Below, in pieces: positions 1 to 64,000 of a stretch of 64,000 nt of DNA. The notes beneath the pieces were generated by a model that saw nothing but the letters and a program-made list of their open reading frames with translations, ran no database searches and was not told the origin of the DNA. The stretch is from contig PBIO01000020.1 in the NCBI GenBank assembly GCA_002720865.1, positions 1 to 64,000 of the forward strand, in the 5' to 3' direction. The position numbers and the translations under genes are program-made. Positions within the stretch are counted from its first letter, which is position 1; each line of letters begins with the position of its first letter. This stretch comes from Halobacteriovorax sp. Its GTDB lineage: Bacteria > Bdellovibrionota > Bacteriovoracia > Bacteriovoracales > Bacteriovoracaceae.

Positions 1-119
1 ACTACAATCTGATTTTGGGCAGCTACGATTCACGAGGGTAAATCTAAGCAAAAGCTGTACCAGTTAAACGAGGCTAGTCTTGGGAGTGGAATTTATCACC
101 ACGGTTGTAGGTCAGTTTT
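1..119. other. left-edge sequence, possible 3' end of an upstream gene
   Basis: No complete gene is visible. Two plus-strand frames are open from the left edge, one stopping at 39-41 and one at 65-67, so either could be the last codons of a gene that begins outside the window. The stretch is too short to recognise a family, and no terminator hairpin with a T tract is evident before the convergent lipase gene. Confidence 0.2.
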
Positions 120-1415
120 TTAGTTTTTAGCTTTAGATTCATCTTCAGGCTCTGCCTGAGCCAGCTCTTCTTTTTTTCTCATTTCAAGGATTTCTTGACG
201 TTGTTTTTGCAAGCTTGGTTTATAGGCCCAGTAATTTTTGCTAAGTTCCTGCCCTAGAGCATGCTCAGAACAGCCAAGAGGACCATAACATTCTGGCTGA
301 AGCGAATGGGTTTCAATATAAGTTCCATTTTGTAAGTAATCATCCACAATTTCTTTTTTTCTTTCCATATACCTAACTTCACCGAGGTGAGGACCTGATT
401 TTGCGATAAAGTTATTTTGAATGGTTGAGACAATATCTCCAGGTGATACATAGTTTAAGGCCAAAACTTCACTTCTTATGCTTTCATCTCTTTGTGCTTC
501 AGGCACCGTAAAGTATCCCGGTGCAGGCATAAAGTTTATGGTTTGAACTTCCTTGTCTATTCCCTTTTCCTTTAAGGCCTTAGTCACTCTATAAGAGAGC
601 CCTTGAGAAAGTGCTCCTCCTAAACTATGACCCGTGAAAATAATTTTCTTTCCATGTTTTTTGGCCTGAGCAATTGCATCCTTAACCAACTCTGCCGCAC
701 ATTTTGTTGCTGCCTGATTTCTTCCAGTAGCTCCCCCGTTATCCGTAGACCAGTCTTCTTTATCTATATCTTCAGCGCTAAGAGTTTTTTCCACCAATTT
801 ATCACCACCGAAAAGTCCGCCTTTTTTACGCATGACTGTAAAGGTTTCCCTTTTAGAGCCATCAGAATAAGTTGGAGTTGCTTCCGTTCCTGCAATAGCA
901 AAAATCACATGATCAGATTTTTCTTTTGGAGAATACATGGCCGCTTTAAATCCAGAATTATAACAAGTCATTGGGGTGTTACCGTAAAACTTACTCACTT
1001 CATAGCCTTTAGGAGTAGATAGGGACTTAGGCATTTTCCTATTTTGAAAAGAGATATCATAGGCCGCGGCCGTAAAGAGTTGTACTACCCCATGAAACTC
1101 AGACATCTTATCATGACAGGATTTTAAAAAACTGGCGAAAAGTGGAATCTGTTCCCGGGCCAAGAATCTTGAGAGCTGATCCTGGTTCATAATGGCAGAT
1201 AAGTTTTCAATCGTAACCTGAGGTGAAACTTGTTTTAAGCAGGTGGCCACGTGAGCTCTCTTCGTTTCATCTAGGCCGGCTAAATACTTATCAAGTTTCT
1301 TATGACAAATTTCATTAAAGTCTAAAACTCCTGCCTCATTTTTAATGGGCACAACTTCATTAACATCAAAAATGGCTTCTAAACTTTTGTCCACCTCAGT
1401 TAGGGGTGAGGCCAT
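120..1415 (-). CDS. secreted class 3 (fungal-type) lipase
   Basis: Alpha/beta hydrolase of the lipase class 3 family, predicted to cleave acylglycerols or other lipid esters. The nucleophile elbow GHSLGG is near residue 264, preceded by the strand KKIIFTG, and a later HSLQPECYG segment may carry the catalytic His. The last about 30 residues are charged (MRKKEELAQAEPEDES). The listed ATG follows directly after in-frame codons for KYLFLSLLTFNV, which with the following MAS make a typical signal peptide. No ATG, GTG or TTG lies between these codons and the upstream in-frame stop at 1476-1478. An ATC at 1452-1454, six bases after AGGA, would give a complete signal peptide, so I think the protein is exported and really starts there. 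The family call is firm; the start is not. Confidence 0.85.
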   Translation of the reverse strand: MASPLTEVDKSLEAIFDVNEVVPIKNEAGVLDFNEICHKKLDKYLAGLDETKRAHVATCLKQVSPQVTIENLSAIMNQDQLSRFLAREQIPLFASFLKSCHDKMSEFHGVVQLFTAAAYDISFQNRKMPKSLSTPKGYEVSKFYGNTPMTCYNSGFKAAMYSPKEKSDHVIFAIAGTEATPTYSDGSKRETFTVMRKKGGLFGGDKLVEKTLSAEDIDKEDWSTDNGGATGRNQAATKCAAELVKDAIAQAKKHGKKIIFTGHSLGGALSQGLSYRVTKALKEKGIDKEVQTINFMPAPGYFTVPEAQRDESIRSEVLALNYVSPGDIVSTIQNNFIAKSGPHLGEVRYMERKKEIVDDYLQNGTYIETHSLQPECYGPLGCSEHALGQELSKNYWAYKPSLQKQRQEILEMRKKEELAQAEPEDESKAKN

Positions 1416-1524
1416 AACATTGAAGGTTAAGAGAGATAAAAATAAGTATTTGATAGACTTTCCTAGGCTAAAAGCTCACTAAAGTTATTTTAGCATAGAA
1501 ACTAAAGCTAATGATTTAAAGCAC

Positions 1525-2250
1525 TTAGGAGATAAAGTTCGCCACAAAGTCATTTACTGGGTTTTCACGAATCTGTTCAGGAGTCCCCTCTTGAACGATA
1601 TTTCCATCCTTCATGATTACGATTCGATCACTCATGGTAAAAGCCTCAATTTGATCGTGGGTTACATAGATACAAGTAATGCCAAAGTCTTGTTGTATCT
1701 TTCTAATATCACCGCGCATTTTTTCTCGAAGCTTAGCATCTAAATTTGAAAGGGGTTCATCTAGAAGTAAAACCTTTGGCTGAGCCACAAGACCTCGGGC
1801 CAGAGCAACTCTTTGCTGTTGCCCACCTGAAAGTTCACTAGGCATCCTTTTTTCAAGACCAGTCAGTTCCACTATATTTAAGATTTCATCTACTCGATTA
1901 TTTAATTCCGCCTTTGGGGTTTTTGCAACCTTTAAGGGATAGGCCACATTATCAAACACATTCATATGAGGCCAAACCGCGTAGGATTGAAAAACCATTC
2001 CCACTTTTCTTTTTTCTGGTGGCATGATTTTCTTATTATCTGGATCAGATACTATCGTATCATCGATTTGAATAAGGCCGCCCGTATTCGTTTCAAGCCC
2101 GGATACCATCCTAAGACAAGTCGTCTTTCCGCAGCCCGACGGCCCAAGAAAAGAGACAAACTCTCCATCCTTAATCTCTAATGAGAAGTCGTGAATAACT
2201 TTTACATCGCCATAAGATTTTTTTACATTGCTAAATTTAACTGTACTCAT
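1525..2250 (-). CDS. fbpC: ABC transporter ATP-binding protein, ferric-iron/PotA-like
   Basis: Cytoplasmic ATPase of the importer encoded with the two genes before it. It shows Walker A GPSGCGKTT (residues 37-45), the Q-loop in VFQSYAVWPH, the signature LSGGQQQRVALARG (about residue 140), Walker B VLLLDEP and the switch His in YVTHD. At 241 residues it ends just after the nucleotide-binding domain, whereas FbpC/PotA proteins usually run to about 350 with a C-terminal TOBE regulatory domain, so that control module is absent. It overlaps the permease gene by 4 bases, which implies translational coupling. The gene symbol is by analogy; iron as substrate is inferred. Confidence 0.85.
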   Translation of the reverse strand: MSTVKFSNVKKSYGDVKVIHDFSLEIKDGEFVSFLGPSGCGKTTCLRMVSGLETNTGGLIQIDDTIVSDPDNKKIMPPEKRKVGMVFQSYAVWPHMNVFDNVAYPLKVAKTPKAELNNRVDEILNIVELTGLEKRMPSELSGGQQQRVALARGLVAQPKVLLLDEPLSNLDAKLREKMRGDIRKIQQDFGITCIYVTHDQIEAFTMSDRIVIMKDGNIVQEGTPEQIRENPVNDFVANFIS

Positions 2251-3932
2251 AGTCCGTACTTCCCCTTTGAAACGGTCTTCACTGTAAAGTTAATAATGGC
2301 CACAATCGCTATTGTGATTAGGGCCAAGACCGCTGAGCCACCACCTGAGGCGTCGGCATATTCTTGAAGTTGAAAAATTAATGTTCCTAATGTTTCTAAA
2401 CCAGGACCAGAAAGTAGAATGGTCATGGTGAGCTCTGAAAAACAAGGCATAAAAACTAAGAACCAGCTGGCCACTAGAGCCGGCTTCATTAGCGGAAACC
2501 AGATCGTTCTCATGGTTGTAAGCCAGCTTGCCCCAGAAACTCTCGCAGCCTCTGCTAAGACATCATCGATTTGTCCAAAGCCATCACCACAAGTTCTAAG
2601 AGCAAAATTTAAATACTTAGCAATATAGGCCATGGCGATGAGATAAATCGTATTATAAAGTGGCACACTAAAGCCTAAGATTCCACTAGAGAAAGTTAGA
2701 ATAAAGGCAAAGGCTAAAACCGTTCCGGGAGTCGCATAAGGAAGGGATGCTAAAATCTCTACTACCCCTCTTCCTTTTATTTTGGTTTTTTGAACGATAT
2801 AGGAAAGTATCATTCCAAAAGTGACCGCAATCGTTGCGGCCCAAAATGCCAGTTTGGTTGAATTCCAAAGGGCGCGAGGGGTCTCATCTGTCTCAAAAAA
2901 GATTTTATAAAAATTTTGAAAGCCCATATTATCTAAAGTTAACGAGCCCTGAACTTTTGAAAGAGCTGTCACAAGGATTCCTCCTAGGGGAAGAATAAAG
3001 ATAACAAGAAAACTTAGCCCCATGGCAAAGAGCATAGGGAAGCGAAGAGCGCCTAAATCAATTAGACTTGGCCTAGAGGTTTTCCCACCCACAGTTTTAA
3101 AGTGCCCCTTGCTCATTAATCTTTGATTGGCCCATAAGACTATGACGGCCAACACTAATAGAATAATCGAAAGTGCCCCTGCCGTGTAGGTACCGCTAAC
3201 GGAGCCCATTTTCATAAAGGTATAAATTCTTGTGGTTACTAAATAGATAGAGGCCGGATTTCCAATCATGGCAGGCACGCCAAACGAAGCCGCCGCCGCA
3301 AGGATGACTAACAAGACTCCAGATAATAAGGCCGGCATAATGATGGGAACAGTTATTTGAAAAAAGACACGAAGTGGACCGGCTCCACTTAGTCTAGCTG
3401 CCTCTTCAAGACTTGGGTCCATTCTATCCAGGGCCGCGAGAAGTGAGAGCAAAATAAAAGTATAAAAAAAGCAGCTCATCACCCAAATTAACCCGCCATA
3501 GGTATAGATATTAATGGTTCCTTGTCCTAGCCAAATATTTAAAATTCCTGTTGTAGGGTTTGCTAAATATATCCAAGCGATAGCGCCAATATAAGGAGGA
3601 ATAGCGTAGGGCAAACAGAACCATGAACGAAGTTTATTTGCCCCGGGGACATTTGTTCTGGTTAAAAGCCAACTTAGAGGCAGGGCCATAAGAGTAGATA
3701 AAAAGGCGGTACCAAGGGAGATACTTACAGTATTTTTTATGGCCAATAAAGTTGTTTTGTTATCAAAGATCTTTAAAAAATATTTTAAATCAAAGACTCC
3801 AGCGGGCATGGGAAAAGTTATTTTCCCGAAAAGAGTTAAAAATGGATAAAGGCAAATCAGTAATAAAAATAAAACTGAAATGCCTAAAATAAAAACTGTG
3901 CTGCCCTGCTGGCCCTTAAGAAAACTTCTCAC
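2247..3932 (-). CDS. fbpB: ABC transporter permease, fused two-domain ferric-iron type
   Basis: Inner-membrane permease of 561 residues with about twelve hydrophobic segments in two homologous halves, as in FbpB/AfuB-type transporters. Each half carries the EAA-like loop that docks the ATPase: LEEAARLSGAGPLRVFFQI in the first half and LAEAARVSGASWLTTMRTI in the second. The two halves are joined around residue 290 by a short cytoplasmic linker (GHFKTVGGKTSRPS). It abuts the binding-protein gene (shared base at 3932) and overlaps the ATPase gene, so the three form one operon transcribed leftward. The substrate could also be thiamine, a polyamine or a phosphonate, since these permeases look alike. 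Confidence 0.87.
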   Translation of the reverse strand: MRSFLKGQQGSTVFILGISVLFLLLICLYPFLTLFGKITFPMPAGVFDLKYFLKIFDNKTTLLAIKNTVSISLGTAFLSTLMALPLSWLLTRTNVPGANKLRSWFCLPYAIPPYIGAIAWIYLANPTTGILNIWLGQGTINIYTYGGLIWVMSCFFYTFILLSLLAALDRMDPSLEEAARLSGAGPLRVFFQITVPIIMPALLSGVLLVILAAAASFGVPAMIGNPASIYLVTTRIYTFMKMGSVSGTYTAGALSIILLVLAVIVLWANQRLMSKGHFKTVGGKTSRPSLIDLGALRFPMLFAMGLSFLVIFILPLGGILVTALSKVQGSLTLDNMGFQNFYKIFFETDETPRALWNSTKLAFWAATIAVTFGMILSYIVQKTKIKGRGVVEILASLPYATPGTVLAFAFILTFSSGILGFSVPLYNTIYLIAMAYIAKYLNFALRTCGDGFGQIDDVLAEAARVSGASWLTTMRTIWFPLMKPALVASWFLVFMPCFSELTMTILLSGPGLETLGTLIFQLQEYADASGGGSAVLALITIAIVAIINFTVKTVSKGKYGL

Positions 3933-4933
3933 TACTGAAACATGATCTCAGTATATTTTTCTTTAATGGCCGTTCTAGATTTAGTAACACTATCTAAGAA
4001 CTCCTTGTTCCAAGGAAAAGATTTACCAAGTAATCTCTTTAACTCAGGAGCTCCTTTTGGAGGAGCAATCGTATTTATAGGAGAATACATATAAGAGCGA
4101 GTCATGGCATTTTGACCTTCTTCTCCAAACATCCAATCAACAAACTTTTGAGCAAGAGCACGGTCAGCTCCTTTTTTATTTGTGATGGCCATTACATTAG
4201 CGTGAGTAACTACTCCATCCTCTGGGAAAATTGTTTGTAGTCGATCATCTTTACCTTGAAAACGAAGAAGGTTTTCTAAAAGCACCCAACCGACAGGTCT
4301 TTCCTTAGATTGGAGTCTTCTAATCACCGCCGAGTTCCCCCCTTCGGCTATGGTTTCGTTATTTTTTAGTCCTTGAATATATTCCCACCCATAGTGATGC
4401 TGAAGCATGGCCATAGTTGTGAAATTTGTTCCTGAAGCCAGTGGTGAACCAGTCGTGAATTTTCCCTTCCACTTTGGATCCATCATCTCTTTAAAAGTTT
4501 TTGGAGCATCCTCTGGCTTAACAGCCTCTGAGTTATAGGCCATAACCATTACAGGAATTGAAACCGTGGTGTAAAATCCATCTGGATGCTTAAGCGTCTT
4601 ATCGATACTTGATGCTCTAGTGCTTTTATAAGCATGAAGGTTTCCATTATTACTCATCTCTTCATACCAAAATCGATCACTAGAGATAAGTACATCCGCT
4701 TGCAGAGCGCCGGCCATTATTTCAGACTGAACCTTTGATGCAATAGTTTCACTACCGGCCTGGTACCATTGAAACTTAATTCCGGGAAAAGCCTTCTCAA
4801 GGCGAGGCTTCAAGTCCGCAATAGTATCTTTGTACATTGAGGTATAAACCCAGAGTTCTTTTTTTGAATTATCCTCTTTCTTACATGAGGTAATTAATGA
4901 GAGCAGGCAAAGGGCCAGAGCTAACTTTTTCAT
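3932..4933 (-). CDS. fbpA: ABC transporter substrate-binding lipoprotein, Fe3+-type
   Basis: First gene of the importer operon. The N-terminus MKKLALALCLLSLITSC is a lipoprotein signal with lipobox ITSC, so the protein would be anchored at the outer face of the inner membrane. The body matches the extracellular solute-binding fold of the iron/thiamine/AEP group: LWVYTSMYKDTI at the start, DVLISSDRFWYEEM, and a late YMYSPINTIAPPKGAP region. A Tyr pair typical of FbpA iron ligands is not obvious, so iron is the best guess rather than proven. The start has AAGGAT upstream. I saw no convincing Fur box in the 129-base gap to the divergent gene. Confidence 0.85.
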   Translation of the reverse strand: MKKLALALCLLSLITSCKKEDNSKKELWVYTSMYKDTIADLKPRLEKAFPGIKFQWYQAGSETIASKVQSEIMAGALQADVLISSDRFWYEEMSNNGNLHAYKSTRASSIDKTLKHPDGFYTTVSIPVMVMAYNSEAVKPEDAPKTFKEMMDPKWKGKFTTGSPLASGTNFTTMAMLQHHYGWEYIQGLKNNETIAEGGNSAVIRRLQSKERPVGWVLLENLLRFQGKDDRLQTIFPEDGVVTHANVMAITNKKGADRALAQKFVDWMFGEEGQNAMTRSYMYSPINTIAPPKGAPELKRLLGKSFPWNKEFLDSVTKSRTAIKEKYTEIMFQ

Positions 4934-5023
4934 AGTAAATCCTTTTAACTAATTTTAATTTGCAAAAATTATACGAATTCGCTCGGGATTTGCCACTTTT
5001 AACGCATGGCATTTCTTTTGATT

Positions 5024-5053
5024 TTGACAACAAGTATCATAACGTCCTATCTT
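5024..5053 (+). promoter_or_regulatory. sigma-70-like promoter upstream of the C15 peptidase homologue
   Basis: TTGACA at 5024-5029 and TATCTT at 5048-5053, spacer 18. Initiation would fall about 3 bases before the ATG at 5063, and no Shine-Dalgarno sequence precedes that ATG, so a leaderless or nearly leaderless transcript is possible. Confidence 0.4.
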
Positions 5054-5062
5054 CACTAAACC

Positions 5063-5989
5063 ATGAGAATCTTAAAGCTAATAGGACTTATCGTGACCCT
5101 CTTATCAAGTCATGCTCTGGCCACTTCGAATATTAATAAGACTAACCTAGGTGAAGATGGAAATACCTATGTTTTAGATCGTCATCACGCTTTTTTAAAA
5201 GGCTCTAAATCTTGCGAGGCAAAGGACCCTGGTAGCTTTAGAGTTATTGTTCAAGGCTTTAGCTTATTCACTGGTGTTAAAATGAATATCTCGGGGGCCG
5301 TAGTTGATACTCTAGCAAATCTCCCTCTTTCAAAAAGAAGCCTTCTTGAAGAAAATGATTTTGGAACCAGAGTTAATCAAATTGATCTTGAATTAAATGG
5401 AAAAAAAATTGAGGTCTGCCTGGTAGTAAGTGAAGTTCTTTGGGACTTAGCGGCTGCTAATCTCATTTCGATAATTAAGGATTTCAAGCCAGACTTTGTT
5501 CTAATGAGTGGGCGCGGCGGTAAAACTGCAACTTTAGAAACTGGTGCTAGAAACCAATCGGGAACATTGGCCGGGTATAATTACGACGGCACCTACTCAG
5601 GAAATTTAAATCGTCCAAGATCTAAAAGAGTAGACCCTCGCTATAAGAGTTCTAAAATTATTCCCGCCACTTGGAATTTTGAATCAATCTATACGGCCAT
5701 AAATCCAGAAATAAAAAAACTCGGGTTTAAGCTAAAGCTAGGAAAAGAGGGCCGAAGTGATAACGACTATATCTGCAATAATATCCACTACTCTATTTTA
5801 CAATCAGTATTAGAGGGAGATGTGGAGCTTGCCGGAGGCCTCTTAAGACCTCTCTTGGCACTAGAAGCCTTCCCTGCCATGGGCTTTTTCCACTATCCAT
5901 CCGGTACCTTAAATAAAGATCCTAAAGCCGAACTTGAAGCTTGGTCCAAAGTCGTATTAAATATTATCAAAGCACAACTTAATATTTAA
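5063..5989 (+). CDS. secreted pyroglutamyl-peptidase I-like (C15) protein
   Basis: Signal peptide MRILKLIGLIVTLLSSHALA, then a region resembling peptidase family C15, which removes N-terminal pyroglutamate. FRVIVQGFSLFTGVKMN aligns with the family's opening GF-x-PF-GG region, YICNNIHYSIL carries the expected catalytic Cys with its characteristic N and Y partners, and GFFHYPSG carries the expected His. Canonical C15 enzymes are cytoplasmic and about 215 residues. This one has 308, with an exported N-terminus and an insertion around residues 160-190 (GTYSGNLNRPRSKR). Substrate and activity are therefore uncertain. A FecR gene follows 14 bases downstream, probably in the same transcript. Confidence 0.7.
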   Translation: MRILKLIGLIVTLLSSHALATSNINKTNLGEDGNTYVLDRHHAFLKGSKSCEAKDPGSFRVIVQGFSLFTGVKMNISGAVVDTLANLPLSKRSLLEENDFGTRVNQIDLELNGKKIEVCLVVSEVLWDLAAANLISIIKDFKPDFVLMSGRGGKTATLETGARNQSGTLAGYNYDGTYSGNLNRPRSKRVDPRYKSSKIIPATWNFESIYTAINPEIKKLGFKLKLGKEGRSDNDYICNNIHYSILQSVLEGDVELAGGLLRPLLALEAFPAMGFFHYPSGTLNKDPKAELEAWSKVVLNIIKAQLNI

Positions 5990-6003
5990 TCACGGATAGT
6001 CCT

Positions 6004-6621
6004 ATGAAATACTTTTTTATCTTTATAAGTCTCAGCTTTTCTTTGGCAGTAAAGGCTGAATTTATCGCAAAGGTTGATTTCGTAAGAGGTAATATTACAG
6101 TTAATGGCGTAAACCCTGCCTTTCCCATTAACTTAAGAGAGGGAGATAAAATCAGAGCCTTCCCAAAAACAAAGCCTAAAAAAACCGGAAGCTTTGTCAG
6201 AATTATTTTCGCCAATGGAGATAAGGTTGGTCTTAGCAATGGGGAGATAGTCCTAGAGAAATTCAATAAAAAGGAATCGGTGTTCGGCCTTATCAAAGGT
6301 CAGTTTTTCAATTACGCTAAACCAGGACTAGATAGAAAATTAAAAGTTAAATCAAGAAATGTTTCACTAGGAGTTCGAGGCACAAAATACATGATCGAAG
6401 AGAAAACTGATTATAGTTATATTTGTGTTTGTGAAGGAGAAGTCGTTGCAACGAAGGGCGGGAGAAACTCTAGCGTTAAAGCTGGCTATGACTTAAAAGT
6501 CTTGCCAGGAAAACCAATAAACCAATCCATTGAGGCCAATGATGTCATGCTTAAAATGGTAACCGATAACTTCGCCTTACTTGGGGAACCAGTCCAAAAA
6601 CCTAAAGATGATGATCAATAA
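6004..6621 (+). CDS. exported FecR-domain protein
   Basis: Signal peptide MKYFFIFISLSFSLAVKA followed by a FecR domain: an N-terminal VRGNITVNG repeat, LREGDKIRA, and the family hallmark VSLGVRGTKYM near residue 120, then CVCEGEVVATKGG. Classical FecR is an inner-membrane anti-sigma regulator; this protein lacks a transmembrane anchor and has no sigma factor or TonB receptor nearby, so it is more likely a periplasmic or surface protein using the FecR fold. It is one of four such proteins in the window (also at 18784, 19857 and 43624). Confidence 0.8.
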   Translation: MKYFFIFISLSFSLAVKAEFIAKVDFVRGNITVNGVNPAFPINLREGDKIRAFPKTKPKKTGSFVRIIFANGDKVGLSNGEIVLEKFNKKESVFGLIKGQFFNYAKPGLDRKLKVKSRNVSLGVRGTKYMIEEKTDYSYICVCEGEVVATKGGRNSSVKAGYDLKVLPGKPINQSIEANDVMLKMVTDNFALLGEPVQKPKDDDQ

Positions 6622-6666
6622 TTCAATAGCTTAGACAAAAGACGCTTCGCAACATCAACATGACAT

Positions 6667-8025
6667 ATGGACCAATTCAAGATAGTTTGGTCCATGCTTT
6701 TTATTCAAATTCTTATCACCTCTTTTGCTATCAGTGCCTCAACTTTAGGTCTTCTAGATTCAGGGGCTGATCCAAAACAAGAAATTTTAAGTAAACATCT
6801 TCGCCTAAATAAAGTCGAGGCACGCGGTGTTCGATTTAAAGACGATGATAAAAATGGCTATATAGACGACATCGAAGGATGGAACTTTATTGAAGAAAAC
6901 GGCCATGCCTTTGATGCTAATAACTACGGAAAATTTGGAGATGTTTTCTATAAGTATTACAGAATTCGCGAAAAAAAGGCCCTAGAAACTTGGACTCCGA
7001 AAGAAGAAGCTTGGTACAAGGAAAAAAGAGAAGATGAAGAATTTCTCGAAGAGCTTAAAAAGTTCAGAAGTTTTATCCACGGAAGTCACGTAGCAGGAAT
7101 TGCTATGTACAGAGATCACAAAAGATTCGGCCCCTTAAACTTTATTAATGTTAAATACCTCGGAAAAGCTGAAAATGGTGCGGCAAAAGAACCAGAGTAT
7201 AAGCCACTAAAGAAAGGCTCTACCGCCGGACGTATTAGGCATCTTAAAAAATTCATTACAAAATACAATACCTGGCAAGAAGGAAAGCTTGCCCGTGCCA
7301 TCGACTATGTTTGCAAGCGTGCTCATGTAGTAAATGGATCTTGGGGCAAAAGCTTTAAAGGATCTGTTAAAGTTGTCAGCCAGTGGTATGAACTTGAATT
7401 TGAATCAGAACCATCTAAAGAAATAAGTGAGGAGTTAGCAAGGCTCTTTTTAAATAATCTCATTGTTAGAACTCAAAGAATTGCCAAACGCTATCCCCAT
7501 ATTCTTTTTGTTTTCTCTGCGGGCAATTCAAAGTCTGATAATGACGAATTTCCCCATTACCCTTCTGATGCTAGAGGAAAGAATATTTTAGCTGTTGGAG
7601 CTTCTAACGGCGGTGCTAGAACGAACTCCTCAAACTTTGGATTAAAAACCGTTGATCTTTTCGCTCCGGGTTTTTTAATTGCAAGCACCACTCCGGAAAA
7701 TAGAGTGTTAAAGACCACAGGTACAAGCCAGGCTGCTCCTAGAGTAAGTCACGCTGCTCTAGTCATTAGAAATATCAACAAGTCCTTACTGGCTCCTCAA
7801 ATTAAAAGAATTATTATGGAAACCGTAGACTATAACTCTGAATTTATCAGTGTCTCTCACGGTCATCTCAACCTTCCAAGGGCCATCGAAGCAGCAAAGC
7901 TGAGCTTAAAGTTAAGCCTCCCCCTCGCCATAAAAAAGGCTAAAAAGAATGTCCTACCAATTAGCTTTGATAAAGCTTTTAACTCATCAAAAATAGAAGA
8001 CGATGCCTTGCCAGAGCCCTTCTAG
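6667..8025 (+). CDS. secreted subtilisin-like (S8) serine protease
   Basis: A hydrophobic N-terminus (MLFIQILITSFAISAS after a short leader) precedes a subtilase domain with the full triad: Asp in LGLLDSGAD, His in HGSHVAGIAM (about residue 139) and Ser in GTSQAAPRVSHAAL (about residue 356). VFSAGNS carries the oxyanion Asn. A charged insertion lies between the Asp and His segments (residues about 75-130) and another follows the His. There is no propeptide of classical length. No clear ribosome-binding site fits the listed ATG; an in-frame ATG at 6694 is an alternative. Function is probably extracellular or periplasmic protein degradation. Confidence 0.88.
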   Translation: MDQFKIVWSMLFIQILITSFAISASTLGLLDSGADPKQEILSKHLRLNKVEARGVRFKDDDKNGYIDDIEGWNFIEENGHAFDANNYGKFGDVFYKYYRIREKKALETWTPKEEAWYKEKREDEEFLEELKKFRSFIHGSHVAGIAMYRDHKRFGPLNFINVKYLGKAENGAAKEPEYKPLKKGSTAGRIRHLKKFITKYNTWQEGKLARAIDYVCKRAHVVNGSWGKSFKGSVKVVSQWYELEFESEPSKEISEELARLFLNNLIVRTQRIAKRYPHILFVFSAGNSKSDNDEFPHYPSDARGKNILAVGASNGGARTNSSNFGLKTVDLFAPGFLIASTTPENRVLKTTGTSQAAPRVSHAALVIRNINKSLLAPQIKRIIMETVDYNSEFISVSHGHLNLPRAIEAAKLSLKLSLPLAIKKAKKNVLPISFDKAFNSSKIEDDALPEPF

Positions 8026-8125
8026 GTAAGAATTACCGAAGGGTCAGGACATTAGGCCTTAAACTTGAATTCCCCTCTAAATCTTCCGAAAGACTAGTAG
8101 ACCCTAAGGTTTTTTGGAGGACCGA

Positions 8126-9028
8126 ATGAAAAGGAAATTAACTATTTACGCTGTTACAGCAACCCTCTTTGGTTGTGCTGGCTCTTACAAAAGACCAGAG
8201 TCCTTTGAGAGTAAAATGGCACGGTATAAGTCCCAGTCAGCAGAAATAAATAAAGTTCCAGACATGCAGGTTCTAACCAATGCAAGCTTTAAAAAACCAG
8301 CAAGACGAGGTCCAGCTAGTACGGGAAAGAGAAAGGATCTTCATCTAGAACATACTAATAAAAAACTATATTTCTTAACTCTCCTGACTCAATATTCGGA
8401 ACTTTCAAAGTATTCCAGTTCTGATGTTGTCCCCACTATAGATATCTGCCCAAGTTTTCACTCTATTCTAGTGGATCATAAAGATAAATTTGAGGCCGAG
8501 GGATATGCGAGACCTAGTAAAGTGAAGCTAAGCTTTGAAAAAGTTTATTCACCTGCCATATACAAAAATCAAGAAGAGTTTTCTAAATATCCAGAACTTA
8601 TGCTTCCTGTGACAAAAGAAGATGTGCACCCTACTGTGGCTGAGTACTTAAGTCGTAATAGTGATGCCAACTCAAAAGAGGTTCTAAAGAGTGCCATTGA
8701 TATTCACTTATCAAAAACTCATGATGAGCTAAAAGAACTTTGCGACACTGGTTCAAGTAATAATTATTATGTTTATGAAAACTTGATTACTCATATTAAC
8801 AAGCAGGGCTTTAGACCAGGTCCTGAGAATATGAAAACTTTATTAAAGACAAGCATCTTTACAAATGTCGCTTTAATTAAAAGTTTTAAAAATAGTCAGA
8901 AAACAACTCGCGGACGTGGTATTGCAAGTAGCTCTGTTACCGAAGATTCTTATACAGACGCCATGGTAAATCGTCTTGGTGTAGAGTGGTCGAACTCATA
9001 CTTTGACTCCATGACATCTAACCGTTAA
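8126..9028 (+). CDS. lipoprotein of unknown function
   Basis: The ATG at 8126 is five bases after GGAGG and gives MKRKLTIYAVTATLFGCAG, a lipoprotein signal with lipobox LFGC. An in-frame TTG at 8114 exists but would overlap the ribosome-binding site. The mature 280 residues are hydrophilic with few aromatic clusters, and I recognise no domain. The stop overlaps by a few bases the stop of the convergent BamB-like gene. Confidence 0.8.
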   Translation: MKRKLTIYAVTATLFGCAGSYKRPESFESKMARYKSQSAEINKVPDMQVLTNASFKKPARRGPASTGKRKDLHLEHTNKKLYFLTLLTQYSELSKYSSSDVVPTIDICPSFHSILVDHKDKFEAEGYARPSKVKLSFEKVYSPAIYKNQEEFSKYPELMLPVTKEDVHPTVAEYLSRNSDANSKEVLKSAIDIHLSKTHDELKELCDTGSSNNYYVYENLITHINKQGFRPGPENMKTLLKTSIFTNVALIKSFKNSQKTTRGRGIASSSVTEDSYTDAMVNRLGVEWSNSYFDSMTSNR

Positions 9029-10140
9029 CGGAAAACATACAAACGATTGCGACTAGAAATAGTCGCAAGTTTATTTTCCCCTACCTGAAGATTACCAAAA
9101 ACAGCCGAGTGGGCATGACCCATATCAAACTTTTCAAGAACCTTAAAATCCTTTGGCATTACTAAAAAAAGCTCCCCTGTACTACTAGCTACAGCTAACT
9201 TCTTTTTCCACCAAACGATACTAGAGAGAGCGTCATCAGATAGCTTTACCTTCTTAACCAGTTTTAGCTCCTTATTTAAATGAACTAACTCTCCATCAAT
9301 GGTTCCAAAAACAAGGCTATTACCGTGTGATATTGGCGCTCTTGTTACGTTATAAGAAAGCTTTCGAATTATGCTTCCTGACAACGGGTCCATAACGGTT
9401 AATGGTCCTGACTGAGAAGTCATGATCAACTGAGAGTGATGAATCAAAGGTGTAGAGTCGACATCCACAAATTTAGATCCATCGTTAATTCTAGTTTCCC
9501 AAAGTAGGACCCCTTCTTCGATAGAAAAAGCTGCCACATGTCCATCGGCGAAGCCAATAAAAAGCTTATCCGCGGCCACAACTGGCTGGCTAACTCTTTG
9601 AAGGGTTGTATTATAAGGAACAGATCTTTTATAGGCCCATAGGATCTTTCCACTTTGAGCATCTAAGCAAAAGAGCTTGTGATTTCTTGTATGAAGAAAC
9701 ATTCTCCCTTTAAAAATTACTGGTTGAGATTCAACACTAGCACCTAGGTCAACGGCGTACTTAAGCTCACCGGTAATCGTATGCCTAGCGTAAAGTCGAC
9801 CTTCATTTGTTCCATAAACAAGATACTCGTTATAAACCACCGGCTGAGAGAAATACCCACCCTTATCTTTAAAGCGCCACTGCTCTTTTCCATCTTCAAG
9901 TTGGTAGGCCACCATTTCTCCTGATCCATTTCCAGAAAAAACTGAATCTTCGTGAATCAATGGTGAGTTAAGTGCAATAGGTAGGTTTCCAGATTCATAA
10001 ACAGGATCGTGATTTTTTATCCATAAAGGATAAAACTCTGTTTTGGTATCTCGAATAGCCGTGACCCCAATGGTCTCGTGCATCCAAGCACAGGAGTTAA
10101 GTAATAGAACAAGCCCTATTAAGCTAAGAATTTTTTTCAA
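9025..10140 (-). CDS. bamB: BamB-like outer-membrane assembly lipoprotein (beta-propeller)
   Basis: Lipoprotein signal MKKILSLIGLVLLLNSC, then repeated PQQ-type beta-propeller blades, for example VYESGNLP, LEDGKEQWRFKD, LDAQSGKILWAYKR and IEEGVLLWETRIND. This is the architecture of BamB, the BAM-complex lipoprotein that helps insert beta-barrels into the outer membrane. Length (371) is close to the family norm. The gene follows a YfgM-like gene, as in the yfgM-bamB-der order of enterobacteria, and der lies 2 kb away on the same strand, which supports the assignment over other PQQ-propeller proteins. Confidence 0.82.
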   Translation of the reverse strand: MKKILSLIGLVLLLNSCAWMHETIGVTAIRDTKTEFYPLWIKNHDPVYESGNLPIALNSPLIHEDSVFSGNGSGEMVAYQLEDGKEQWRFKDKGGYFSQPVVYNEYLVYGTNEGRLYARHTITGELKYAVDLGASVESQPVIFKGRMFLHTRNHKLFCLDAQSGKILWAYKRSVPYNTTLQRVSQPVVAADKLFIGFADGHVAAFSIEEGVLLWETRINDGSKFVDVDSTPLIHHSQLIMTSQSGPLTVMDPLSGSIIRKLSYNVTRAPISHGNSLVFGTIDGELVHLNKELKLVKKVKLSDDALSSIVWWKKKLAVASSTGELFLVMPKDFKVLEKFDMGHAHSAVFGNLQVGENKLATISSRNRLYVFR

Positions 10141-10152
10141 TTTATTACCTTT

Positions 10153-10824
10153 TTAAATATCTTGTAAGTGAAGCTTCGCTAATTTGATGAACTCGGCTTC
10201 CTTTCCGTTATCAATCAGGTATTGTAAATTTAATTTCGCTTTTTCTTTATTCCCTTCTGCTATGTAAAGCCTTCCTAGATCTAGATAGATTTTATCCTCA
10301 AAAAGTTTTTTAGAAGAAGTATTTAAATCCTCTAAAACTTTGATTGCTCCACTATAGTCTTTTAAATCCTCTAAGGCCGCCGCTAAATGTAACGAAAGCA
10401 TATTAGAAAGGATGGGAGTACTATAATTATTTAACCCGACTCTTAAAATCTCTGAAGCTTCCTTATAGGCACCCTGCTCACTTAGATGCTCTGATGATTT
10501 TATAAGCACAGGGGCTAAACCTTCGAAGTCACCAATTTCTTTTTGAAGGGCCATAAACTTCACAGCATATTCAGCTGGTGCTAATTTCTTTTCGATCAGT
10601 TGAGTATAAGTAGATTCTTGAAACTCGTAGATTTTCTTACCAAGCTCTTGCTCTTTTTTACCTTTAATAGAACTATAACCGCCCCATCCAAAGATTCCCC
10701 CAAAAAGAAGAACCGCTAAAATAACGACAATGCTTTTATTCTTTGCAATCCAAGCACCTATTTCAGTTTGATTTAAAACTTGATCTATTTCGCGATTTGG
10801 AGCCATTTCCGTATCTGTGGCCAT
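10153..10824 (-). CDS. YfgM-like tetratricopeptide membrane protein
   Basis: MATDTEMAPNREIDQVLNQTEIGAW is followed by one transmembrane segment (IVVILAVLLFGGIFGWGGY, about residues 33-51) and a TPR-like periplasmic domain with alternating helices (EILRVGLNNY, ALEDLKDYSGAIKVLED, DLGRLYIAEGNKEKAKLNL). This matches YfgM, an inner-membrane ancillary partner of the Sec translocon and periplasmic chaperones. I chose the ATG at 10824 because AAAGGAAA precedes it by seven bases; an upstream in-frame ATG at 10857 has no such site. It sits 12 bases upstream of the BamB-like gene, the arrangement known from E. coli. Confidence 0.75.
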   Translation of the reverse strand: MATDTEMAPNREIDQVLNQTEIGAWIAKNKSIVVILAVLLFGGIFGWGGYSSIKGKKEQELGKKIYEFQESTYTQLIEKKLAPAEYAVKFMALQKEIGDFEGLAPVLIKSSEHLSEQGAYKEASEILRVGLNNYSTPILSNMLSLHLAAALEDLKDYSGAIKVLEDLNTSSKKLFEDKIYLDLGRLYIAEGNKEKAKLNLQYLIDNGKEAEFIKLAKLHLQDI

Positions 10825-10883
10825 AATTGAGTTTCCTTTGCTTTCATTAAATTTCAAAAAATTGTAGGAGGGCCGCCCCTAAG

Positions 10884-10912
10884 TTGTCAAAAATAGACTA
10901 CTTAGCTAAGAT
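10884..10912 (+). promoter_or_regulatory. sigma-70-like promoter for the outer-membrane barrel gene at 10959
   Basis: TTGTCA at 10884-10889 and TAAGAT at 10907-10912 with a 17-base spacer. Predicted initiation is near 10919, leaving a 5' leader of about 40 bases with AAGGA before the ATG at 10959. It lies in the divergent gap beside the YfgM-like gene. Confidence 0.55.
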
Positions 10913-10958
10913 AATCCAGAGAAGGATTTTCACCCCTTTTACGCTAAGGATGACGCGC

Positions 10959-11447
10959 ATGAATAGAGCATTTGCCCTAGTACTTTTAAGTATTTTACTC
11001 TTTGCACAATCTGCAAATTCAATGGACCGCCGCGGTAGATTAGGTATCGGCATGAGCAATCAGCTCAAAAATGACCTCCCCGCTATCTCTTTTAAGCTCC
11101 AAAAAAGCAATGCTTTTGCTTTTGGAGGCCTGGTAGGAGTTTCAACGAGAGACCCAGGTGGAGGACATGGATTTGGCTTAAAAGTGTATAGAAACCTTTT
11201 TGATGAGCCTCAGCTAACTTTTTATACCTCTCTTTTGGCAGCTATTATAAAAGAAAGACAAGTTTCTGGAGACGATGAAGGTTTTCAATTTGATTTAACA
11301 GTCGGTTCAGAATTTAGCTTCGCAGGACTTCAGTCCTTAGGGTTTAGCTTTGAAACAGGTATAAGTCTTAATAAGATAAACGGAGAATTTGGAATTGAAA
11401 CAGTGGGTTATCATTTTGTAACCGCCGGTATTCTATTCTATCTATAG
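10959..11447 (+). CDS. small exported protein, probable outer-membrane beta-barrel
   Basis: The ATG at 10959 follows AAGGA by eight bases and gives the signal peptide MNRAFALVLLSILLFAQSANS. The mature 140 residues alternate glycine/aromatic-rich strands (FGGLVGVS, FGLKVYRNLF, FQFDLTVGSEFSFAG, GFSFETGISL) and end HFVTAGILFYL, typical of a small eight-strand outer-membrane barrel. No specific family recognised. The next gene, 13 bases downstream, encodes another barrel. Confidence 0.72.
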   Translation: MNRAFALVLLSILLFAQSANSMDRRGRLGIGMSNQLKNDLPAISFKLQKSNAFAFGGLVGVSTRDPGGGHGFGLKVYRNLFDEPQLTFYTSLLAAIIKERQVSGDDEGFQFDLTVGSEFSFAGLQSLGFSFETGISLNKINGEFGIETVGYHFVTAGILFYL

Positions 11448-11460
11448 GATTTAAGACTTA

Positions 11461-12231
11461 ATGAGAAAATGCTTACTCATCTTATTTTTATTGCCATCCC
11501 TTTGTTTTGCTCAAGGTGGCATTAATGATGGATTTTCAATTGAAGAAGATGATCTGCAAATTGGCGGTGATATCTTTACGGACTTCAATGAAGATGTTGA
11601 AGAGTCTCAGGTTTTAGAAGACGAACGTTTTTTTCGTTATGGAAGATTCTTTAGCTTTGCTATCTCCCTTGGAATCACCACATTTGATGGAAACAGAGGT
11701 ACCGCTTACGAGAATGATCCCCCAAGCTATGGTCTTCAGGTTTATTATTTTAGTGATTTCTTTAATAGCTTTGGAATGGGATTTGAGTTTTCAAAGCACC
11801 ATTTCTTTATAGATCAAGCGACTAAGGGATTTGACCCTAATCCTCCAGGTCTTATTGACGTCAACATATTAAGAGTTTTCTTTGCTTATAGGTTTTATAT
11901 AGATACGGCCAACCTAGGTACGGCCATTACTTACTCAAATCCTTATTTTATTGGAAGGGTTGAATATTGGTACTTAACCAATAAGTTTGTGGATCAATCA
12001 CTTTTAGCTGACGACTCCGGCGGTGGACTTGGCTTTGGGCTGGGCTTTGGACTTGAATTTCCAATAAAATTAAAAGAGTCCTACATAGGAACAGAGTTTC
12101 TTTTTCATTCAGTTAATTTTCACGATAAGTTTACCCAAAACTATCGCCCTCTAAATGAAGGCGAATTTGGGTTTGATGATTTAACAGGTAACGCCTACTC
12201 CCTTATGGTTTCGTACGTTATTAGCTGGTAA
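11461..12231 (+). CDS. exported outer-membrane beta-barrel protein
   Basis: Signal peptide MRKCLLILFLLPSLCFA, an acidic N-terminal segment (FSIEEDDLQIGGDIFTDFNEDVEE), then about eight amphipathic strands including FSFAISLGITTFDG, GLQVYYFSDFFNSFGMGFEF and a glycine run GGGLGFGLGFGLEF, ending YSLMVSYVISW. The terminal Trp and alternating pattern fit an outer-membrane barrel. The gene converges on der with one base between the stop codons. No named family recognised. Confidence 0.72.
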   Translation: MRKCLLILFLLPSLCFAQGGINDGFSIEEDDLQIGGDIFTDFNEDVEESQVLEDERFFRYGRFFSFAISLGITTFDGNRGTAYENDPPSYGLQVYYFSDFFNSFGMGFEFSKHHFFIDQATKGFDPNPPGLIDVNILRVFFAYRFYIDTANLGTAITYSNPYFIGRVEYWYLTNKFVDQSLLADDSGGGLGFGLGFGLEFPIKLKESYIGTEFLFHSVNFHDKFTQNYRPLNEGEFGFDDLTGNAYSLMVSYVISW

Positions 12232-12232
12232 A

Positions 12233-13999
12233 TTAGCTTTTCAAGGCCTTTGCCTTTCCTTTTCCTAACCTTTTTTCCATATCTGTACCTGTTCTAAAAA
12301 TAAGGTGAACAGGGGTATTCACAATATCAAATTCACGTCTGATATTATTTTGCAGGTATCTTCTATAGTTCTCAGGGATTCCTTTTGAACGATTCGAAAA
12401 CATTAAGAAAGTTGGTGGGTCACTCTTAAGCATTGATGCGTACTTAACCTTAAACCGATTGCCATTAGTTTTCTTTAAAACAATCGGATGTCTTTCAACC
12501 ATATCCAGTACGAATCGGTTAAGGGCACCAGTTGGAATATTTCTATTTCTTATTATCGTTGTTTTCTTTAAGCTCTTTTTAAGCTTATTAATTCCACTAC
12601 TTTTTAAGGCCGAAATTGGAATGATGTCGCAAAAGTCTAGCCAAGGAATTTTGGCCCTAAGGTCAAGTAGCCATTCCTTTCGCTCTTCTTCTGTCTTTAA
12701 CTTCTCATTCATTAGGTCCATTTTGTTTAAACAAACGATAACCGACTTACCTTTTTCTAGGGCAATATCTAAAAGTCTACAATCTTGATGACCAATACCT
12801 CTCGTGGCATCAACCATATAAATGACAATATCAGATTCAGTAATACAGCGAAGTGATCTAAAAACTGACTGAGATTCAATAACCCCTTCAATATTAGACT
12901 TTCTTCTGATCCCGGCCGTATCAACCAAATGCATAGAACGCCAATAAGAAGTCTCACTCGTTTTTTCTTTTTCTACAGGAGCTTCTTCGGTGTCATTAAA
13001 AACTTGATCATAGAGTCTTTCGTTTATTTCCGTGTCAGTTTCTTCTTCTATCTTTCCTCGAGCTTCAAGAACTGCTTCTTCATTAAAAGATTGTTCCATT
13101 TTCTCGTAGACTTCAGAATTATTTTTTCTAAACTCTTCGTATTGCTGAAGAAGAAGACCATCATTTTTTCCTGGCTTATTATCCTCTTCAAGAAGTTCAG
13201 CATCTTTACCGAAATAAAGATCAAAATAACCTTCGATAGGATCAACAGTCGTTCCTGCGATATCGGATACAAGTGCTCTTTCACTTCCAACCAGTAAGTT
13301 TAGAAGAGTAGATTTCCCAGCGTTAGGAGCTCCAATAAGGGCCAGTTTTGCTGCAACTTTCTCTCTAGGAGTTACCCCTTTTTGAAGTCCTGGAGCATTG
13401 TCGATATTACTATTAAAGGCCAGTACTTCCCTATGAATAGCTTCTCTTATCACTTCAAGACCAAGCCCGTGAGCAGCTGATACTGGGAAAAACTCACTTG
13501 GGTTTAGCCCTAAGCTATAAAATTCGGCTTCCTCACCCCTTTGATTTTCAGAATCAAACTTATTCACAAGAAGCCAAAATGGTTTTTTTCTTGCACGAAT
13601 AAAGTCTGCAATACCCTCATCAAAAGGAAGCACCCCTTCTCTAGCATCAACTACAAATAAAACGAGGTCTGATTCATCAATGGCAAGCTGAGCGTGCTCA
13701 TTCATTATGTTAAAGAAGTGATTAAACTCTACTTCTTTTTTATTTTCACCTTCTTCATCAATCTTTTGAGGATAAAAGCCACCGGTATCAACCATAATGG
13801 CCTCAACTTCTTCGTCAAAGTAAGGATCATCATTAAATTTTGCTACACCGTAGTGACGATCACGAGTCACTCCTGGAAGATCGTGAGTCAAGGCGTGATT
13901 CTTTCTCATCAATCTATTAAATAGTGAGCTTTTACCAACATTGGGTCTTCCTATTAAGGAGATCACCATATTTCTTTTTGCTTGGCGTGGACCTTTCAT
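12233..13999 (-). CDS. der: ribosome-assembly GTPase Der (EngA) with an extra acidic insert
   Basis: Der acts in 50S subunit assembly and carries two tandem GTPase domains and a C-terminal KH-like domain. Domain 1: G1 [10 protein letters not shown]3 DTGG, G4 NKFD. Domain 2: G1 [10 protein letters not shown]2 GTT, G3 DTAG, G4 NKMD. The KH-like end includes [21 protein letters not shown] chose the ATG at 13999, which shares a base with the era stop (TAATG); an in-frame ATG at 14014 lies within the ribosome-binding site GGAGGG. The protein is 588 residues against about 490 for typical Der; most of the excess is about 90 acidic residues between G2 and G3 of domain 2 (plus-strand 12946-13220). Confidence 0.95.
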
Positions 14000-14973
14000 T
14001 ACCTTGCCCTCCATACTCTATTAGAATCTTGAGCTCTAGGAAGTCCTATTTCTTCAAGAACCCAATTATTCTTAAACCATTTTGGGCTAACCTTAACATG
14101 CAAATTTAAATGCACTTTACCGCCAGTCATAGCAGCAATTTTCTTTCTAGCTCTAGTTCCAATTTCTTTAATCATTGAACCTTGTTTACCAACGACAATT
14201 CCTCTTTGAGAAGGACGGTTAACAAGTATCGCCGCAGAAATATGAGTATCTACATTTTCTCTAGTCTCTTTATCTTTAAAATCTCTGTATTCCTCAATAA
14301 GGACAGCAACTTCGTAAGGAATTTCTTCTTTTAAAAGTTGAAAGGCCTGCTCTCGGATATATTCAGTGGCGAAGAAACGTTCATTTCTATTAGAAATATC
14401 TCCATTAATATAATGGTGAGGACTCTCAGGTGCACGATCGCAAATATCCCCTGTTAGCTGATGAACATTATCGCCAGTCTTTGAGCTTAATAAGTAGTGA
14501 TTCGTAATCGACGGAACAATTTCTTTAGCTGCCGTCATAATTTCTTCAATAGGAAGAGCACTTGGATCTTTTACTAAATCAAGTTTAGAGAAGACAACCC
14601 ATGTTTCCGCAAGCTCTTGCTCTTCCATCTGGCGAGCAAATTCTTGGAATTGAGGAAGTACATTATGAGACATATCAATAAGAAGCAGGTTTAAATCCGC
14701 TCCCATAGTTCCACCGCGAGCCTGCTCATTCATTCTTTTATTAAATTCAAGATTGGAGCGGTGTAGGCCGGGAGTATCAACTAGAATGATCTCAGTATGA
14801 TCAATTGTTAAAATACAATGAAAACGATTTCTCGTCGTTTGCGGTCTGTTGGTAACAATAGTTAGGTCAGTTCCAAGCATATAGTTTATAAGAGAACTTT
14901 TCCCGACGTTTGGGGCCCCTAAAACTGCTAGCATAATGGATTTGCTATCCGGATGTTGGTCTTCAATGAGCAT
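13999..14973 (-). CDS. era: GTPase Era
   Basis: Era binds the 3' end of 16S rRNA and promotes 30S maturation. The G domain shows G1 GAPNVGKSS, the TTRNR switch, G3 DTPG and a G4-like SKLD in place of the common NKxD. The C-terminal KH domain includes [28 protein letters not shown]. Length 324 is slightly above the usual 300. It lies between rnc and der with overlapping ends (rnc stop inside its start region, der start on its stop), so the three ribosome-related genes are coupled in one operon. Confidence 0.95.
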
Positions 14974-15796
14974 CTTTTACCTCGTTATATAATTTTTTAT
15001 CTAAAATTTTACTGGCTAATATTTTTTCTGCTTTCTTTTTTGATGGATGTGTCATCTTGGCAAGTTCAATTCCCTTTAGGGTTACCTGAACTTCGAATTC
15101 TCCATTTCCAGATTCCTTTGAATGATATTTTGGATGTTCCTTAAAAATGGCCATGGTCTTTTCTTGAAGTTTAGTTTTTGAATCAAAGTCATCTAAATGA
15201 GACTGGTCATAAAAATCTACTCCGTAATGCTGCTGGTAAAAATCGGTTAACTTCAATAAGTAGGACTCGGCACCTTCGATACCTTTTTCTAAGTAGAATA
15301 CGGCAATGGTGGACTCTACGATATCGGCTAAAATGGCGTTTTTCTCTTGCCCACCATTTTGAGTTTCCCCTTTTCCAAGAAGAACAAGTTTTCCAAACTC
15401 TAACCCACGGGCCAGTTTAGAAAGATTGTTTTCATTGACGAGCGCTCCCCTTAATTTTGAAAGGCGACCTTCATTTAACTTTGGATAACGGGATAAAAGA
15501 ACCTTTGATACCAATAAGTCTAAAACGGCATCCCCTAAAAACTCCAATCTTTCATAAGAGTTAAATTTAAGGTTTGAATTTTCATGCTCAAAGCTTGTAT
15601 GGCAGAGGGATTCAATTAAATGGTTAGATGTTCCAAGGGTGGAAAAGAATTCTTCAAAGTGGGTCCAATTTTTTATTTCTTCATAGAACCAAGTGATAAA
15701 ACTATCTCGTCCTCTATCTTTCAGAGGTGCATCATTATAGGATTTGGATATAGAATATCCAGATCGGATGTCCGAGAAGGTCGTCTCACTTGCCAT
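14963..15796 (-). CDS. rnc: ribonuclease III
   Basis: Double-stranded RNA endonuclease that processes rRNA precursors. The RNase III signature YERLEFLGDAVLDLL holds the metal-binding acidic residues, with the second acidic cluster in ILADIVESTIAVFYLEKG. The C-terminal dsRNA-binding domain starts near KTKLQEKTMAIFKEHPKYHS and ends with SKKKAEKILASKIL. There is an N-terminal extension of about 40 residues (FSDIRSGYSISKSYND) ahead of the catalytic domain. The ATG at 15796 was chosen; another in-frame ATG is three codons upstream. First gene of the rnc-era-der operon. Confidence 0.94.
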   Translation of the reverse strand: MASETTFSDIRSGYSISKSYNDAPLKDRGRDSFITWFYEEIKNWTHFEEFFSTLGTSNHLIESLCHTSFEHENSNLKFNSYERLEFLGDAVLDLLVSKVLLSRYPKLNEGRLSKLRGALVNENNLSKLARGLEFGKLVLLGKGETQNGGQEKNAILADIVESTIAVFYLEKGIEGAESYLLKLTDFYQQHYGVDFYDQSHLDDFDSKTKLQEKTMAIFKEHPKYHSKESGNGEFEVQVTLKGIELAKMTHPSKKKAEKILASKILDKKLYNEVKDAH

Positions 15797-15967
15797 AGGG
15801 CCCACTTATATTCGAATTTACGGGGTTTCCCCCAACTTATATGTCGCTTTGTACCAAGTCCATTTCAAGCTTTCAAGTTTCTTGTCCCTACAGCCCGAGA
15901 CGTGTAGAATTTTCTCACTTTAGACCAATATTAGCACGACACAGACGCGCTGCATCAAGGAATATCC

Positions 15968-16966
15968 GTGGCTCAACCTAGAGAAAAAGCAAACGTGGAC
16001 CTCTTAGGACTTCAAGACGAGTTCTTTACAATGCTTAAGGGCAAGGGCCGCTCAGTAAACACTCTTAAAAATTATAGAACAGACCTTGATTGTTTTAATA
16101 AATACTTGGTGGAAGTCGCCAAGAATAAGCGCCTCGATATTAGCGGTTTTTCAATTCCAGAAATAAAAGAGTACGGAAGTTTTTTAGAGAAAAAGTACAA
16201 TAGCGACAATTCAAGAAGACGAAGAGTTCAGGCCCTAAGGATGTTTTTTGATTTTTTAGTGGAAGAAAAAGTATTCCCTTCTAATCCCGTGAGAAAAATC
16301 CCTACTTCACCTAAGTTTCTAGATATTCCAAGACCAACCCCCTACGTCGACGTAAAAACACTTTGGCAATTTTTGCTAGAAGAGTCCGTAAGCAAGCAAC
16401 CAATGGTACGCCTTATTGCCAAAAGAAATATGGTTACCCTTGTCTTAATTTATGGAGCAGGTTTAAAAGTCAGCGATCTTTCAGACCTTCAAGTTTCTCA
16501 GGTTTATTTAGATGGTGATAGTCCTAGGGTTTTAATTAATCCTCCTAAGAGGGACCCTTATACAGTCCCCCTCCCGAAGATTTTTACGACCATATTTAAT
16601 GATTATAGTAAAACCTTAGCCACGATGAAAAAAGATTCTAAAGTTGAATTTGATTCAGTTCTCTTTAATGCCAACCCTTATCGAATTTTATCTGGTGGGC
16701 TTAGTTCTAGAGGGATTGAAATAATTTTTGAAGAATTTAGAAAGAAACTCATGATTGAATGTACGGCGAAGAGCCTAAGACAAGCATGTATTTTTAAATG
16801 GCTAAAACAAAAACACAAAGATTCTCAAATCAAGGAGTGGCTAGGCCTAGCCCCTAGCTATAATTTAAAAATGTACAAAGAGCACTTGAGCAACCACGCT
16901 CATGATGAAGGTTTCTTGGAAGAAATCCATTCGCACTTTGTTCGCAAAGGTCTCCACAGGAGGTAG
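15968..16966 (+). CDS. Xer-like tyrosine recombinase homologue with degenerate active site
   Basis: Starts at GTG six bases after AAGGA. N-terminal SAM-like core-binding domain (NTLKNYRTDLDCFNKYL) and a C-terminal catalytic-type domain. Alignment by eye to XerC/XerD motifs: YGAGLKVSDLSDL has Lys167 where the first catalytic Arg belongs, AKSLRQ has Lys268 in place of His but keeps Arg271, LGLAPSYNLKMY has Leu294 in place of His, and Tyr303 sits at the nucleophile position. Three of the conserved residues are therefore changed, so strand exchange is doubtful and a DNA-binding role is possible. Nothing nearby suggests a mobile element. Confidence 0.8.
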   Translation: MAQPREKANVDLLGLQDEFFTMLKGKGRSVNTLKNYRTDLDCFNKYLVEVAKNKRLDISGFSIPEIKEYGSFLEKKYNSDNSRRRRVQALRMFFDFLVEEKVFPSNPVRKIPTSPKFLDIPRPTPYVDVKTLWQFLLEESVSKQPMVRLIAKRNMVTLVLIYGAGLKVSDLSDLQVSQVYLDGDSPRVLINPPKRDPYTVPLPKIFTTIFNDYSKTLATMKKDSKVEFDSVLFNANPYRILSGGLSSRGIEIIFEEFRKKLMIECTAKSLRQACIFKWLKQKHKDSQIKEWLGLAPSYNLKMYKEHLSNHAHDEGFLEEIHSHFVRKGLHRR

Positions 16967-16970
16967 GACC

Positions 16971-18188
16971 ATGCGCACAGTTATACTCGCCTTATTTTTA
17001 CTACCAGGTTGTAGTGTCTTTATCGATAAAATTGCCGGGGATTTTGAAAAAGACCCTGTGGTCATGCTCAATGACCTAAAACCTAAAACCAAAAAGTTTT
17101 TGGATCAGGCCTTTGAGGGAATTAATCCCAAATGCTTACGAGACGTGCACGTCCATGCGGTTGGAAATGGTTCAGGTGGAACTGGAAACTGGGTAAATCC
17201 GGACATGATGAGCCTTAGTCACCCCTATAAATTTCTTCAGTACAAAGTTTACCTTAGTGCCTCTGGATTAGAAGATCTGGAAGATGCCGATGAAAAGTAT
17301 ATGCAACGCCTGATAAAGCTTGCCAGATCAGACAGACGTTATGGAAAAATGCATCTGCTAGCCTTTGACAAAAATCATACCGAAGAAGGGGTAGAGGATT
17401 TAAAACGCTCTACCTTTTATATTACAAATGAGCATGTCTGGAATATGTACGAAAAGTATCCCGATATTATCGTTCCCACAATCTCTGTTCACCCCTATAG
17501 AAAAGATGCCATCCAAAGATTAGAAAAGTGGGCTAAAAAAGGTGCTCGCTATATAAAGTGGCTTCCTAATGCTCAAAGAATAGATCCCGCCTCAGATAAA
17601 CTCGACGAGTATTATAAAGTCGTTAAAAAGTATAATATGGTTATCCTCTCCCATACCGGTGAAGAAAAAGCTGTTGATGGAGAAGAGTTTCAGGAACTAG
17701 CAAACCCTCTAAGGTTTAGAAGGCCCTTAGATATGGGCGTTAAAATTATCATGGCTCATGCAGCTTCACTTGGGCAGTGTAAAGATCTTGAACAAGGTGG
17801 AAAGAAATCTTGCTTTGATCTCTTTTGGCGAGTTTTAAGTGATAAGAAGTACGAAAACAATCTTTGGGGAGAGCTCTCTGGAATTACAATTCATACAAGA
17901 GTAGGAGCTCCAACTGAAACTCTTTTAGACAATCCACAAGTTCATCACCGATTGGTCAATGGCTCTGATTACCCCCTTCCGGCCATTAATATTCTTTATA
18001 GAACAACTCAATTTAAGAAGCTTGGTTATATTACGAATGAAGAAAAAGAAATGCTAAATGAGATTTATGACTATAATCCGCTTATTTTTGATTTTGTCTT
18101 AAAAAGAAACCTAAAGCATCCTAAAACTGGCAAAAGGTTTTCGCCTAGTGCATTTGAACTTCCACCGGAGCTTTGTGAGCTAAATTAA
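16971..18188 (+). CDS. amidohydrolase-family lipoprotein
   Basis: The ATG at 16971 has AGGAGG seven bases upstream and gives MRTVILALFLLPGC, a short lipoprotein signal (lipobox LPGC). The mature protein is a TIM-barrel amidohydrolase_2-type enzyme with metal motif DVHVHAVGNGSG, VPTISVHPYRKDA, ILSHTGEEKA, IMAHAASLG and the late Asp in NGSDYPLP. The exact reaction is unknown; relatives include metal-dependent decarboxylases and lactonases. Membrane anchoring is unusual for this family. It starts 2 bases after the stop of the Xer-like gene. Confidence 0.8.
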   Translation: MRTVILALFLLPGCSVFIDKIAGDFEKDPVVMLNDLKPKTKKFLDQAFEGINPKCLRDVHVHAVGNGSGGTGNWVNPDMMSLSHPYKFLQYKVYLSASGLEDLEDADEKYMQRLIKLARSDRRYGKMHLLAFDKNHTEEGVEDLKRSTFYITNEHVWNMYEKYPDIIVPTISVHPYRKDAIQRLEKWAKKGARYIKWLPNAQRIDPASDKLDEYYKVVKKYNMVILSHTGEEKAVDGEEFQELANPLRFRRPLDMGVKIIMAHAASLGQCKDLEQGGKKSCFDLFWRVLSDKKYENNLWGELSGITIHTRVGAPTETLLDNPQVHHRLVNGSDYPLPAINILYRTTQFKKLGYITNEEKEMLNEIYDYNPLIFDFVLKRNLKHPKTGKRFSPSAFELPPELCELN

Positions 18189-18190
18189 CT

Positions 18191-18787
18191 ATGGATCAAA
18201 AAACTCTTCAAAGATATCAAGAAGCTGCAGTAGAGTTCATTGGAAAGTATGAAGAGATTAAACCCGGTAGGATTTATGAGCTCATTGCCGTTTTCTTTAA
18301 AAGAAATAAACTCACCTTAGATATAGGCTGTGCCTCGGGTAGAGATCTTTCCTATTTAAAAGGATCTGGGTTTAAAGTTGAAGGACTGGACGCAGTTCCC
18401 GCTTTTGTAGATTATTGTAAAGAAGTCCTATCGGATGTCCCTGTCTACAATGACTCACTCCCAAAACTTTCAAAGATCGAATCTGATAAATATGAAAATG
18501 TCCTCCTCTCTGCTGTCTTCATGCACCTCCCTAAGGAATCCCTAGTTGAGGCCGTTGAAAACGTAGTCAGGATCACTAAACCGGGTGGCAGGATAATTCT
18601 CTCAGTTAGATCAGCAGACTGTGAAACAAAAAGAGAAGAAGATGGCCGCCTTTTTACTCCTATTGATACTAAAAAATTCCAACAAACCTTCGAAGAGTTT
18701 GGATGTCGAATGATGTTTGAAGAAGATCAGGATGACGAGCGAACTGATAAATGTTGGCATAATTTCGTGTTTGAGAAAAGCTTATGA
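18191..18787 (+). CDS. class I SAM-dependent methyltransferase
   Basis: Rossmann-type methyltransferase of 198 residues: motif I LDIGCASGRDLSYL (about residues 43-56), the acidic end of strand 2 in VEGLDAVPAF, ENVLLSAVFMHLP in the motif IV region and ITKPGGRIILSV in the post-motif. It is cytoplasmic with no signal peptide. It begins 2 bases after the amidohydrolase gene and overlaps the FecR gene by 4 bases. Substrate unknown. Confidence 0.85.
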   Translation: MDQKTLQRYQEAAVEFIGKYEEIKPGRIYELIAVFFKRNKLTLDIGCASGRDLSYLKGSGFKVEGLDAVPAFVDYCKEVLSDVPVYNDSLPKLSKIESDKYENVLLSAVFMHLPKESLVEAVENVVRITKPGGRIILSVRSADCETKREEDGRLFTPIDTKKFQQTFEEFGCRMMFEEDQDDERTDKCWHNFVFEKSL

Positions 18788-19368
18788 AAACTCTTATCAT
18801 TCTAATTGGTCTCTTTTTTTCTTTAGCTAGTAACGCCAAGATCACGGCTACCGTTGAAAAGTTTAATGGACAGGTTCTCTACAACGGAAAACAAATTTCA
18901 AATGCGACCATCTTTGAAGAAAATGGATTTATTGAAGTAAAAGAGAAGTCCTATTTAAAACTAAAAGTTGCTGTTTATAACTCCACTATGGCCCTTGGAC
19001 CAGGGGCAAAGCTTCAGATAAAATTTCCACCAAACCCAAAGCACTCTCCATTTACCTTATTTAATGGACTCCTACGTTGGGCCACAAAGGGACCTGCTAA
19101 GCAAAAGGGACTAATAAAAACAAAGACTGCCGCCATGGCCGTTCGAGGTACAGAGTTTTTAGCTGTCGTTAGCGAGCTACTAGGAGAAACAGAAATTTAT
19201 TGCTTTAATGGAAAAGTTATTTTTGCAAATAGAGCAAATAATAAAGATAGAAAAGAAGTCTCAGTCAACGACTGGGGAGGAATTGGTGGCCGCTTCGGTG
19301 AAGACGTTGGCGATATCGTTCCTATGACTGAAAAACAAATTGACCACGTAAAGGGTCTTCTGGAGTAA
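18784..19368 (+). CDS. exported FecR-domain protein
   Basis: Signal peptide MKTLIILIGLFFSLASNA, then FecR-type features: VEKFNGQVLYNGKQI, KEKSYLKLKVAVYNSTMALGPG and the hallmark AAMAVRGTEFLAV near residue 117, followed by IYCFNGKVIFAN. No transmembrane anchor after the signal peptide. It overlaps the methyltransferase stop by ATGA and is followed 2 bases later by a DUF3617 gene, suggesting one transcript from the Xer-like gene onward. Confidence 0.78.
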   Translation: MKTLIILIGLFFSLASNAKITATVEKFNGQVLYNGKQISNATIFEENGFIEVKEKSYLKLKVAVYNSTMALGPGAKLQIKFPPNPKHSPFTLFNGLLRWATKGPAKQKGLIKTKTAAMAVRGTEFLAVVSELLGETEIYCFNGKVIFANRANNKDRKEVSVNDWGGIGGRFGEDVGDIVPMTEKQIDHVKGLLE

Positions 19369-19370
19369 AT

Positions 19371-19853
19371 ATGAAACAACTAACCATGGCCATATTTTTA
19401 TTAACTTTCTCGGTAGGAGCATCTGCTAAAACAGTACCACTTGATATCCTGACAGGCCTTTGGGAATACACTACAGATATGAGTAAAAATAAAATGATGG
19501 AAGCAGCTCTTGCTAGTGTACCTGAGTCACAAAAAGAGATGGTTAAAAAGATGATGCAACAAAATGCTCCTAAGCCGGTTAAAAACTGTATGACCCAAGA
19601 AGAGTTAAATGACCCTGAGTCACATTTTAAAAAAGGCGCGGCCAAAAATAAAAAGATGAAAGACTGTAAGATGATTATAACCAAAAGCACTAAAAAGAAG
19701 TTTATTGGTCAGCTTAAGTGCCCAGACAAGTCAACGACCTTTAGTATCAACGTAACCGTTATCAATAAAAAGGAAATGGATACTGTAATTAAAGGCGGTA
19801 TGTTTGGAGAAATTAAGTCTAAGGCAAAATGGCTTAAGGCAGACTGTAAATAG
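19371..19853 (+). CDS. exported DUF3617-type protein
   Basis: Signal peptide MKQLTMAIFLLTFSVGASA, followed by a short domain with the DUF3617 pattern: GLWEYTTDM near the N-terminus, a Met-rich helix (ESQKEMVKKMMQQ), VKNCMTQEEL, then a second half with DCKMIITKSTKKKFIGQLKC and the C-terminal ADCK. Four Cys could form two disulfides in the periplasm. Function of the family is unknown. It converges with the FecR coiled-coil gene three bases away. Confidence 0.72.
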   Translation: MKQLTMAIFLLTFSVGASAKTVPLDILTGLWEYTTDMSKNKMMEAALASVPESQKEMVKKMMQQNAPKPVKNCMTQEELNDPESHFKKGAAKNKKMKDCKMIITKSTKKKFIGQLKCPDKSTTFSINVTVINKKEMDTVIKGGMFGEIKSKAKWLKADCK

Positions 19854-19856
19854 GTT

Positions 19857-21104
19857 CTAGTTTCCGAAGAGACCACCAGGAAGGCCTAGCTTCTTTCGGC
19901 CTTCCTCTAATATTTTCTTTTTCCCCTGCCTTTTAATTCGCTTCTTTCTGGGAATCTTTTTCATCAGCTCTTTTTTCTTTTTTTGAAACTTCTGTTCATT
20001 CTTAGCGTAATTTTTAACGAAATTATTATTAAGTAATTCTCTCTTTTGTTCCTTTAAGCTTTCTCTATTTTCACGTAGACCTTGAATTCTTCCCTTGATT
20101 CTAACTTCCCTTTGTTCAAGTTCTTTCTTTTTTCTTGGGTCGCCTCGACCCGTTCTTAGTGCTTTTGCTGCGGCAGCCAGCTTTTTCTTTTCCGCTTTAA
20201 GTTTTTTGGCATCCTTAAATATAGCCTTTCTCTCTTTTAGAAGCTTTTCTCGTTTAAAAACGAGTTCCTTTCTCTTACTCATAAAGAATTTTTTCTTTTT
20301 TAAAAACTCCATTCTTTTAGATTTAAGCCTCTTCACTTTCTCTAAATGACGAGATCTAAACATATTCCATCTTTTCTTTTTCTTCGCCCATTTGATTTTG
20401 TCTCTAACCCAAGTTTTCCTCTTTTGACGATGCTCTAATCTTTTTAACTCCATCACTTTATTCATTTGGGAGTGGTCAACATCTCGGTCATTTGCATTGA
20501 AATTAAATTTACTAATCCAATCATGTTGTTGAGGTTGATTAAATTCAGACCCATTTTCTAAATGAATGGAGTGACCAGCTTCAATAGCATCTGCCATATC
20601 CGGCTTTTCTTTATGGGAAATTTCAACCTCTCCCCTATCTACGGCAAGGTCCATATGATTACTTTCAGGATCAAGCCCGGCCATAAAGCGAGTTCCTCGA
20701 ACACCAATGGCCACAGACCTAGTCTTAACATTGAAAACTGGGGCCCGAGATTTATTGATGACATCAATGACGGCCCTACCGCCCCGAAGGATGATATCGG
20801 AAGAGCCGAGACTCTCCCCCTCTACATTTTCAACAACTTTTTCGATTTCTATTTCTGAATTGTGATCGATGCGCATGGTGGACTTATCGGGAAAACGCAC
20901 TATGGCCAGTGAGTTATCCTTTGTTCTAATAATATCTCCTTCAGCGATCTCATGACCTTTTTTGACTTCTCCAAATAATCCACCTTCCGAAGAAAGATAA
21001 ACTTTCCCGCGAGTAAAAAATAAAATTGCGGCATAATCGTGCTCTTTTTCTGCGAGAAGAATTGGTGAGTTGAGAAAAAGAATAAGAACTAAAAAGGATT
21101 TCAC
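19857..21104 (-). CDS. FecR-domain protein with long basic coiled-coil tail
   Basis: Signal peptide MKSFLVLILFLNSPILLA, FecR domain up to about residue 190 with KVYLSSEGGLFGEVKKGHEIAEGDII, MRIDHNSEIEIEKV and the hallmark VAIGVRGTRFMAG. The remaining 200 residues are almost entirely Lys, Arg, Glu and Leu in helix-forming order (KKKKRWNMFRSRHLEKVKRL, KELEQREVRIKGRIQGLREN), predicted as a highly basic coiled coil, ending LGLPGGLFGN. The ending echoes GGLFGEV in the N-terminal domain. Such a tail could bind peptidoglycan, LPS or nucleic acid; that is conjecture. Confidence 0.8.
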   Translation of the reverse strand: MKSFLVLILFLNSPILLAEKEHDYAAILFFTRGKVYLSSEGGLFGEVKKGHEIAEGDIIRTKDNSLAIVRFPDKSTMRIDHNSEIEIEKVVENVEGESLGSSDIILRGGRAVIDVINKSRAPVFNVKTRSVAIGVRGTRFMAGLDPESNHMDLAVDRGEVEISHKEKPDMADAIEAGHSIHLENGSEFNQPQQHDWISKFNFNANDRDVDHSQMNKVMELKRLEHRQKRKTWVRDKIKWAKKKKRWNMFRSRHLEKVKRLKSKRMEFLKKKKFFMSKRKELVFKREKLLKERKAIFKDAKKLKAEKKKLAAAAKALRTGRGDPRKKKELEQREVRIKGRIQGLRENRESLKEQKRELLNNNFVKNYAKNEQKFQKKKKELMKKIPRKKRIKRQGKKKILEEGRKKLGLPGGLFGN

Positions 21105-21128
21105 TTTTTAATTATAACGAAATCCTGA

Positions 21129-22424
21129 TTAAAAGATATATTCAAGTGAACTAAAAACCGTATCGTTAGCACGATATGGGCTCCAATAGGACCTTTCCTT
21201 AGGCGCTCTTAGAAAGTCGGCCCCAACACCTACGGCTACATGCTTTGTGAACTTATAACGAGATTCAAACCTCGTTAAAATATCGCTTAAAACGAGATCT
21301 TGCCTATAATTGGCAGAGAAAGTTAACTTGCCTGTGGCCTTCCACCAAGTAGAGAATCCAATTGCACGAACCCACTTGGGCTTCTTTGCAAAGACATTAG
21401 TGTTGTTTGCATCTCCTCTTAAAAGTTCGATAAAATTAGCGCTTAAGCCCATATAGCGATTTTTATCCCAAGTTGTACTTGCCGTAAAAAAGCTATCAGT
21501 CGTATATACGGGCTTAATCTTAAAAGCTTCGAATTCAAAAGAGCCATCTTCACCATGGTCAGGATCAATTGTGTCCCAACTTACTTTGGCCGTAAAATCA
21601 CCAAACTCTTGAGTGACATTTAAACCATACATCGTGTGATGATTGATAAAAGGCTTGGCCCTTACACTGGCCTGTTCAACTTCGTTTTGCTCGTAAAAAC
21701 CAGTTGCATTAATCCGCGGAAGGTTCTCAGGCTTATAAACTCCATATGCAGAAACAGCACCTTTCTTCCAACTATATTTTAAACGGGTTCCTAGGGACTG
21801 TTTAAAAATAAGAGAACTAATTGGCGGTTCATCTAGGTTGTAATAGACGGGAATATTTTGGCCACTAAAGCGAACAAACTTTGCTGGTGGATTGGTCCAT
21901 TCATTGGCACCTGAGATCTTCCCGTCTTTTATAGTAAAGGTTGGATTAATCTGAGGTATATGCATTCCAGAGGCGAGAACTGAAAATTGAACTCGATCCC
22001 ACTTTTTGTCAAAGTGAACACCCATTAACCCCTCTTGATCATCATCCATCAAGTTGAATCCCTTAAGGGCGTTAAGCTCTCCAATTCCCCAGAATTTTTC
22101 ATGTGGTGTCCAATCTAGGATCTTTCTCCCCACGGCCCAAGAAGTCTTCCCTCTTACTCTGGATATATAGGCCTCTCTCAGGGATATCTGACTTCCTTCA
22201 TTTTGCGGGAAATAGCGAGCGTGAAAATTGGCGAAAGAGTCGAAACTTGCTCTTTTTTTATCGTGTTTATACTCAAAACTTAGGGCGTTATCGCTTGCAC
22301 CTTCAAAGGCAGGGGTATTTAGGCGACCAAAATGTTCGTAACTTAAGATTCCTTTTGACCAGCATTCGAGTACTGGAGCAAAAAACATCAGTAAAAAGGA
22401 GCATAAACAGCATTTTTTTCTCAT
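21129..22424 (-). CDS. outer-membrane beta-barrel protein
   Basis: The ATG at 22424 gives a signal-like N-terminus MRKKCCLCSFLLMFFAPVLECWS; the upstream open frame reads like non-coding sequence. The mature protein has many alternating aromatic strands (FDSFANFHARYF, WDRVQFSVLAS, GLNVTQEFGDFTAKVSWD, FSANYRQDLVLSD) and ends DTVFSSLEYIF with a terminal Phe, the outer-membrane barrel sorting signal. The overall pattern resembles Wzi-like or porin-type proteins, but I cannot name a family. It is divergent from the EF-hand lipoprotein gene; their shared gap contains a palindrome. Confidence 0.72.
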   Translation of the reverse strand: MRKKCCLCSFLLMFFAPVLECWSKGILSYEHFGRLNTPAFEGASDNALSFEYKHDKKRASFDSFANFHARYFPQNEGSQISLREAYISRVRGKTSWAVGRKILDWTPHEKFWGIGELNALKGFNLMDDDQEGLMGVHFDKKWDRVQFSVLASGMHIPQINPTFTIKDGKISGANEWTNPPAKFVRFSGQNIPVYYNLDEPPISSLIFKQSLGTRLKYSWKKGAVSAYGVYKPENLPRINATGFYEQNEVEQASVRAKPFINHHTMYGLNVTQEFGDFTAKVSWDTIDPDHGEDGSFEFEAFKIKPVYTTDSFFTASTTWDKNRYMGLSANFIELLRGDANNTNVFAKKPKWVRAIGFSTWWKATGKLTFSANYRQDLVLSDILTRFESRYKFTKHVAVGVGADFLRAPKERSYWSPYRANDTVFSSLEYIF

Positions 22425-22572
22425 ACAGTATCTTAACCTAGAAATATGTTGTATTGCAGTGTTAAAATTAAAAATAGAGAAGAATATATAGACCCTTGAA
22501 AAAGGTAAGGATTTTATTTGACCAACTGCATCATTTTCGGCACCATTTGCCGAACCGAAATGCGTCAAGTTT

Positions 22573-22587
22573 TCCGATTCAATCGGA
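22573..22587. promoter_or_regulatory. perfect 7+1+7 palindrome, candidate operator
   Basis: TCCGATTCAATCGGA reads the same on both strands apart from the central base. It lies 59 bases before the start codon of the EF-hand lipoprotein gene (22646), in the 221-base gap between divergent genes. A transcription factor dimer site is the simplest reading. Confidence 0.4.
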
Positions 22588-22645
22588 CTCTCGATTATTT
22601 CGATACAATAACAAATGTAGTGAATAGAACTCAAAGTGAGGGTCG

Positions 22646-24793
22646 ATGAAAATCCTACGCATATTTTTGTTATTGATATCTGTAATCCTGGTGCACTCTT
22701 GTGGAGATGAGCCTCTTAGCGATCAGGGTGTCATGGACCTAAGTGATATTCAGCAGATTTGTGCCATCGATGCTAAGCGCTTAGAGAAAATACTTGATGA
22801 AGATGTTTCAAGAGATATTCGATGCCTTAATGAAAACCTCAACCAATTTGTAACCTTCGTTAGAAGAGCTGATGAGCGCTATATTCATATTAATGAATTA
22901 AAAAGGTTTGTTGACCGCTTCTTCGCAGCAGATGTGGCTCAAAAAACCAACGATCTTTTAAAGTTTGTTTACATGCTAAATGAGATTCTTTTAAAGGACC
23001 CAAAAAACAATTTATCTGTAGCTAATATTCCCCTCCTTTTTGATATCTTTGCAGTGGTCAACACTCACGGTTCTTTAATCAAAAGTAGTTTTACAAAGTT
23101 TAGTGATGATAATGCCAAGTACTGGAACAATCGTGAAAACTTAAATCAGGCGGTTTCAAATGCTTCGAGCGCCCTATTAAGTGTTATCACCCAAAGGGCC
23201 TCCCTTGGAAAATCTCTTGATATCATCTTTTTCTTAGAAGAATTAAAAACCATCCTTGGCCTAGACGATGATCAGATGGACATTCCTTTAATTGATTCTT
23301 ACCTTTTCCTTAAGAAGTTAATCCTAGGGGGAGAAAAAAGAGTCATTACAGATAAGGAACTTGAAGTTCTATTTGCAAATTTAGGAGGCATGGTAACTCT
23401 TGGCCTTGATGCTCTCTATGTTAAGCATAAAGATTTTAAAATTGCTGATGATGAAAACTACTTCTACCTAGACCTAATTAAAGAAGCTCAGACTTATTTT
23501 CACAATCACGAAAATAATGTTTATATTTTTGAATTCAAAGATCTGTCTGATCTTATAGAAAGAGTTCTTGATAATGATTGGGAAATAGACAACTTTGAAG
23601 AATCAATTGCAAACTTAAAAATTAGACTCATAGGCGGAGAGAGAAATAAGTATACTTTCTCTGACGTCAAAGTTCTCTTTGGATGGGGACAAGAAGTCTT
23701 TGAAATGCTTTATTTCAATGATGTTACCTTTAGTCATTACAAGTCTAAAATGGAAAGCCCCAAGGTTATTGAAACTATCCGTAGACCTGATCTTGAGGAA
23801 TACAAAATCTTCACCAAAGACCGTCAAAAAGAGCTATGGAATCAATTTGAATTAATCACCCTACATTATCGTTATTTTCAAGATGACGAAGGTTATCTTC
23901 ATTATTATAGAGAATTCAAAAGATTTAAAAAAGGCTTTAACTTTACTGCCCTCTTACGTTATGCCCTAAAGAAAATTGTGGACGAATACGGCCATGTTCC
24001 TGAGGGAGAAAGAAGAAAACATGTTAGTAAAGAAAATGTTGCGGTAGCAATTAAAGAAGTAGAAGGCGCAGCAAGAGAGATTGGTCTATGGCCAAAAGAT
24101 TTTGACCGATTTGTTAGAGAGGCCGTGGATGGGTCTGATGTTTTTCAATATCAAGGTGACGGAAACGGTTATAGTAATGTTGAAGAGCTAACAGAGTATG
24201 TAAGCGCTATTTTATCGGCCAATAAGCACGCCTCTTCAGTTCACGAGAAGCTTAAGAATTACTGTACTCCAATTGGTGATGACGAGAATATTGAGCTTAA
24301 CTGCTATAGAGAATATTTCTGGCATATCTTTTTCAACGAGCTTGGAAATCAGAAGTACTTCTCAAAGCTTTATGAATATGTACAAAGCGTTGGGATGGAA
24401 GAAGCACAGCAATATCTTCTTAATATGGAGAAGTATGCTAGAGAGTTTCCAGACGAATCGCTTCCACTGACGAAAGTAGATCTAAACAGGCTTATGGTAG
24501 CTTTCTCTAACGTAGAAGCAATCTATATCCTCTATGATTATAATAATGACGGCTGGCTAGACAGAAGAGAGCTAGACATCGCCTACTTTAGATTTGAAAC
24601 CGTTATTATCAAAGTTGGAGAGCTTGAGCCTAAGACCTATAAATATGGTCATTCAATCTTCCTTTACCTAATTAAGAAAATGGAAATTCCATCCGTGATA
24701 CAGATGGCCATATTCCACTATCTGACTCCTAAAAAGAAAATTAAGGGGACTCGCTTCAATATTGCGTCGATCCTCGCTTTCTTTATCGAGTAA
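22646..24793 (+). CDS. large EF-hand-containing lipoprotein
   Basis: Lipoprotein signal MKILRIFLLLISVILVHSC (lipobox VHSC), GAGGG just upstream of the ATG. The 715-residue protein is mostly alpha-helical. Near residue 631 is a canonical EF-hand loop, D-Y-N-N-D-G-W-L-D-R-R-E, with ligands at positions 1, 3, 5, 9 and 12, flanked by helices. Near residue 503 is a second calcium-loop-like segment, QGDGNGYSNVEE, and a degenerate one lies in FQDDEGYLHYYREF. Repeating patterns of about 80-100 residues (ELKRFVDRFF, DLSDLIERVL, DVKVLFGWG) suggest several diverged EF-hand pairs. Probable surface calcium-binding lipoprotein; role unknown. Confidence 0.78.
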   Translation: MKILRIFLLLISVILVHSCGDEPLSDQGVMDLSDIQQICAIDAKRLEKILDEDVSRDIRCLNENLNQFVTFVRRADERYIHINELKRFVDRFFAADVAQKTNDLLKFVYMLNEILLKDPKNNLSVANIPLLFDIFAVVNTHGSLIKSSFTKFSDDNAKYWNNRENLNQAVSNASSALLSVITQRASLGKSLDIIFFLEELKTILGLDDDQMDIPLIDSYLFLKKLILGGEKRVITDKELEVLFANLGGMVTLGLDALYVKHKDFKIADDENYFYLDLIKEAQTYFHNHENNVYIFEFKDLSDLIERVLDNDWEIDNFEESIANLKIRLIGGERNKYTFSDVKVLFGWGQEVFEMLYFNDVTFSHYKSKMESPKVIETIRRPDLEEYKIFTKDRQKELWNQFELITLHYRYFQDDEGYLHYYREFKRFKKGFNFTALLRYALKKIVDEYGHVPEGERRKHVSKENVAVAIKEVEGAAREIGLWPKDFDRFVREAVDGSDVFQYQGDGNGYSNVEELTEYVSAILSANKHASSVHEKLKNYCTPIGDDENIELNCYREYFWHIFFNELGNQKYFSKLYEYVQSVGMEEAQQYLLNMEKYAREFPDESLPLTKVDLNRLMVAFSNVEAIYILYDYNNDGWLDRRELDIAYFRFETVIIKVGELEPKTYKYGHSIFLYLIKKMEIPSVIQMAIFHYLTPKKKIKGTRFNIASILAFFIE

Positions 24794-24828
24794 GCGAATT
24801 TATAATGCCCTCATCCACAGGAGGGCAT

Positions 24829-26148
24829 ATGTCTGCATTTGAGACGCTAATTGTTAATGGAATATTAATGACACCAGACGGACCAGTTCAAAAGGATCTG
24901 GCCTTAAATCATGGTAAAATCGCGGCAATATTAGAGCCTGGACACGGTGAATTTGCACCAATAACCATTGACGCTAAAAACCTCCACGTACTTCCTGGAA
25001 TCATTGATTCTCAAGTTCATTTTAGAGAGCCAGGCCTTGAACATAAAGAAGATCTTCACACCGGCTCAAAAGCTGCTGCTCTTGGGGGCATAACAACCTT
25101 CTTAGAGATGCCTAATACAAATCCTCCAACCGTTGATGCCGCATCAATCGAATATAAAGTAAAACGAGGAAGAGAAACTAGCTATACGAACTTTGGTTTC
25201 TTTATGGGAGCGACTGAGCATAATTTAGAAAACTTGCAATCGGCAGTTGATGTAGAAGGCTGCTGTGGCATAAAAATCTTTTTAGGTTCCAGTACTGGTT
25301 CCCTACTTCTTTATGATAAGTTAAAGCTTACTAAGATTTTTGAATCTTGCTCCCTTCCCATCGCGCTTCACTCAGAAAACGAACTTATGCTTAGGGAGAG
25401 AGTTAGTATAAAAAATGAAGCAAAAGATGTTCACGCTCACTATCACTGGAGAGATGTGGACACTGCTTTAAGCTCCACCCAAATGATTTTAGACTTGGCT
25501 CGAGAAACAGGAAAACGAGTTCACGTACTCCATATTTCTACTAAAGAAGAAATGGAGCTTTTAGCAAAGTACACTGATGTTGCCACTGTTGAAGTGACCC
25601 CACAGCATTTAACCCTTTGTGCTCCAGAAGATTATGATCGTTTAGGAACTTATGCTCAGATGAACCCACCGATCAGAACTGCCGACCATAGAGATGGACT
25701 GTGGAAAGGCCTAACAGACGGAACAGTTGATGTTATCGGCTCTGATCATGCTCCACATACAAAAGAAGAAAAAGATAAAGGATACCCTCATTCACCTAGT
25801 GGAATGCCGGGAGTGCAAACTATCCTAAATATTATGCTAGATCATGTGAATGCTGGAAAATTAAGTTTAGAAAAGCTTGTCGATCTTTTAAGCCAAAGAC
25901 CTGCCGAGCTTTACTCTTTAAAAAATAAGGGAAAGCTTATGCTTGGTTACGATGCCGACATAACGATTGTTGACATGAATAAGACCCATGAAATTTCTGA
26001 TGGTGAACAGGCCAGTAAGTCTGGCTGGACTCCCTATGCTGGAAGAAAGATTAAAGGTATGGCCGTGATGACCATTGTTGGAGGAAACAAAGTCATGGAT
26101 AACGGCGAGATTATCGGAGAACCTATGGGACAACCAATTTATCGATGA
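24829..26148 (+). CDS. pyrC: dihydroorotase
   Basis: Cyclises carbamoyl-aspartate to dihydroorotate in pyrimidine synthesis. Amidohydrolase motifs: DSQVHFREPG (HxH metal site with the family FREPG), GIKIFLGSSTG with the carboxylated Lys, ALHSENELM, VLHISTKEE and GSDHAPHTKEEK with the catalytic Asp. About 440 residues, the length of class I dihydroorotases. The ATG at 24829 has AGGAGGG just upstream; the open frame extends 8 codons further but without a better site. Allantoinase is a relative, but the motif set fits dihydroorotase better. Confidence 0.88.
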   Translation: MSAFETLIVNGILMTPDGPVQKDLALNHGKIAAILEPGHGEFAPITIDAKNLHVLPGIIDSQVHFREPGLEHKEDLHTGSKAAALGGITTFLEMPNTNPPTVDAASIEYKVKRGRETSYTNFGFFMGATEHNLENLQSAVDVEGCCGIKIFLGSSTGSLLLYDKLKLTKIFESCSLPIALHSENELMLRERVSIKNEAKDVHAHYHWRDVDTALSSTQMILDLARETGKRVHVLHISTKEEMELLAKYTDVATVEVTPQHLTLCAPEDYDRLGTYAQMNPPIRTADHRDGLWKGLTDGTVDVIGSDHAPHTKEEKDKGYPHSPSGMPGVQTILNIMLDHVNAGKLSLEKLVDLLSQRPAELYSLKNKGKLMLGYDADITIVDMNKTHEISDGEQASKSGWTPYAGRKIKGMAVMTIVGGNKVMDNGEIIGEPMGQPIYR

Positions 26149-26414
26149 AAGTTTTAATTTTTCTTCTATTTCTAAGTGCCTGCGCCTCAAGACCTCCTTG
26201 CAAAGGTCTTACTTATAATTGCAATAATGGAGATGGAGGTGCTTGTTATAAACTAGGCACTGCCATCTTTAGCACCTTAGGAAAAGAGAACAAAAATCCA
26301 GAATTAACCAAAACAAAAGCCGCCAACTGGATGAAGAAGGGCTGCGACCTTGGTCATGATAAAAGCTGTTTTGAATATACCCAGTATCAAAAATACAAGC
26401 TTACTAATCCATGA
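26145..26414 (+). CDS. small lipoprotein with one Sel1-like repeat
   Basis: Lipoprotein signal MKVLIFLLFLSAC, then a Cys-rich body of about 75 residues: LTYNCNNGDGGACYKLGTAIFS and MKKGCDLGHDKSCFEYTQY, which is the Cys-paired helical pattern of Sel1/Hcp repeats, also seen in the large protein at 44395. It overlaps the dihydroorotase stop by ATGA and the hutG start by ATGA, so it is translationally embedded in this operon. Function unknown. Confidence 0.75.
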   Translation: MKVLIFLLFLSACASRPPCKGLTYNCNNGDGGACYKLGTAIFSTLGKENKNPELTKTKAANWMKKGCDLGHDKSCFEYTQYQKYKLTNP

Positions 26415-27178
26415 GCCCAAGCAATCCAATCTTAATTTCTGTTCCCCATTCCGGAATTCGTTTTCCTGAAGAAGTTAGACAGTACTACAAAGAGCATGTC
26501 TTAAAACATCCAGAAGATACAGATTGGTTTATTGGAGAGCTCTACGACTTTGCGGCTGAATTAGATATTGAAATCTATGAGGCTCCTTATTCTCGATACG
26601 TTATTGATCTTAATAGAGACCCAAAAAGCGCTTCTCTTTATAAAGACGGAAGAAGCGAAACCTCCTTGGTCCCGAGGACCAATTTTCTTGGAGACTCAAT
26701 TCTAAGAAATGAGATTCCCGATTCCGAAATAGAGCGAAGACTTAGTGAATACTATTGGCCTTACTATAAAGCTGTAGAAGAGAAATTAAGCCTAAGGGCC
26801 CAGAAGTTTGGCAGGGCCCTCCTCTTTGATGCCCACTCAATTAAAAGAAGTGTACCGACGATAAGAAAAGAAAAATTTCCAGATATGATTCTAGGTAGTG
26901 CTGATCAAACTTCTGCTAAGAAAGAAACCATTGATCTGGCCTTAAGCAGTTTAAGAAAAAGCTCTTTTCAGGTTAATCATAATGATCCATTTAAGGGCGG
27001 TCATATTACCCGCTATTTTGGAGGCCTGAACGATAAAATTGAAGCTTTGCAGTTGGAAATGTCTCAAGACCTTTATATGGACGAAGAAACCACTACTTAC
27101 TTAAAAGAAAAAGCTGAAAAGGTCCGAGCAGTTTTGATAGAATTATTTAAATCTTTAAAACAAGAGCTGAGCCCTTAA
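26411..27178 (+). CDS. hutG: N-formylglutamate amidohydrolase
   Basis: Hydrolyses N-formylglutamate to glutamate and formate, the last step of histidine breakdown by the HutF-HutG route. Family features: ISVPHSGIRFPEEV at the N-terminus, DTDWFIGELYDFA, YVIDLNRDP and ALLFDAHSIKRSVP, with GGHITRYFGG later. Length 255 is typical. hutF follows directly (TAAATG), so the two consecutive steps are co-expressed. hutH, hutU and hutI are not in the window. Confidence 0.9.
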   Translation: MSPSNPILISVPHSGIRFPEEVRQYYKEHVLKHPEDTDWFIGELYDFAAELDIEIYEAPYSRYVIDLNRDPKSASLYKDGRSETSLVPRTNFLGDSILRNEIPDSEIERRLSEYYWPYYKAVEEKLSLRAQKFGRALLFDAHSIKRSVPTIRKEKFPDMILGSADQTSAKKETIDLALSSLRKSSFQVNHNDPFKGGHITRYFGGLNDKIEALQLEMSQDLYMDEETTTYLKEKAEKVRAVLIELFKSLKQELSP

Positions 27179-28453
27179 ATGAAAACTTACCTCATAAAAA
27201 AATTATTACAAAAAGACGGCTGGAAAAATGAGCTCTATATTACTGTCGATGAAAATAATTTGATCACTGAGCTTTCTAATGAAAAACCAGAGGGAGAATT
27301 CTTTCCAATGGATGGCTATCTCATCCCTGGGTTTAAAAACGCTCACTCCCACGCCTTTCAATATGCCATGGGTGGACTAAATGAATCGATCCCAGAGTCG
27401 GCAGAAGGAGATGATTTTTGGTCTTGGCGAGAGAATATGTACTCCCTGGCCCTATCTATTTCTCCAGACGAATTACAGGAAATCGCTACGAACCTTTATA
27501 TGGAAATGAGAAGACATGGCTATACCCATGTAGCAGAGTTTCATTATCTTCATCACGATACAGAAGGCCTCCCCTATAAAAACCCTGCTGAAATGAGTGA
27601 GCGGCTCATGGTAGCTGCGAACCAGGCAGGCCTAGCCCTGACTCTAGTTCCTATCTTTTATCAAATGGGAGGATTTAACCTAGAACCAAATGAAAGACAG
27701 CGCCGGTTTATTAGCAAAGATGTTGATAGTTATTTAGAACTATATGAAGAAATTAAAAAATCAGCGGAGAAATTTAATAATGTTATCGTTGGAGCAGGAG
27801 TTCACTCACTCCGTGCTGTTAAAAATGAAGATATAATTAAACTCTTTAAAAAACTTCCGAGTGGTATTCCAAAACATATTCATATCAGTGAACAGATAAT
27901 GGAGGTTAGGGACTGCGTTTCACATCTTGGGAAAAGGCCTGTTGAATGGCTCTGTGAGAACGTGAAACTAAATGAAGAATTCCATTTGGTGCACTCTACT
28001 CATATAAATGACGAAGAGCTCAAAATGATTATTGATGCTAAGGCGAATGTCGTTCTTTGTCCTAGTACTGAAGCAAATTTAGGTGACGGGCTTTTCCCTC
28101 TAAAGGATTTTCATCTCGCCGGTGGTAATTATTCAATTGGAACAGATTCACATATAGGACTCTCCCCCATGGAAGAACTCAGATGGATGGAATACGGGGT
28201 TAGGCTTATCGAAAAGAAAAGAAACCCTCTATGCAAACCGGGCGAAAATAGCGCAGATCTCATCTTCCACAAAACCCAAGAAGCCGGACTTATGGCCATG
28301 GGGCGGTCTGCGAATGATTATTTTGAAGTTGGTAATAACTTCGGTGGCCTTCTAATCCAGACGGATAACCCTCTTTTTAAGGATAAGCCTGAAGAAGCTA
28401 TATTAAGTACCTTAATTTACAGCGCCGGGCCTGAACACTTAAAGTATCGCTAG
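27179..28453 (+). CDS. hutF: formimidoylglutamate deiminase
   Basis: Amidohydrolase that converts formiminoglutamate to N-formylglutamate and ammonia. Motifs: LIPGFKNAHSHAFQYAMGG (HxH and the HutF-specific HAFQ pattern), GAGVHSLRAVK, PKHIHISEQIMEV, LVHSTHINDEEL, CPSTEANLGDGLFP and SIGTDSHIGLSPMEELRW, the last carrying the catalytic Asp. Length 424 is slightly below the usual 450. Starts immediately after the hutG stop. Confidence 0.92.
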   Translation: MKTYLIKKLLQKDGWKNELYITVDENNLITELSNEKPEGEFFPMDGYLIPGFKNAHSHAFQYAMGGLNESIPESAEGDDFWSWRENMYSLALSISPDELQEIATNLYMEMRRHGYTHVAEFHYLHHDTEGLPYKNPAEMSERLMVAANQAGLALTLVPIFYQMGGFNLEPNERQRRFISKDVDSYLELYEEIKKSAEKFNNVIVGAGVHSLRAVKNEDIIKLFKKLPSGIPKHIHISEQIMEVRDCVSHLGKRPVEWLCENVKLNEEFHLVHSTHINDEELKMIIDAKANVVLCPSTEANLGDGLFPLKDFHLAGGNYSIGTDSHIGLSPMEELRWMEYGVRLIEKKRNPLCKPGENSADLIFHKTQEAGLMAMGRSANDYFEVGNNFGGLLIQTDNPLFKDKPEEAILSTLIYSAGPEHLKYR

Positions 28454-28521
28454 AGCTACAAAAGTTTGACAAGTCAAACAAACTCCTCTATTTTCTTTCA
28501 AAAATAACCAAAGGAAGAAAA

Positions 28522-29001
28522 ATGAAAAGCTTAATCCTAACCCTATCACTTACTTTAATAGCAAGCTGTGCTTCAAAACCACTACATAAGAACCTAAAAC
28601 CTTATAGAGAAGTGGCCGAAAGACTTGTAAAAAATAATAAGGCCAATGCTAACTCAGAAGTCTTAAAAAAAGACGCCATTGAATTGGTTGAGCTAGCTAA
28701 ACCAATCTTAAAGGCCTACTCAAAAAAGAATCCAAAATGTGAAACACTTTTAAAGCATATCGTGGACAAGAGCTCTTATATGCAAAATATCTCTCTATCT
28801 GAAATTGAGGACAAGTTTCACGATGGAAACGGATTACCAAAAGCAGACGAAACTTGTTACGAGCCAAAAGAGCTTATTGTTCACCCTTCAACGGTCGTCA
28901 TTCTTTCAAAGCAAAAGCTAAACAGTGAGAGCCGCGAGCAGATCAATGACGAAATTGAAGAAGTTCTAGCTCACTTAGATATTTTTACCGAAGCTATGTA
29001 G
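28522..29001 (+). CDS. lipoprotein of unknown function
   Basis: Lipoprotein signal MKSLILTLSLTLIASC with a good ribosome-binding site (AAGGAAG). The mature 140 residues are charged and helical (KPYREVAERLVKNNKANA, REQINDEIEEVLAHLDIF) with two further Cys at KNPKCETLL and DETCYEP. No domain recognised. Its 3' end overlaps the convergent molybdoenzyme gene by 8 bases. Confidence 0.75.
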   Translation: MKSLILTLSLTLIASCASKPLHKNLKPYREVAERLVKNNKANANSEVLKKDAIELVELAKPILKAYSKKNPKCETLLKHIVDKSSYMQNISLSEIEDKFHDGNGLPKADETCYEPKELIVHPSTVVILSKQKLNSESREQINDEIEEVLAHLDIFTEAM

Positions 29002-31294
29002 ATTTCTCGATTGAGATAATAACTGACTTAGAAGTCGGGGTCATACTCTTGTTCGCGTAGGAATCTACGGGAATAAGAGGATTGGCCTCTGGAAAATAAG
29101 TGGCCACGCATTTTCTTGGAATATCGTAGGCCACAACAAAAAAGCGTTCTGCCCTTCTCTTTTTTCCATTAAATTCACTTTCTAAATCTACCTGAAGCCC
29201 CTGCTCAAGACCTTTTTCTTTCATATCTTCTTCATTCATTAGAACCACTCGTCTACCTAGTTTTATTCCTCGGTAACGATCTTCTAGACCGTATACTGTG
29301 GTATTAAACTGATCATGAGTTCTGGTGGTCATCATCATAAACTTTCCATCAGGAATTTTATTTTCAGGAAGAGGATGAACAATGAAGTTTGCTTTTTTAT
29401 TTTTTGTATTAAAAGTACGGCTATCCCTTGGGGGATTTGGCAAAGTGAAGCCCCCTGGCTCTCTAACTTTTTTATTATAGTTTTCAAAACCTGGAATAGT
29501 GGCCTCAATCATTCTTCTGATCTCATCATAATCCATTTTTAAATCATCCCATTTTACAAAATCATCAGGAAATAATTCTTTGGCCAATAAACAAACAATC
29601 TCAGGTTCACTTTTTAAAAAATTAGAGGCTGGTGATAGGTGACCAATGGATTTATGCACAATCCCCATGGAGTTCTCTACCGTCACGAACTGACCTAAGT
29701 CTCTTTCAGTTCTTCCAAGACAAGGAAGAATAATGGCCCGTTTACCCGTAACAAGATGAGAGCGATTAAGTTTTGTTGAAACTTGAACCGTAAGGCTAGT
29801 TTTTGAAAGGGCCTTCGCTGTGTATTCAGTATCCGGAGTAGCGCTTAAGAAGTTTCCACCCATGGCAAAAAAGACTTTCCCTTTACCCGCGTGCATAGCT
29901 TCGATGGCCTGTACAACATTAAAACCGTGGTCACGGGGGGCTTTCATTTTAAAATTTTCGTCTAGTTTTTTAAGAAAGGATTCAGGAGGTGCTTCCCAAA
30001 TTCCCATAGTGCGATCGCCTTGAACATTGGAGTGTCCGCGAACTGGACAAGCTCCGGCGCCTGGTTTTCCCATGGCGCCTTTAAGAAGTAATAAGTTTAA
30101 GACTTCTTGGATGTTTCCGACGGCGTTTTTGTGCTGGGTGAGCCCCATCGCCCAGCAGCCGATAACGGTCTTACTTTTCGCAATGATTGTAGCGGCCTTA
30201 AGGATTTCGCTCTTAGAGACTCCGGCTGATTCGACAATTGAATCCCAACTCTGTTTTTTAAGATCTTCGATGACTTCATGACTACCTTCCGTATATTTAG
30301 CAATAAATTCGTGGTCTAGTACTTTTCCTGGTGCTTTCTCTTCGGCTTCTAAGAGCCCTTTCATAAGCCCTTTTGTTACCGCAACATCGCCATTTATGCG
30401 AATTTGAAGCAGCTGGGTGGTTAGTTTTGTACCACCTCCTAGGAGTAAATGCACATCCTTGGGATGTATAAATCTATCAGTTCCCACCTCTTTTAGGGGG
30501 TTTATTGTAATAATTTTAGCCCCGCGCCTCGCTGCTGACTGAAGACTAGTCAACATTCGGGGATGATTTGTCCCAGGATTTTGTCCCCAGATGATAATAC
30601 AGTCAGCTTTATCGAAATCTTCAAGGGTTACAGTGCCTTTTCCAATACCTATGGACTCGCTCATGGCGACCCCGCTAGATTCATGGCACATATTCGAACA
30701 ATCGGGCAGATTATTAGTCCCAAATTTTCGAATCATAAGCTGATATAAAAAAGCCGCTTCATTAGAAGTTCGGCCGCTTGTATAAAAAATGGCCTTATTT
30801 GGATCGTCTAGGGCCTTAAGCTCTGCTGCTATCTCTTTAAAAGCCTGGTCCCAAGAGATCATTTCATAATTTGAACTACCCTCTTTTAAAATCATGGGAT
30901 GGGTAAGCCTACCCTGCTGACCAAGCCAGTAATCTGACTTTTTAGCCAGATCATTGACTGAGTATTTACTAAAAAAGCTGGAGGTGATCTTCGCCTTTGT
31001 GGCCTCTTCGGCGATGGCCTTTGCTCCATTTTCACAAAACTCTGCTACAGATCTGTTCTTCGGTTCAGGCCAAGCACAACCAGGACAATCAAAACCGTCC
31101 TGTTGATTTATTTTCATTAAGCTAGAAAGAGATCTTAAAGGTCCAACTTTTTTAAAAGTATGGGACATGCTTGATAAGACCGCAGGTATGCCTCCGGCCT
31201 TAGTGCTTTTTTCACCAACATCAATGTCGTCCGGCTTCTCTTCCGGGGTTTTCCATTTCATAGATACGAACTCTATCGCTGCCTGAGTAGACAT
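28994..31294 (-). CDS. FdhF/YdeP-family molybdopterin oxidoreductase
   Basis: Molybdenum enzyme of the formate-dehydrogenase-like YdeP group, 766 residues. The N-terminal FDCPGCAWPEP replaces the usual Fe4S4 Cys motif of FdhF with a short CxxC. Mo-bis-MGD binding regions include IFYTSGRTSNEAAFLYQLM, PDCSNMCHESSGVAM, IIWGQNPGTNHPRML, GKPGAGACPVRGHSNVQGD and the C-terminal MMTTRTHDQFNTTVYG. Reaction unknown; YdeP is linked to acid resistance in E. coli. Its start overlaps the fdhD end; an in-frame ATG at 31261 is an alternative. The fdhD neighbour, which sulfurates the cofactor, supports a real molybdoenzyme. Confidence 0.92.
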   Translation of the reverse strand: MSTQAAIEFVSMKWKTPEEKPDDIDVGEKSTKAGGIPAVLSSMSHTFKKVGPLRSLSSLMKINQQDGFDCPGCAWPEPKNRSVAEFCENGAKAIAEEATKAKITSSFFSKYSVNDLAKKSDYWLGQQGRLTHPMILKEGSSNYEMISWDQAFKEIAAELKALDDPNKAIFYTSGRTSNEAAFLYQLMIRKFGTNNLPDCSNMCHESSGVAMSESIGIGKGTVTLEDFDKADCIIIWGQNPGTNHPRMLTSLQSAARRGAKIITINPLKEVGTDRFIHPKDVHLLLGGGTKLTTQLLQIRINGDVAVTKGLMKGLLEAEEKAPGKVLDHEFIAKYTEGSHEVIEDLKKQSWDSIVESAGVSKSEILKAATIIAKSKTVIGCWAMGLTQHKNAVGNIQEVLNLLLLKGAMGKPGAGACPVRGHSNVQGDRTMGIWEAPPESFLKKLDENFKMKAPRDHGFNVVQAIEAMHAGKGKVFFAMGGNFLSATPDTEYTAKALSKTSLTVQVSTKLNRSHLVTGKRAIILPCLGRTERDLGQFVTVENSMGIVHKSIGHLSPASNFLKSEPEIVCLLAKELFPDDFVKWDDLKMDYDEIRRMIEATIPGFENYNKKVREPGGFTLPNPPRDSRTFNTKNKKANFIVHPLPENKIPDGKFMMMTTRTHDQFNTTVYGLEDRYRGIKLGRRVVLMNEEDMKEKGLEQGLQVDLESEFNGKKRRAERFFVVAYDIPRKCVATYFPEANPLIPVDSYANKSMTPTSKSVIISIEKST

Positions 31295-32105
31295 TCATTT
31301 TACCCGCGCGAAGAAATCCCACAAGGGTTATATTACAATTTTTTGCTAGCTCTATGGCCAAGCTGCTAGGCGCGCCTATGGCACCAATGACTGAGATACC
31401 GGCCATGGCCGCTTTTTGAATCAGTTCAAAACTTGCCCTTCCACTTAAAAGAAGAACTTTAGACTTTAGAGGAAGTTCTAACCTCTCTCTAAGGCAGGCC
31501 CCCACAAGTTTATCAAGAGCATTATGCCTTCCAACATCTTCTCTTACATGAGTCAGCTCACCGCTAATATCAAAAAGAGCGCAGCCATGCAGACCGCCGG
31601 TTTTTTCAAAGAGGCGCTGAGCTTCACGTAGAGTCTTTGGAAGCTTATAGAGAAACTCCTGCGAGATCTCTAAAGTGCTTTGAATATTATCAATATAAGG
31701 ATTCTGAGATTTTAGGGCCTCAATACTAGTTTTCCCGCAAACCCCACAAGATGAACTTGTGTAGAAGTGACGATCTAAAGTAGGCATATTTACTTTAACG
31801 CCTTTTTTTAAACTTACTTTTACAATATTACCTTTACCACCAGGACAATGAGCGACCTCCTCAATATCATCTAAAGAATAAATTATTCCTTCAGTAAACA
31901 AGAAGCCTAGGGACAAATCAAAATCTGCTCCGGGAGTTCGCATAGTAATAGAAATTGTTTTTTCTACGGGACTATAATGCATCCCTCTTTCTTTAAAATA
32001 GCGTAGACGGATCTCAAGGGGCTCTTCTACGGCCACTTGGTCAACCAAGCTGATCGGCTTTGAACCAGATAGTCTAAGAATGGATTGTTCGCTAGTCTCC
32101 GTCAT
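31221..32105 (-). CDS. fdhD: formate dehydrogenase accessory sulfurtransferase FdhD
   Basis: FdhD passes sulfur from a cysteine desulfurase to the molybdenum cofactor of formate-dehydrogenase-type enzymes. The catalytic CxxC is present in SSSCGVCGKTSIEAL (about residue 120). Other family signatures are LGFLFTEGII, LHGCALFD, REDVGRHNALDKLVG and LLLSGRASFELIQKAAMAGI. Length 294 is normal. The 3' end overlaps the downstream molybdoenzyme start by about 70 bases with the listed start, so the two are one operon. Confidence 0.94.
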   Translation of the reverse strand: MTETSEQSILRLSGSKPISLVDQVAVEEPLEIRLRYFKERGMHYSPVEKTISITMRTPGADFDLSLGFLFTEGIIYSLDDIEEVAHCPGGKGNIVKVSLKKGVKVNMPTLDRHFYTSSSCGVCGKTSIEALKSQNPYIDNIQSTLEISQEFLYKLPKTLREAQRLFEKTGGLHGCALFDISGELTHVREDVGRHNALDKLVGACLRERLELPLKSKVLLLSGRASFELIQKAAMAGISVIGAIGAPSSLAIELAKNCNITLVGFLRAGKMNVYSGSDRVRIYEMENPGREAGRH

Positions 32106-32133
32106 AGGGGAGAAATTTTACGCCGAATTAATT

Positions 32134-32152
32134 AAAGGTGCCAGTTACCTTT
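32134..32152. terminator. small hairpin after the 32176 gene, terminator or REP-like element
   Basis: AAAGGT (32134-32139) pairs with ACCTTT (32147-32152) around a 7-base loop. On the minus strand it follows the 32176-33228 gene and is followed by AATTAATT, not a clean T run. The core resembles small REP-type palindromes, so either role is possible. Confidence 0.35.
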
Positions 32153-32175
32153 TGGGACTCGGTGCGACATAGAGA

Positions 32176-33228
32176 TTACCAATAGCCGCGGTCTGTGCCC
32201 CATTTTGAGGGGTTTAGGTTTTTCTTTGAGAAATTTTTCATGACAAAAAATGAGCTGACCATCTGATCTTGGGTATAGACTCTTCCAAAGAAGCCCTTTT
32301 TACCTGGAATCTTTATTAAGTGAACAACCCTATTCTCGCTAAAACTTCCGGTTCCATTTTCACCTGTTGATAAAATTAATCCGCGGCATGGACCCTTTCC
32401 CGTGTTTGAATGTCCAACGGGATGAGTGGCATTATAAGTTGCCCCTAAAGTTAAACCAATATTACTCGATTTAGAAAAATTCAATCGAACCTTATTATTT
32501 TTACTATCTTTATGCTGACCTAGACTAATTTTTATATATCCCTGCTCTCCATCTCTGGTTCGAAAAATGCCTTCATGAGTGCCTTCATAGTTCTCCGTAA
32601 AACTTTTAGGAAAACCTTGAGTTTTTCCTGCAAAGACCCTTTCAGTCCAAAGTTCAGAGTGAATATCAAAAGGAAAAAGTGATTCTGGTCTTCTTCCAAA
32701 TCTTTTAAAAATATTATCTTCAAAATTTATAAACTTTCTTTTTTGTTCGTCAGTTTTAAGCTTCGGCTTTTTATTAAGCCCACCATAAGTTTGCTTACAA
32801 GTTCTAAGTTCAGACTCCAATTTTCTTCGGGCCTCATCGCTTCCGTCATTTAAATACACTTCTGGCTCTGTACTTTTGGGGAGCGAAGGGCATAAAGTCA
32901 TGACTTCTTGTAAGTACTTTTCATAAGACTTAGGATTTTGAACAAGTGCCTTCTCTTTTTCAGAAAGTTTAATTCCTAAATTTGCCATAAAAAGAAGAAT
33001 GACCTTTTCCATGATTTCATCACTTAATTCGAGCCTTTTAACTGGGTCCTTTTCCAAAAGGTATTTAGTGACTATTTTTTCCTTAATTTTTATCGCTTGT
33101 GAATCTTCTTGTGCCTTTGAAACTACAACCTCAATATTATTCACTTCTGCTGGTGTAAAGATTCTTGAGACTCCATAGCCGAGCCCAAAGAAAAACAAAC
33201 ATCCTATTATTATAATTTTCTTGTTCAC
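32176..33228 (-). CDS. membrane-anchored or exported protein of unknown function
   Basis: N-terminal hydrophobic segment IIIIGCLFFFGLGYGVSRIF, either a signal anchor or an uncleaved signal. Then a helical charged region (residues 30-170) and a C-terminal region richer in beta structure and glycine (THEGIFRTRDGEQGYIKISL, IGLTLGATYNATHP, GLILSTGENGTGSFSENRVV), ending RGYW. Three Cys lie in the middle. No family recognised. Its ATG overlaps the stop of the hemolysin III gene by ATGA. Confidence 0.7.
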   Translation of the reverse strand: MNKKIIIIGCLFFFGLGYGVSRIFTPAEVNNIEVVVSKAQEDSQAIKIKEKIVTKYLLEKDPVKRLELSDEIMEKVILLFMANLGIKLSEKEKALVQNPKSYEKYLQEVMTLCPSLPKSTEPEVYLNDGSDEARRKLESELRTCKQTYGGLNKKPKLKTDEQKRKFINFEDNIFKRFGRRPESLFPFDIHSELWTERVFAGKTQGFPKSFTENYEGTHEGIFRTRDGEQGYIKISLGQHKDSKNNKVRLNFSKSSNIGLTLGATYNATHPVGHSNTGKGPCRGLILSTGENGTGSFSENRVVHLIKIPGKKGFFGRVYTQDQMVSSFFVMKNFSKKNLNPSKWGTDRGYW

Positions 33229-34082
33229 AAAATTTTCGAGTGCTTAAGGTTAATCTCTAATGGTCTCATTTCCCTATGAAAATTTTCATTAACCCAGGAT
33301 TGAATAAGTCCATGCAACTCTTCTAAGCTATCAGCCCGTAAATCAATCAACTCATTTTCACCAATGGCCTGATAACCTCCTTGAGTTACAAATTCTTTAA
33401 TATGAACAACGAGAATTCTAGCTTTTGGTCTATGGGCATTTCTAAAAATAAAAAGCCAATGGGAACCGGCCCCTATCAAGACAAAGATATGAAAAATTTC
33501 GTGCGGGCCAATCACACCCGACCAAAGAATCGGCCATCTGGTAAACTCCATGACCGCACCTAGAGAATAGGCCACTCCCCCAATTCCTATAAGGCGGTAT
33601 TTTTTTTCAGGATAGTATTTTTTAAACATCCAAATTGAAATAACTCCAACCCAACCTAAGAATAAGAAAAAGCTTAGAACTAACCATTCAGGAATATTAT
33701 TAAAGAAAACCATCTCAAGAGTAAGACCTGTAATGGCCATAATCCAAACCGGAAGTAGAACACCCCAGCGCTTGACTCCTCTAAAAAGAATAATATGCAT
33801 GGGGGTAAACGTACCGGCAATTAGAATCCAAATGCCTGCGTGATCGAGATGGCGAAGAACATGGCGAGGCATAAGGCCTGGTTCTAGAAGATGGTAAACC
33901 CCACTCATAGAAAATAGAAAAACAAGACTAAATGAATAGATCCCAAGACCTACTTGCCTCTTCGTATTTCCCCTGCCTTTTATTCCAAGGTAGAAACCAC
34001 CAACAAGAAAGAAAACAGCTCCTAAGAGATGTGTAATACTACTAAATGGTTCGCTAAATCCGGGAATCGGAGTAATTTCCAT
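33225..34082 (-). CDS. hemolysin III / PAQR-family membrane protein
   Basis: Seven-helix inner-membrane protein of the HlyIII/YqfA group. Zinc-site motifs are present: SGVYHLLEPG with RHLDHAGIW, and GPHEIFHIFVLIGAGSHW near residue 200. A soluble extension of about 60 residues follows the last helix (RILVVHIKEFVTQGGYQAIG onward), which typical 210-residue members lack. TATAAT at 34090-34095 on this strand lies only 7 bases before the ATG and there is no ribosome-binding site, so translation may be leaderless. Activity of the family in bacteria is poorly defined. Confidence 0.88.
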   Translation of the reverse strand: MEITPIPGFSEPFSSITHLLGAVFFLVGGFYLGIKGRGNTKRQVGLGIYSFSLVFLFSMSGVYHLLEPGLMPRHVLRHLDHAGIWILIAGTFTPMHIILFRGVKRWGVLLPVWIMAITGLTLEMVFFNNIPEWLVLSFFLFLGWVGVISIWMFKKYYPEKKYRLIGIGGVAYSLGAVMEFTRWPILWSGVIGPHEIFHIFVLIGAGSHWLFIFRNAHRPKARILVVHIKEFVTQGGYQAIGENELIDLRADSLEELHGLIQSWVNENFHREMRPLEINLKHSKIL

Positions 34083-34102
34083 GGGGGGAATTATAGCCCC
34101 CT
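34083..34102 (-). promoter_or_regulatory. TATAAT -10 element inside a G6/C6 dyad
   Basis: On the minus strand GGGGGG, then CTATAATT, then CCCCCC, immediately before the hemolysin III ATG. The perfect -10 hexamer is flanked by six-base complementary arms. Initiation about seven bases later would coincide with the start codon. I see no good -35 hexamer at 16-18 bases. Confidence 0.45.
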
Positions 34103-34116
34103 ATGATTGGCTACGG

Positions 34117-35040
34117 CTATCTTTTGAGGTTAAAGAACTTGGACATCATTTCCGCGGCGCATACACCATGGTCAATTACCCATTGCCCACTAGAACCACA
34201 TCCAGAGGACATATCGATGGGATGCCCATGGCTCATGCCTTTAAGCATCACAACGTCAACCTTGCTCTGCCCTTTACTGTTTTTATAAGTCTTATGAACT
34301 ATTTTGTTATTATCTAAAACTAATTCCTCATTTGACGCTTTATGCAATCCACCCCACTGCTCTAATAACTCGTTGGCATTTTTTGGAGAGACAAAAGGGT
34401 CTGAAGTCCCTTGGAAGATTATCACTTTAGGATAGCTTCCTCTATGCTCAAAAGCCTTCTTTACTAAACTCGTCCACTGCTCAGGAGTTTTATTAACTGA
34501 ACGCATGCAAGTAAAGCCTGCGAACATACTACGGGCACATCCAAAAGGAACTCCAGCGACAAGTCCGCCCCCTGCAAATTTATCGGGATAAAGGGCCAGC
34601 ATAACCGCTGACATGGCACCGCCAGCAGAGAGTCCAGAGATAAAGACTCTTTTCTTAGAAGCAATCTTTTTTTCCTGAAGATGATTCACCATATTTATAA
34701 TTGAGGCTGCCTCCCCTTTTCCGCGAGTAATATCTCCTGGCTCAAACCAGTTAAAACATGACTGAATATTATTCGAGCTACTTTGTTCTGGTAAAAGAAG
34801 AACGGCCCCCGTTTTTTCTGCCATATGAGCAAATCCCGTCTCGTCATCGTACTGCTTCGCTGATTGAGCACAGCCGTGAAGTAAAACAACAAGGGGAGCT
34901 GATTTTTTTACGTTCTTTGGGGTATAAACAAACATTTTTAGAGAGCCAGGATTCTTTCCAAAGTTTTTTACCTCAGAAAGCTCTGCAAATGCATTTATTG
35001 AAAAAAGAAATCCCGCTAAAACTAAAACCAAATTATTCAT
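34117..35040 (-). CDS. secreted PHB-depolymerase-type esterase
   Basis: The ATG at 35040 lies seven bases after GGGAG and gives signal peptide MNNLVLVLAGFLFSINAFA. Alpha/beta hydrolase of the Esterase_PHB/LpqC family: oxyanion region PLVVLLHGCAQSAKQYDD, nucleophile elbow GLSAGGAMSAVM (about residue 140), Asp in IIFQGTSDPFVSP and His in MLKGMSHGHPID. SSGCGSSGQWVIDHGVCAAEMM near the end could be disulfide-linked. Probably degrades polyhydroxyalkanoate or feruloyl/acetyl esters outside the cytoplasm; the substrate cannot be read from sequence. Confidence 0.87.
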   Translation of the reverse strand: MNNLVLVLAGFLFSINAFAELSEVKNFGKNPGSLKMFVYTPKNVKKSAPLVVLLHGCAQSAKQYDDETGFAHMAEKTGAVLLLPEQSSSNNIQSCFNWFEPGDITRGKGEAASIINMVNHLQEKKIASKKRVFISGLSAGGAMSAVMLALYPDKFAGGGLVAGVPFGCARSMFAGFTCMRSVNKTPEQWTSLVKKAFEHRGSYPKVIIFQGTSDPFVSPKNANELLEQWGGLHKASNEELVLDNNKIVHKTYKNSKGQSKVDVVMLKGMSHGHPIDMSSGCGSSGQWVIDHGVCAAEMMSKFFNLKR

Positions 35041-35182
35041 TAAATATCTCCCGTAGATCTGTGCTTTTTTTAGCATTCACGTATCTAGTTTTCAAACGCT
35101 CACTCCTCTCAATGACGAACTTATGACCTATAATTACTTCATACATAGTAGTAATTCCCTTGATTTAGGGCATATTTCCCCT

Positions 35183-36139
35183 ATGAAAAAAACTTTTTCT
35201 CTTACTGGCCTCTTACTCTTTGCCACATTAGCTCAGGCTAAAGTTACGAACTCTTATAGCCTTTCAAAACTAATGAATAAGAGCGAAAACCTCAGTTCAC
35301 TAGAGCTGTTCTGGCTAGGCCAAAATGGACCCCTTAATAAGAATTACGGAGTTACTGGAAGTTATGGCCCCTTTGGAATACTCGGACCTTTCGGCGATGA
35401 ATGGTGGAATGCTACACCTTGGATAAATGGAACTAAGAGCTGGAAAGATTTCGCAAACAAAATAGGCGCAATTGGTGGTCCCTTAAGTGAATATGGCCCT
35501 CTTCTTATCACGACGGAATTTGGTCAGGCCCTTAGCTCCTACGACTTCGGTCCTAATAGCGGTGAAATTTTAGCAGCTGGAGGAGTTCTTCATAGCGTAG
35601 GTCCTTCAGGCCTAAACGGAGTTATGGGTGTTGGTGGACCTCTAGGACCCCACGGGATTCATGGTTATAAAAGAGATGAAATTGGAAAGTATAGAAACAA
35701 GAATAAGAAGATTGTTAAGAGCATCATGGTCAAAACAATAGATGGGAAAAAGCGCTTTCCACTTTATGAGCTTTATAAAGAAGGAATCGCTAAGGAACTA
35801 ACTGATTTAGATTCCTCCTTCGTGGCTCAGGATAAGTTAAGTAGCTCAAGTGATAAGCATCAATACAAAATTACTGCTAGCTCTAAACGATGGGTAAATA
35901 TAACTCTCGTTTCTGCCTACACTTTGGACAGTCTTTCTTTAAGGCTTTTAGACGAAAAAGGAAATATTATAGAAGTCTCTGATGATTCATATAGGTCTAA
36001 CTTCATAAGCTTTAAAACGAATAAAAAGACGGCCCTTAAGATTGAAGTCAGTTTAAAAAATAGTTTTCAGTTTTTAATGAAGCCCTATAGGTTATTTGTA
36101 ACAGAAGCCCCCGCAGGGGCCACTGAAGTTAAGCGATAG
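35183..36139 (+). CDS. secreted Gly-Pro-rich protein with PPC-like C-terminal domain
   Basis: MKKTFSLTGLLLFATLAQA is a clean signal peptide, so I start at 35183; an in-frame ATG at 35123 would place 20 non-signal residues ahead of it. Residues about 45-175 carry recurring GPxG units: YGPFGILGPFGDEWW, IGGPLSEYGP, FGPNSGEILAAGG, GPSGLNGVMGVGGPLGPHG. The last 100 residues (HQYKITASSKRWVNITLVS through YRLFVTEAP) look like the beta-sandwich PPC domain often appended to secreted proteases, but there is no protease. No ribosome-binding site is obvious. Function unknown. Confidence 0.75.
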   Translation: MKKTFSLTGLLLFATLAQAKVTNSYSLSKLMNKSENLSSLELFWLGQNGPLNKNYGVTGSYGPFGILGPFGDEWWNATPWINGTKSWKDFANKIGAIGGPLSEYGPLLITTEFGQALSSYDFGPNSGEILAAGGVLHSVGPSGLNGVMGVGGPLGPHGIHGYKRDEIGKYRNKNKKIVKSIMVKTIDGKKRFPLYELYKEGIAKELTDLDSSFVAQDKLSSSSDKHQYKITASSKRWVNITLVSAYTLDSLSLRLLDEKGNIIEVSDDSYRSNFISFKTNKKTALKIEVSLKNSFQFLMKPYRLFVTEAPAGATEVKR

Positions 36140-36202
36140 TCATTAGCGCTATATAAAAAATAAATAAACAAAATAAAATTGTATCTTTTCCGTCATTTTT
36201 CA

Positions 36203-36430
36203 TCAGATCCCTCCAAGCCTAGTCTTTTTAACCTGTACTAAAACACCAGGAGTAAAAAGCCTGTTAAAAAAATCCAAAGGCCCTGAACTAGTAAAAAAGC
36301 GTAAAGGCCTGAACTTAATTCTTGCTCCAAGAGTTCTTGGCGGAATAAAACTCCCATTCACCTTAGGAGCGTTGATCCAGGTTTTTGAAATTAAAACTGT
36401 GTGGCTGCTACTGTAATTTCTAGAGTTCAT
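36203..36430 (-). CDS. small coupled ORF B, unknown
   Basis: 75-residue ORF starting at 36430 in an ATGA overlap with the stop of ORF A, preceded by GGAGGATAGG. The product (MNSRNYSSSHTVLISKTWI, ARIKFRPLRFFTSSGPLDFF, VLVQVKKTRLGGI) is basic and shows no family. The strong ribosome-binding site, coupling and otherwise empty region support it as a real gene, but short length leaves doubt. Confidence 0.5.
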   Translation of the reverse strand: MNSRNYSSSHTVLISKTWINAPKVNGSFIPPRTLGARIKFRPLRFFTSSGPLDFFNRLFTPGVLVQVKKTRLGGI

Positions 36431-36681
36431 CCTATCCTCCGATTTAAAAGAGAGAGGCATATCTCTCTTTTGCGAATCCTTTCTTTATCTGTTCCTAGAA
36501 GAGCAAAGCGAGAAAGGCCCAATCTCAAAGTAGACTGAATCTTCTGGCTACGAAGAGGGATTATTAAGCCAGACTCTCCCGCCGACTTATCTCTCCTTCC
36601 TCGCTTCGCCTTTTCTAAGTATTTTTCTACTGAGGCCAGGTCCCCAGTAGGATTAAAAAAATGTGTGTGTAGTGCATTCAT
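36427..36681 (-). CDS. small coupled ORF A, unknown
   Basis: 84-residue ORF (MNALHTHFFNPTGDLASVEKY, KRGRRDKSAGESGLIIPLRS, FALLGTDKERIRKREICLSL), basic and helical in its second half. GGGGA precedes the ATG. It follows, by about 40 bases, a well-formed promoter (TTGCAC, 16-base spacer, TATTAT) loaded with direct repeats. No homology recognised. Together with ORF B it fills the only stretch longer than 300 bases in the window that is without an obvious gene (36140-36800); the rest of that stretch shows nothing else. Confidence 0.5.
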   Translation of the reverse strand: MNALHTHFFNPTGDLASVEKYLEKAKRGRRDKSAGESGLIIPLRSQKIQSTLRLGLSRFALLGTDKERIRKREICLSLLNRRIG

Positions 36682-36720
36682 GAGTTGGTCCCCAAATTTT
36701 CCAACCCCTCTTCAAAATCC

Positions 36721-36748
36721 ATAATACGTAAGTTTTGCGTAAGTGCAA
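36721..36748 (-). promoter_or_regulatory. promoter for ORFs A and B, overlapped by direct repeats
   Basis: Minus strand TTGCAC (36748-36743), 16-base spacer, TATTAT (36726-36721). Initiation near 36714 gives a leader of about 33 bases to the ATG at 36681. Repeat copies 1 and 2 fill the spacer. Confidence 0.55.
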
Positions 36749-36774
36749 TATGTTTTTGCGTAACTTTTGCGTAA
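36722..36774. repeat. four direct repeats TTTTGCGTAA, probable regulator sites
   Basis: Exact copies of TTTTGCGTAA start at 36733, 36754 and 36765; a diverged copy (7 of 10 matching) starts at 36722. The intervals are 11, 21 and 11 bases, close to one, two and one helical turns, so all face the same side of the DNA. Two tandem pairs lie 32 bases apart, one between the -35 and -10, one just upstream of the -35. Confidence 0.7.
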
Positions 36775-36800
36775 GTAGAATAAATTCGGATACTTATGAC

Positions 36801-38573
36801 CTAAAAATAGGCATGGAGCTGGGCCCTGGGCCTCATTTTTTTCTCAGTTGAAAGGTATTCTCCTCCAACTTCTAGGACAACTTGGCGCCCTAAAGAAAGA
36901 TTAAACTTAGGGCCTAGTAAGACTTCTTTGTCAGAGGATTTAGATGGCAGATATTCAGATTCAAATACAAATTGAAAATTTTTCGTTAATGACTTCTTAA
37001 AGCTTAGTTTTAAAAGAGCTTCAATTTTCTTTTTTCCAGTTCCAGTATCTATGGAGCCTTTCGCCTCGGGAATAAAAAAGAGCTGCCAAGAACTCCTTAA
37101 AAGAGAAAACCCTATTCCTCCAGAAAGACTAATTTTCTTGGGGAGTTTTTCTTCCCTTCTTTCTTGATTGGCAAACAAGTTTATCTCCCATGAAAAATGA
37201 GGATAACTAAATGAGAAGTTTTGAAGAGAGGTTATTTTAATAAGGTCAAATCTTCGAAGCTCAAACTCTTTTTCTTCATAAAAAATCATTCCCTCTAAAA
37301 ACTTAATATAAGACTTTTCATCATACCCAAGGATCGGGTCGTCAAAAGAATGAAAGCCATAGGAAAATTCTACGTAAGGAGTCTCTAAATATCCAACCCC
37401 AAGTTTCTTAAACTTATGGGCCAGGTCAGGGGCCCTGTCTTGATTCTCTTCTTTTAAATCTATAGCAATTGGAGCTTCTTCCAAGTTGGCTCTCGCAATA
37501 AGCACCTTATCCATCTTTTCTTTTGAGGAAGCGTCTAGTTTAGTCCCTGCCTTATAATTATCAAACTTCCAAAGATCAATAAGTAAATCAAACTCATCGG
37601 CAGTTTTAAGTTTTGAAATTTGGTTTACGTCCTCTTTCGCTGCAAAGACTCTACTAAGCTCACCTTTATCCATTCGATTCACGCGCGCCCATATCAATCT
37701 TTTAATGGCCGGCCTAAAACCAACTACCCGATGCTCTGACTTTTCTAAAACTTCTATTAGCGTCGTCTGAGGAACAACAAAGAGATCGGACTTTGAAGAA
37801 AAATCCCATTCTGGCTTAACGGCCTCTAGGAGTGCCAGCACATGGGTCGAACAGTTTTCGTCTAAAAAATAATAAGAAAAGGTCGTCCCAGTAATAAGCT
37901 CCCAGACGTGAAGAAGCATTAATTCTTTTTCTTCCTCACTAATAGGAATTTTATATTCCCATAAGTCTCGACTTTCAGAATTATTATAAGCCCCTATATC
38001 CATATAGTGCGGTTTGATCTCTAGATAACTATCATAGCCTCCTGTCATTCCCTTAAAGGTGTAAATAAAAGAGTTATCGTCTGAGTTTGTTTGAGCCTGA
38101 AAGGCCAAGGAATAACCTAAAAGTTTTGAAGAGACTTTAGAGTCACTATATTTCTTTCGATCGAATCTTAAAAACGTATGCCCAAAAAGTGAGGCCGGGT
38201 TACTTGGATAAGCACTAGAGTACACTAAATACAAATCACCGGCGTCAATTCCTTTTAACCATTTGTCGAGTTCAGGACAAGCTCCCCGTTCTTTTAATTT
38301 TGTCTGGGTTCTAAGTAGCTTATGTCTGGCCGGGAAACGGCAAGCTAGATCTGGGTCTCGATTAAAGGCCTCTAAGGTTTTTACTAGCTCATCTTTGGGA
38401 TTTGTCATTCCCTCGCTAGAAAGAAAAAACTCGGGTCTTTTGGCCCGCGATTTATATCCAAAGAAACCTTTTTTATAATGAAGTAAATTTAGCCAAGGTT
38501 TAGAAAAGGCGAAGTCCTCTCCTGCATATAGAGAGGACGCCCAAAAAAATAGAAGTATTAACTTAAGTTGCAA
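36801..38573 (-). CDS. exported DUF4105 (Lnb-type periplasmic) protein
   Basis: Signal peptide MQLKLILLFFWASSLYA, then a region typical of DUF4105: LYLVYSSAYPSNPASLFGHTFLRF with the conserved GHTFLRF, TFKGMTGGYDSYLEIKPHY, and FSYYFLDENCSTHVLALLEA with the conserved NCS. The His and Cys are arranged as in papain-like/NlpC folds. The last 200 residues have alternating strands and end QLHAYF, suggesting a C-terminal outer-membrane barrel. 590 residues. Its start overlaps the end of the DUF3015 gene by 16 bases, so the two are co-transcribed. Function unknown. Confidence 0.82.
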   Translation of the reverse strand: MQLKLILLFFWASSLYAGEDFAFSKPWLNLLHYKKGFFGYKSRAKRPEFFLSSEGMTNPKDELVKTLEAFNRDPDLACRFPARHKLLRTQTKLKERGACPELDKWLKGIDAGDLYLVYSSAYPSNPASLFGHTFLRFDRKKYSDSKVSSKLLGYSLAFQAQTNSDDNSFIYTFKGMTGGYDSYLEIKPHYMDIGAYNNSESRDLWEYKIPISEEEKELMLLHVWELITGTTFSYYFLDENCSTHVLALLEAVKPEWDFSSKSDLFVVPQTTLIEVLEKSEHRVVGFRPAIKRLIWARVNRMDKGELSRVFAAKEDVNQISKLKTADEFDLLIDLWKFDNYKAGTKLDASSKEKMDKVLIARANLEEAPIAIDLKEENQDRAPDLAHKFKKLGVGYLETPYVEFSYGFHSFDDPILGYDEKSYIKFLEGMIFYEEKEFELRRFDLIKITSLQNFSFSYPHFSWEINLFANQERREEKLPKKISLSGGIGFSLLRSSWQLFFIPEAKGSIDTGTGKKKIEALLKLSFKKSLTKNFQFVFESEYLPSKSSDKEVLLGPKFNLSLGRQVVLEVGGEYLSTEKKMRPRAQLHAYF

Positions 38574-39043
38574 GCTTTTGAGAGTTCCTTATTACTAAAG
38601 ATCATTATATAAGTTTCTTTTAGCATTCTTTTAGGATCGACTTTTTTAGTATTATAGATTTTCTTGAAATTCTTTTTCATCGTTTTATTAAAAGAAGTCA
38701 TATCTTCAGTCTTGCAACCAATGGTTGAGGCAAATGAAGTTAGAAAATTACCTTCCCCTCTCGACGCTTCAGAAGCAATTTCATAATAGTTCTCTGTTGC
38801 AAACTTTAAGCTTTCCATCTCATTTTTAACAATAGCGTGCTGTGAACAGTTTGAAGTCCCCATAGTCATACCAATTGTTGTCGATGGAAAAAGAATACCG
38901 TTTGTTGTGGCTCTAAGGGCCGAAGAAACCAGTGAGTTTTTCTTTAATAAATACCATCCAGGACCACAACCTGAACTTCCGTCAGCGGCCATTGCGCCGT
39001 AAGAAAATAAACCAATAGAAACTGCTAATAATATATTCTTCAT
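38558..39043 (-). CDS. exported DUF3015 protein
   Basis: The ATG at 39043 has GGAGG four bases upstream and gives signal peptide MKNILLAVSIGLFSYGAMAA. The mature part opens with the family's CGPGWYLLKKNSLVSSALRA and contains TNGILFPSTTIGMTMGTSNCSQHAIV, both diagnostic for DUF3015, a family of unknown function. Four conserved Cys probably form disulfides. The promoter would lie in the short gap shared with the divergent esterase at 39105. Confidence 0.85.
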   Translation of the reverse strand: MKNILLAVSIGLFSYGAMAADGSSGCGPGWYLLKKNSLVSSALRATTNGILFPSTTIGMTMGTSNCSQHAIVKNEMESLKFATENYYEIASEASRGEGNFLTSFASTIGCKTEDMTSFNKTMKKNFKKIYNTKKVDPKRMLKETYIMIFSNKELSKACNLS

Positions 39044-39104
39044 AAGACCTCCGTATCTTAGACAATATTGTAGCATAGCCGTAATCACTCAGCTATAAAT
39101 AGGT

Positions 39105-39743
39105 ATGCGACTAAAAAGTAAATTTATCTATGCCAAATCAGAAGTTGATATTTCTGCCCAGCCCAAAACAGACTTTAAGGTTATGTTGGTTATGCACGGC
39201 CTCGGAGATAGTCTTGAGCCCTATCAAATCTTTACCCAAGAGGTAAATGTAACCAACCTTCACTATCTGTTATTAAATGCCCCCATGGAATATTTTACGG
39301 GGCTTGCTTGGTTTATGCCTGATCCCCCAAATCCTGAAGAAGCCGTTCAAAAAAGTACTGAGCTCGTTCTAAATGAAATCAACTTTTTAATTGAAGAAGG
39401 TTTCAAACCCGAAGACATTCTCCTTTGTGGATTCTCACAAGGAGGATGCATGGCCTTTAACGTAGCTAAAGCTTTTGGTAAAAAGCTTGGAGGAATTGCG
39501 GCCCTCTCTCCAAAGACCTACCCCTACATGCTTAATAGTTTTCCAGAGGATTTTTACGAAACACCAGTTTTTATGGCCCACGGAAATTTTGATTCGGTCA
39601 TCCCCTATGAGCAAACTAAGGCCTTTGCCGACACCCATATGGCAGATCATAAAAATTTTATCTGGAAAGAGTATTCCATGGATCATGAAATTGATATCGA
39701 TGAAATTCACGACTTAAGAGACTGGCTTAACGAGCATCTTTAA
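39105..39743 (+). CDS. cytoplasmic carboxylesterase/phospholipase-family hydrolase
   Basis: Alpha/beta hydrolase of the Abhydrolase_2 group: VMLVMHGLGDSLEPY (oxyanion HGLGD), nucleophile elbow CGFSQGGCMAF (about residue 107), Asp in MAHGNFDSVIPYEQ and His in YSMDHEID. 212 residues, no signal peptide. TATAAA lies five bases before the ATG and there is no ribosome-binding site, so the message may be leaderless. It converges with the TlpA gene, overlapping by 4 bases. Confidence 0.85.
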   Translation: MRLKSKFIYAKSEVDISAQPKTDFKVMLVMHGLGDSLEPYQIFTQEVNVTNLHYLLLNAPMEYFTGLAWFMPDPPNPEEAVQKSTELVLNEINFLIEEGFKPEDILLCGFSQGGCMAFNVAKAFGKKLGGIAALSPKTYPYMLNSFPEDFYETPVFMAHGNFDSVIPYEQTKAFADTHMADHKNFIWKEYSMDHEIDIDEIHDLRDWLNEHL

Positions 39744-40162
39744 AGGTTTTTAGGGGGTCTAGCTCCATTAAAAACGATCTTTTTATTTTTATCGATAACA
39801 ATTGTTACAGGGATTGCAGTAATTCCATAAAGGTCTGCAACTTTCATTTTTGGATCGACAAGATGTTCAAAGTCGAACTTATGCCTCTTTAAAAATTTTT
39901 TAATAAGCTTTTTCTTTTCACCACTATTAATTCCGATAAAAAGAGCACTAGGGTACTTCGCCTTTAAAGCATGTAGCTCTGGGAGTTCCTGGATACAAGA
40001 TGTGCACCACGTGGCCCAGAAGTTCAGGACGATGGTCTTCTTTCCTAAATGTTCAGATAGCTTAAAAGTTTTATCATCCTTATATTTTGGGAGTGAAAAG
40101 TCCTTAACTTCACCTGCAGATAAGTTCAATGAAATGAAAAGGCTAAAAAATAAATACTTCAT
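39740..40162 (-). CDS. TlpA-like periplasmic thioredoxin
   Basis: Signal peptide MKYLFFSLFISLNLSA followed by a thioredoxin fold: TIVLNFWATWCTSCIQELPEL with active-site CTSC near residue 54, IGINSGEKKKL, and the cis-Pro in ITAIPVTIVID. 140 residues. Last gene of the DUF4266-DUF3570-ApbE-TlpA cluster and overlapping apbE by ATGA. Likely reduces or protects thiols of exported partners in this cluster. Confidence 0.88.
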   Translation of the reverse strand: MKYLFFSLFISLNLSAGEVKDFSLPKYKDDKTFKLSEHLGKKTIVLNFWATWCTSCIQELPELHALKAKYPSALFIGINSGEKKKLIKKFLKRHKFDFEHLVDPKMKVADLYGITAIPVTIVIDKNKKIVFNGARPPKNL

Positions 40163-41109
40163 AAATGTTGCTCCATTCCTTCAATTGATTTTTTGCTATG
40201 GTGAACTTTTCCGGTATCATCGATAATAAAAGCATTTAAGTTTTTATGATTCAAGTATTTAAGTCCCTCTTCTTTTCCCATAATCATAACAGAGGTGGCT
40301 ACAGTATCGCAGACTTTAGCGGAATTTGAAAAAACTGTAACCGAAACTAGTTCGCTAGAAGAATTTCCAGTAGTTGGATCGATTATATGATGAAACTTCT
40401 TTCCTAGTTTATGAATAAAATTATTATAATTTCCAGATGTCGCAATAGCTCCATTTTTGACTTTAAAATATGCACATGATCTTGTTGGATCCTCAGAAAA
40501 GGGATTACGCACTCCAATTTGCCAAGGCCTTGGGGCATCATTTCTCGAGTGCACTCTTATGTCTCCCGAACCATTAAAATAAAAGTTTGATAAGCCGTAT
40601 CTTCTTAAAAGCTCAAAGGCACTATCAACGGCGTATCCTTTACCTATTCCTCCAAGTCCAATTCGCATATTTTTATGAGGTAGGAAAATTTTTAAGTTCC
40701 CACGATCTAACTGGATTTTTTTATAGTCTATAAACCGAGCGGCTTCATTTATTTGCGTTAGCGATGGACTTGTATTTCGTTTCTTATGCTCTCTCCAAAG
40801 ATGTCCCATACTTGCAAAACTAATGTCAAAAGCCCCATGAGTTTCCTTAGAAAGTGCTATCGAATCCTCAATAATGTCAAAAATTTCTTTCGTCACTTCT
40901 ACTGCTTCAACTCCGGCGAGCTTATTTATTTGATTAAAGGGCGAATCTCGAAAGTCGGTTAGAAGATTTTCAATTCTGCTGACCTCGTCGAATGCAAGGT
41001 GGGCGATTGATTTTATTTCCTCGTGAGCATTTGAAGAGCCTGGAAAAATCTGAAAGAGAAACTCTCCCCCCATATGCTTAGATGAAAGTGAAATCCGATT
41101 TCTATCCAT
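40159..41109 (-). CDS. apbE: FAD:protein FMN transferase ApbE
   Basis: Transfers FMN from FAD to a Thr or Ser of target proteins. Family signatures: MGGEFLFQIF at the start, DFRDSPFNQINKLAG, AFDISFASMGHLW, IGLGGIGKGYAVDSA, NFYFNGSGDIRV, HHIIDPTTGNSSS and the metal-binding CDTVATSVMIMG. 316 residues. ApbE usually carries a signal or lipoprotein peptide; this one has none, so either it is cytoplasmic or export is by another route. It abuts the DUF3570 gene and overlaps tlpA. The target may be the DUF3570 protein. Confidence 0.93.
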   Translation of the reverse strand: MDRNRISLSSKHMGGEFLFQIFPGSSNAHEEIKSIAHLAFDEVSRIENLLTDFRDSPFNQINKLAGVEAVEVTKEIFDIIEDSIALSKETHGAFDISFASMGHLWREHKKRNTSPSLTQINEAARFIDYKKIQLDRGNLKIFLPHKNMRIGLGGIGKGYAVDSAFELLRRYGLSNFYFNGSGDIRVHSRNDAPRPWQIGVRNPFSEDPTRSCAYFKVKNGAIATSGNYNNFIHKLGKKFHHIIDPTTGNSSSELVSVTVFSNSAKVCDTVATSVMIMGKEEGLKYLNHKNLNAFIIDDTGKVHHSKKSIEGMEQHL

Positions 41110-42263
41110 TAAAATTCTGTCCCAATTCCAAACTGAACCAAGAAGTAATCGAGGTCGTTGCTTCTTTTGTAGTAATAAGCTCCTGAAGTAAAACTAAAGT
41201 CGAGTAGATCAAACTTACTTATTTTTTTATCTCCAATGATTTGCTCGTAGTGAACTCCCAACCGATGAGCATCAAAATTAGCCAAATCAGAGTCAGCCGT
41301 CATGAGGACCTTAGAGGTAGGAACTTCCTTTACGTAGTACTTTGATTTATCTTGGGTGTAGTACCTATATGTTGGCATAAGGAAAGCATCATCATCCATA
41401 AAGCTAAGTCGAATACCAACCTCCGCCGTGTGAGCTTGAACTTCCCAATCATCGGTATAGTAACGATAGCTTAAATGGGAGGCGATCTCATCAGTGAACC
41501 CGTGAACCCATTTTGTACTGACAGCATGTCTGCTTCTATTGTTTGGCAAGCGCTCCTCAACTCTTGAAAAGCTATTTCCATATGGATTATCTAAAACCTT
41601 TACGGAGTTTGAAATATTATTGAGCTTCCCGTTCATATTTATAAAGGTGTATCCAAATGAAACTATATCCGACCTCGTCAAAAGCTGAGAGCCAGATATA
41701 TCTAGAGCGGTGATTACTCTTCCTTTAAATTCACTTGTCTTTTCCGTTTGAAAATCAAAGTCTTTAGCTTGATCTAAATATAATTGTGGTGAAAGACTCA
41801 AGACAAAATTATCTTCAGCAAATCGTCCTTCCCAAGAGCCGCTAAAATTTAAAGATTTATAATCGTACTCACTTGAGAACCCAAGGTTTCCCGCCCAGGC
41901 CCAAGATTTTTCATCTTTAGCATAGCCAAAACGCCCTCCGATTCGACTTTGCCCTTTAATACCCTCTCCACTAGCCCCCGTATTACCATCAAGTTTAGTG
42001 TCTGAGGCAGCGGTCCAAGTATCAAATACCAAATGAACATTTACACTTGTATCTGCATCAATTTTGTAATCAACAAAAAGCATAGGTTCGATAACATCGA
42101 CTTCTTCTTTTTTTGAATTATCAAAGACTTGATCTCCGCCAGTTCCGTCTTGAAAATAAGCATTTATAAAGAATTTTGCTTTACTATTAATCGAGGCAAA
42201 AACATTCTGGATGCTAAGGATAAGAAAAATTAAACCTAACCAAATTTTATTAATTGCAACCAC
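41109..42263 (-). CDS. DUF3570 outer-membrane protein
   Basis: A GTG at 42263, five bases after GGAGG, gives signal peptide MVAINKIWLGLIFLILSIQNVFA; an upstream in-frame ATG would run through the DUF4266 gene. The mature protein is rich in alternating strands (SVNVHLVFDTWTA, FVLSLSPQLYLD, DFSFTSGAYYYK) and ends YFLVQFGIGTEF, typical of a beta-barrel with terminal Phe. DUF3570 occurs in conserved linkage with DUF4266, ApbE and TlpA. LDGNTGASGEG (plus-strand 41970-41990) resembles the Dxx[S/T]GA[S/T] site that ApbE flavinylates, which is an inference. Confidence 0.85.
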   Translation of the reverse strand: MVAINKIWLGLIFLILSIQNVFASINSKAKFFINAYFQDGTGGDQVFDNSKKEEVDVIEPMLFVDYKIDADTSVNVHLVFDTWTAASDTKLDGNTGASGEGIKGQSRIGGRFGYAKDEKSWAWAGNLGFSSEYDYKSLNFSGSWEGRFAEDNFVLSLSPQLYLDQAKDFDFQTEKTSEFKGRVITALDISGSQLLTRSDIVSFGYTFINMNGKLNNISNSVKVLDNPYGNSFSRVEERLPNNRSRHAVSTKWVHGFTDEIASHLSYRYYTDDWEVQAHTAEVGIRLSFMDDDAFLMPTYRYYTQDKSKYYVKEVPTSKVLMTADSDLANFDAHRLGVHYEQIIGDKKISKFDLLDFSFTSGAYYYKRSNDLDYFLVQFGIGTEF

Positions 42264-42456
42264 AACCGCCTCCGACAGAAGCTGAACCTCCAGCGGCCCC
42301 TTCACGATAAGAGTTCACCTCCTCTAGGAAAACAGACTCTTCAGGATTTGGATTTAACTGCATTATTTTAGAAGACAGACGTCCCCTTTCAATTTGCTTA
42401 ACATTGGCACAGCTAGCAGCCAATACGGTTAAAACTATAAAATAAAGTACTTTCAT
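42250..42456 (-). CDS. DUF4266 small lipoprotein
   Basis: ATG at 42456 with AGGAGG three bases upstream. Lipoprotein signal MKVLYFIVLTVLAASC, then about 50 residues ending GGSASVGGGCGCN, the C-terminal Gly-Cys-Gly-Cys motif characteristic of DUF4266. First gene of the cluster with DUF3570, ApbE and TlpA; it overlaps the DUF3570 GTG start by 14 bases. The terminal CGC may bind a metal or be a substrate for the TlpA thioredoxin; neither is shown. Confidence 0.87.
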   Translation of the reverse strand: MKVLYFIVLTVLAASCANVKQIERGRLSSKIMQLNPNPEESVFLEEVNSYREGAAGGSASVGGGCGCN

Positions 42457-42551
42457 AAGCCTCCTGCTCAATGATTTCTGCTACTTAGAATTAAGTATGT
42501 AATCTTTCTCACGGGATGCCAAGGGCATAAGTAGATGATATAAAGCAGGTT

Positions 42552-42962
42552 ATGGAAAAGAAAAAGAACACTGGAATACACACAATTTACGTTGGCAATT
42601 TAAGCTATAACCGAAACGAAGATGGGGTTTTAGGACTCTTTAAAAGTTACGGGTTTATTAAAAACATAAAAGTTATGCGTGAAGGTAAAGAAGATAAATC
42701 AAAGGGTGTAGCCTTTGTTGATATGGTTAATAAAGAAGACGCTCTTAAGGCCATTCATGCTTTAGATGGAAGTCTTGTTGATGGCAGAACTTTAAAAGTT
42801 AGCCTCGCTAAAACTCAAGGTTTTGTTCCTAAAGATAAAGAAGACCTTCCTAAAGACAAGCCTTTTCAAGTAAGTAGAAAAGAAGAGATTGGTCTTATGA
42901 AAAAAGAAAGAAGGACCAATAAGAAACAAGGTCTACAGGCCCTTTTTAATCGTCAGCAATAA
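42552..42962 (+). CDS. RRM-type RNA-binding protein
   Basis: Single RNA-recognition motif with RNP2 IYVGNLSY (residues 12-19) and RNP1 SKGVAFVDM (about residue 52), the standard beta-alpha-beta layout, followed by a Lys-rich tail of 45 residues (KDKEDLPKDKPF, MKKERRTNKKQG). 136 residues, cytoplasmic. Bacterial single-RRM proteins are often cold-induced or abundant; a role in RNA metabolism is likely but the target is unknown. It converges with the protease gene with no gap. Confidence 0.9.
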   Translation: MEKKKNTGIHTIYVGNLSYNRNEDGVLGLFKSYGFIKNIKVMREGKEDKSKGVAFVDMVNKEDALKAIHALDGSLVDGRTLKVSLAKTQGFVPKDKEDLPKDKPFQVSRKEEIGLMKKERRTNKKQGLQALFNRQQ

Positions 42963-43607
42963 TTAATTGGGGAATTTCGCCCAAAGAAATCCCCAAACTT
43001 GCCTTCTAAAAATTTGTTCGTGATCATTAAACATTAACTTCTCATAAAAATAAGCATTGTTTGCTTCTTCAAGCATGCCCGCATCATTGAAGATTGTTCC
43101 AAAATAATGTTCCGTTTTACCTGCAAGATGAGAAAGTTCATGCATACTCGTTCGAAGCTGCTCTTCCCTATCTTCTTTAAAAAATGAATCACATAGGTAG
43201 ATTTTGTTAAGTGGGAAGTTTCCTAAAAACATAACATAAGCATAAACCTCACCACCCTTGCAACGTCCCCTTTCTCCCTTACAAACATAAGTAAAGCCAC
43301 TCTTAAGCTTTGCCTGCATCTTGGAAACAACAGTTGATACTTTAGAGTGAAAGCTTGAATAGGTCCTATTATGAGTACTATAACGAGGAGAAGGGTTTCG
43401 ATTATTTGCTTCTACAAAGTTTCTTCTTACGTAAGGAAGAGTAAAAAGAGGAATCCCTTCTCTACGATCGTTAAGTTCCTCTAACCTTTTTATAAGGTCA
43501 GGTTGCAGCGACTCAATTGTTCTCTTGTATGATGAATGACAACCGCTGGTTGAAACAGCGTAAACATTAAAACTAAAGAGCAATACAGCTCCTACTAAAA
43601 TTTTCAT
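42963..43607 (-). CDS. exported M35-like zinc metallopeptidase
   Basis: Signal peptide MKILVGAVLLFSFNVYA, then an Asp-zincin type domain: CKGGEVYAYVMFLGNFPLNK, IYLCDSFFKEDREEQL, and the zinc helix SMHELSHLAGKTEHYFG holding HExxH, followed by IFNDAGMLEEANNAYFYEKL with candidate third ligand Asp. The layout matches deuterolysin/lysine-specific metallo-endopeptidases (M35). 214 residues; the N-terminal 70 may be a short propeptide. Such enzymes are common in predatory bacteria and probably act on prey protein. It is followed, after 16 bases, by a FecR gene upstream on the same strand. Confidence 0.82.
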   Translation of the reverse strand: MKILVGAVLLFSFNVYAVSTSGCHSSYKRTIESLQPDLIKRLEELNDRREGIPLFTLPYVRRNFVEANNRNPSPRYSTHNRTYSSFHSKVSTVVSKMQAKLKSGFTYVCKGERGRCKGGEVYAYVMFLGNFPLNKIYLCDSFFKEDREEQLRTSMHELSHLAGKTEHYFGTIFNDAGMLEEANNAYFYEKLMFNDHEQIFRRQVWGFLWAKFPN

Positions 43608-43623
43608 TATAGACCCCTCAATC

Positions 43624-44385
43624 TTATTTAAATAAATAATCTCTTTTATCTGAACTAAGTTCCTTGCTAGGAGATAAGTCCGTCATGTCCCCAAGAAATA
43701 AATCTTCTTCAAGTGGAACTTCTTTTAATTTTTTAGATTCTTCCCCGTCTGCAGAGCTGCTAAGAGCTACTTCACCTGTATCGGGTCTAAGCTTAATACT
43801 TTTTGCTGCAAGTAACTTAATTTTACCTTCACCTAGATTCTCTAATTTTGAATTGAACTTAGATTTATCTTTATTAATAATTGAAATAAACTGAGCTCCG
43901 GCCACCATCTCGCTGACAGTATCATCTAGCTTATTATAGAGAGTCACTTTTCCACTTAGGACTGCAACCTTAGTCACGTCACCAGCGTTGATAAGAAACT
44001 CTGTTCCTCTAATTCCTAGGGAAACTGAGTTTGTTTCGAATTTAAGATCTCCTTTCTTCGCTTTATTAGCCACGCTTCCTCTGAGTTTTCCTCTTAGAAG
44101 CTTTATCGAAAACTTTCTTTTTTGTTTATTAGTGAATTGAAACCTTTGTAAAAGTAAACTTGAGTTAGGTCCAAGAGTGATCACCGTATCGTCGAGCATC
44201 TTCATTCGTACAAATGAAGCCTTTTCAGTAATGATAACGTCTTTTCGTTTTAAGACGTCTCCATCCACAACTCTCTTATCCTTATTAAAGGCCTTAAAAA
44301 CTTTGCCTTTTGCTTTGAGAACAAGGCCAATCTCTGAAGCATTGAGAGAAAAACAAAATAAAAAAGATATTAAGACTAATTTCAA
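43624..44385 (-). CDS. exported FecR-domain protein
   Basis: Signal peptide MKLVLISFLFCFSLNA, FecR domain with VLKAKGKVFKAFNKDKRVVDGD, DTVITLGPNSSLLLQRF and the hallmark VSLGIRGTEFLIN near residue 130, then LSGKVTLYNKLDD. The C-terminal 70 residues are acidic and low-complexity (SSSADGEESKKLKEVPLEED). No anchor. It lies between the Sel1-like gene and the protease gene on the same strand, 9 and 16 bases apart, so the three are likely an operon. Confidence 0.8.
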   Translation of the reverse strand: MKLVLISFLFCFSLNASEIGLVLKAKGKVFKAFNKDKRVVDGDVLKRKDVIITEKASFVRMKMLDDTVITLGPNSSLLLQRFQFTNKQKRKFSIKLLRGKLRGSVANKAKKGDLKFETNSVSLGIRGTEFLINAGDVTKVAVLSGKVTLYNKLDDTVSEMVAGAQFISIINKDKSKFNSKLENLGEGKIKLLAAKSIKLRPDTGEVALSSSADGEESKKLKEVPLEEDLFLGDMTDLSPSKELSSDKRDYLFK

Positions 44386-44394
44386 CCTTCCCCC

Positions 44395-45735
44395 TTAAAG
44401 AGAATACTTTTTAATTAACTTACAGCTCGAATCAATACCAGAGTCACATGATTGCCTTAGGTATTGTTTTGCCTCATTTCTGTCGCCATTTTTATACAAG
44501 AGCATTCCAGCATTATGACAAGACTTGAACTCTCCAAGTTTGCAGGCAAGCTTTGAGTACTCAAGACTTTTTCCTTTTTTTCCTCGGTCATAAAAACGAA
44601 TGCTCATTTCTTTACATCCTTTAGACTCCCCAAGCTCACAACCTCTTAAATAAAGTGAGTCACTCTTTTTCTTTAGCCTTGCGGCCTTTATACAAGCTAG
44701 TCCTAGGCCAAGCCCACAAGCTTTTTCAAAAGCTTTTCTAGAAACAAGCTTATCCTCTTTTTCTAAACTTCCTAAATTGTAACAAGACTTCTCATGATTC
44801 ATTCGGCATCCTTTCTTAGAGAATTCTTTGGCCTTATTTCGGTCACCAAGATCATAATAAATTTTAGCCACTTCAAAACAGCCTTCTTTGTAATCAGAAC
44901 GACAAGATTTAACGAGATAAGTTTGAGAAAGATATTGATTATTTTTATTTTGGTAGAGCTGCCCTAGCTTAAAACAAGCAGCACTTACTCCTGAGGCGCA
45001 ACCTCTTTCTAAATAAGTCATCGCGCGAGCTTCTTCACTATCATCCAATAATAAAAGACCGACGAAGTAACAGCCTTCCCCGTCTTCAGCTTTTTTTCCC
45101 TGACAAGTTAATTTAAAAAAGGCCATGGCCTTTCTGGTGTTACCATTTATTTTTTCTGTGATTCCTGCGTTAAAACAAGAATCCATATTTCCACCACGGC
45201 AGCCTCTATCAAAATAAGTTAAGGCTTTTTTGGAGTTACCCATTTGAAATTCGTATTTACCCATTTCATGACAGCGAAGAGCTTTTTTGGGAGTACAGGC
45301 TTTTTCCTCAAAAGCAGTATCTTTTGTAATCGCCTTTAAGTACTGGGCGTGAGTTTTTAAGAGTTTTTCATTCTTAATTTTTTTCTTAAACTCGGCGCTT
45401 GCATATTTAGTTTGCTGGCATTGTTTATGAGTTAAGGATGCTCTGACAAAGGCGCGGTAAAATTTCCCAACTTTCTCATCACAGCGTTCATGGAATTTAA
45501 CTTCTTTATGGGGAAAGTTACATTCTTTTAGCAAGCGATCAATCGCCATGCCTTCAGCTTTTAGATAGGCAATCTGGGTTGATTCTCCAGTCCCTTTTCC
45601 AGGAAACCAAATCCACCCACCGGCCTGGGTTCTCCCATCCTCTCTTGTCCACTTTTGCTTGTCACAATTGGCAGCCAGGAGATCTGCTGAATAAAAACTT
45701 ATAAGAATGAGAAATACGCTCCATAATCTTTTCAT
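44395..45735 (-). CDS. exported Sel1/Hcp-like Cys-rich repeat protein
   Basis: Signal peptide MKRLWSVFLILISFYSADLLA. Residues about 22-110 form a distinct domain (KWTREDGRTQAGGWIWF). From about residue 145 onward there are about eight Sel1-like repeats of 36 residues, each with a Cys pair: CHEMGKYEFQMGNSKKAL, CFNAGITEKINGNTRKAM, CFKLGQLYQNKNNQYLSQ, CYNLGSLEKEDKLVSRKA, CHNAGMLLYKNGDRNEAK. This matches the Hcp (Helicobacter cysteine-rich) fold in which each repeat is closed by a disulfide. Probably a periplasmic protein-binding scaffold. Confidence 0.85.
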   Translation of the reverse strand: MKRLWSVFLILISFYSADLLAANCDKQKWTREDGRTQAGGWIWFPGKGTGESTQIAYLKAEGMAIDRLLKECNFPHKEVKFHERCDEKVGKFYRAFVRASLTHKQCQQTKYASAEFKKKIKNEKLLKTHAQYLKAITKDTAFEEKACTPKKALRCHEMGKYEFQMGNSKKALTYFDRGCRGGNMDSCFNAGITEKINGNTRKAMAFFKLTCQGKKAEDGEGCYFVGLLLLDDSEEARAMTYLERGCASGVSAACFKLGQLYQNKNNQYLSQTYLVKSCRSDYKEGCFEVAKIYYDLGDRNKAKEFSKKGCRMNHEKSCYNLGSLEKEDKLVSRKAFEKACGLGLGLACIKAARLKKKSDSLYLRGCELGESKGCKEMSIRFYDRGKKGKSLEYSKLACKLGEFKSCHNAGMLLYKNGDRNEAKQYLRQSCDSGIDSSCKLIKKYSL

Positions 45736-45740
45736 ATGCA

Positions 45741-45754
45741 GTAAAGGCCTTTAC
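45741..45754. promoter_or_regulatory. perfect 14-base palindrome, candidate operator
   Basis: GTAAAGGCCTTTAC lies five bases upstream of the ATG of the Sel1-like gene (minus strand) and 48 bases before the start of the divergent lipoprotein gene (45803). The position fits an operator or a leader element for the leftward gene. Confidence 0.35.
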
Positions 45755-45802
45755 AATCATTTAATTACTGGACCATGTTAAGCAATTTTATTGTATGAGG
45801 CT

Positions 45803-46249
45803 ATGAAATCTAGACTAACAACACTTATAGTCATGACCCTTCTTTTGGGCTCATGTTCAACCATTCGTATTAAGGCAACTGGTGAAGCTTCCTCTGGAAA
45901 AGAGAAGCTTGGAAAGTTTGTTTATCGTAAAAGTATCAAAGTAGGTGCTGGGAATATCGTCTTTTGCGCCATTACCGGAATCTTTTACGGGGGCTGGTGT
46001 TGGACTTATTTAGGAATGCCAAATAGTGGGCATCGCAGCAAACTAAGAAAGGCCCTTATTGAAGACCTAAAAGCAAAGACCGGGCTTTCTAGCATAGACC
46101 TTGATAAGATTTCAATGCGCCGCCTTAGCTGGTCCAACGAGGCCTCTAGCCTAGAGCTTGATAGTGCAGTAAGCTCTCCAGCTCCAAAGTCCCCTAAAAG
46201 AAAGAAGAAAAAGTCTAGCTCAAGCGACTCGGAGGAATTTTTAAGATGA
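45803..46249 (+). CDS. lipoprotein with Lys/Ser-rich tail ending EEFLR
   Basis: I start at the ATG at 45803, giving MKSRLTTLIVMTLLLGSC (lipobox LGSC); the open frame begins four codons earlier. The middle has a hydrophobic stretch IVFCAITGIFYGGWCWTYLGM, which could be a membrane segment or hairpin. The C-terminal 20 residues run PKRKKKKSSSSDSEEFLR. The next gene starts in an ATGA overlap and its product ends with the same EEFLR after a similar Lys/Ser run. Function unknown. Confidence 0.72.
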   Translation: MKSRLTTLIVMTLLLGSCSTIRIKATGEASSGKEKLGKFVYRKSIKVGAGNIVFCAITGIFYGGWCWTYLGMPNSGHRSKLRKALIEDLKAKTGLSSIDLDKISMRRLSWSNEASSLELDSAVSSPAPKSPKRKKKKSSSSDSEEFLR

Positions 46250-46479
46250 AGCTCTTACTTATTGCCACTCTCTTTTTTTCCACAGTCTCTCAAGCGGACC
46301 CACTTAAAAAAGTTCTGAAAAGAAGTGATTATTGCTCCCCCCTTCAAAAGCTAACGGGTGGCTGTAAAAAGAAAAATAAAAAAGAAAATGATGAAACTCA
46401 AATGGAGTCTGATTCAAAAAAATCAAACTCCAAGTCTAAAAAGAAAAAAGAAGAGGAACCCGAAGAGTTCCTCAGGTAA
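46246..46479 (+). CDS. small exported protein with Lys/Ser-rich tail ending EEFLR
   Basis: Signal peptide MKLLLIATLFFSTVSQA, then about 30 residues with two Cys (SDYCSPLQKLTGGCKKK) and a highly charged tail (NSKSKKKKEEEPEEFLR). 77 residues. Overlaps the preceding lipoprotein gene by ATGA, so it is translated with it. Both proteins share the final five residues but use different codons for them. The gene ends one base before the convergent gene at 46481. Confidence 0.7.
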   Translation: MKLLLIATLFFSTVSQADPLKKVLKRSDYCSPLQKLTGGCKKKNKKENDETQMESDSKKSNSKSKKKKEEEPEEFLR

Positions 46480-46480
46480 G

Positions 46481-47224
46481 CTACCTTCTTGCATAGTTTT
46501 TGTTATGGATTCTTTTCCATTTATTAACCGAACTTTCTCTAGCATCCCAGTATTTATTTCTGACACTATCCTTAAATGATAAAACGCGGTGATAATCGGC
46601 CCTATCCTTATTCAAAATATCATTCGATTTTGCAAATTGACTTACGATATCGCTTAACTCGGCTTCAAGTTCTCGACCTTGCTTAGACTGTTCTGATAAA
46701 AAATATCTAAACTTGGGATAAGCTCGGTGATTTTGAACTGAGTATTTCTGTACATCAAACTTGCTCATTAAGTTTATGGCCTGATCGGCATTCATTTCTT
46801 TTCTAATGGCCGCAGGTTCTCTTTGTATTTGAACAATTGTTTCCGTTGTATGAGAGCCTGGCTCAATATTAGAAATCTTTTGAAGAATCTCTTCACGCAT
46901 ATCTGAAAGTTTCTGATTAAAGTAACCACGCTCTAGTGCGTTTGGGTTATTTTGTTTATCTAAGATGATACGTATTCCTTGAGCATTCACTGATTTCATT
47001 CGGCTCATCTCGCTCTTCATTGATCTCATTTCTTTTAATAGAAAATAATTAAATGCTCCCATAACAATAAAGGAGCACAGAATAAATCCTTTTAAACTTA
47101 CCCCGACGATCTTATCTGGATAAAGATTCCCAAGGCGACTAATATGACTCTGCGGTTCCACCAAGTCTTTTTTTGCCCCTTTGGGTTTAGTATTCGCTCT
47201 CTTTTGAACTTCTTTTGAATTCAT
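46481..47224 (-). CDS. membrane-anchored coiled-coil protein, unknown
   Basis: Basic cytoplasmic N-terminus of about 40 residues (NTKPKGAKKDL), one transmembrane helix (GFILCSFIVMGAFNYFLL), then an extended helical region with coiled-coil character (EMRSMKSEMSRMKSVN, RGYFNQKLSDMREEILQKI) and a second helical block near the C-terminus (EQSKQGRELEAELSDIVSQF). Type II topology would place most of the protein in the periplasm. No family recognised. The 288-base gap upstream contains the structured element at 47.3 kb. Confidence 0.7.
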   Translation of the reverse strand: MNSKEVQKRANTKPKGAKKDLVEPQSHISRLGNLYPDKIVGVSLKGFILCSFIVMGAFNYFLLKEMRSMKSEMSRMKSVNAQGIRIILDKQNNPNALERGYFNQKLSDMREEILQKISNIEPGSHTTETIVQIQREPAAIRKEMNADQAINLMSKFDVQKYSVQNHRAYPKFRYFLSEQSKQGRELEAELSDIVSQFAKSNDILNKDRADYHRVLSFKDSVRNKYWDARESSVNKWKRIHNKNYARR

Positions 47225-47308
47225 AATTCCCCCTATTAAATCTCTTTGATCTATTTTAAAACTGCTTTTACTTAGGACCTATGAATTGGAGTTATTAGCT
47301 ATTTAACG

Positions 47309-47448
47309 AGTTATACTATGCCTCCTCCAACAGGCAACCGGAGTACCTGAGTATAACTGGTGGTTTTATCTGTGGGGCAATCCTCCGAGCCCCCTTGTAA
47401 TCCGAGATTTCGCCCACTTTTTGAGGTAGTAAATCTTGCCGAAAACCA
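47309..47448. ncRNA. candidate structured RNA or cis-regulatory element
   Basis: In the 288-base gap between divergent genes (46481-47224 minus; 47513-48823 plus). Visible pairings: A-GTTATACT (47309-47317) with AGTATAAC-T (47350-47358), 9 bp; TGGTTTT (47361-47367) with AAAACCA (47442-47448), 7 bp; inside that GTGGG (47372-47376) with CCCAC (47413-47417). GGGGC (47374-47378) can instead pair with GCCCC (47389-47393), so two folds compete. A third, rod-like fold is also possible (GGCAA 47333 with TTGCC 47436; TACCT 47344 with AGGTA 47424). Riboswitch-like leader, 6S-like RNA or protein site are all open; I could not match a known class. Strand not determined. Confidence 0.4.
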
Positions 47449-47512
47449 TGTTTTTTCAAGTACTTATAAATAGGCGTTAGTTTTTATCGCAGATTGAAAT
47501 AAAATAAATGTC

Positions 47513-48823
47513 ATGAGAGTAATCAGCCGCACCCTATTTGTAGTTTTCCTTCTAATGTTCACGATCTCCTGTAAAGAGAATCCGGCGAACAACACTCTAA
47601 CTGGTGAATATAATCCCGACGATTATAAAGACGAAGCCAATCCGGAATATGAACCGGAGGAAGATACGTGGCTGAATGAAGCTAGAGATCTAACTCAAGA
47701 CTTCACTGAGTTTCCAACTAGTGATGGTATGAATCGCTATATTGAAAATGCGACAGGACCACCTAATAATCCTTGTCCGGATGGAATGATCCCAGACTCT
47801 TGGGATAATTCAGTTGGACCTACAGGAAAAGAATTAAGCCCAGCTGCGGTTGGAGTTAGACGTGTCCTCGCTTCTTTTTATCAATCATGTAAGGCCATAG
47901 ATATAACCCTTGATGCTTCTACGCCAAATTTAAAAGGTGTAGTTAAAGCTAAGAGCTTTGGAGGTCAAAAAGGTGTCTCCGGTGGTTACTTAAGAAAAAT
48001 CACTGATACAAATGCTTTTGTTAACTCACATGCAGTTCTTAAAAGACTTAAGGGTGATTCAAGTTACCCTGGCAAAAGCTGTAAGGACATGACTAAGATG
48101 CCACCGATTTATGGTTATGGTTCAAGAGCTTATCCTAATAAAAGTGGTACTGTGAAAATTTTTAAGAAAGGCGGCGGTGTTGCTAGTGGCTCTCAGCCAG
48201 CTGCAGGTATCGACTGTTCAGCTTTTATTTCTATGGCCCTTGGATCTCAAGGTTTAAAGATTAATAAAAGTAGTGGACCTTTTACTGATATCACCACACG
48301 TTCGTTCCATAGTCAAATCAACCGTTCAGGTAGCTGTCTCAAGAAAGCTACTATGACTCCAGAGGCCCCAGTTAAGTCAGGAGATATTATCAACGTGGCC
48401 GGTAGTCATATGGTAATGATAGACTCGGTTGGAGAGGACCCACTTGGAATTGAAAAAGCCGCAGCAGCTGGAAACTGTAATTCTATTACACCTAAAAAGT
48501 TTAATTTTACCTATATTCATAGTGGTGCTATAAAAGGGTCATATGGTCCTAGTAGAGTGAAGGCCAATCTTCACTCTGGCGGTTCAATGTGGAATAATTT
48601 AAGAGTCATGGCCGTAAAAATGTGCCAAAATAAAATAAAGAACGATGGCTCGCCAGTTAACTCTGGATCAATTAGAGGTGTTGCTTCTAAATTTACCATC
48701 ACTCGCCATCAAACTTCTGATCCGAAATGTGTATCGGACAAAAGAATTAAAATCGAAGGTGAAGAGTGTATTAATAAGTGTAGTAATCTTTCTATGGATG
48801 AGAAATATGAAGAAGAGTCTTAG
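47513..48823 (+). CDS. NlpC/P60-like lipoprotein, putative peptidoglycan hydrolase
   Basis: Lipoprotein signal MRVISRTLFVVFLLMFTISC, then an acidic linker (EYNPDDYKDEANPEYEPEEDT). Residues about 135-330 contain the NlpC/P60-type pattern: catalytic Cys in AAGIDCSAFISMALGSQG (about residue 240), then VKSGDIINVAGSHMVMIDSVG with the His, about 65 residues later. Extra Cys residues at the end (CVSDKRIKIEGEECINKC) suggest disulfides. Cleavage of cell-wall peptides is the best guess. The 3' end overlaps the next gene's start by 17 bases. Confidence 0.78.
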   Translation: MRVISRTLFVVFLLMFTISCKENPANNTLTGEYNPDDYKDEANPEYEPEEDTWLNEARDLTQDFTEFPTSDGMNRYIENATGPPNNPCPDGMIPDSWDNSVGPTGKELSPAAVGVRRVLASFYQSCKAIDITLDASTPNLKGVVKAKSFGGQKGVSGGYLRKITDTNAFVNSHAVLKRLKGDSSYPGKSCKDMTKMPPIYGYGSRAYPNKSGTVKIFKKGGGVASGSQPAAGIDCSAFISMALGSQGLKINKSSGPFTDITTRSFHSQINRSGSCLKKATMTPEAPVKSGDIINVAGSHMVMIDSVGEDPLGIEKAAAAGNCNSITPKKFNFTYIHSGAIKGSYGPSRVKANLHSGGSMWNNLRVMAVKMCQNKIKNDGSPVNSGSIRGVASKFTITRHQTSDPKCVSDKRIKIEGEECINKCSNLSMDEKYEEES

Positions 48824-49286
48824 TCTAATTATAGGAATACTTTTTAGTGCAAATGCCTTTGCCTTAAGTTGCCCTAGCAGCAAAACACCGAAAGATGTGG
48901 CCATGGATATGATCCGGGCTGAACTTGGAGGTATCGTACTCGAAGAGAATGCTGAGTCCGACTGTCTTGACCAAAAGAAGTTCCCTCACCTTCTTATCCA
49001 AAGCGATTTTAGTAATGACGAAGCCACAAAGGTTGATGCTGTTGTTAAACATCTAGAGGATGTAAAAATTATTAAGGTAGAACTCACCAGTAAAGAAACG
49101 CATTCATATAAGGCCATCTTTGAAGTAAAGATTAAGGATGAAAAAACCGGAATTTATGCAACGACAACCGATAAGATTCGCTTCTTTTTATATACGGACA
49201 AAGAGAATCACAAGGTCTTTGGCTGCGGAGGTGTAACTGAACACCCAAGCAAGGTTATGGTTTTAAAGTCCTGTTTACCTAAATAA
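48807..49286 (+). CDS. exported protein of unknown function
   Basis: ATG at 48807 preceded by GGATGAG, giving signal peptide MKKSLSLIIGILFSANAFA. The upstream open frame overlaps the NlpC-like gene in another phase and is not coding. The mature 140 residues are mixed alpha/beta with paired Cys (LSCPSSKTPKDVAMDMI, ESDCLDQKKFPHLL, VFGCGGVTEHPS, LKSCLPK). No family recognised. Start overlaps the end of the preceding lipoprotein gene, so the two are coupled. Confidence 0.75.
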   Translation: MKKSLSLIIGILFSANAFALSCPSSKTPKDVAMDMIRAELGGIVLEENAESDCLDQKKFPHLLIQSDFSNDEATKVDAVVKHLEDVKIIKVELTSKETHSYKAIFEVKIKDEKTGIYATTTDKIRFFLYTDKENHKVFGCGGVTEHPSKVMVLKSCLPK

Positions 49287-49287
49287 T

Positions 49288-50460
49288 TTATTGCTCTAAT
49301 GCGGCCATCCCGGCCGCTAGATTTAAATCTAATCCCATATTTTTAAAAGACATCCCTAGAGCGTACAAGGCTCGAATAATATTTTGAGGTCTACATTGTT
49401 GTCCCATCTGCCCTATTCTGATGATATCTAATCCAAAGGCTCCAGAGATTTCTACATAATAGGCCTTAATCATATGTTCGATAAGGTCATGTGAGTTTAT
49501 TCCTTGAGGCAGCTTTATGGCCAAGACTGAATTAAGTCGAAACTCCTCCGGTATAAAAAGCTCTAGACCCATAGACTCAATTCCTTTTTGAAGATCTTTG
49601 GAGCTATTCAAATGCCTTTCAAACCGACTCTCTAAACTCTCCAAACAAATCAATCGAAGAGCTTCATGAAGGGCCAATATACCTGGAACGGGCGCAGTAT
49701 AATGGTATTTTTTGTCATTCCAAAAGCCGTAAGCTTTTCTGGCATCGAGACACCAATGGGGACAGGGCACCTTTCGGCTTTCGATCTCTTTCCAAGCCTT
49801 ATCAGAAAAAGCGATTAGGGACACACCCGGAATAGAAGAAAGACCTTTTTGACCGCCAGTCACGACGACATCTAGCTTCCACTCGTCCATAGGGAGTTCC
49901 ATTGTTGAAAGTGTACATACAGCATCAACAATAGTTAAAACATTTTTAGAATGAGCGAGTAGAGCTATTTCTTTTAAGTTTATATTTTTAAGCCCGCAAG
50001 AAGTTTCACCTTGAGTAATTGTTATAACATCATAATCATTTTGATTAAGTTCTTTCTCAACTTCTTCTTTCGTAAAAGGTTTATAGTCATTATTTTCTAA
50101 AATAGTAACATCCCCACCAACGGCCGTGGCCATCTCCGCAAAACGCCCACTAAAAGTTCCCATCTTAAGAACTAGAATTTTTCTCCCGCTCCAAACTAAA
50201 TTACTAATGGCCATTTCCATGGCCGCTGAGGCGGGCCCGGAAATACCTAGAATCTTTTTACTTTTAGTTTGAAAAGTATAGGCCGCCATTAATTTCACTC
50301 GATCAATTACTTGATTCATTGTATCGCCTAAATGATTAATCACCACCCCATTGGCCTGAGAGACGATATTCGGGATGGGAACAGGTCCTGCACCCATTAA
50401 CAAGAGCGGTTCATCAGGGATTATTTCAGCTAAGGGAAGATCTTTTGGGGGATTTATCAT
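49288..50460 (-). CDS. class V aminotransferase, alanine-glyoxylate/serine-pyruvate type
   Basis: PLP-dependent enzyme. GPVPIPNIV at the N-terminus matches the family GPxxV start, GISGPASAAMEMAI binds the cofactor phosphate region, IVDAVCTLSTMEL has the Asp that contacts the PLP pyridine, and TGGQKGLSSIPGVSLIAFS carries the Schiff-base Lys. YTAPVPGILALHEALRL is the substrate loop. 390 residues, usual length. Likely transfers amino groups between serine or alanine and glyoxylate or pyruvate. No obvious ribosome-binding site precedes the listed ATG. Confidence 0.87.
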   Translation of the reverse strand: MINPPKDLPLAEIIPDEPLLLMGAGPVPIPNIVSQANGVVINHLGDTMNQVIDRVKLMAAYTFQTKSKKILGISGPASAAMEMAISNLVWSGRKILVLKMGTFSGRFAEMATAVGGDVTILENNDYKPFTKEEVEKELNQNDYDVITITQGETSCGLKNINLKEIALLAHSKNVLTIVDAVCTLSTMELPMDEWKLDVVVTGGQKGLSSIPGVSLIAFSDKAWKEIESRKVPCPHWCLDARKAYGFWNDKKYHYTAPVPGILALHEALRLICLESLESRFERHLNSSKDLQKGIESMGLELFIPEEFRLNSVLAIKLPQGINSHDLIEHMIKAYYVEISGAFGLDIIRIGQMGQQCRPQNIIRALYALGMSFKNMGLDLNLAAGMAALEQ

Positions 50461-50535
50461 AACTAGATTTTAAACTACTCAAATGAAAACATCAAAGCTA
50501 AGATTTTATAAACGTTTCTGATCAAGGAAAAAATA

Positions 50536-50964
50536 ATGCTTAAAACTGTGACTCTAATTAGCTTACTCTTTATGACAAATCTTAGCGCTTATGAAATTAC
50601 AAAAGAGATGATCTCATTTAAGTATCAACCAACAGAGCTTCCTGCCTCAAAATGCACCCACGAAATAACAAACCCCATGAGCGGCTCGTGGACAGTAAAA
50701 TGTCCTTTTTTTAATACTGTAAAAGAATTCAGTGTTCATTTAAGAGCTAGACTTTACGAGAAGAACTATAAGCCTAGACATCGTTATGAAGTTTTATACT
50801 GGGTCACCAATAGAATTGAGGACAGACCAGTTAGAGAGTTTACAGGCACTACTCTATGGTTCAACTTTGAAGATAAAACAATTCCTCATAGCGTACGTTT
50901 AGGTCAGCATGTGGATAATAGCTATGCCAGTTTAGATTTGAAGTTAAACTTACTTAAGAAATAA
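50536..50964 (+). CDS. small exported protein, unknown
   Basis: Signal peptide MLKTVTLISLLFMTNLSA with AAGGAAAA upstream. The mature 124 residues are rich in beta strands and aromatic residues (ITNPMSGSWTVKCPFFNTV, RHRYEVLYWVTNRI, GTTLWFNFED) and include two Cys (ASKCTHEIT, TVKCPFFN) that may form a disulfide. No family recognised. Ends one base before the aquaporin gene on the opposite strand. Confidence 0.7.
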   Translation: MLKTVTLISLLFMTNLSAYEITKEMISFKYQPTELPASKCTHEITNPMSGSWTVKCPFFNTVKEFSVHLRARLYEKNYKPRHRYEVLYWVTNRIEDRPVREFTGTTLWFNFEDKTIPHSVRLGQHVDNSYASLDLKLNLLKK

Positions 50965-51651
50965 TTAGCAACAACCGTGACCGTCGTGGTTTTCTCTTTG
51001 ACATCGAACCCACTCGTAAACCAGTGCTCCAACAATTGCACCTAGTATTGGGGCTGCTATATATAGCCAAAGAATAGAGTATTCTCCCGAGGCTAAGGCA
51101 GGAGCAATTGATCTGGCAGGGTTCATAGAGGCTTTTGTTAGCGGGCCTCCAACAAAGGCGCAAAGAGCTACCGTTGAACCAATTGCAATGCCAGCAAGCT
51201 CCCCTACGGCCCTTGAATCAGTTGCCACAGAAATAATCACAAACATAAGGGCAAAGCTTAAAATAAACTCTACGAGAAATCCTGCACCAACACCTGTACT
51301 TAATCCAGTTGCACCAAACTGATGTTCAGCTCCCCAGATAATATAGTGAACAAATGAGGCTAAAAGCGCTCCAGCAATTTGAAAAAGTATATAACCTAAG
51401 ACTCTTTTTCCTGGAAATCTTTTAACAACCCAAAAAGCTATTGTGACGGCGGGGTTAAAATGGGCTCCTGAAATATGTCCAACGGCGTAGATCATTATAG
51501 AGACCGCGCCCCCCCAAATAATAGGAACAAAAGATCCATTATAGGTAGGGTTTAATTCAGCTAAAACCATAGAGCCACAACCAAAAAAAACGAGAAAGAA
51601 TGTTCCTATAAACTCTGCTATATATTGAGGAAGCTCATGCCTAATCTTCAT
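50965..51651 (-). CDS. aquaporin (MIP family)
   Basis: Six-helix inner-membrane channel with both half-helix NPA motifs: GAHFNPAVTIAFW and ASMNPARSIAPAL. The selectivity-filter Arg follows the second NPA. The residue context (SMNPARSIAPAL, YIAEFIGTFFLVFFGCGSMV) is closer to water-selective AqpZ than to glycerol facilitators. 228 residues. The C-terminus has a His/Cys-rich end (RENHDGHGCC). It overlaps the upstream C26-like gene by 4 bases, so both are transcribed together. Confidence 0.93.
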   Translation of the reverse strand: MKIRHELPQYIAEFIGTFFLVFFGCGSMVLAELNPTYNGSFVPIIWGGAVSIMIYAVGHISGAHFNPAVTIAFWVVKRFPGKRVLGYILFQIAGALLASFVHYIIWGAEHQFGATGLSTGVGAGFLVEFILSFALMFVIISVATDSRAVGELAGIAIGSTVALCAFVGGPLTKASMNPARSIAPALASGEYSILWLYIAAPILGAIVGALVYEWVRCQRENHDGHGCC

Positions 51652-52721
51652 CTTAAAAACCTTTCAACTAAATTTGTACAGCTAGGCCCTAATACCCTCA
51701 CTTCTTTAACAAAAGCAGAGTATTTAACCATTCCGGCCATCATATCTTCACCATCCTTATTATGCATCATTTCTGGATGAAATTGAAAGGTTAGACCAAG
51801 TCCATTTTTAAATTGATATCCTTCGACCACATGATTGACTCCTTTACCTGTTTCAGAGTTAATCATGACGTCTGCAGTTCCCGCTTTAACCGCCTGATGA
51901 TGATAGCTATAAATATCCACTTCATCCTGACCACCGACAAAAGCTCGCATTAGGTTTTTATCCTCTTTTACAATCTTAACCTTATGCCACACATCTAAAT
52001 GTTCATCGGTAACACCGTCTTTAAAAATATCCTGGGAGAGCTTCCCTCCCTTGGCAACGAAGCAAATCTGAGAGCCTCTGCAAATACCGTAATAGACGCC
52101 GCGTTTTTTTTGAATATATCTTTTGATCAATTTTACTTCTGACAGGTCTCGAGTAGGAACAACTTCTTTAGCATTGGCATAGGTAAGCTTCTCATTATAA
52201 AGAGTTGGATCTACATCCTCTCCTCCCATTCCAAAAAGCGAATCAAAAGTTCCAGCGATTAAGTCTCTAAATTCAGCGGCCTGATTCTTAGATAAAGATA
52301 CATCTACGCTAATAGGCAGGATATGTGTGATTCCCCCATATTTAGAGATAGGGTTTATAAAGTCCCAAATTCGATAATACTTTGGCTGATAATCATTAAA
52401 CTTATTGGCCATAAGGAGAAAGCTAGGCCTTGGAGAATTTTTTAATCCATCAATTGAAATATACTCATACTTCATTCCAGATAACATTTCTTTGGTAACT
52501 TTATGCCTTTGTCTGGCAGCATCGAGGTCTTTTGTTCGATAAAGAGCGTCCCTATATCTCTTTATGGCTTTTTCAGGGCTCTCCCCTTTAAGAACTGGTA
52601 AGACCATCCCCGGATGTTTGGGATGTGGCTTCCAGCTAATAAGCGCATCGATGTCTCCGGCCATTGCGGCATTAAGAAGTACGATGAATAATATCAAGCC
52701 CTTAAACAAGAATTTGCTCAT
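51648..52721 (-). CDS. exported class I glutamine amidotransferase-like hydrolase (C26)
   Basis: Signal peptide MSKFLFKGLILFIVLLNAAMA, then a peptidase C26/GATase-like domain: FGMGGEDVDPTLYN (the family GG-D segment), nucleophile Cys in YYGICRGSQICFVAKGG, KIVKEDKNLM, and the His-Glu pair in LTFQFHPEMMHNKDG. The layout resembles PuuD-type gamma-glutamyl hydrolases, but the protein is exported, so a role in gamma-glutamyl peptide or polyglutamate breakdown is more likely than GABA metabolism. 357 residues; the first about 100 are extra. Coupled with the aquaporin gene. Confidence 0.82.
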   Translation of the reverse strand: MSKFLFKGLILFIVLLNAAMAGDIDALISWKPHPKHPGMVLPVLKGESPEKAIKRYRDALYRTKDLDAARQRHKVTKEMLSGMKYEYISIDGLKNSPRPSFLLMANKFNDYQPKYYRIWDFINPISKYGGITHILPISVDVSLSKNQAAEFRDLIAGTFDSLFGMGGEDVDPTLYNEKLTYANAKEVVPTRDLSEVKLIKRYIQKKRGVYYGICRGSQICFVAKGGKLSQDIFKDGVTDEHLDVWHKVKIVKEDKNLMRAFVGGQDEVDIYSYHHQAVKAGTADVMINSETGKGVNHVVEGYQFKNGLGLTFQFHPEMMHNKDGEDMMAGMVKYSAFVKEVRVLGPSCTNLVERFLR

Positions 52722-52832
52722 AGTTTCTTTTCGGCTTCGACGTCAAAAACTATGACGAAAAAAAAATCTGCAAGAGGTTGAAATCCTTACAATTTACCCC
52801 TACTCGGAAGCAAAATAGACCATAATCCCTCC

Positions 52833-53693
52833 ATGATTAGCCCTTGTGATATTGGTCCAGTTTCCCCGGATGTTCTTCGTTATACTTCTTTAGAAGAATT
52901 TCTAAACGACTATCTTCAATTTAAAAAAAGTTCTAATCATCGAATTACAATAGGCTCTTTGGCCAGAGCTATTGGCTTTAAGTCTCGGGCCAGCCTCCAT
53001 CATTATTTAACTGGTCAAAGAACGCCAAAAGCAGAACACTTAAAACTACTTTTGGACTATTTCCCTTTTTCAAATGCACAGAAACAGCATTTTTTAAACT
53101 TAGTAGAATTAAACAATATTGACGACCTTGCCTTTGAGTCTTCGAGGCTACTTAAGAATAAGCTCCGGCGAGAGCGTCCAGGTATAAAGATTATTGATAA
53201 TAATATTTTAAATGTTGCTAACCACTGGCTCCATTTTGCTGTTATAGAAATTCTTAAAACTTACAAAAAAATACATTCTATTAAGGAATTAAAAAGTCTT
53301 TTTTATTTTCATAAAGAAAATCATCCCCTTGGGGTCATCATCGATGACCTTTTTAGTCTAGGGTATATTGCTCATGATGAGGATGGTCATTTGGTTTCTA
53401 AAAAACCAAAACTTAAAACGACAGAGGCCGGTGAAGATCATAATATCCAAAAGTATCATAAAGAAGTTTTAAATCTTGGAAAAGAAGCTATCGAGGAGAT
53501 ACCAGTCACACAGAGGTACTTTAGCTCTGTTACCTTCCAAGGTGATCATGATAAGTTTCTAAGACTTAAAGCTTTTATAAAGCAGCTTGAAAAAGAGTGT
53601 TTGGTAAATAAAGAAGAACCTGGCCCTAAAAAAGTCTACCATTGTAATATTCAGCTATATCCAATAGCGGGTATTGAGGGGGAAACGCATTAA
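52833..53693 (+). CDS. TIGR02147-family transcriptional regulator
   Basis: N-terminus LEEFLNDYLQFKKSSNHRITIGSLARAIGFKSRASLHHYLTG is the helix-turn-helix region of the TIGR02147 family, typical of Bdellovibrio-like bacteria, Fibrobacter and Myxococcales. The middle carries a winged-helix-like block (HSIKELKSLFYFHKENHPL, VIIDDLFSLGYIAHDEDGH), ending with TQRYFSSVTFQGDHDKFLRLK. 286 residues. The downstream secreted-protein gene begins inside its last codons, a common arrangement for these regulators, so it probably controls a linked surface protein. Confidence 0.88.
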   Translation: MISPCDIGPVSPDVLRYTSLEEFLNDYLQFKKSSNHRITIGSLARAIGFKSRASLHHYLTGQRTPKAEHLKLLLDYFPFSNAQKQHFLNLVELNNIDDLAFESSRLLKNKLRRERPGIKIIDNNILNVANHWLHFAVIEILKTYKKIHSIKELKSLFYFHKENHPLGVIIDDLFSLGYIAHDEDGHLVSKKPKLKTTEAGEDHNIQKYHKEVLNLGKEAIEEIPVTQRYFSSVTFQGDHDKFLRLKAFIKQLEKECLVNKEEPGPKKVYHCNIQLYPIAGIEGETH

Positions 53694-54402
53694 ATCCTTG
53701 ATCCTCCTTCTTCTATTCTCTTTTTCTCTATATGCTGGAGAAAAGCCAATACTAGAGATTCAAACTTACAATGAGCAAATACCTCCTATGTTTGAAAGAG
53801 GAACTCTAGAGCAGCTTGAGGAATACTATGGCGGTGACTCTGACGATGATAGTGGAACGATAATAGGAAATGGCGGTGATATCACTAGGTGCGAAGAACA
53901 GATTCTGTTCTCTGACTACTACCTCTCATTTATTTCTCATCAGGTTTCAGGAATTCCTTATTATAACTACTCTCTTATCAATATTGAGCGGCTTATTCAG
54001 AAGCTCTCATCAGTTGATAGGCCCATAGCTGCTTCTCTTGAAAGCTTTAGAAAAAGTTTTCTATTAAGACTTAATAATCATAGTCCTCAAGTTCCTGACG
54101 ATGTCAGAGACGAATTATCTGGTTTAGCGGCAATGCTTTGGAGCCTGGATTGCCCACTTGAACAAGCGGTTAAAAGAGTTCGTTATAAAAATTCCATTAT
54201 TTATGAATTCAACTATGATTTAATTTCTAAGCTTGATCAAAACAACCTTTCCTGGCTAATCGTCCATGAATGGTTATGGAACTTCTTGGATAATTCCAAA
54301 GATATCTTCGTCATGAATGAAGCCCTTCAACTAATGGTTCTTGGAATCTGGGATGAGATGACGATAAAGGCCTTTGTAAACCACCTATATTCAAAGCTTT
54401 GA
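53674..54402 (+). CDS. exported protein coupled to the TIGR02147 regulator
   Basis: The longest frame starts at TTG (53674). A better fit is ATT at 53689, six bases after AGGGGG and overlapping the regulator stop (ATTAA), which gives the signal peptide MKSLILLLLFSFSLYAGE. The mature 220 residues contain an acidic segment with repeated Gly (YYGGDSDDDSGTIIGNGGD), a Cys in TRCEEQILF, a second Cys in WSLDCPLEQAV and the sequence SWLIVHEWLWNFLDN. No named family, but the pattern occurs repeatedly next to TIGR02147 genes as far as I recall. Confidence 0.72.
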   Translation: MRGKRIKSLILLLLFSFSLYAGEKPILEIQTYNEQIPPMFERGTLEQLEEYYGGDSDDDSGTIIGNGGDITRCEEQILFSDYYLSFISHQVSGIPYYNYSLINIERLIQKLSSVDRPIAASLESFRKSFLLRLNNHSPQVPDDVRDELSGLAAMLWSLDCPLEQAVKRVRYKNSIIYEFNYDLISKLDQNNLSWLIVHEWLWNFLDNSKDIFVMNEALQLMVLGIWDEMTIKAFVNHLYSKL

Positions 54403-54406
54403 TCCT

Positions 54407-54423
54407 GTTACAAATTTTGTAAC
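54407..54423. promoter_or_regulatory. perfect 8+1+8 palindrome, candidate operator
   Basis: GTTACAAATTTTGTAAC, four bases after the stop of the preceding gene and 96 bases before the ATG at 54519. No T run follows, so a terminator is unlikely. Reads as a dimeric regulator site for the secreted Cys-rich gene. Confidence 0.45.
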
Positions 54424-54518
54424 CAAAAGCGTGACCTCCTCTATCGAAGGAAGTTTCTCTGTCGTAACTTCAGGTCAACCAAAAACCAATGCTATTAAGC
54501 AAAACACAGGAGTTAAAA

Positions 54519-55094
54519 ATGAAAGCTTTTCTAACACTCGCAGTTTGTCTTGTTTCTGTAAGTGCCTTTGCACGTCCAGATACTACAACGATGAGCTGTA
54601 ACGCAGCTAAGTCAAAAGTAAATAACGCAGGTTCAATCGTTCTTGGAATTGGAAATCAAGGTATTTATGACCTTTTCCACTCAAGAAGAAATGCCTGTAA
54701 ACATGGTGAAGAAGCCAACCGCGCTTATGTTAGAACTATGGACATGAAAAAATGTAAAGTAGGTTTCGTTTGTAAAGACCGCGAAACTAGCCGTGGTTCT
54801 GTTTACTACTCTGGAGTTATCAGAAAGTGTAAAGACGGACAAAGAGCAATCTTTTATGAAACTGACGTAAGAAACCCAGATCGTCAGATTCAGGTTATTC
54901 GTACTTGTAAGAACGGTCGTTACTATCCATACAAGCCACAACCAACTCCAAGAAAATGTGTTGAAGGAAAAAGAGGTACACGTTCAATGGTTAACAATGG
55001 GCGTTTCCCAGGAGAAGATCATTGGATTAACGTAGCTGCTATCTGTAAGGGTGGAAAGTATGTTGCGATTAGACCACTAAGACTTAGACACTAA
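54519..55094 (+). CDS. secreted Cys-rich basic protein
   Basis: ATG at 54519 with AGGAG six bases upstream gives signal peptide MKAFLTLAVCLVSVSAFA. The mature protein is strongly basic and has nine Cys in recurring settings: MKKCKVGFVCKD, VIRKCKDGQRA, VIRTCKNGRYYPY, PRKCVEGKRG and AAICKGGKYVA. The CK(D/N)G(Q/R) recurrence suggests two or three small disulfide-stabilised repeats. No family recognised. A long hairpin terminator follows at 55118. Such small basic secreted proteins may be abundant. Confidence 0.75.
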   Translation: MKAFLTLAVCLVSVSAFARPDTTTMSCNAAKSKVNNAGSIVLGIGNQGIYDLFHSRRNACKHGEEANRAYVRTMDMKKCKVGFVCKDRETSRGSVYYSGVIRKCKDGQRAIFYETDVRNPDRQIQVIRTCKNGRYYPYKPQPTPRKCVEGKRGTRSMVNNGRFPGEDHWINVAAICKGGKYVAIRPLRLRH

Positions 55095-55117
55095 TTCTTT
55101 TAGTTTTCGATTAGAAA

Positions 55118-55145
55118 GCCCCGAAGCTTAGTTCAGCTTCGGGGC
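55118..55145. terminator. hairpin terminator between convergent genes
   Basis: GCCCCGAAGCT pairs perfectly with AGCTTCGGGGC around a 6-base loop (11 bp). No T run follows on the plus strand; the minus-strand exit is CTTTC. It lies between genes ending at 55094 (+) and 55163 (-), so it probably serves both. Confidence 0.6.
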
Positions 55146-55162
55146 CCTCAAGATAAAAGTAT

Positions 55163-55528
55163 CTACTTCACTACCAAGGCTTCTATTTGAGATGCTTTGA
55201 TCAATTGGCTGCCGAATTCCAAATGAGCTACATCTACTAGGGCCTTAGCGGCGGATGGATGCTTAAACTGAACATGGTCAGCTTTATTTAAATCAAAAAC
55301 TTTAGTTTTAGTAATAACCAATTTTACACGGTCAAGGTTCATGCGTTTTCCAGCACCAGTTAATTCGCCGAAAAGAACTTTATGACCACTTTGTTTTAAC
55401 GCTTTTACGTTGTACTCATGCTGAACTAAAAGCTTCGCAGCTCCCGCACCAGTGACTTCCCCGGAATAACTAACTTCCATCATCCAGGCCATTACCATTA
55501 AGAAAGTTACGATTGTTAATCCTCTCAT
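55163..55528 (-). CDS. small exported protein coupled to an HTH regulator
   Basis: Signal peptide MRGLTIVTFLMVMAWMMEVSYS, then 99 residues without Cys. Two similar segments, GEVTGAGAAKLLV and GELTGAGKRMNLD, suggest a short internal repeat. VKLVITKTKVFDLNKADHV and AKALVDVAHLEFGS follow. No family recognised. Its ATG overlaps the stop of the upstream HTH gene (ATGA), the same regulator-then-secreted-protein order as at 52833-54402. Confidence 0.7.
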   Translation of the reverse strand: MRGLTIVTFLMVMAWMMEVSYSGEVTGAGAAKLLVQHEYNVKALKQSGHKVLFGELTGAGKRMNLDRVKLVITKTKVFDLNKADHVQFKHPSAAKALVDVAHLEFGSQLIKASQIEALVVK

Positions 55529-56292
55529 TGTAATTCTCCAATTGTCGGCTCAAAACTTAAAGTATCCGACATATCAAGCGTAAAGAAAGGGATCTCCCCT
55601 TCATAAAATGGTGAGCGCATTACATCATATATTTTTTTAATAGCTTCTTTTTGAATCGTTTTAACTTTTTGAATTCCTTCCTCACTTAAAGACTCACTCA
55701 TTGTGTAGAAAAGGTTTTGACCACTTGAGATATTATTGGGCTTATAAAATTTTACAAGCTCTGGCAGATGTCCCGCTGCAATTTCAACATCTAGAGAAAA
55801 GTCTTTTTCGCTAGCATGAATATCACCTTCAGCATTCTCTGTTACCACACCTAAGTCTAAAAGATTTGATAATCTTTCTAGACCTGCTTTACCAAACATT
55901 TCAGTAACAAATAACTTATCTGTTCCTTTTCTGTTTGCTGCCAGTTTGTAGATAAAGTAACTCATTTGATCCCTTAGTATTTCATTCAAATCATTATCGT
56001 AAGAGTGTGGCGTCTCTGATTCAATAAAATGACTAAAGGTTTCCTGAAGCATTTCCCCTACCGGGCCGTCTACCATCTTAACAAGAGCGCTAAGTTTTTT
56101 TTCTTTGGTTACGGTGCTTAAGATATTTAGGACAGTATGTGGTGCTGGGTCGCCCTTAATTGAACCAGCTAAAAGTCTTCTAAGAGTAGAGGCTCCTACT
56201 CCAGAGCGCATGGCCAACCCATTGATGGAAACATTTGGATGTTTCGCAAAATAGGATTCAACAATGTCTTTCAACTGTTCTGTTAAGGTCAC
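55525..56292 (-). CDS. HTH transcriptional regulator with C-terminal TIGR02147-like region
   Basis: N-terminal helix-turn-helix (LKDIVESYFAKHPNVSINGLAMRSGVGASTLRRLLAG is split here: VSINGLAMRSGVGASTLRRL is the core) near residues 20-45, then helices to about residue 120 and a C-terminal block (LFVTEMFGKAGLERLSNLLD, EIAAGHLPELVKFY, IQKEAIKKIYDVMRSPFY) resembling the second half of TIGR02147 proteins. 255 residues, cytoplasmic. The coupled small exported protein downstream is a likely target or partner. Confidence 0.75.
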   Translation of the reverse strand: MTLTEQLKDIVESYFAKHPNVSINGLAMRSGVGASTLRRLLAGSIKGDPAPHTVLNILSTVTKEKKLSALVKMVDGPVGEMLQETFSHFIESETPHSYDNDLNEILRDQMSYFIYKLAANRKGTDKLFVTEMFGKAGLERLSNLLDLGVVTENAEGDIHASEKDFSLDVEIAAGHLPELVKFYKPNNISSGQNLFYTMSESLSEEGIQKVKTIQKEAIKKIYDVMRSPFYEGEIPFFTLDMSDTLSFEPTIGELQ

Positions 56293-56446
56293 TTGGCTCT
56301 CCCTCCAATAACCGCATTACTAATCTTGTTATGCTGTTTTTTTTCGGGCACTACAATACTACCTACTCCCTAACTTCCTAAAACCTTATTAAATGTCATT
56401 ATTTTTCAGAAACTAACACCTCCATATTACTTATTTAACGGAGATA

Positions 56447-56476
56447 AGGGGTCAGGCCGACACCGGCCTAGCCCCT
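56447..56476. terminator. long GC-rich hairpin downstream of the first DUF4360 gene
   Basis: AGGGG-tc-AGGCCG, loop ACAC, CGGCCT-ag-CCCCT: 11 paired bases with a small internal loop. On the minus strand it begins 26 bases after the stop at 56502. There is no T run. It could terminate the DUF4360 transcript, stabilise its 3' end or be a REP-type repeat. The rest of 56293-56501 shows nothing else. Confidence 0.45.
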
Positions 56477-56501
56477 GATCCCACTTGAGCCAGGGCCCAA
56501 G

Positions 56502-57401
56502 TTATCCCCAAATAGGGTGACGTGGACGACGAGGAACTCTTGGTCTTCTAGGTGATCTCTCTCTAGAAGGCTTGCAACGCCTGAGATGGGGATCCCATGT
56601 ATGCCCGCGTCTACACTGCTTAGGAGGATGATTTACTCCCCCTCCATTACCGGTTCCATTGCCTCCACGGCAAACCTCTGTATTAAGCTTAATTTTCATT
56701 TTCCCTACGATATCAGAGCTATCTAGTGATAAAAATGCCGAGACATCAGAGTTTTCATAACCTCTTTTAATTCCCGCCTTAAGGATATTTTTAAGAACTA
56801 TTTTAGTGTTTCTTTGACCTCTCATCCCGCAGTTTGAATTTAGATCTATGTTTTTGGACTCAGAAAAAGTGAAATCCTCATCCACATTTCCGTTTCTCCA
56901 AACCTTTCTCACAACGGTCCCCTTAACTCTATGCTCTCGATTTTGAGGTCCAACAAAGTTTAGAAACTTTGAATGAAAAAGGGCCTGGGTTCCCTGATCC
57001 ATCACGGCCGCTCCTCTGTAATCAATGCTGATATCGGCACTTGTTAGCTTATGACCAGCTGGAATATCTGCTTTTAAAACAATATTACAAACTTTAACGG
57101 CGATATCTTTATTATGACGGCTAGTAGGTCGTCTATTATCATCGTCCATTTCATCATTCTCATTATCACCATCAAATTGAGGAACCTCTACCATCATCTC
57201 ACTAAAAAGAATCGAGGCCGTCTTTTGATCATCCGTCTTTATAATGTCAACAGTTCCTTCCGGGCAACCAGAACCTCTGGCCGTGATTTGACCAAAACTA
57301 AAATCAGTTTCAGATCCGTATGACTCTGCCGCAAAGATAACCAAGCTAAGCATAATCAGCACTGGGATCATCGGCTTTAATGTTTCAAGTTTGTAATCCA
57401 T
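56502..57401 (-). CDS. secreted DUF4360-type protein with Arg/Pro-rich tail
   Basis: AAGGAGAGAGAA precedes the ATG. Hydrophobic signal IPVLIMLSLVIFAAESYG. Residues about 30-240 match the paralogue at 57686: GSGCPEGTVDII, ASILFSEMMVEVP, CNIVLKADIPAGHKLTSADI, DYRGAAVMDQGTQALFHSKF and LNSNCGMRG, the DUF4360 pattern. It differs by an acidic insert (FDGDNENDEMDDDNRR) and by a C-terminal extension: Gly-Asn linker GGNGTGNGGG, then CRRGHTWDPHLRRCKP and an Arg-Pro run (RSPRRPRVPRRPRHP). The tail could bind anionic surfaces such as LPS or DNA. Divergent from its paralogue. Confidence 0.8.
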   Translation of the reverse strand: MDYKLETLKPMIPVLIMLSLVIFAAESYGSETDFSFGQITARGSGCPEGTVDIIKTDDQKTASILFSEMMVEVPQFDGDNENDEMDDDNRRPTSRHNKDIAVKVCNIVLKADIPAGHKLTSADISIDYRGAAVMDQGTQALFHSKFLNFVGPQNREHRVKGTVVRKVWRNGNVDEDFTFSESKNIDLNSNCGMRGQRNTKIVLKNILKAGIKRGYENSDVSAFLSLDSSDIVGKMKIKLNTEVCRGGNGTGNGGGVNHPPKQCRRGHTWDPHLRRCKPSRERSPRRPRVPRRPRHPIWG

Positions 57402-57463
57402 TTCTCTCTCCTTATATAGATACCTTTATAAGACCGCAGTATCCTTTCTTAGGTTCTTTTTAA

Positions 57464-57482
57464 CTTCCTTATATAAAGGAAG
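57464..57482. promoter_or_regulatory. 7+5+7 dyad near the DUF4360 minus-strand gene
   Basis: CTTCCTT (57464-57470), ATATA, AAGGAAG (57476-57482), a perfect dyad 63 bases upstream of the 57401 start codon. It contains TTATATAA, so it may combine a promoter -10 with an operator. Confidence 0.4.
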
Positions 57483-57513
57483 AAAGTCTTAAATGATGGT
57501 TTGAAAACTTATC

Positions 57514-57562
57514 GCTCCACGTGGCGCAGTTAAAATTAAGAGCGCACCACGTGGCGCAGTTA
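57514..57562. repeat. two tandem palindromic repeats GCNCCACGTGGCGCAGTTA
   Basis: Copies at 57514-57532 and 57544-57562 differ at one base. Each contains a near-perfect palindrome, GC(T/A)CCACGTGGCGC, centred on CCACGTGG. The period is 30 bases, about three helical turns. They sit centrally in the 284-base gap between the divergent DUF4360 genes, 113 and 124 bases from the two start codons, as expected for a shared operator. Confidence 0.65.
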
Positions 57563-57685
57563 TCTGAGCCTTTTGTTTTTTTCAATTGAAAATTTTATTT
57601 TGTGGTCATAACTTGGGTTCATCGAATGGGCAGAGCATATGATTTGTTTCTGCTTGTATAACCAATTTTCTTCGGGAGGGAGAGA

Positions 57686-58303
57686 ATGAAAAAATTATTG
57701 TCCTTATTATTTGTAGCTGCTGCCTTAACTTCAACTGCTCATGCTGACGATATCAGTCTAGGTGAACCAGGCTATGCCGGTAAAGGTTGCCCGGCAGGTT
57801 CGGCATCAGTAACACTTTCACCAGACAACAAGTCACTTTCTATTTTATTTGACGAGTACTATGTAGAAGCTGGTGGTCGAAAAAAATTACAACGAAAAAA
57901 CTGTAGTATCGCCATTCCGGTTCACGTACCTCAAGGTTTTTCAGTATCCTTAATCGATGTTGATTACAGAGGTTATGTAAGTGTCCCACGTGGTGGTAGA
58001 GCAAGATTCTCAGCCTCCTACTTCTTCGCAGGGCAAAGAGGTCCTTCGTATAATAAAACGTTTAGAGGTGGATTTGATGATGATTACCTCATTCAAAACA
58101 AGCTTGGTGTTTTTGCCAACGTTTGGTCTGCCTGTGGTGCTGACGTTAACCTAAGAGTTAACACGGCCATGATGCTTAAAACTAACCGTCAAGGTGATGA
58201 TGCTATCGCAACTGTTGACTCAGCCGACGTATCTGCCGGAATGGTTTACCACCTAAAGTGGAAAAGATGTCACGGTGCTGATGACTTCGACGATTTCTTC
58301 TAG
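57686..58303 (+). CDS. secreted DUF4360-type protein
   Basis: Strong ribosome-binding site GGGAGGGAGAG and signal peptide MKKLLSLLFVAAALTSTAHA. Body of 185 residues with the DUF4360 pattern: GKGCPAGSASVTLSPDNKSLSILFDEYYVE, NCSIAIPVHVPQGFSVSLID, VDYRGYVSVPRGGRARFSAS, WSACGADVNLRVN and a closing KRCHGADDFDDFF. Four Cys probably form two disulfides. Paralogue of the product at 56502, which it faces divergently across the tandem palindromes. The strong translation signal and terminator suggest high expression. Terminator at 58356. Confidence 0.82.
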   Translation: MKKLLSLLFVAAALTSTAHADDISLGEPGYAGKGCPAGSASVTLSPDNKSLSILFDEYYVEAGGRKKLQRKNCSIAIPVHVPQGFSVSLIDVDYRGYVSVPRGGRARFSASYFFAGQRGPSYNKTFRGGFDDDYLIQNKLGVFANVWSACGADVNLRVNTAMMLKTNRQGDDAIATVDSADVSAGMVYHLKWKRCHGADDFDDFF

Positions 58304-58355
58304 ACTGAGACACTAGAATATAAGTTGGATAAAATTAAATTTCTACACAAACAAA

Positions 58356-58379
58356 AAAGCCCCGAAGATTCGGGGCTTT
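58356..58379. terminator. bidirectional rho-independent terminator
   Basis: AAAGCCCCGAA pairs with TTCGGGGCTTT around a tight loop and is followed by CTTATTTTAT on the plus strand; the minus-strand exit is TTTTTTGT. It lies between convergent genes ending at 58303 and 58404 and serves both. Confidence 0.85.
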
Positions 58380-58403
58380 CTTATTTTATAAGTTGGTATA
58401 AAA

Positions 58404-58874
58404 TTAATTAACCTTATACTGACATTTTTTTCCATTATAGGCCGGAGCATTCATCGCTTCAAAAACTGTTGTCGATTCTCTATGCACTAAGCCTTTCTTA
58501 GCAGCTGAATAAGTGGCCATATGAGTTGTTCTCTTCACGGTCACACCATATCTATTTTTCAAAGCAATTGTTTCAGATACGGTTAAAACGTCCGCAAAAA
58601 GAGCTTCAGTAATAGTTGTAAACTTCGAGTATTTTTTATCTTTTATTGTCACTACTGTTTTCTCAGTTTTTGGTCCTTTATTTAAACGACAAAACTCTCT
58701 AGCTGCGGCAGCTCCATACTCCATAACAAGGCATTCATTTTGAACAGAGATCTCAAATGCGCTAGCACATTCTTCTGAACGGGTATTGATTTCGTAAGCA
58801 CCTTCTAACTTGGTTTCTATTGCAAAACTTGAAGTGGCGAAGGCCAAAGTAAGTAAGCAGATCAATGATTTCAT
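58404..58874 (-). CDS. small exported protein, unknown
   Basis: Signal peptide MKSLICLLTLAFATSSFA with AGGAGAAG upstream. The mature 138 residues have four Cys (SEECASAFEISVQNECLVM, AREFCRLNKG, GKKCQYKVN) and alternating strands (TETVVTIKDKKYSKFTTI in spirit; KDKKYSKFTTITEALF). No family recognised. A promoter is visible at 58904-58932 and the terminator at 58356, so it is a single-gene unit. Confidence 0.7.
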   Translation of the reverse strand: MKSLICLLTLAFATSSFAIETKLEGAYEINTRSEECASAFEISVQNECLVMEYGAAAAREFCRLNKGPKTEKTVVTIKDKKYSKFTTITEALFADVLTVSETIALKNRYGVTVKRTTHMATYSAAKKGLVHRESTTVFEAMNAPAYNGKKCQYKVN

Positions 58875-58903
58875 ATTTCTTCTCCTGTTTAAAATATGGA
58901 GAA

Positions 58904-58932
58904 TTTGTATCCTTTTGAATTCATTGACTCAA
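58904..58932 (-). promoter_or_regulatory. sigma-70-like promoter for the 58404-58874 gene
   Basis: Minus strand TTGAGT (58932-58927), 17-base spacer, TACAAA (58909-58904), about 30 bases upstream of the ATG. Confidence 0.5.
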
Positions 58933-58983
58933 GATAGAATAAAGAAGTACCCAAATTAGGTTCTTTCTACTAAACTCCGTTCC

Positions 58984-59733
58984 ATGAACCTATCCCTTCC
59001 TGAAATCCAGTCCCTATTGAAACGCATCAGTAAGGCAAAGAAGCTGACCTATAGTGAACTGGCACAAAGATTAGAGATGAGTGAATCTGGTGTAAAAAAG
59101 CTCTTTAGTGCCAAAGACATATCCTTTAAACGCTTGAATGATATCTGTGATGTCTTAGAGGTGTCTCTTAATGATGTTTTAGAGGAAGCAAGCTCCGTTG
59201 AAATTAGAGAGGAGCGCTTTACTGATGAACAAGAGAAATATTTTTTAAAAAATATGGACTGCTTTCATTTCTTTTGGAAGCTCGTCGTTGAAAGAGTTAA
59301 TCTAGAGACCATAAAAAAAGATTACTCCCTAACGGCCAGGCAGGTTAGCCGCTATCTAACCAAATTAGATCAATTTAATATCATCGAGCTTCACCCAGGC
59401 AACCGTATAAAAATCCCTCGCCGCCAAAGTAAACGCTGGGTAGGAAGAGGACCGCTAACAAAAAAGATACAAAAAGAATGGGGTCTTAAGCTTTGGAAAG
59501 AGGCTCTCGAAGAACAGTTTGATGAATCTGAATCATCAACGGCCAAAATTCGCTTCCTAAAACTCACTCCCAGCTCATACGAAGACCTAATCTTGGCCGT
59601 AAGTGAACTTGAACAAGAATTTATTGGTCGCTCTACTCGAGAGCTTAACCTCTCTAAAGATAAACTCCTAGAAGTCAGACTCATGAGCGCGACTTCCACC
59701 GGGAGCTTTATTTCCTCTAAAGGCCTTTCTTAA
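58984..59733 (+). CDS. Xre-type HTH transcriptional regulator
   Basis: N-terminal HTH of the lambda-repressor/Xre type: LTYSELAQRLEMSESGVKKLFSAKDISFKRLNDIC (core SELAQRLEMSESGVKKLF, about residues 24-41), then VLEVSLNDVLEE. A second winged-helix-like segment, IKKDYSLTARQVSRYLTKLDQFNIIELH, lies around residues 115-143, followed by a basic stretch (RRQSKRWVGRG) and a C-terminal helical region. 249 residues. It is the third regulator in the 52.8-59.7 kb block and may control the nearby DUF4360 or small secreted genes; that is inference. Confidence 0.82.
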   Translation: MNLSLPEIQSLLKRISKAKKLTYSELAQRLEMSESGVKKLFSAKDISFKRLNDICDVLEVSLNDVLEEASSVEIREERFTDEQEKYFLKNMDCFHFFWKLVVERVNLETIKKDYSLTARQVSRYLTKLDQFNIIELHPGNRIKIPRRQSKRWVGRGPLTKKIQKEWGLKLWKEALEEQFDESESSTAKIRFLKLTPSSYEDLILAVSELEQEFIGRSTRELNLSKDKLLEVRLMSATSTGSFISSKGLS

Positions 59734-59735
59734 AA

Positions 59736-59764
59736 TTGTCTTTAAGTTAGCTATATTGTAATAG
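59736..59764 (+). promoter_or_regulatory. sigma-70-like promoter for the HAD phosphatase gene
   Basis: TTGTCT at 59736-59741 and TAATAG at 59759-59764 with a 17-base spacer; ATG at 59799 preceded by AGGAAG. Confidence 0.45.
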
Positions 59765-59798
59765 ATCAGAGTGAGAAAACTAAAGTTCAGGAAGCTAA

Positions 59799-60407
59799 AT
59801 GCAAATTAAGAATAAAGACCTAGAAAGTTTTGATGGCCTAATTTTTGACCTCGACGGAACTCTTATTAATTCAATGCCCATTCATAATAAGGCCTGGATA
59901 GACACGCTAGCGAAACATGGGCTTGAGACTACGGAAAAAGAGCTGATGACTTATGCTGGAATTGCCAGTGTAATGATCGTAGATAGGCTCAATCAAAAAT
60001 ATGGTCTAGAGCTCCACCCACAAGAAATCTCGGATGAAAAAGAACTGATCTTTAAAGAACGCTTTAATGAAGTCACCCTCGCTAAAGAGGTTTTAGAGAT
60101 AGCTATTAAGTTCAAAAGCCATAAGAAAATCTCTATCGTTACTGGAGGCGAGAGAGAAACCGTCTCAATGGTTTTAGATAAGTTTGAAATGAGAGAGCAT
60201 TTTCCCGTGGTTATCTGCGCTGAAGACACAAAACGCGGTAAAGATACGGTTGAGCCTTTTTTACTTGCTGCGCAAAAAATGGGAGTAGAACCAAGTAAGT
60301 GTCTCTTCTTTGATGACGGTGACGCCGGCTTAAATGGTGCCCTAAAAGCAGGAATGGAAGTTTTGAAAGTAGATTTATCTAGCCAAGAGATCTATTCGGA
60401 GTTTTAG
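59799..60407 (+). CDS. HAD-family phosphatase, beta-phosphoglucomutase-like
   Basis: Cytoplasmic hydrolase with HAD motif I LIFDLDGTLINSMPIHNKAW (nucleophile Asp and acid Asp), motif II in ISIVTGGERETV, Lys in EDTKRGKDTVEPFLLA and motif IV CLFFDDGDAGLNGALKAGM. The cap inserted after motif I is helical (subclass I). 202 residues. Relatives include beta-phosphoglucomutase and fructose-1-phosphatase (YqaB); the substrate cannot be decided. Confidence 0.88.
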   Translation: MQIKNKDLESFDGLIFDLDGTLINSMPIHNKAWIDTLAKHGLETTEKELMTYAGIASVMIVDRLNQKYGLELHPQEISDEKELIFKERFNEVTLAKEVLEIAIKFKSHKKISIVTGGERETVSMVLDKFEMREHFPVVICAEDTKRGKDTVEPFLLAAQKMGVEPSKCLFFDDGDAGLNGALKAGMEVLKVDLSSQEIYSEF

Positions 60408-60453
60408 TTAAAGACTTGGTTACCTAGATAAAAGAAAAATTAAAAAAATTGAT

Positions 60454-61686
60454 TTACTTAGATTTTTCATCAAGTGCTTTAAGAAATTGTTCATATCTGC
60501 TGCTAAACTGATTCTTTATAAATTCTTCATTTATAAAATCGTCTGAATGCTTAATTGCACCTGGAGTCATCCTTCCTACAATCATGGTAGGAGCATAATA
60601 TGGTAGCGGTACTTTTTTTCGTCTTAATAAATCGATTAAATCTTTTGTTTCTTTTGAAAGTTTATATCCTTTCTTACTTAGGTATAATAAAGCTACAGCA
60701 GAAAAAACAGCGCCTTCTCTATTTACCCCCCTTAATGAATTTTCAAGAGCTATATAGTTTTTATTCTTTGTAAGTCTAAACAAAACTTTGACCCAAAAAG
60801 GTTCACGAGGATGATGATGCCCTCCTCTAATACTTGAATAAAAATTATAAAAAGGGCTCATAAGTAAGTAATCAAGGTCAAAGGGTCTTACTTTTCTTAT
60901 CTGAATTGTTTTAATTTTTGTATTTATCGATTTGATATATTTTAAATACTCATCATCATTTTTAAATATTTTGCGATAACTAAAGTTAAATTTTTGTAAA
61001 TTAAACTCATTCATAAGTTCAACAATAAAAGGATTATCAAAATGCAATATCATTTTTTTATATCTAGCACTCAATTCATTTTCAATTTGAACTCGAAAAT
61101 CCAACATCTCCCTTGCAACAAGGTCTTCAAATTTAACTTCCGATATAATTATCTGCCCTTTATATTTAAGAACTTTTATCGATGCCTTTAAAAAATTAGA
61201 ATTTATTTGATAATACTCACTTCCAGGAGGGCGGAAGAAAGCGGGATTTTCGTAAAAGCCGTCTCTATAATCCTTATAATTACTTTGAAACCTATCGTTA
61301 ACAATTTTCTTAATTTGAGAAGGGATATCTTTTTTTAAATTTAAATCTAATATTTTTGTTACAAATGATTTTATTTTTTCTTTTTCATTTTTCGTAAATC
61401 TACGATGAGCTACCTGATCTATTTCTTTACACTTTTTGGTGGATAACATTTCTTCATAAATCGCTCTATATTTTTTTGTTGTATTATCTTTTAATATTAA
61501 AAGAGCTTTGTTGTATTCTTTTTTTGCATTTACTTTCGAGCCCTGAAAGCAATGGTTCCTAGCGAGATGAAGATGTTTATAATATTTTGATAATTCCAAC
61601 TCATCCAGATTTTCCTGGGTAAACACTGAAGTAGAAATGAGTAATAAGATTACTGGAGATATAATCTTTATTGAAATTTGTTTCAT
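60454..61686 (-). CDS. AT-rich exported protein of unknown function
   Basis: Signal peptide KQISIKIISPVILLLISTSVF. The mature 390 residues are basic and helix-rich, with an N-terminal TPR-like start (CFQGSKVNAKKEYNKALLIL), a middle with strands and many Lys/Asn/Ile, and a C-terminal helical region (GAVFSAVALLYLSKKGYKLS). The coding sequence is visibly richer in A and T than its neighbours, which may indicate horizontal acquisition. No family recognised. It stands alone between a plus-strand HAD gene and a divergent membrane gene. Confidence 0.7.
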   Translation of the reverse strand: MKQISIKIISPVILLLISTSVFTQENLDELELSKYYKHLHLARNHCFQGSKVNAKKEYNKALLILKDNTTKKYRAIYEEMLSTKKCKEIDQVAHRRFTKNEKEKIKSFVTKILDLNLKKDIPSQIKKIVNDRFQSNYKDYRDGFYENPAFFRPPGSEYYQINSNFLKASIKVLKYKGQIIISEVKFEDLVAREMLDFRVQIENELSARYKKMILHFDNPFIVELMNEFNLQKFNFSYRKIFKNDDEYLKYIKSINTKIKTIQIRKVRPFDLDYLLMSPFYNFYSSIRGGHHHPREPFWVKVLFRLTKNKNYIALENSLRGVNREGAVFSAVALLYLSKKGYKLSKETKDLIDLLRRKKVPLPYYAPTMIVGRMTPGAIKHSDDFINEEFIKNQFSSRYEQFLKALDEKSK

Positions 61687-61826
61687 TGGTTAATGATATC
61701 ATATGATAGAGTCTCAATTTTCATTAACTATTTAGCCAAAATTAGAAGCCTTAAAATATAACCTACTCAAGCCAACACGCCGCAAAAAGACTAGTGTTTT
61801 CCCCTCTAAGTCGTTATCATTTTAAC

Positions 61827-62735
61827 ATGATAGATCATTTAATAGATTGGTCCCTGCTACTGGGGCGCTGGATTCATATTACTACTGCCGTTTGCTGGAT
61901 TGGGACTTCCATTTTCTTTATGTGGATGGACCGCTCATTCGTTAAAAATCAAGACAATAATCGAGAAGGTCATGTTGGTGATCTTTGGATGGTTCATGGT
62001 GGTGGATTTTATAAAGTGGAAAAGATGCTAATGGGACCAACTGAAGTTCCAAAGGTTCTTCACTGGTTTAAGTGGGAGGCCTACTGGACCTGGTTGTCGG
62101 GGATGTTTTTGCTCATCATGATGTTTTATATTGATGGCGGGGAACAGCTGGTTGACCCTGATCTTTGGGAAATCACCGGGACTCAGGCCATTTTTTGGGG
62201 CCTTGGGAGCATTCTCGTTTCTTGGGTTTTTTATGATCTTCTGTGGGAGTCTCCCCTAGCAGAAAAGTCAGGCGTGGCCCATACCCTTACAATTCTCTAC
62301 GCGGCTGGAATGATTTATCTTTTATGTCATACCATGTTTCATCGAATTGCCTTTATTCACGTGGCAGCAATTCTTGGGACCTGGATGGTTGGAAATGTTC
62401 TTTTAAGAATTATTCCCCGAATGAAACAAATGGTTGAGATGAGTAAGAAAGGCGAGGCCATTGACCCCAAATGGGCCATCAATGCTAAGAATCGCTCAAC
62501 TCATAATACTTATTTTACTCTCCCAATTATTTTTATCATGTTCACGAATCACTTTCCGAATATTTATGCCCACGAGCATAATTGGCTATTATTGATTCTT
62601 ATGACCATGGCGGGAGCCAGTGTTAGGCATTATTTTGTGATAAGAGAAAAGGACGATATGAAAGCAAAGATTTTTGCGGCAATAGGAATCCTTTTGATTA
62701 TTGGAACTATCGCCGCTTCTTATGAATTAGCCTAG
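61827..62735 (+). CDS. PuuD-like (urate hydroxylase) membrane protein lacking cytochrome domain
   Basis: I start at the ATG at 61827, where MIDHLIDWSLLLGRWIHITT matches the family start; a GTG at 61794 is in frame. Seven to eight transmembrane helices with conserved His: WIHITTAVCWIGTSIFFMW, MVHGGGFYKVEKM, HWFKWEAYWTWLSGMFLL, CHTMFHRIAFIHVAAILGTWM and MFTNHFPNIY. This is the membrane domain (DUF989) of PuuD-type urate oxidases. Full-length PuuD has about 400 residues with a C-terminal cytochrome c; here there are 302 and no CxxCH. Role in purine use is therefore uncertain. Confidence 0.82.
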   Translation: MIDHLIDWSLLLGRWIHITTAVCWIGTSIFFMWMDRSFVKNQDNNREGHVGDLWMVHGGGFYKVEKMLMGPTEVPKVLHWFKWEAYWTWLSGMFLLIMMFYIDGGEQLVDPDLWEITGTQAIFWGLGSILVSWVFYDLLWESPLAEKSGVAHTLTILYAAGMIYLLCHTMFHRIAFIHVAAILGTWMVGNVLLRIIPRMKQMVEMSKKGEAIDPKWAINAKNRSTHNTYFTLPIIFIMFTNHFPNIYAHEHNWLLLILMTMAGASVRHYFVIREKDDMKAKIFAAIGILLIIGTIAASYELA

Positions 62736-64000
62736 ATTATCATCGGCAATATGCCATTCAAGATCTTCTATTACGCTAAGTTCGACAATTCCTTCAGCTT
62801 TACCAAGTAAGGTGGCACATTCTTTACTTAGGTTAAGAAGATGTAGTTTTTTTCCATTCTGAGAATAACGTTCAGTGATATTTTGTAAGGCCTCAATGCC
62901 AGAATGATCCCAAACTCTTGATTTAGCAAAGTCAATTACCACATGCTCTTCATCTTCTTTAAAATCAAAAATATCTTTAAAAGAAGTTATAGAACCAAAA
63001 AAGAGCGGTCCGTCCAATTCATAGACAGTCTTCCCATCAACAGTTCTCTTTCTTGAGTGCATAGACTTTCCATGCTCCCAAGCAAAAACAAGGGCCGACA
63101 TAATAATACCAATCATCACAGCTATAGCGAGATCAGCAAAAACCGTGATTATAGAAACACTAGTAATAACGATTATATCTGAGAGAGGAATTTTTCCGTG
63201 TAGTCTTAAACTAGACCATTCAAAGGTACCAATCACAACCATAAACATAACACCAACTAAAGCAGCTAGCGGAATCATTTCAATTAAGCTTGATCCAACA
63301 ACCACAAAGGCCAAAAGAAAAATTGCCGCTGAGATACCAGAGCTTCTTCCTCTTCCTCCACCTCTAATATTGATCATACTTTGACCGATCATGGCACAAC
63401 CACCCATACCGCCAAAAAATCCATTGATCACATTAGCAAGTCCTTGCCCGACACATTCTTTATTACCATTTCCTCTTGTCTCAGTAAGCTCATCGATTAA
63501 CGTAAGAGTCATCAGCGATTCAATAAGACCCACGGCCGCTGCCAGAACGGCGTAAGGGAGGATCAACTTAAAGGCTTCAAAAGAAAAAGGAATCTGGGGA
63601 ATAGCAAAACTTGGAAGACCCGCCTGAATCGTTGTTAAGCTTGGGTCCATATCTTGAACAAAATCAAGAACCGTTCTTACGGAACCTGGATGAATCTTAT
63701 TTAAAAAGTATCCAATTACAGAAACCACGACAATTCCTGCAAGAGTCGCAGGAATGGCCTTTGTTAGCTTTGGTAGAAAAACACTAATAATCATTGTAAG
63801 TGCAATAAGAGCGCACATGATCATAAGCGGAGTTGCTGCTAGTAGCTCTCCGTTCACAGTAAACTGACTAAGCTGGGCCTGAAAAATAATAATGGCCAAT
63901 CCATTTACAAAACCTAGCATCACCGGATGCGGGACAAGTCTAATAAATTTACCTAGCCTAAGAACACCAAAGAGAATTTGTATAAGACCCATTAAGATGA
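62727..64000 (-). CDS. SulP-family anion transporter with STAS domain, 5' end cut by window edge
   Basis: Inner-membrane transporter for sulfate, bicarbonate or a dicarboxylate. Transmembrane region with GFVNGLAIIIFQAQL, AVGLIESLMTLTLIDELT, GNKECVGQGLANVINGFFGGMGGCAMIGQSMINIRGG (core GLANVINGFFGGMGGCAMIG) and the C-terminal STAS domain ELDGPLFFGSITSF, HVVIDFAKSRVWDHSG. The frame stays open through 64000, and about 80-100 residues of a typical SulP N-terminus are missing, so the gene continues beyond the window. It overlaps the 3' end of the PuuD-like gene by 9 bases. Confidence 0.92.
   Translation of the reverse strand, partial: ILMGLIQILFGVLRLGKFIRLVPHPVMLGFVNGLAIIIFQAQLSQFTVNGELLAATPLMIMCALIALTMIISVFLPKLTKAIPATLAGIVVVSVIGYFLNKIHPGSVRTVLDFVQDMDPSLTTIQAGLPSFAIPQIPFSFEAFKLILPYAVLAAAVGLIESLMTLTLIDELTETRGNGNKECVGQGLANVINGFFGGMGGCAMIGQSMINIRGGGRGRSSGISAAIFLLAFVVVGSSLIEMIPLAALVGVMFMVVIGTFEWSSLRLHGKIPLSDIIVITSVSIITVFADLAIAVMIGIIMSALVFAWEHGKSMHSRKRTVDGKTVYELDGPLFFGSITSFKDIFDFKEDEEHVVIDFAKSRVWDHSGIEALQNITERYSQNGKKLHLLNLSKECATLLGKAEGIVELSVIEDLEWHIADDNLG

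What the first reader, a model, noticed from the sequence alone, without database searches (positions are those of the whole stretch)
36721..36776. Four in-phase direct repeats built into a promoter for two unknown small genes
Seen: TTTTGCGTAA copies at 36722 (diverged), 36733, 36754, 36765, spaced 11, 21 and 11 bases, over a promoter TTGCAC-16-TATTAT driving two coupled small ORFs. One pair lies inside the spacer, the other directly upstream of -35. This is typical of cooperative binding by a protein on one DNA face, or of a plasmid-type autoregulated unit.
Basis: partly seen in the sequence, partly recalled or inferred. Interest (0 to 1): 0.65.

Follow-up and report, generated by a model that had tools for sequence, protein, structure and literature searches.

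The report
LexA (SOS) operator before small-gene operon
The four repeats are two binding sites for LexA, the bacterial DNA-damage switch, in a direct-repeat form shared across this phylum of mostly predatory bacteria, and they control three tiny unstudied genes, the last of which encodes a 24-residue membrane peptide.

Summary
The repeats are real, correctly placed and far beyond chance. They are two tandem LexA (SOS) operators, CTTACGCAAAA(C/G)TTACG, i.e. TTACGC-N5-TTACG direct repeats of period 11. In the same genome the box precedes lexA-dinB, recA, imuA-imuB and umuDC. 43 of 55 examined box loci in the family adjoin lexA, recA, umuDC, imuAB or dinB. In 129 family genomes the exact double operator occurs only at lexA and at this operon, in all three species of the genus. 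Arrangements like 11-21-11 are common at lexA promoters of the family (Bacteriovoracaceae). Period-11 TTAC or TACG repeats also precede lexA in many other Bdellovibrionota families, including the group that carries the published Bdellovibrio TTAC-N3-GTAA palindrome, where both coexist. Overlapping stop/start codons suggest coupling. Best reading: an SOS-induced small-protein operon whose output is a membrane peptide, working like E. coli dinQ/tisB or Caulobacter sidA but not a detectable homologue. Regulation by LexA is about 95% likely. The peptide's action (growth or division arrest) is inference, about 50%.

The parts
36726..36743 (-). LexA operator O1 (CTTACGCAAAACTTACGT), filling the -35/-10 spacer
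   Evidence: identical in G001 and G002
36758..36775 (-). LexA operator O2 (CTTACGCAAAAGTTACGC), directly upstream of -35, 32 bp from O1
   Evidence: identical in G001, one change in G002
36721..36748 (-). predicted sigma70-type promoter TTGCAC-16-TATTAT, start expected about 36714
   Evidence: sequence; layout conserved in G001 and G002. The generic promoter scan did not list it
36404..36716 (-). structured leader RNA, nearly frozen in sequence between G000 and G001
   Evidence: 90-100% identity per 50-bp bin against mostly 50-88% in nearby genes; fold z -3.15 here and -3.76 in G002
36427..36681 (-). ORF A, 84 aa, basic; stop overlaps the start of B (ATGA)
   Evidence: dS 0.051, dN 0.037 against lexA dS 0.873, so probably read mainly for coupling or as RNA
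36595..36609 (-). 5' arm of the long leader stem, paired with 36503-36517; stem kept in G002 with a different interior
36446..36471 (-). 10-bp perfect hairpin AAAAGAGAGA-UAUGCC-UCUCUCUUUU just before the ribosome site of B; identical in all three species
36203..36430 (-). ORF B, 75 aa, basic (+11), no known family; stop overlaps the start of C (TGATG)
   Evidence: dN/dS about 0.36
36129..36203 (-). ORF C, 24-aa single-transmembrane peptide MKNDGKDTILFCLFIFYIALMTIA
   Evidence: synonymous sites saturated, dN 0.05-0.10; hydropathy 2.5
36106..36120 (.). G+C-rich hairpin after C, possible terminator shared with the convergent gene; weak T run
   Evidence: sequence and fold; not conserved as a clear terminator in G002

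Best explanation
The repeats are two tandem LexA operators of the direct-repeat type (TTACGC-N5-TTACG, half-sites 11 bp apart, operators 32 bp or about three helical turns apart) over the promoter of an SOS-induced operon. Without damage, two LexA dimers sit on the same DNA face, one between -35 and -10, and block RNA polymerase. After damage, RecA-driven self-cleavage of LexA frees the promoter. The transcript begins with a strongly structured leader holding ORF A. Ribosomes pass from A to B (ATGA overlap) and from B to C (TGATG overlap), so the 24-aa inner-membrane peptide C is made only under SOS. C most likely slows growth or blocks division or energization at the membrane while DNA is repaired. 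Shown here by sequence: the operators, their association with SOS genes, conservation of B, C and the cistron junctions. Inferred: binding by LexA (about 0.95), actual coupling (about 0.8), C as arrest peptide (about 0.5).
For: The same box precedes lexA-dinB, imuA-imuB, umuDC and recA in this genome and sits beside lexA, recA, umuDC, imuAB or dinB at 43 of 55 loci checked in the family. LexA here is a full LexA: TIGR00498 172 bits over a cutoff of 111, HTH and S24 domains, invariant Ala-Gly, Ser and Lys. 107 half-site pairs spaced 11 in 69 lexA promoters against 0.04 by chance, with spacings around 11-21-11 frequent. The exact double operator is found in 129 genomes only at lexA and at this operon, in 3 of 3 species of the genus. 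C: protein-level purifying selection and hydrophobic helix. Structured leader. Abutting or overlapping stop/start codons kept in the relatives.
Against: No binding, transcript or phenotype data. A, B and C are found only in this genus, so conservation rests on three genomes. The leader's near identity between two species could be recombination rather than function, as G002 has diverged there. No antisense RNA gene was recognised. B could be the effector instead of C.
Confidence: 0.85

Rival explanations
1. A type I toxin-antitoxin unit of the tisB/istR or dinQ/agr type: C is a membrane toxin, the structured leader silences the primary transcript and an antisense RNA is the antitoxin.
For: Small single-helix peptide, LexA operators over the promoter and a folded leader, as in dinQ, which has two LexA operators and a 27-aa peptide (PMC3567139), and tisB (PMC11575346).
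Against: No antisense promoter or complementary RNA gene found; two further cistrons precede C; no Pfam toxin match.
Confidence: 0.3
2. A SidA-like or SulA-like SOS checkpoint: C (or B) binds late division proteins such as FtsW/FtsN and delays septation until repair is done.
For: Caulobacter SidA is a 29-aa SOS-induced inner-membrane peptide that acts on FtsW (PMC4211646), in a class whose LexA also uses a direct repeat; SOS division inhibitors are often lineage-specific (general knowledge), like C.
Against: No sequence family match; the target is unknown; no phenotype.
Confidence: 0.3
3. The operator-leader unit is the functional product: a LexA-controlled structured RNA, with A and B mainly spacer reading frames.
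For: A evolves as nucleotide, not protein (dS 0.051); leader fold z -3.15 and -3.76; long stem and terminal hairpin kept.
Against: B and C show protein-level selection and stop/start junctions are kept; the reading frame of A is kept in G002 despite length change; no Rfam match.
Confidence: 0.12
4. Another repressor (XRE-type or plasmid autoregulator) uses the repeats, not LexA.
For: Only that binding has not been measured.
Against: The box precedes lexA itself, recA, imuAB and umuDC across the family; no DNA-binding domain was detected in the operon's products.
Confidence: 0.04

Closest known systems
Direct-repeat LexA operators of Alphaproteobacteria (GTTC-N7-GTTC)
   Same: Direct repeat, half-sites 11 bp apart, before SOS genes (motif as cited in PMC3323433, and PMC8565304)
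   Different: Half-site TTACGC instead of GTTC; unrelated phylum; often doubled about 32 bp apart at lexA and here
LexA box of Bdellovibrio bacteriovorus (TTAC-N3-GTAA, Campoy et al. 2005, as cited)
   Same: TTAC half-site, same phylum
   Different: Inverted rather than direct; the title of the 2005 report says canonical SOS genes are not LexA-controlled there, whereas here recA, umuDC, imuAB and dinB carry the box. In the probable Bdellovibrio genus g83 both the palindrome (15/16) and the period-11 direct repeat (16/16) are present and overlap
Balneolaeota LexA motif TTACACATATTTTWTACATA (PMC7739468)
   Same: Direct repeat with TTAC/TAC half-sites
   Different: Half-site period about 13, not 11; different phylum
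E. coli dinQ/agrB and tisB/istR-1
   Same: LexA operator(s) over the promoter (two in dinQ), leader, tiny single-transmembrane peptide
   Different: No sequence relation found; two upstream cistrons; no antisense RNA found
Caulobacter SidA
   Same: SOS-induced inner-membrane peptide of under 30 aa
   Different: No detected homology; no known operon partners like A and B

Membership tests
LexA (SOS) operator | Same motif in front of lexA itself | tested here: met
LexA (SOS) operator | Same motif in front of other core SOS genes (recA, umuDC, imuAB, dinB) | tested here: met
LexA (SOS) operator | Site overlaps the core promoter | tested here: met
   O1 fills the -35/-10 spacer of the predicted promoter
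LexA (SOS) operator | Genome encodes a LexA with HTH, Ala-Gly cleavage site and Ser/Lys dyad | tested here: met
LexA (SOS) operator | Bound by LexA; induced by DNA damage via RecA | not testable with these tools
   needs binding assay and transcript data
Type I toxin-antitoxin (tisB/dinQ type) | Tiny single-transmembrane peptide under LexA control | tested here: met
   by sequence only:
Type I toxin-antitoxin (tisB/dinQ type) | Inhibitory structured leader | tested here: inconclusive
   leader is structured; inhibition not testable
Type I toxin-antitoxin (tisB/dinQ type) | Antisense RNA antitoxin | tested here: inconclusive
   no candidate; absence not proven
Type I toxin-antitoxin (tisB/dinQ type) | Sequence homology to known toxin families | tested here: not met
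   no Pfam, NCBIfam or PHROG match; weak test for 24 aa
SulA/SidA-type division inhibitor | Sequence family match | tested here: not met
SulA/SidA-type division inhibitor | Blocks septation through the divisome | not testable with these tools
   needs expression and deletion
Plasmid-type autoregulated unit | Operon encodes its own DNA-binding repressor | tested here: not met
   no DNA-binding domain detected in A, B or C

The most novel reading that the evidence does not exclude
The ancestral LexA operator of the Bdellovibrionota is a direct repeat, TTAC(G/A)C-N5-TTAC with period 11, and the published Bdellovibrio palindrome is a later overlay in one family. In this genus LexA also controls a previously unknown SOS effector operon: a structured leader with three coupled mini-genes ending in a 24-aa membrane arrest peptide.
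Probability: 0.4. Interest if true: 0.65.

Novelty: new variant of a known kind. Interest (0 to 1): 0.55.

Why it matters
It identifies the SOS box of the Bacteriovoracaceae, for which the open literature searched holds no report, and gives a consensus that assigns the regulon by pattern search. It suggests that the short palindrome described for Bdellovibrio overlies an older direct repeat, which bears on how LexA switches between inverted and direct sites. It also adds a genus-specific SOS operon with a tiny membrane peptide, in line with the view that different lineages independently acquired such peptides as damage-response effectors.

Tried and rejected
Mobile element or dispersed repeat: rejected, since apart from short matches only the operator part of 36100-36900 recurs in the genome. 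Plasmid autoregulation: rejected, no DNA-binding domain detected. Known families for A, B, C: none in Pfam, NCBIfam or PHROGs. Relatives of B in viral contigs: none. Weak hits of B (best G076, E 1e-4, with an internal stop) and of C outside the genus: treated as chance, since no clear LexA box lies near those checked. Rfam: only a sub-threshold chance match. The MAFFT alignments of the region paired opposite strands and were not used; replace them. The Campoy 2005 paper and the Verrucomicrobia LexA paper are not held, so they are cited only through others. A narrow search for the TACGG form of the box was too strict to be informative.

Full report
OBSERVATION. The repeats are as described: 36722 (7/10), 36733, 36754 and 36765, spaced 11, 21 and 11, over TTGCAC-16-TATTAT on the minus strand. 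Read on the minus strand they are two units, CTTACGCAAAAGTTACGC (36775-36758) and CTTACGCAAAACTTACGT (36743-36726). Two exact TTACGCN5TTACG matches in one 64-kb window are well above chance (3 matches with up to 1 mismatch against 0.55 expected, none of 100 shuffles reaching 3).

WHAT BINDS THERE. A search of the own and related genomes with the 801-bp region returned, besides orthologous loci, short matches to the repeat alone. The genes behind those matches are lexA followed by dinB, recA, umuD-umuC and imuA-imuB. In the window's own genome (G000) the box (up to 2 mismatches) occurs 9 times and the reversed control 0 times: lexA-dinB (two boxes), this operon (two boxes), imuA-imuB, recA, umuDC (two identical copies) and one further mini-gene. 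Across 129 genomes of the family there are 193 hits against 19 for the control, and 43 of 55 box loci examined lie beside lexA, recA, umuDC, imuAB or dinB. Four more, all in one genus, precede a putative DNA modification/repair radical SAM protein; the one scanned matches TIGR03916. The regulator of such a gene set is LexA. The LexA encoded here passes the NCBIfam lexA cutoff (172 bits, cutoff 111) and keeps the HTH, the Ala-Gly cleavage site, the Ser and the Lys.

ARRANGEMENT. In 69 lexA promoters of named, mostly Bacteriovoracaceae/Halobacteriovorax, genomes, TACG half-sites are paired at exactly 11 bp 107 times against 0.04 expected. One part of the family uses TACGG in place of TACGC, with the same geometry. 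The exact double operator in the TACGC form occurs in 129 genomes at only two places per genome, lexA and this operon, and only in the three species of the window's genus.

PHYLUM VIEW. In 59 lexA promoters from other Bdellovibrionota families, TTAC pairs at spacing 11 occur 42 times against 0.18 expected. Families f11, f14, f19, f20, f21 and others have the direct repeat and no TTAC-N3-GTAA. The palindrome published for Bdellovibrio bacteriovorus (cited in PMC3323433 and PMC8565304) was found only in family f6, where 16 of 16 genomes of genus g83 have the direct repeat and 15 of 16 also the palindrome, overlapping it. Some families (f3, f7, f12 in part, f17) have other or no recognisable motifs.

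THE OPERON. Three cistrons follow. A (36427-36681) ends ATGA over the start of B; B (36203-36430) ends TGATG over the start of C; C (36129-36203) is MKNDGKDTILFCLFIFYIALMTIA. In G001 the A-B overlap is kept and B meets C as TAATG; in G002 both junctions are ATGA. Between G000 and G001, lexA has dS 0.873. C has saturated synonymous change but dN 0.05-0.10, so it is a protein under purifying selection. B has dS 0.32 and dN 0.12. A has dS 0.051 and dN 0.037: its DNA is nearly frozen with no sign of protein-level selection. The block of high identity runs from the operators to about 50 nt into B. The leader folds better than shuffles here (z -3.15) and in G002 (z -3.76), where the long stem is kept around a different interior, and a 10-bp hairpin just before the ribosome site of B is identical in all three. 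I cannot separate RNA constraint from a recombination tract between G000 and G001 with three genomes.

HOW IT LIKELY WORKS. LexA dimers on O1 and O2 block the promoter; RecA-stimulated cleavage after DNA damage releases it; the leader and coupled cistrons limit and time synthesis of C. C is a strongly hydrophobic helix (hydropathy 2.5-2.7). SOS-induced peptides of this size in other bacteria depolarize the membrane (TisB, PMC11575346), modulate membrane-dependent activities (DinQ, 27 aa, two LexA operators, PMC3567139) or block the divisome (SidA, 29 aa, PMC4211646). I therefore favour growth or division arrest by C, about 50%, with no way here to choose among these. No homology to any of them was found, so it is said to work like them, not to belong to them.

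NOVELTY. LexA operators and SOS membrane peptides are known kinds. The TTACGC-N5-TTACGC form, its doubling and its phylum-wide use were not found in the held literature, which excludes most subscription papers. The operon itself appears to be an undescribed, genus-specific member of the SOS regulon.

Noticed in passing
L067 around 2855-3160 (minus), L072, L076: A second LexA-box transcript (CTTACGCACGACTTACGC) in all three species of the genus, leading to a 26-codon ORF with a strong ribosome site in G000 (MHTGLTFKSEYREIRGPPNAVLLFLG) and hairpins; probably another SOS mini-gene or small RNA.
   Followed up: partly
G000 contig C10, L065 and L066: The umuDC locus occurs twice 70.0 kb apart, identical over 5.6 kb, on a 125.8-kb contig; looks like a circular element of about 70 kb (plasmid or phage) assembled almost twice, carrying SOS polymerase genes.
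   Followed up: partly
L257, L258, L263-L276 (lexA promoters of family f6): The published Bdellovibrio palindrome TTAC-N3-GTAA overlaps a period-11 TTAC direct repeat in these promoters.
   Followed up: yes
L053, L087, L090, L092: LexA box before a putative DNA modification/repair radical SAM protein (TIGR03916 in the copy scanned, L087) in one genus of the family.
   Followed up: partly
L187, L188, L189, L192, L194: Gemmatimonadetes lexA promoters carry repeated TTCGG motifs, possibly another direct-repeat LexA box.
   Followed up: no
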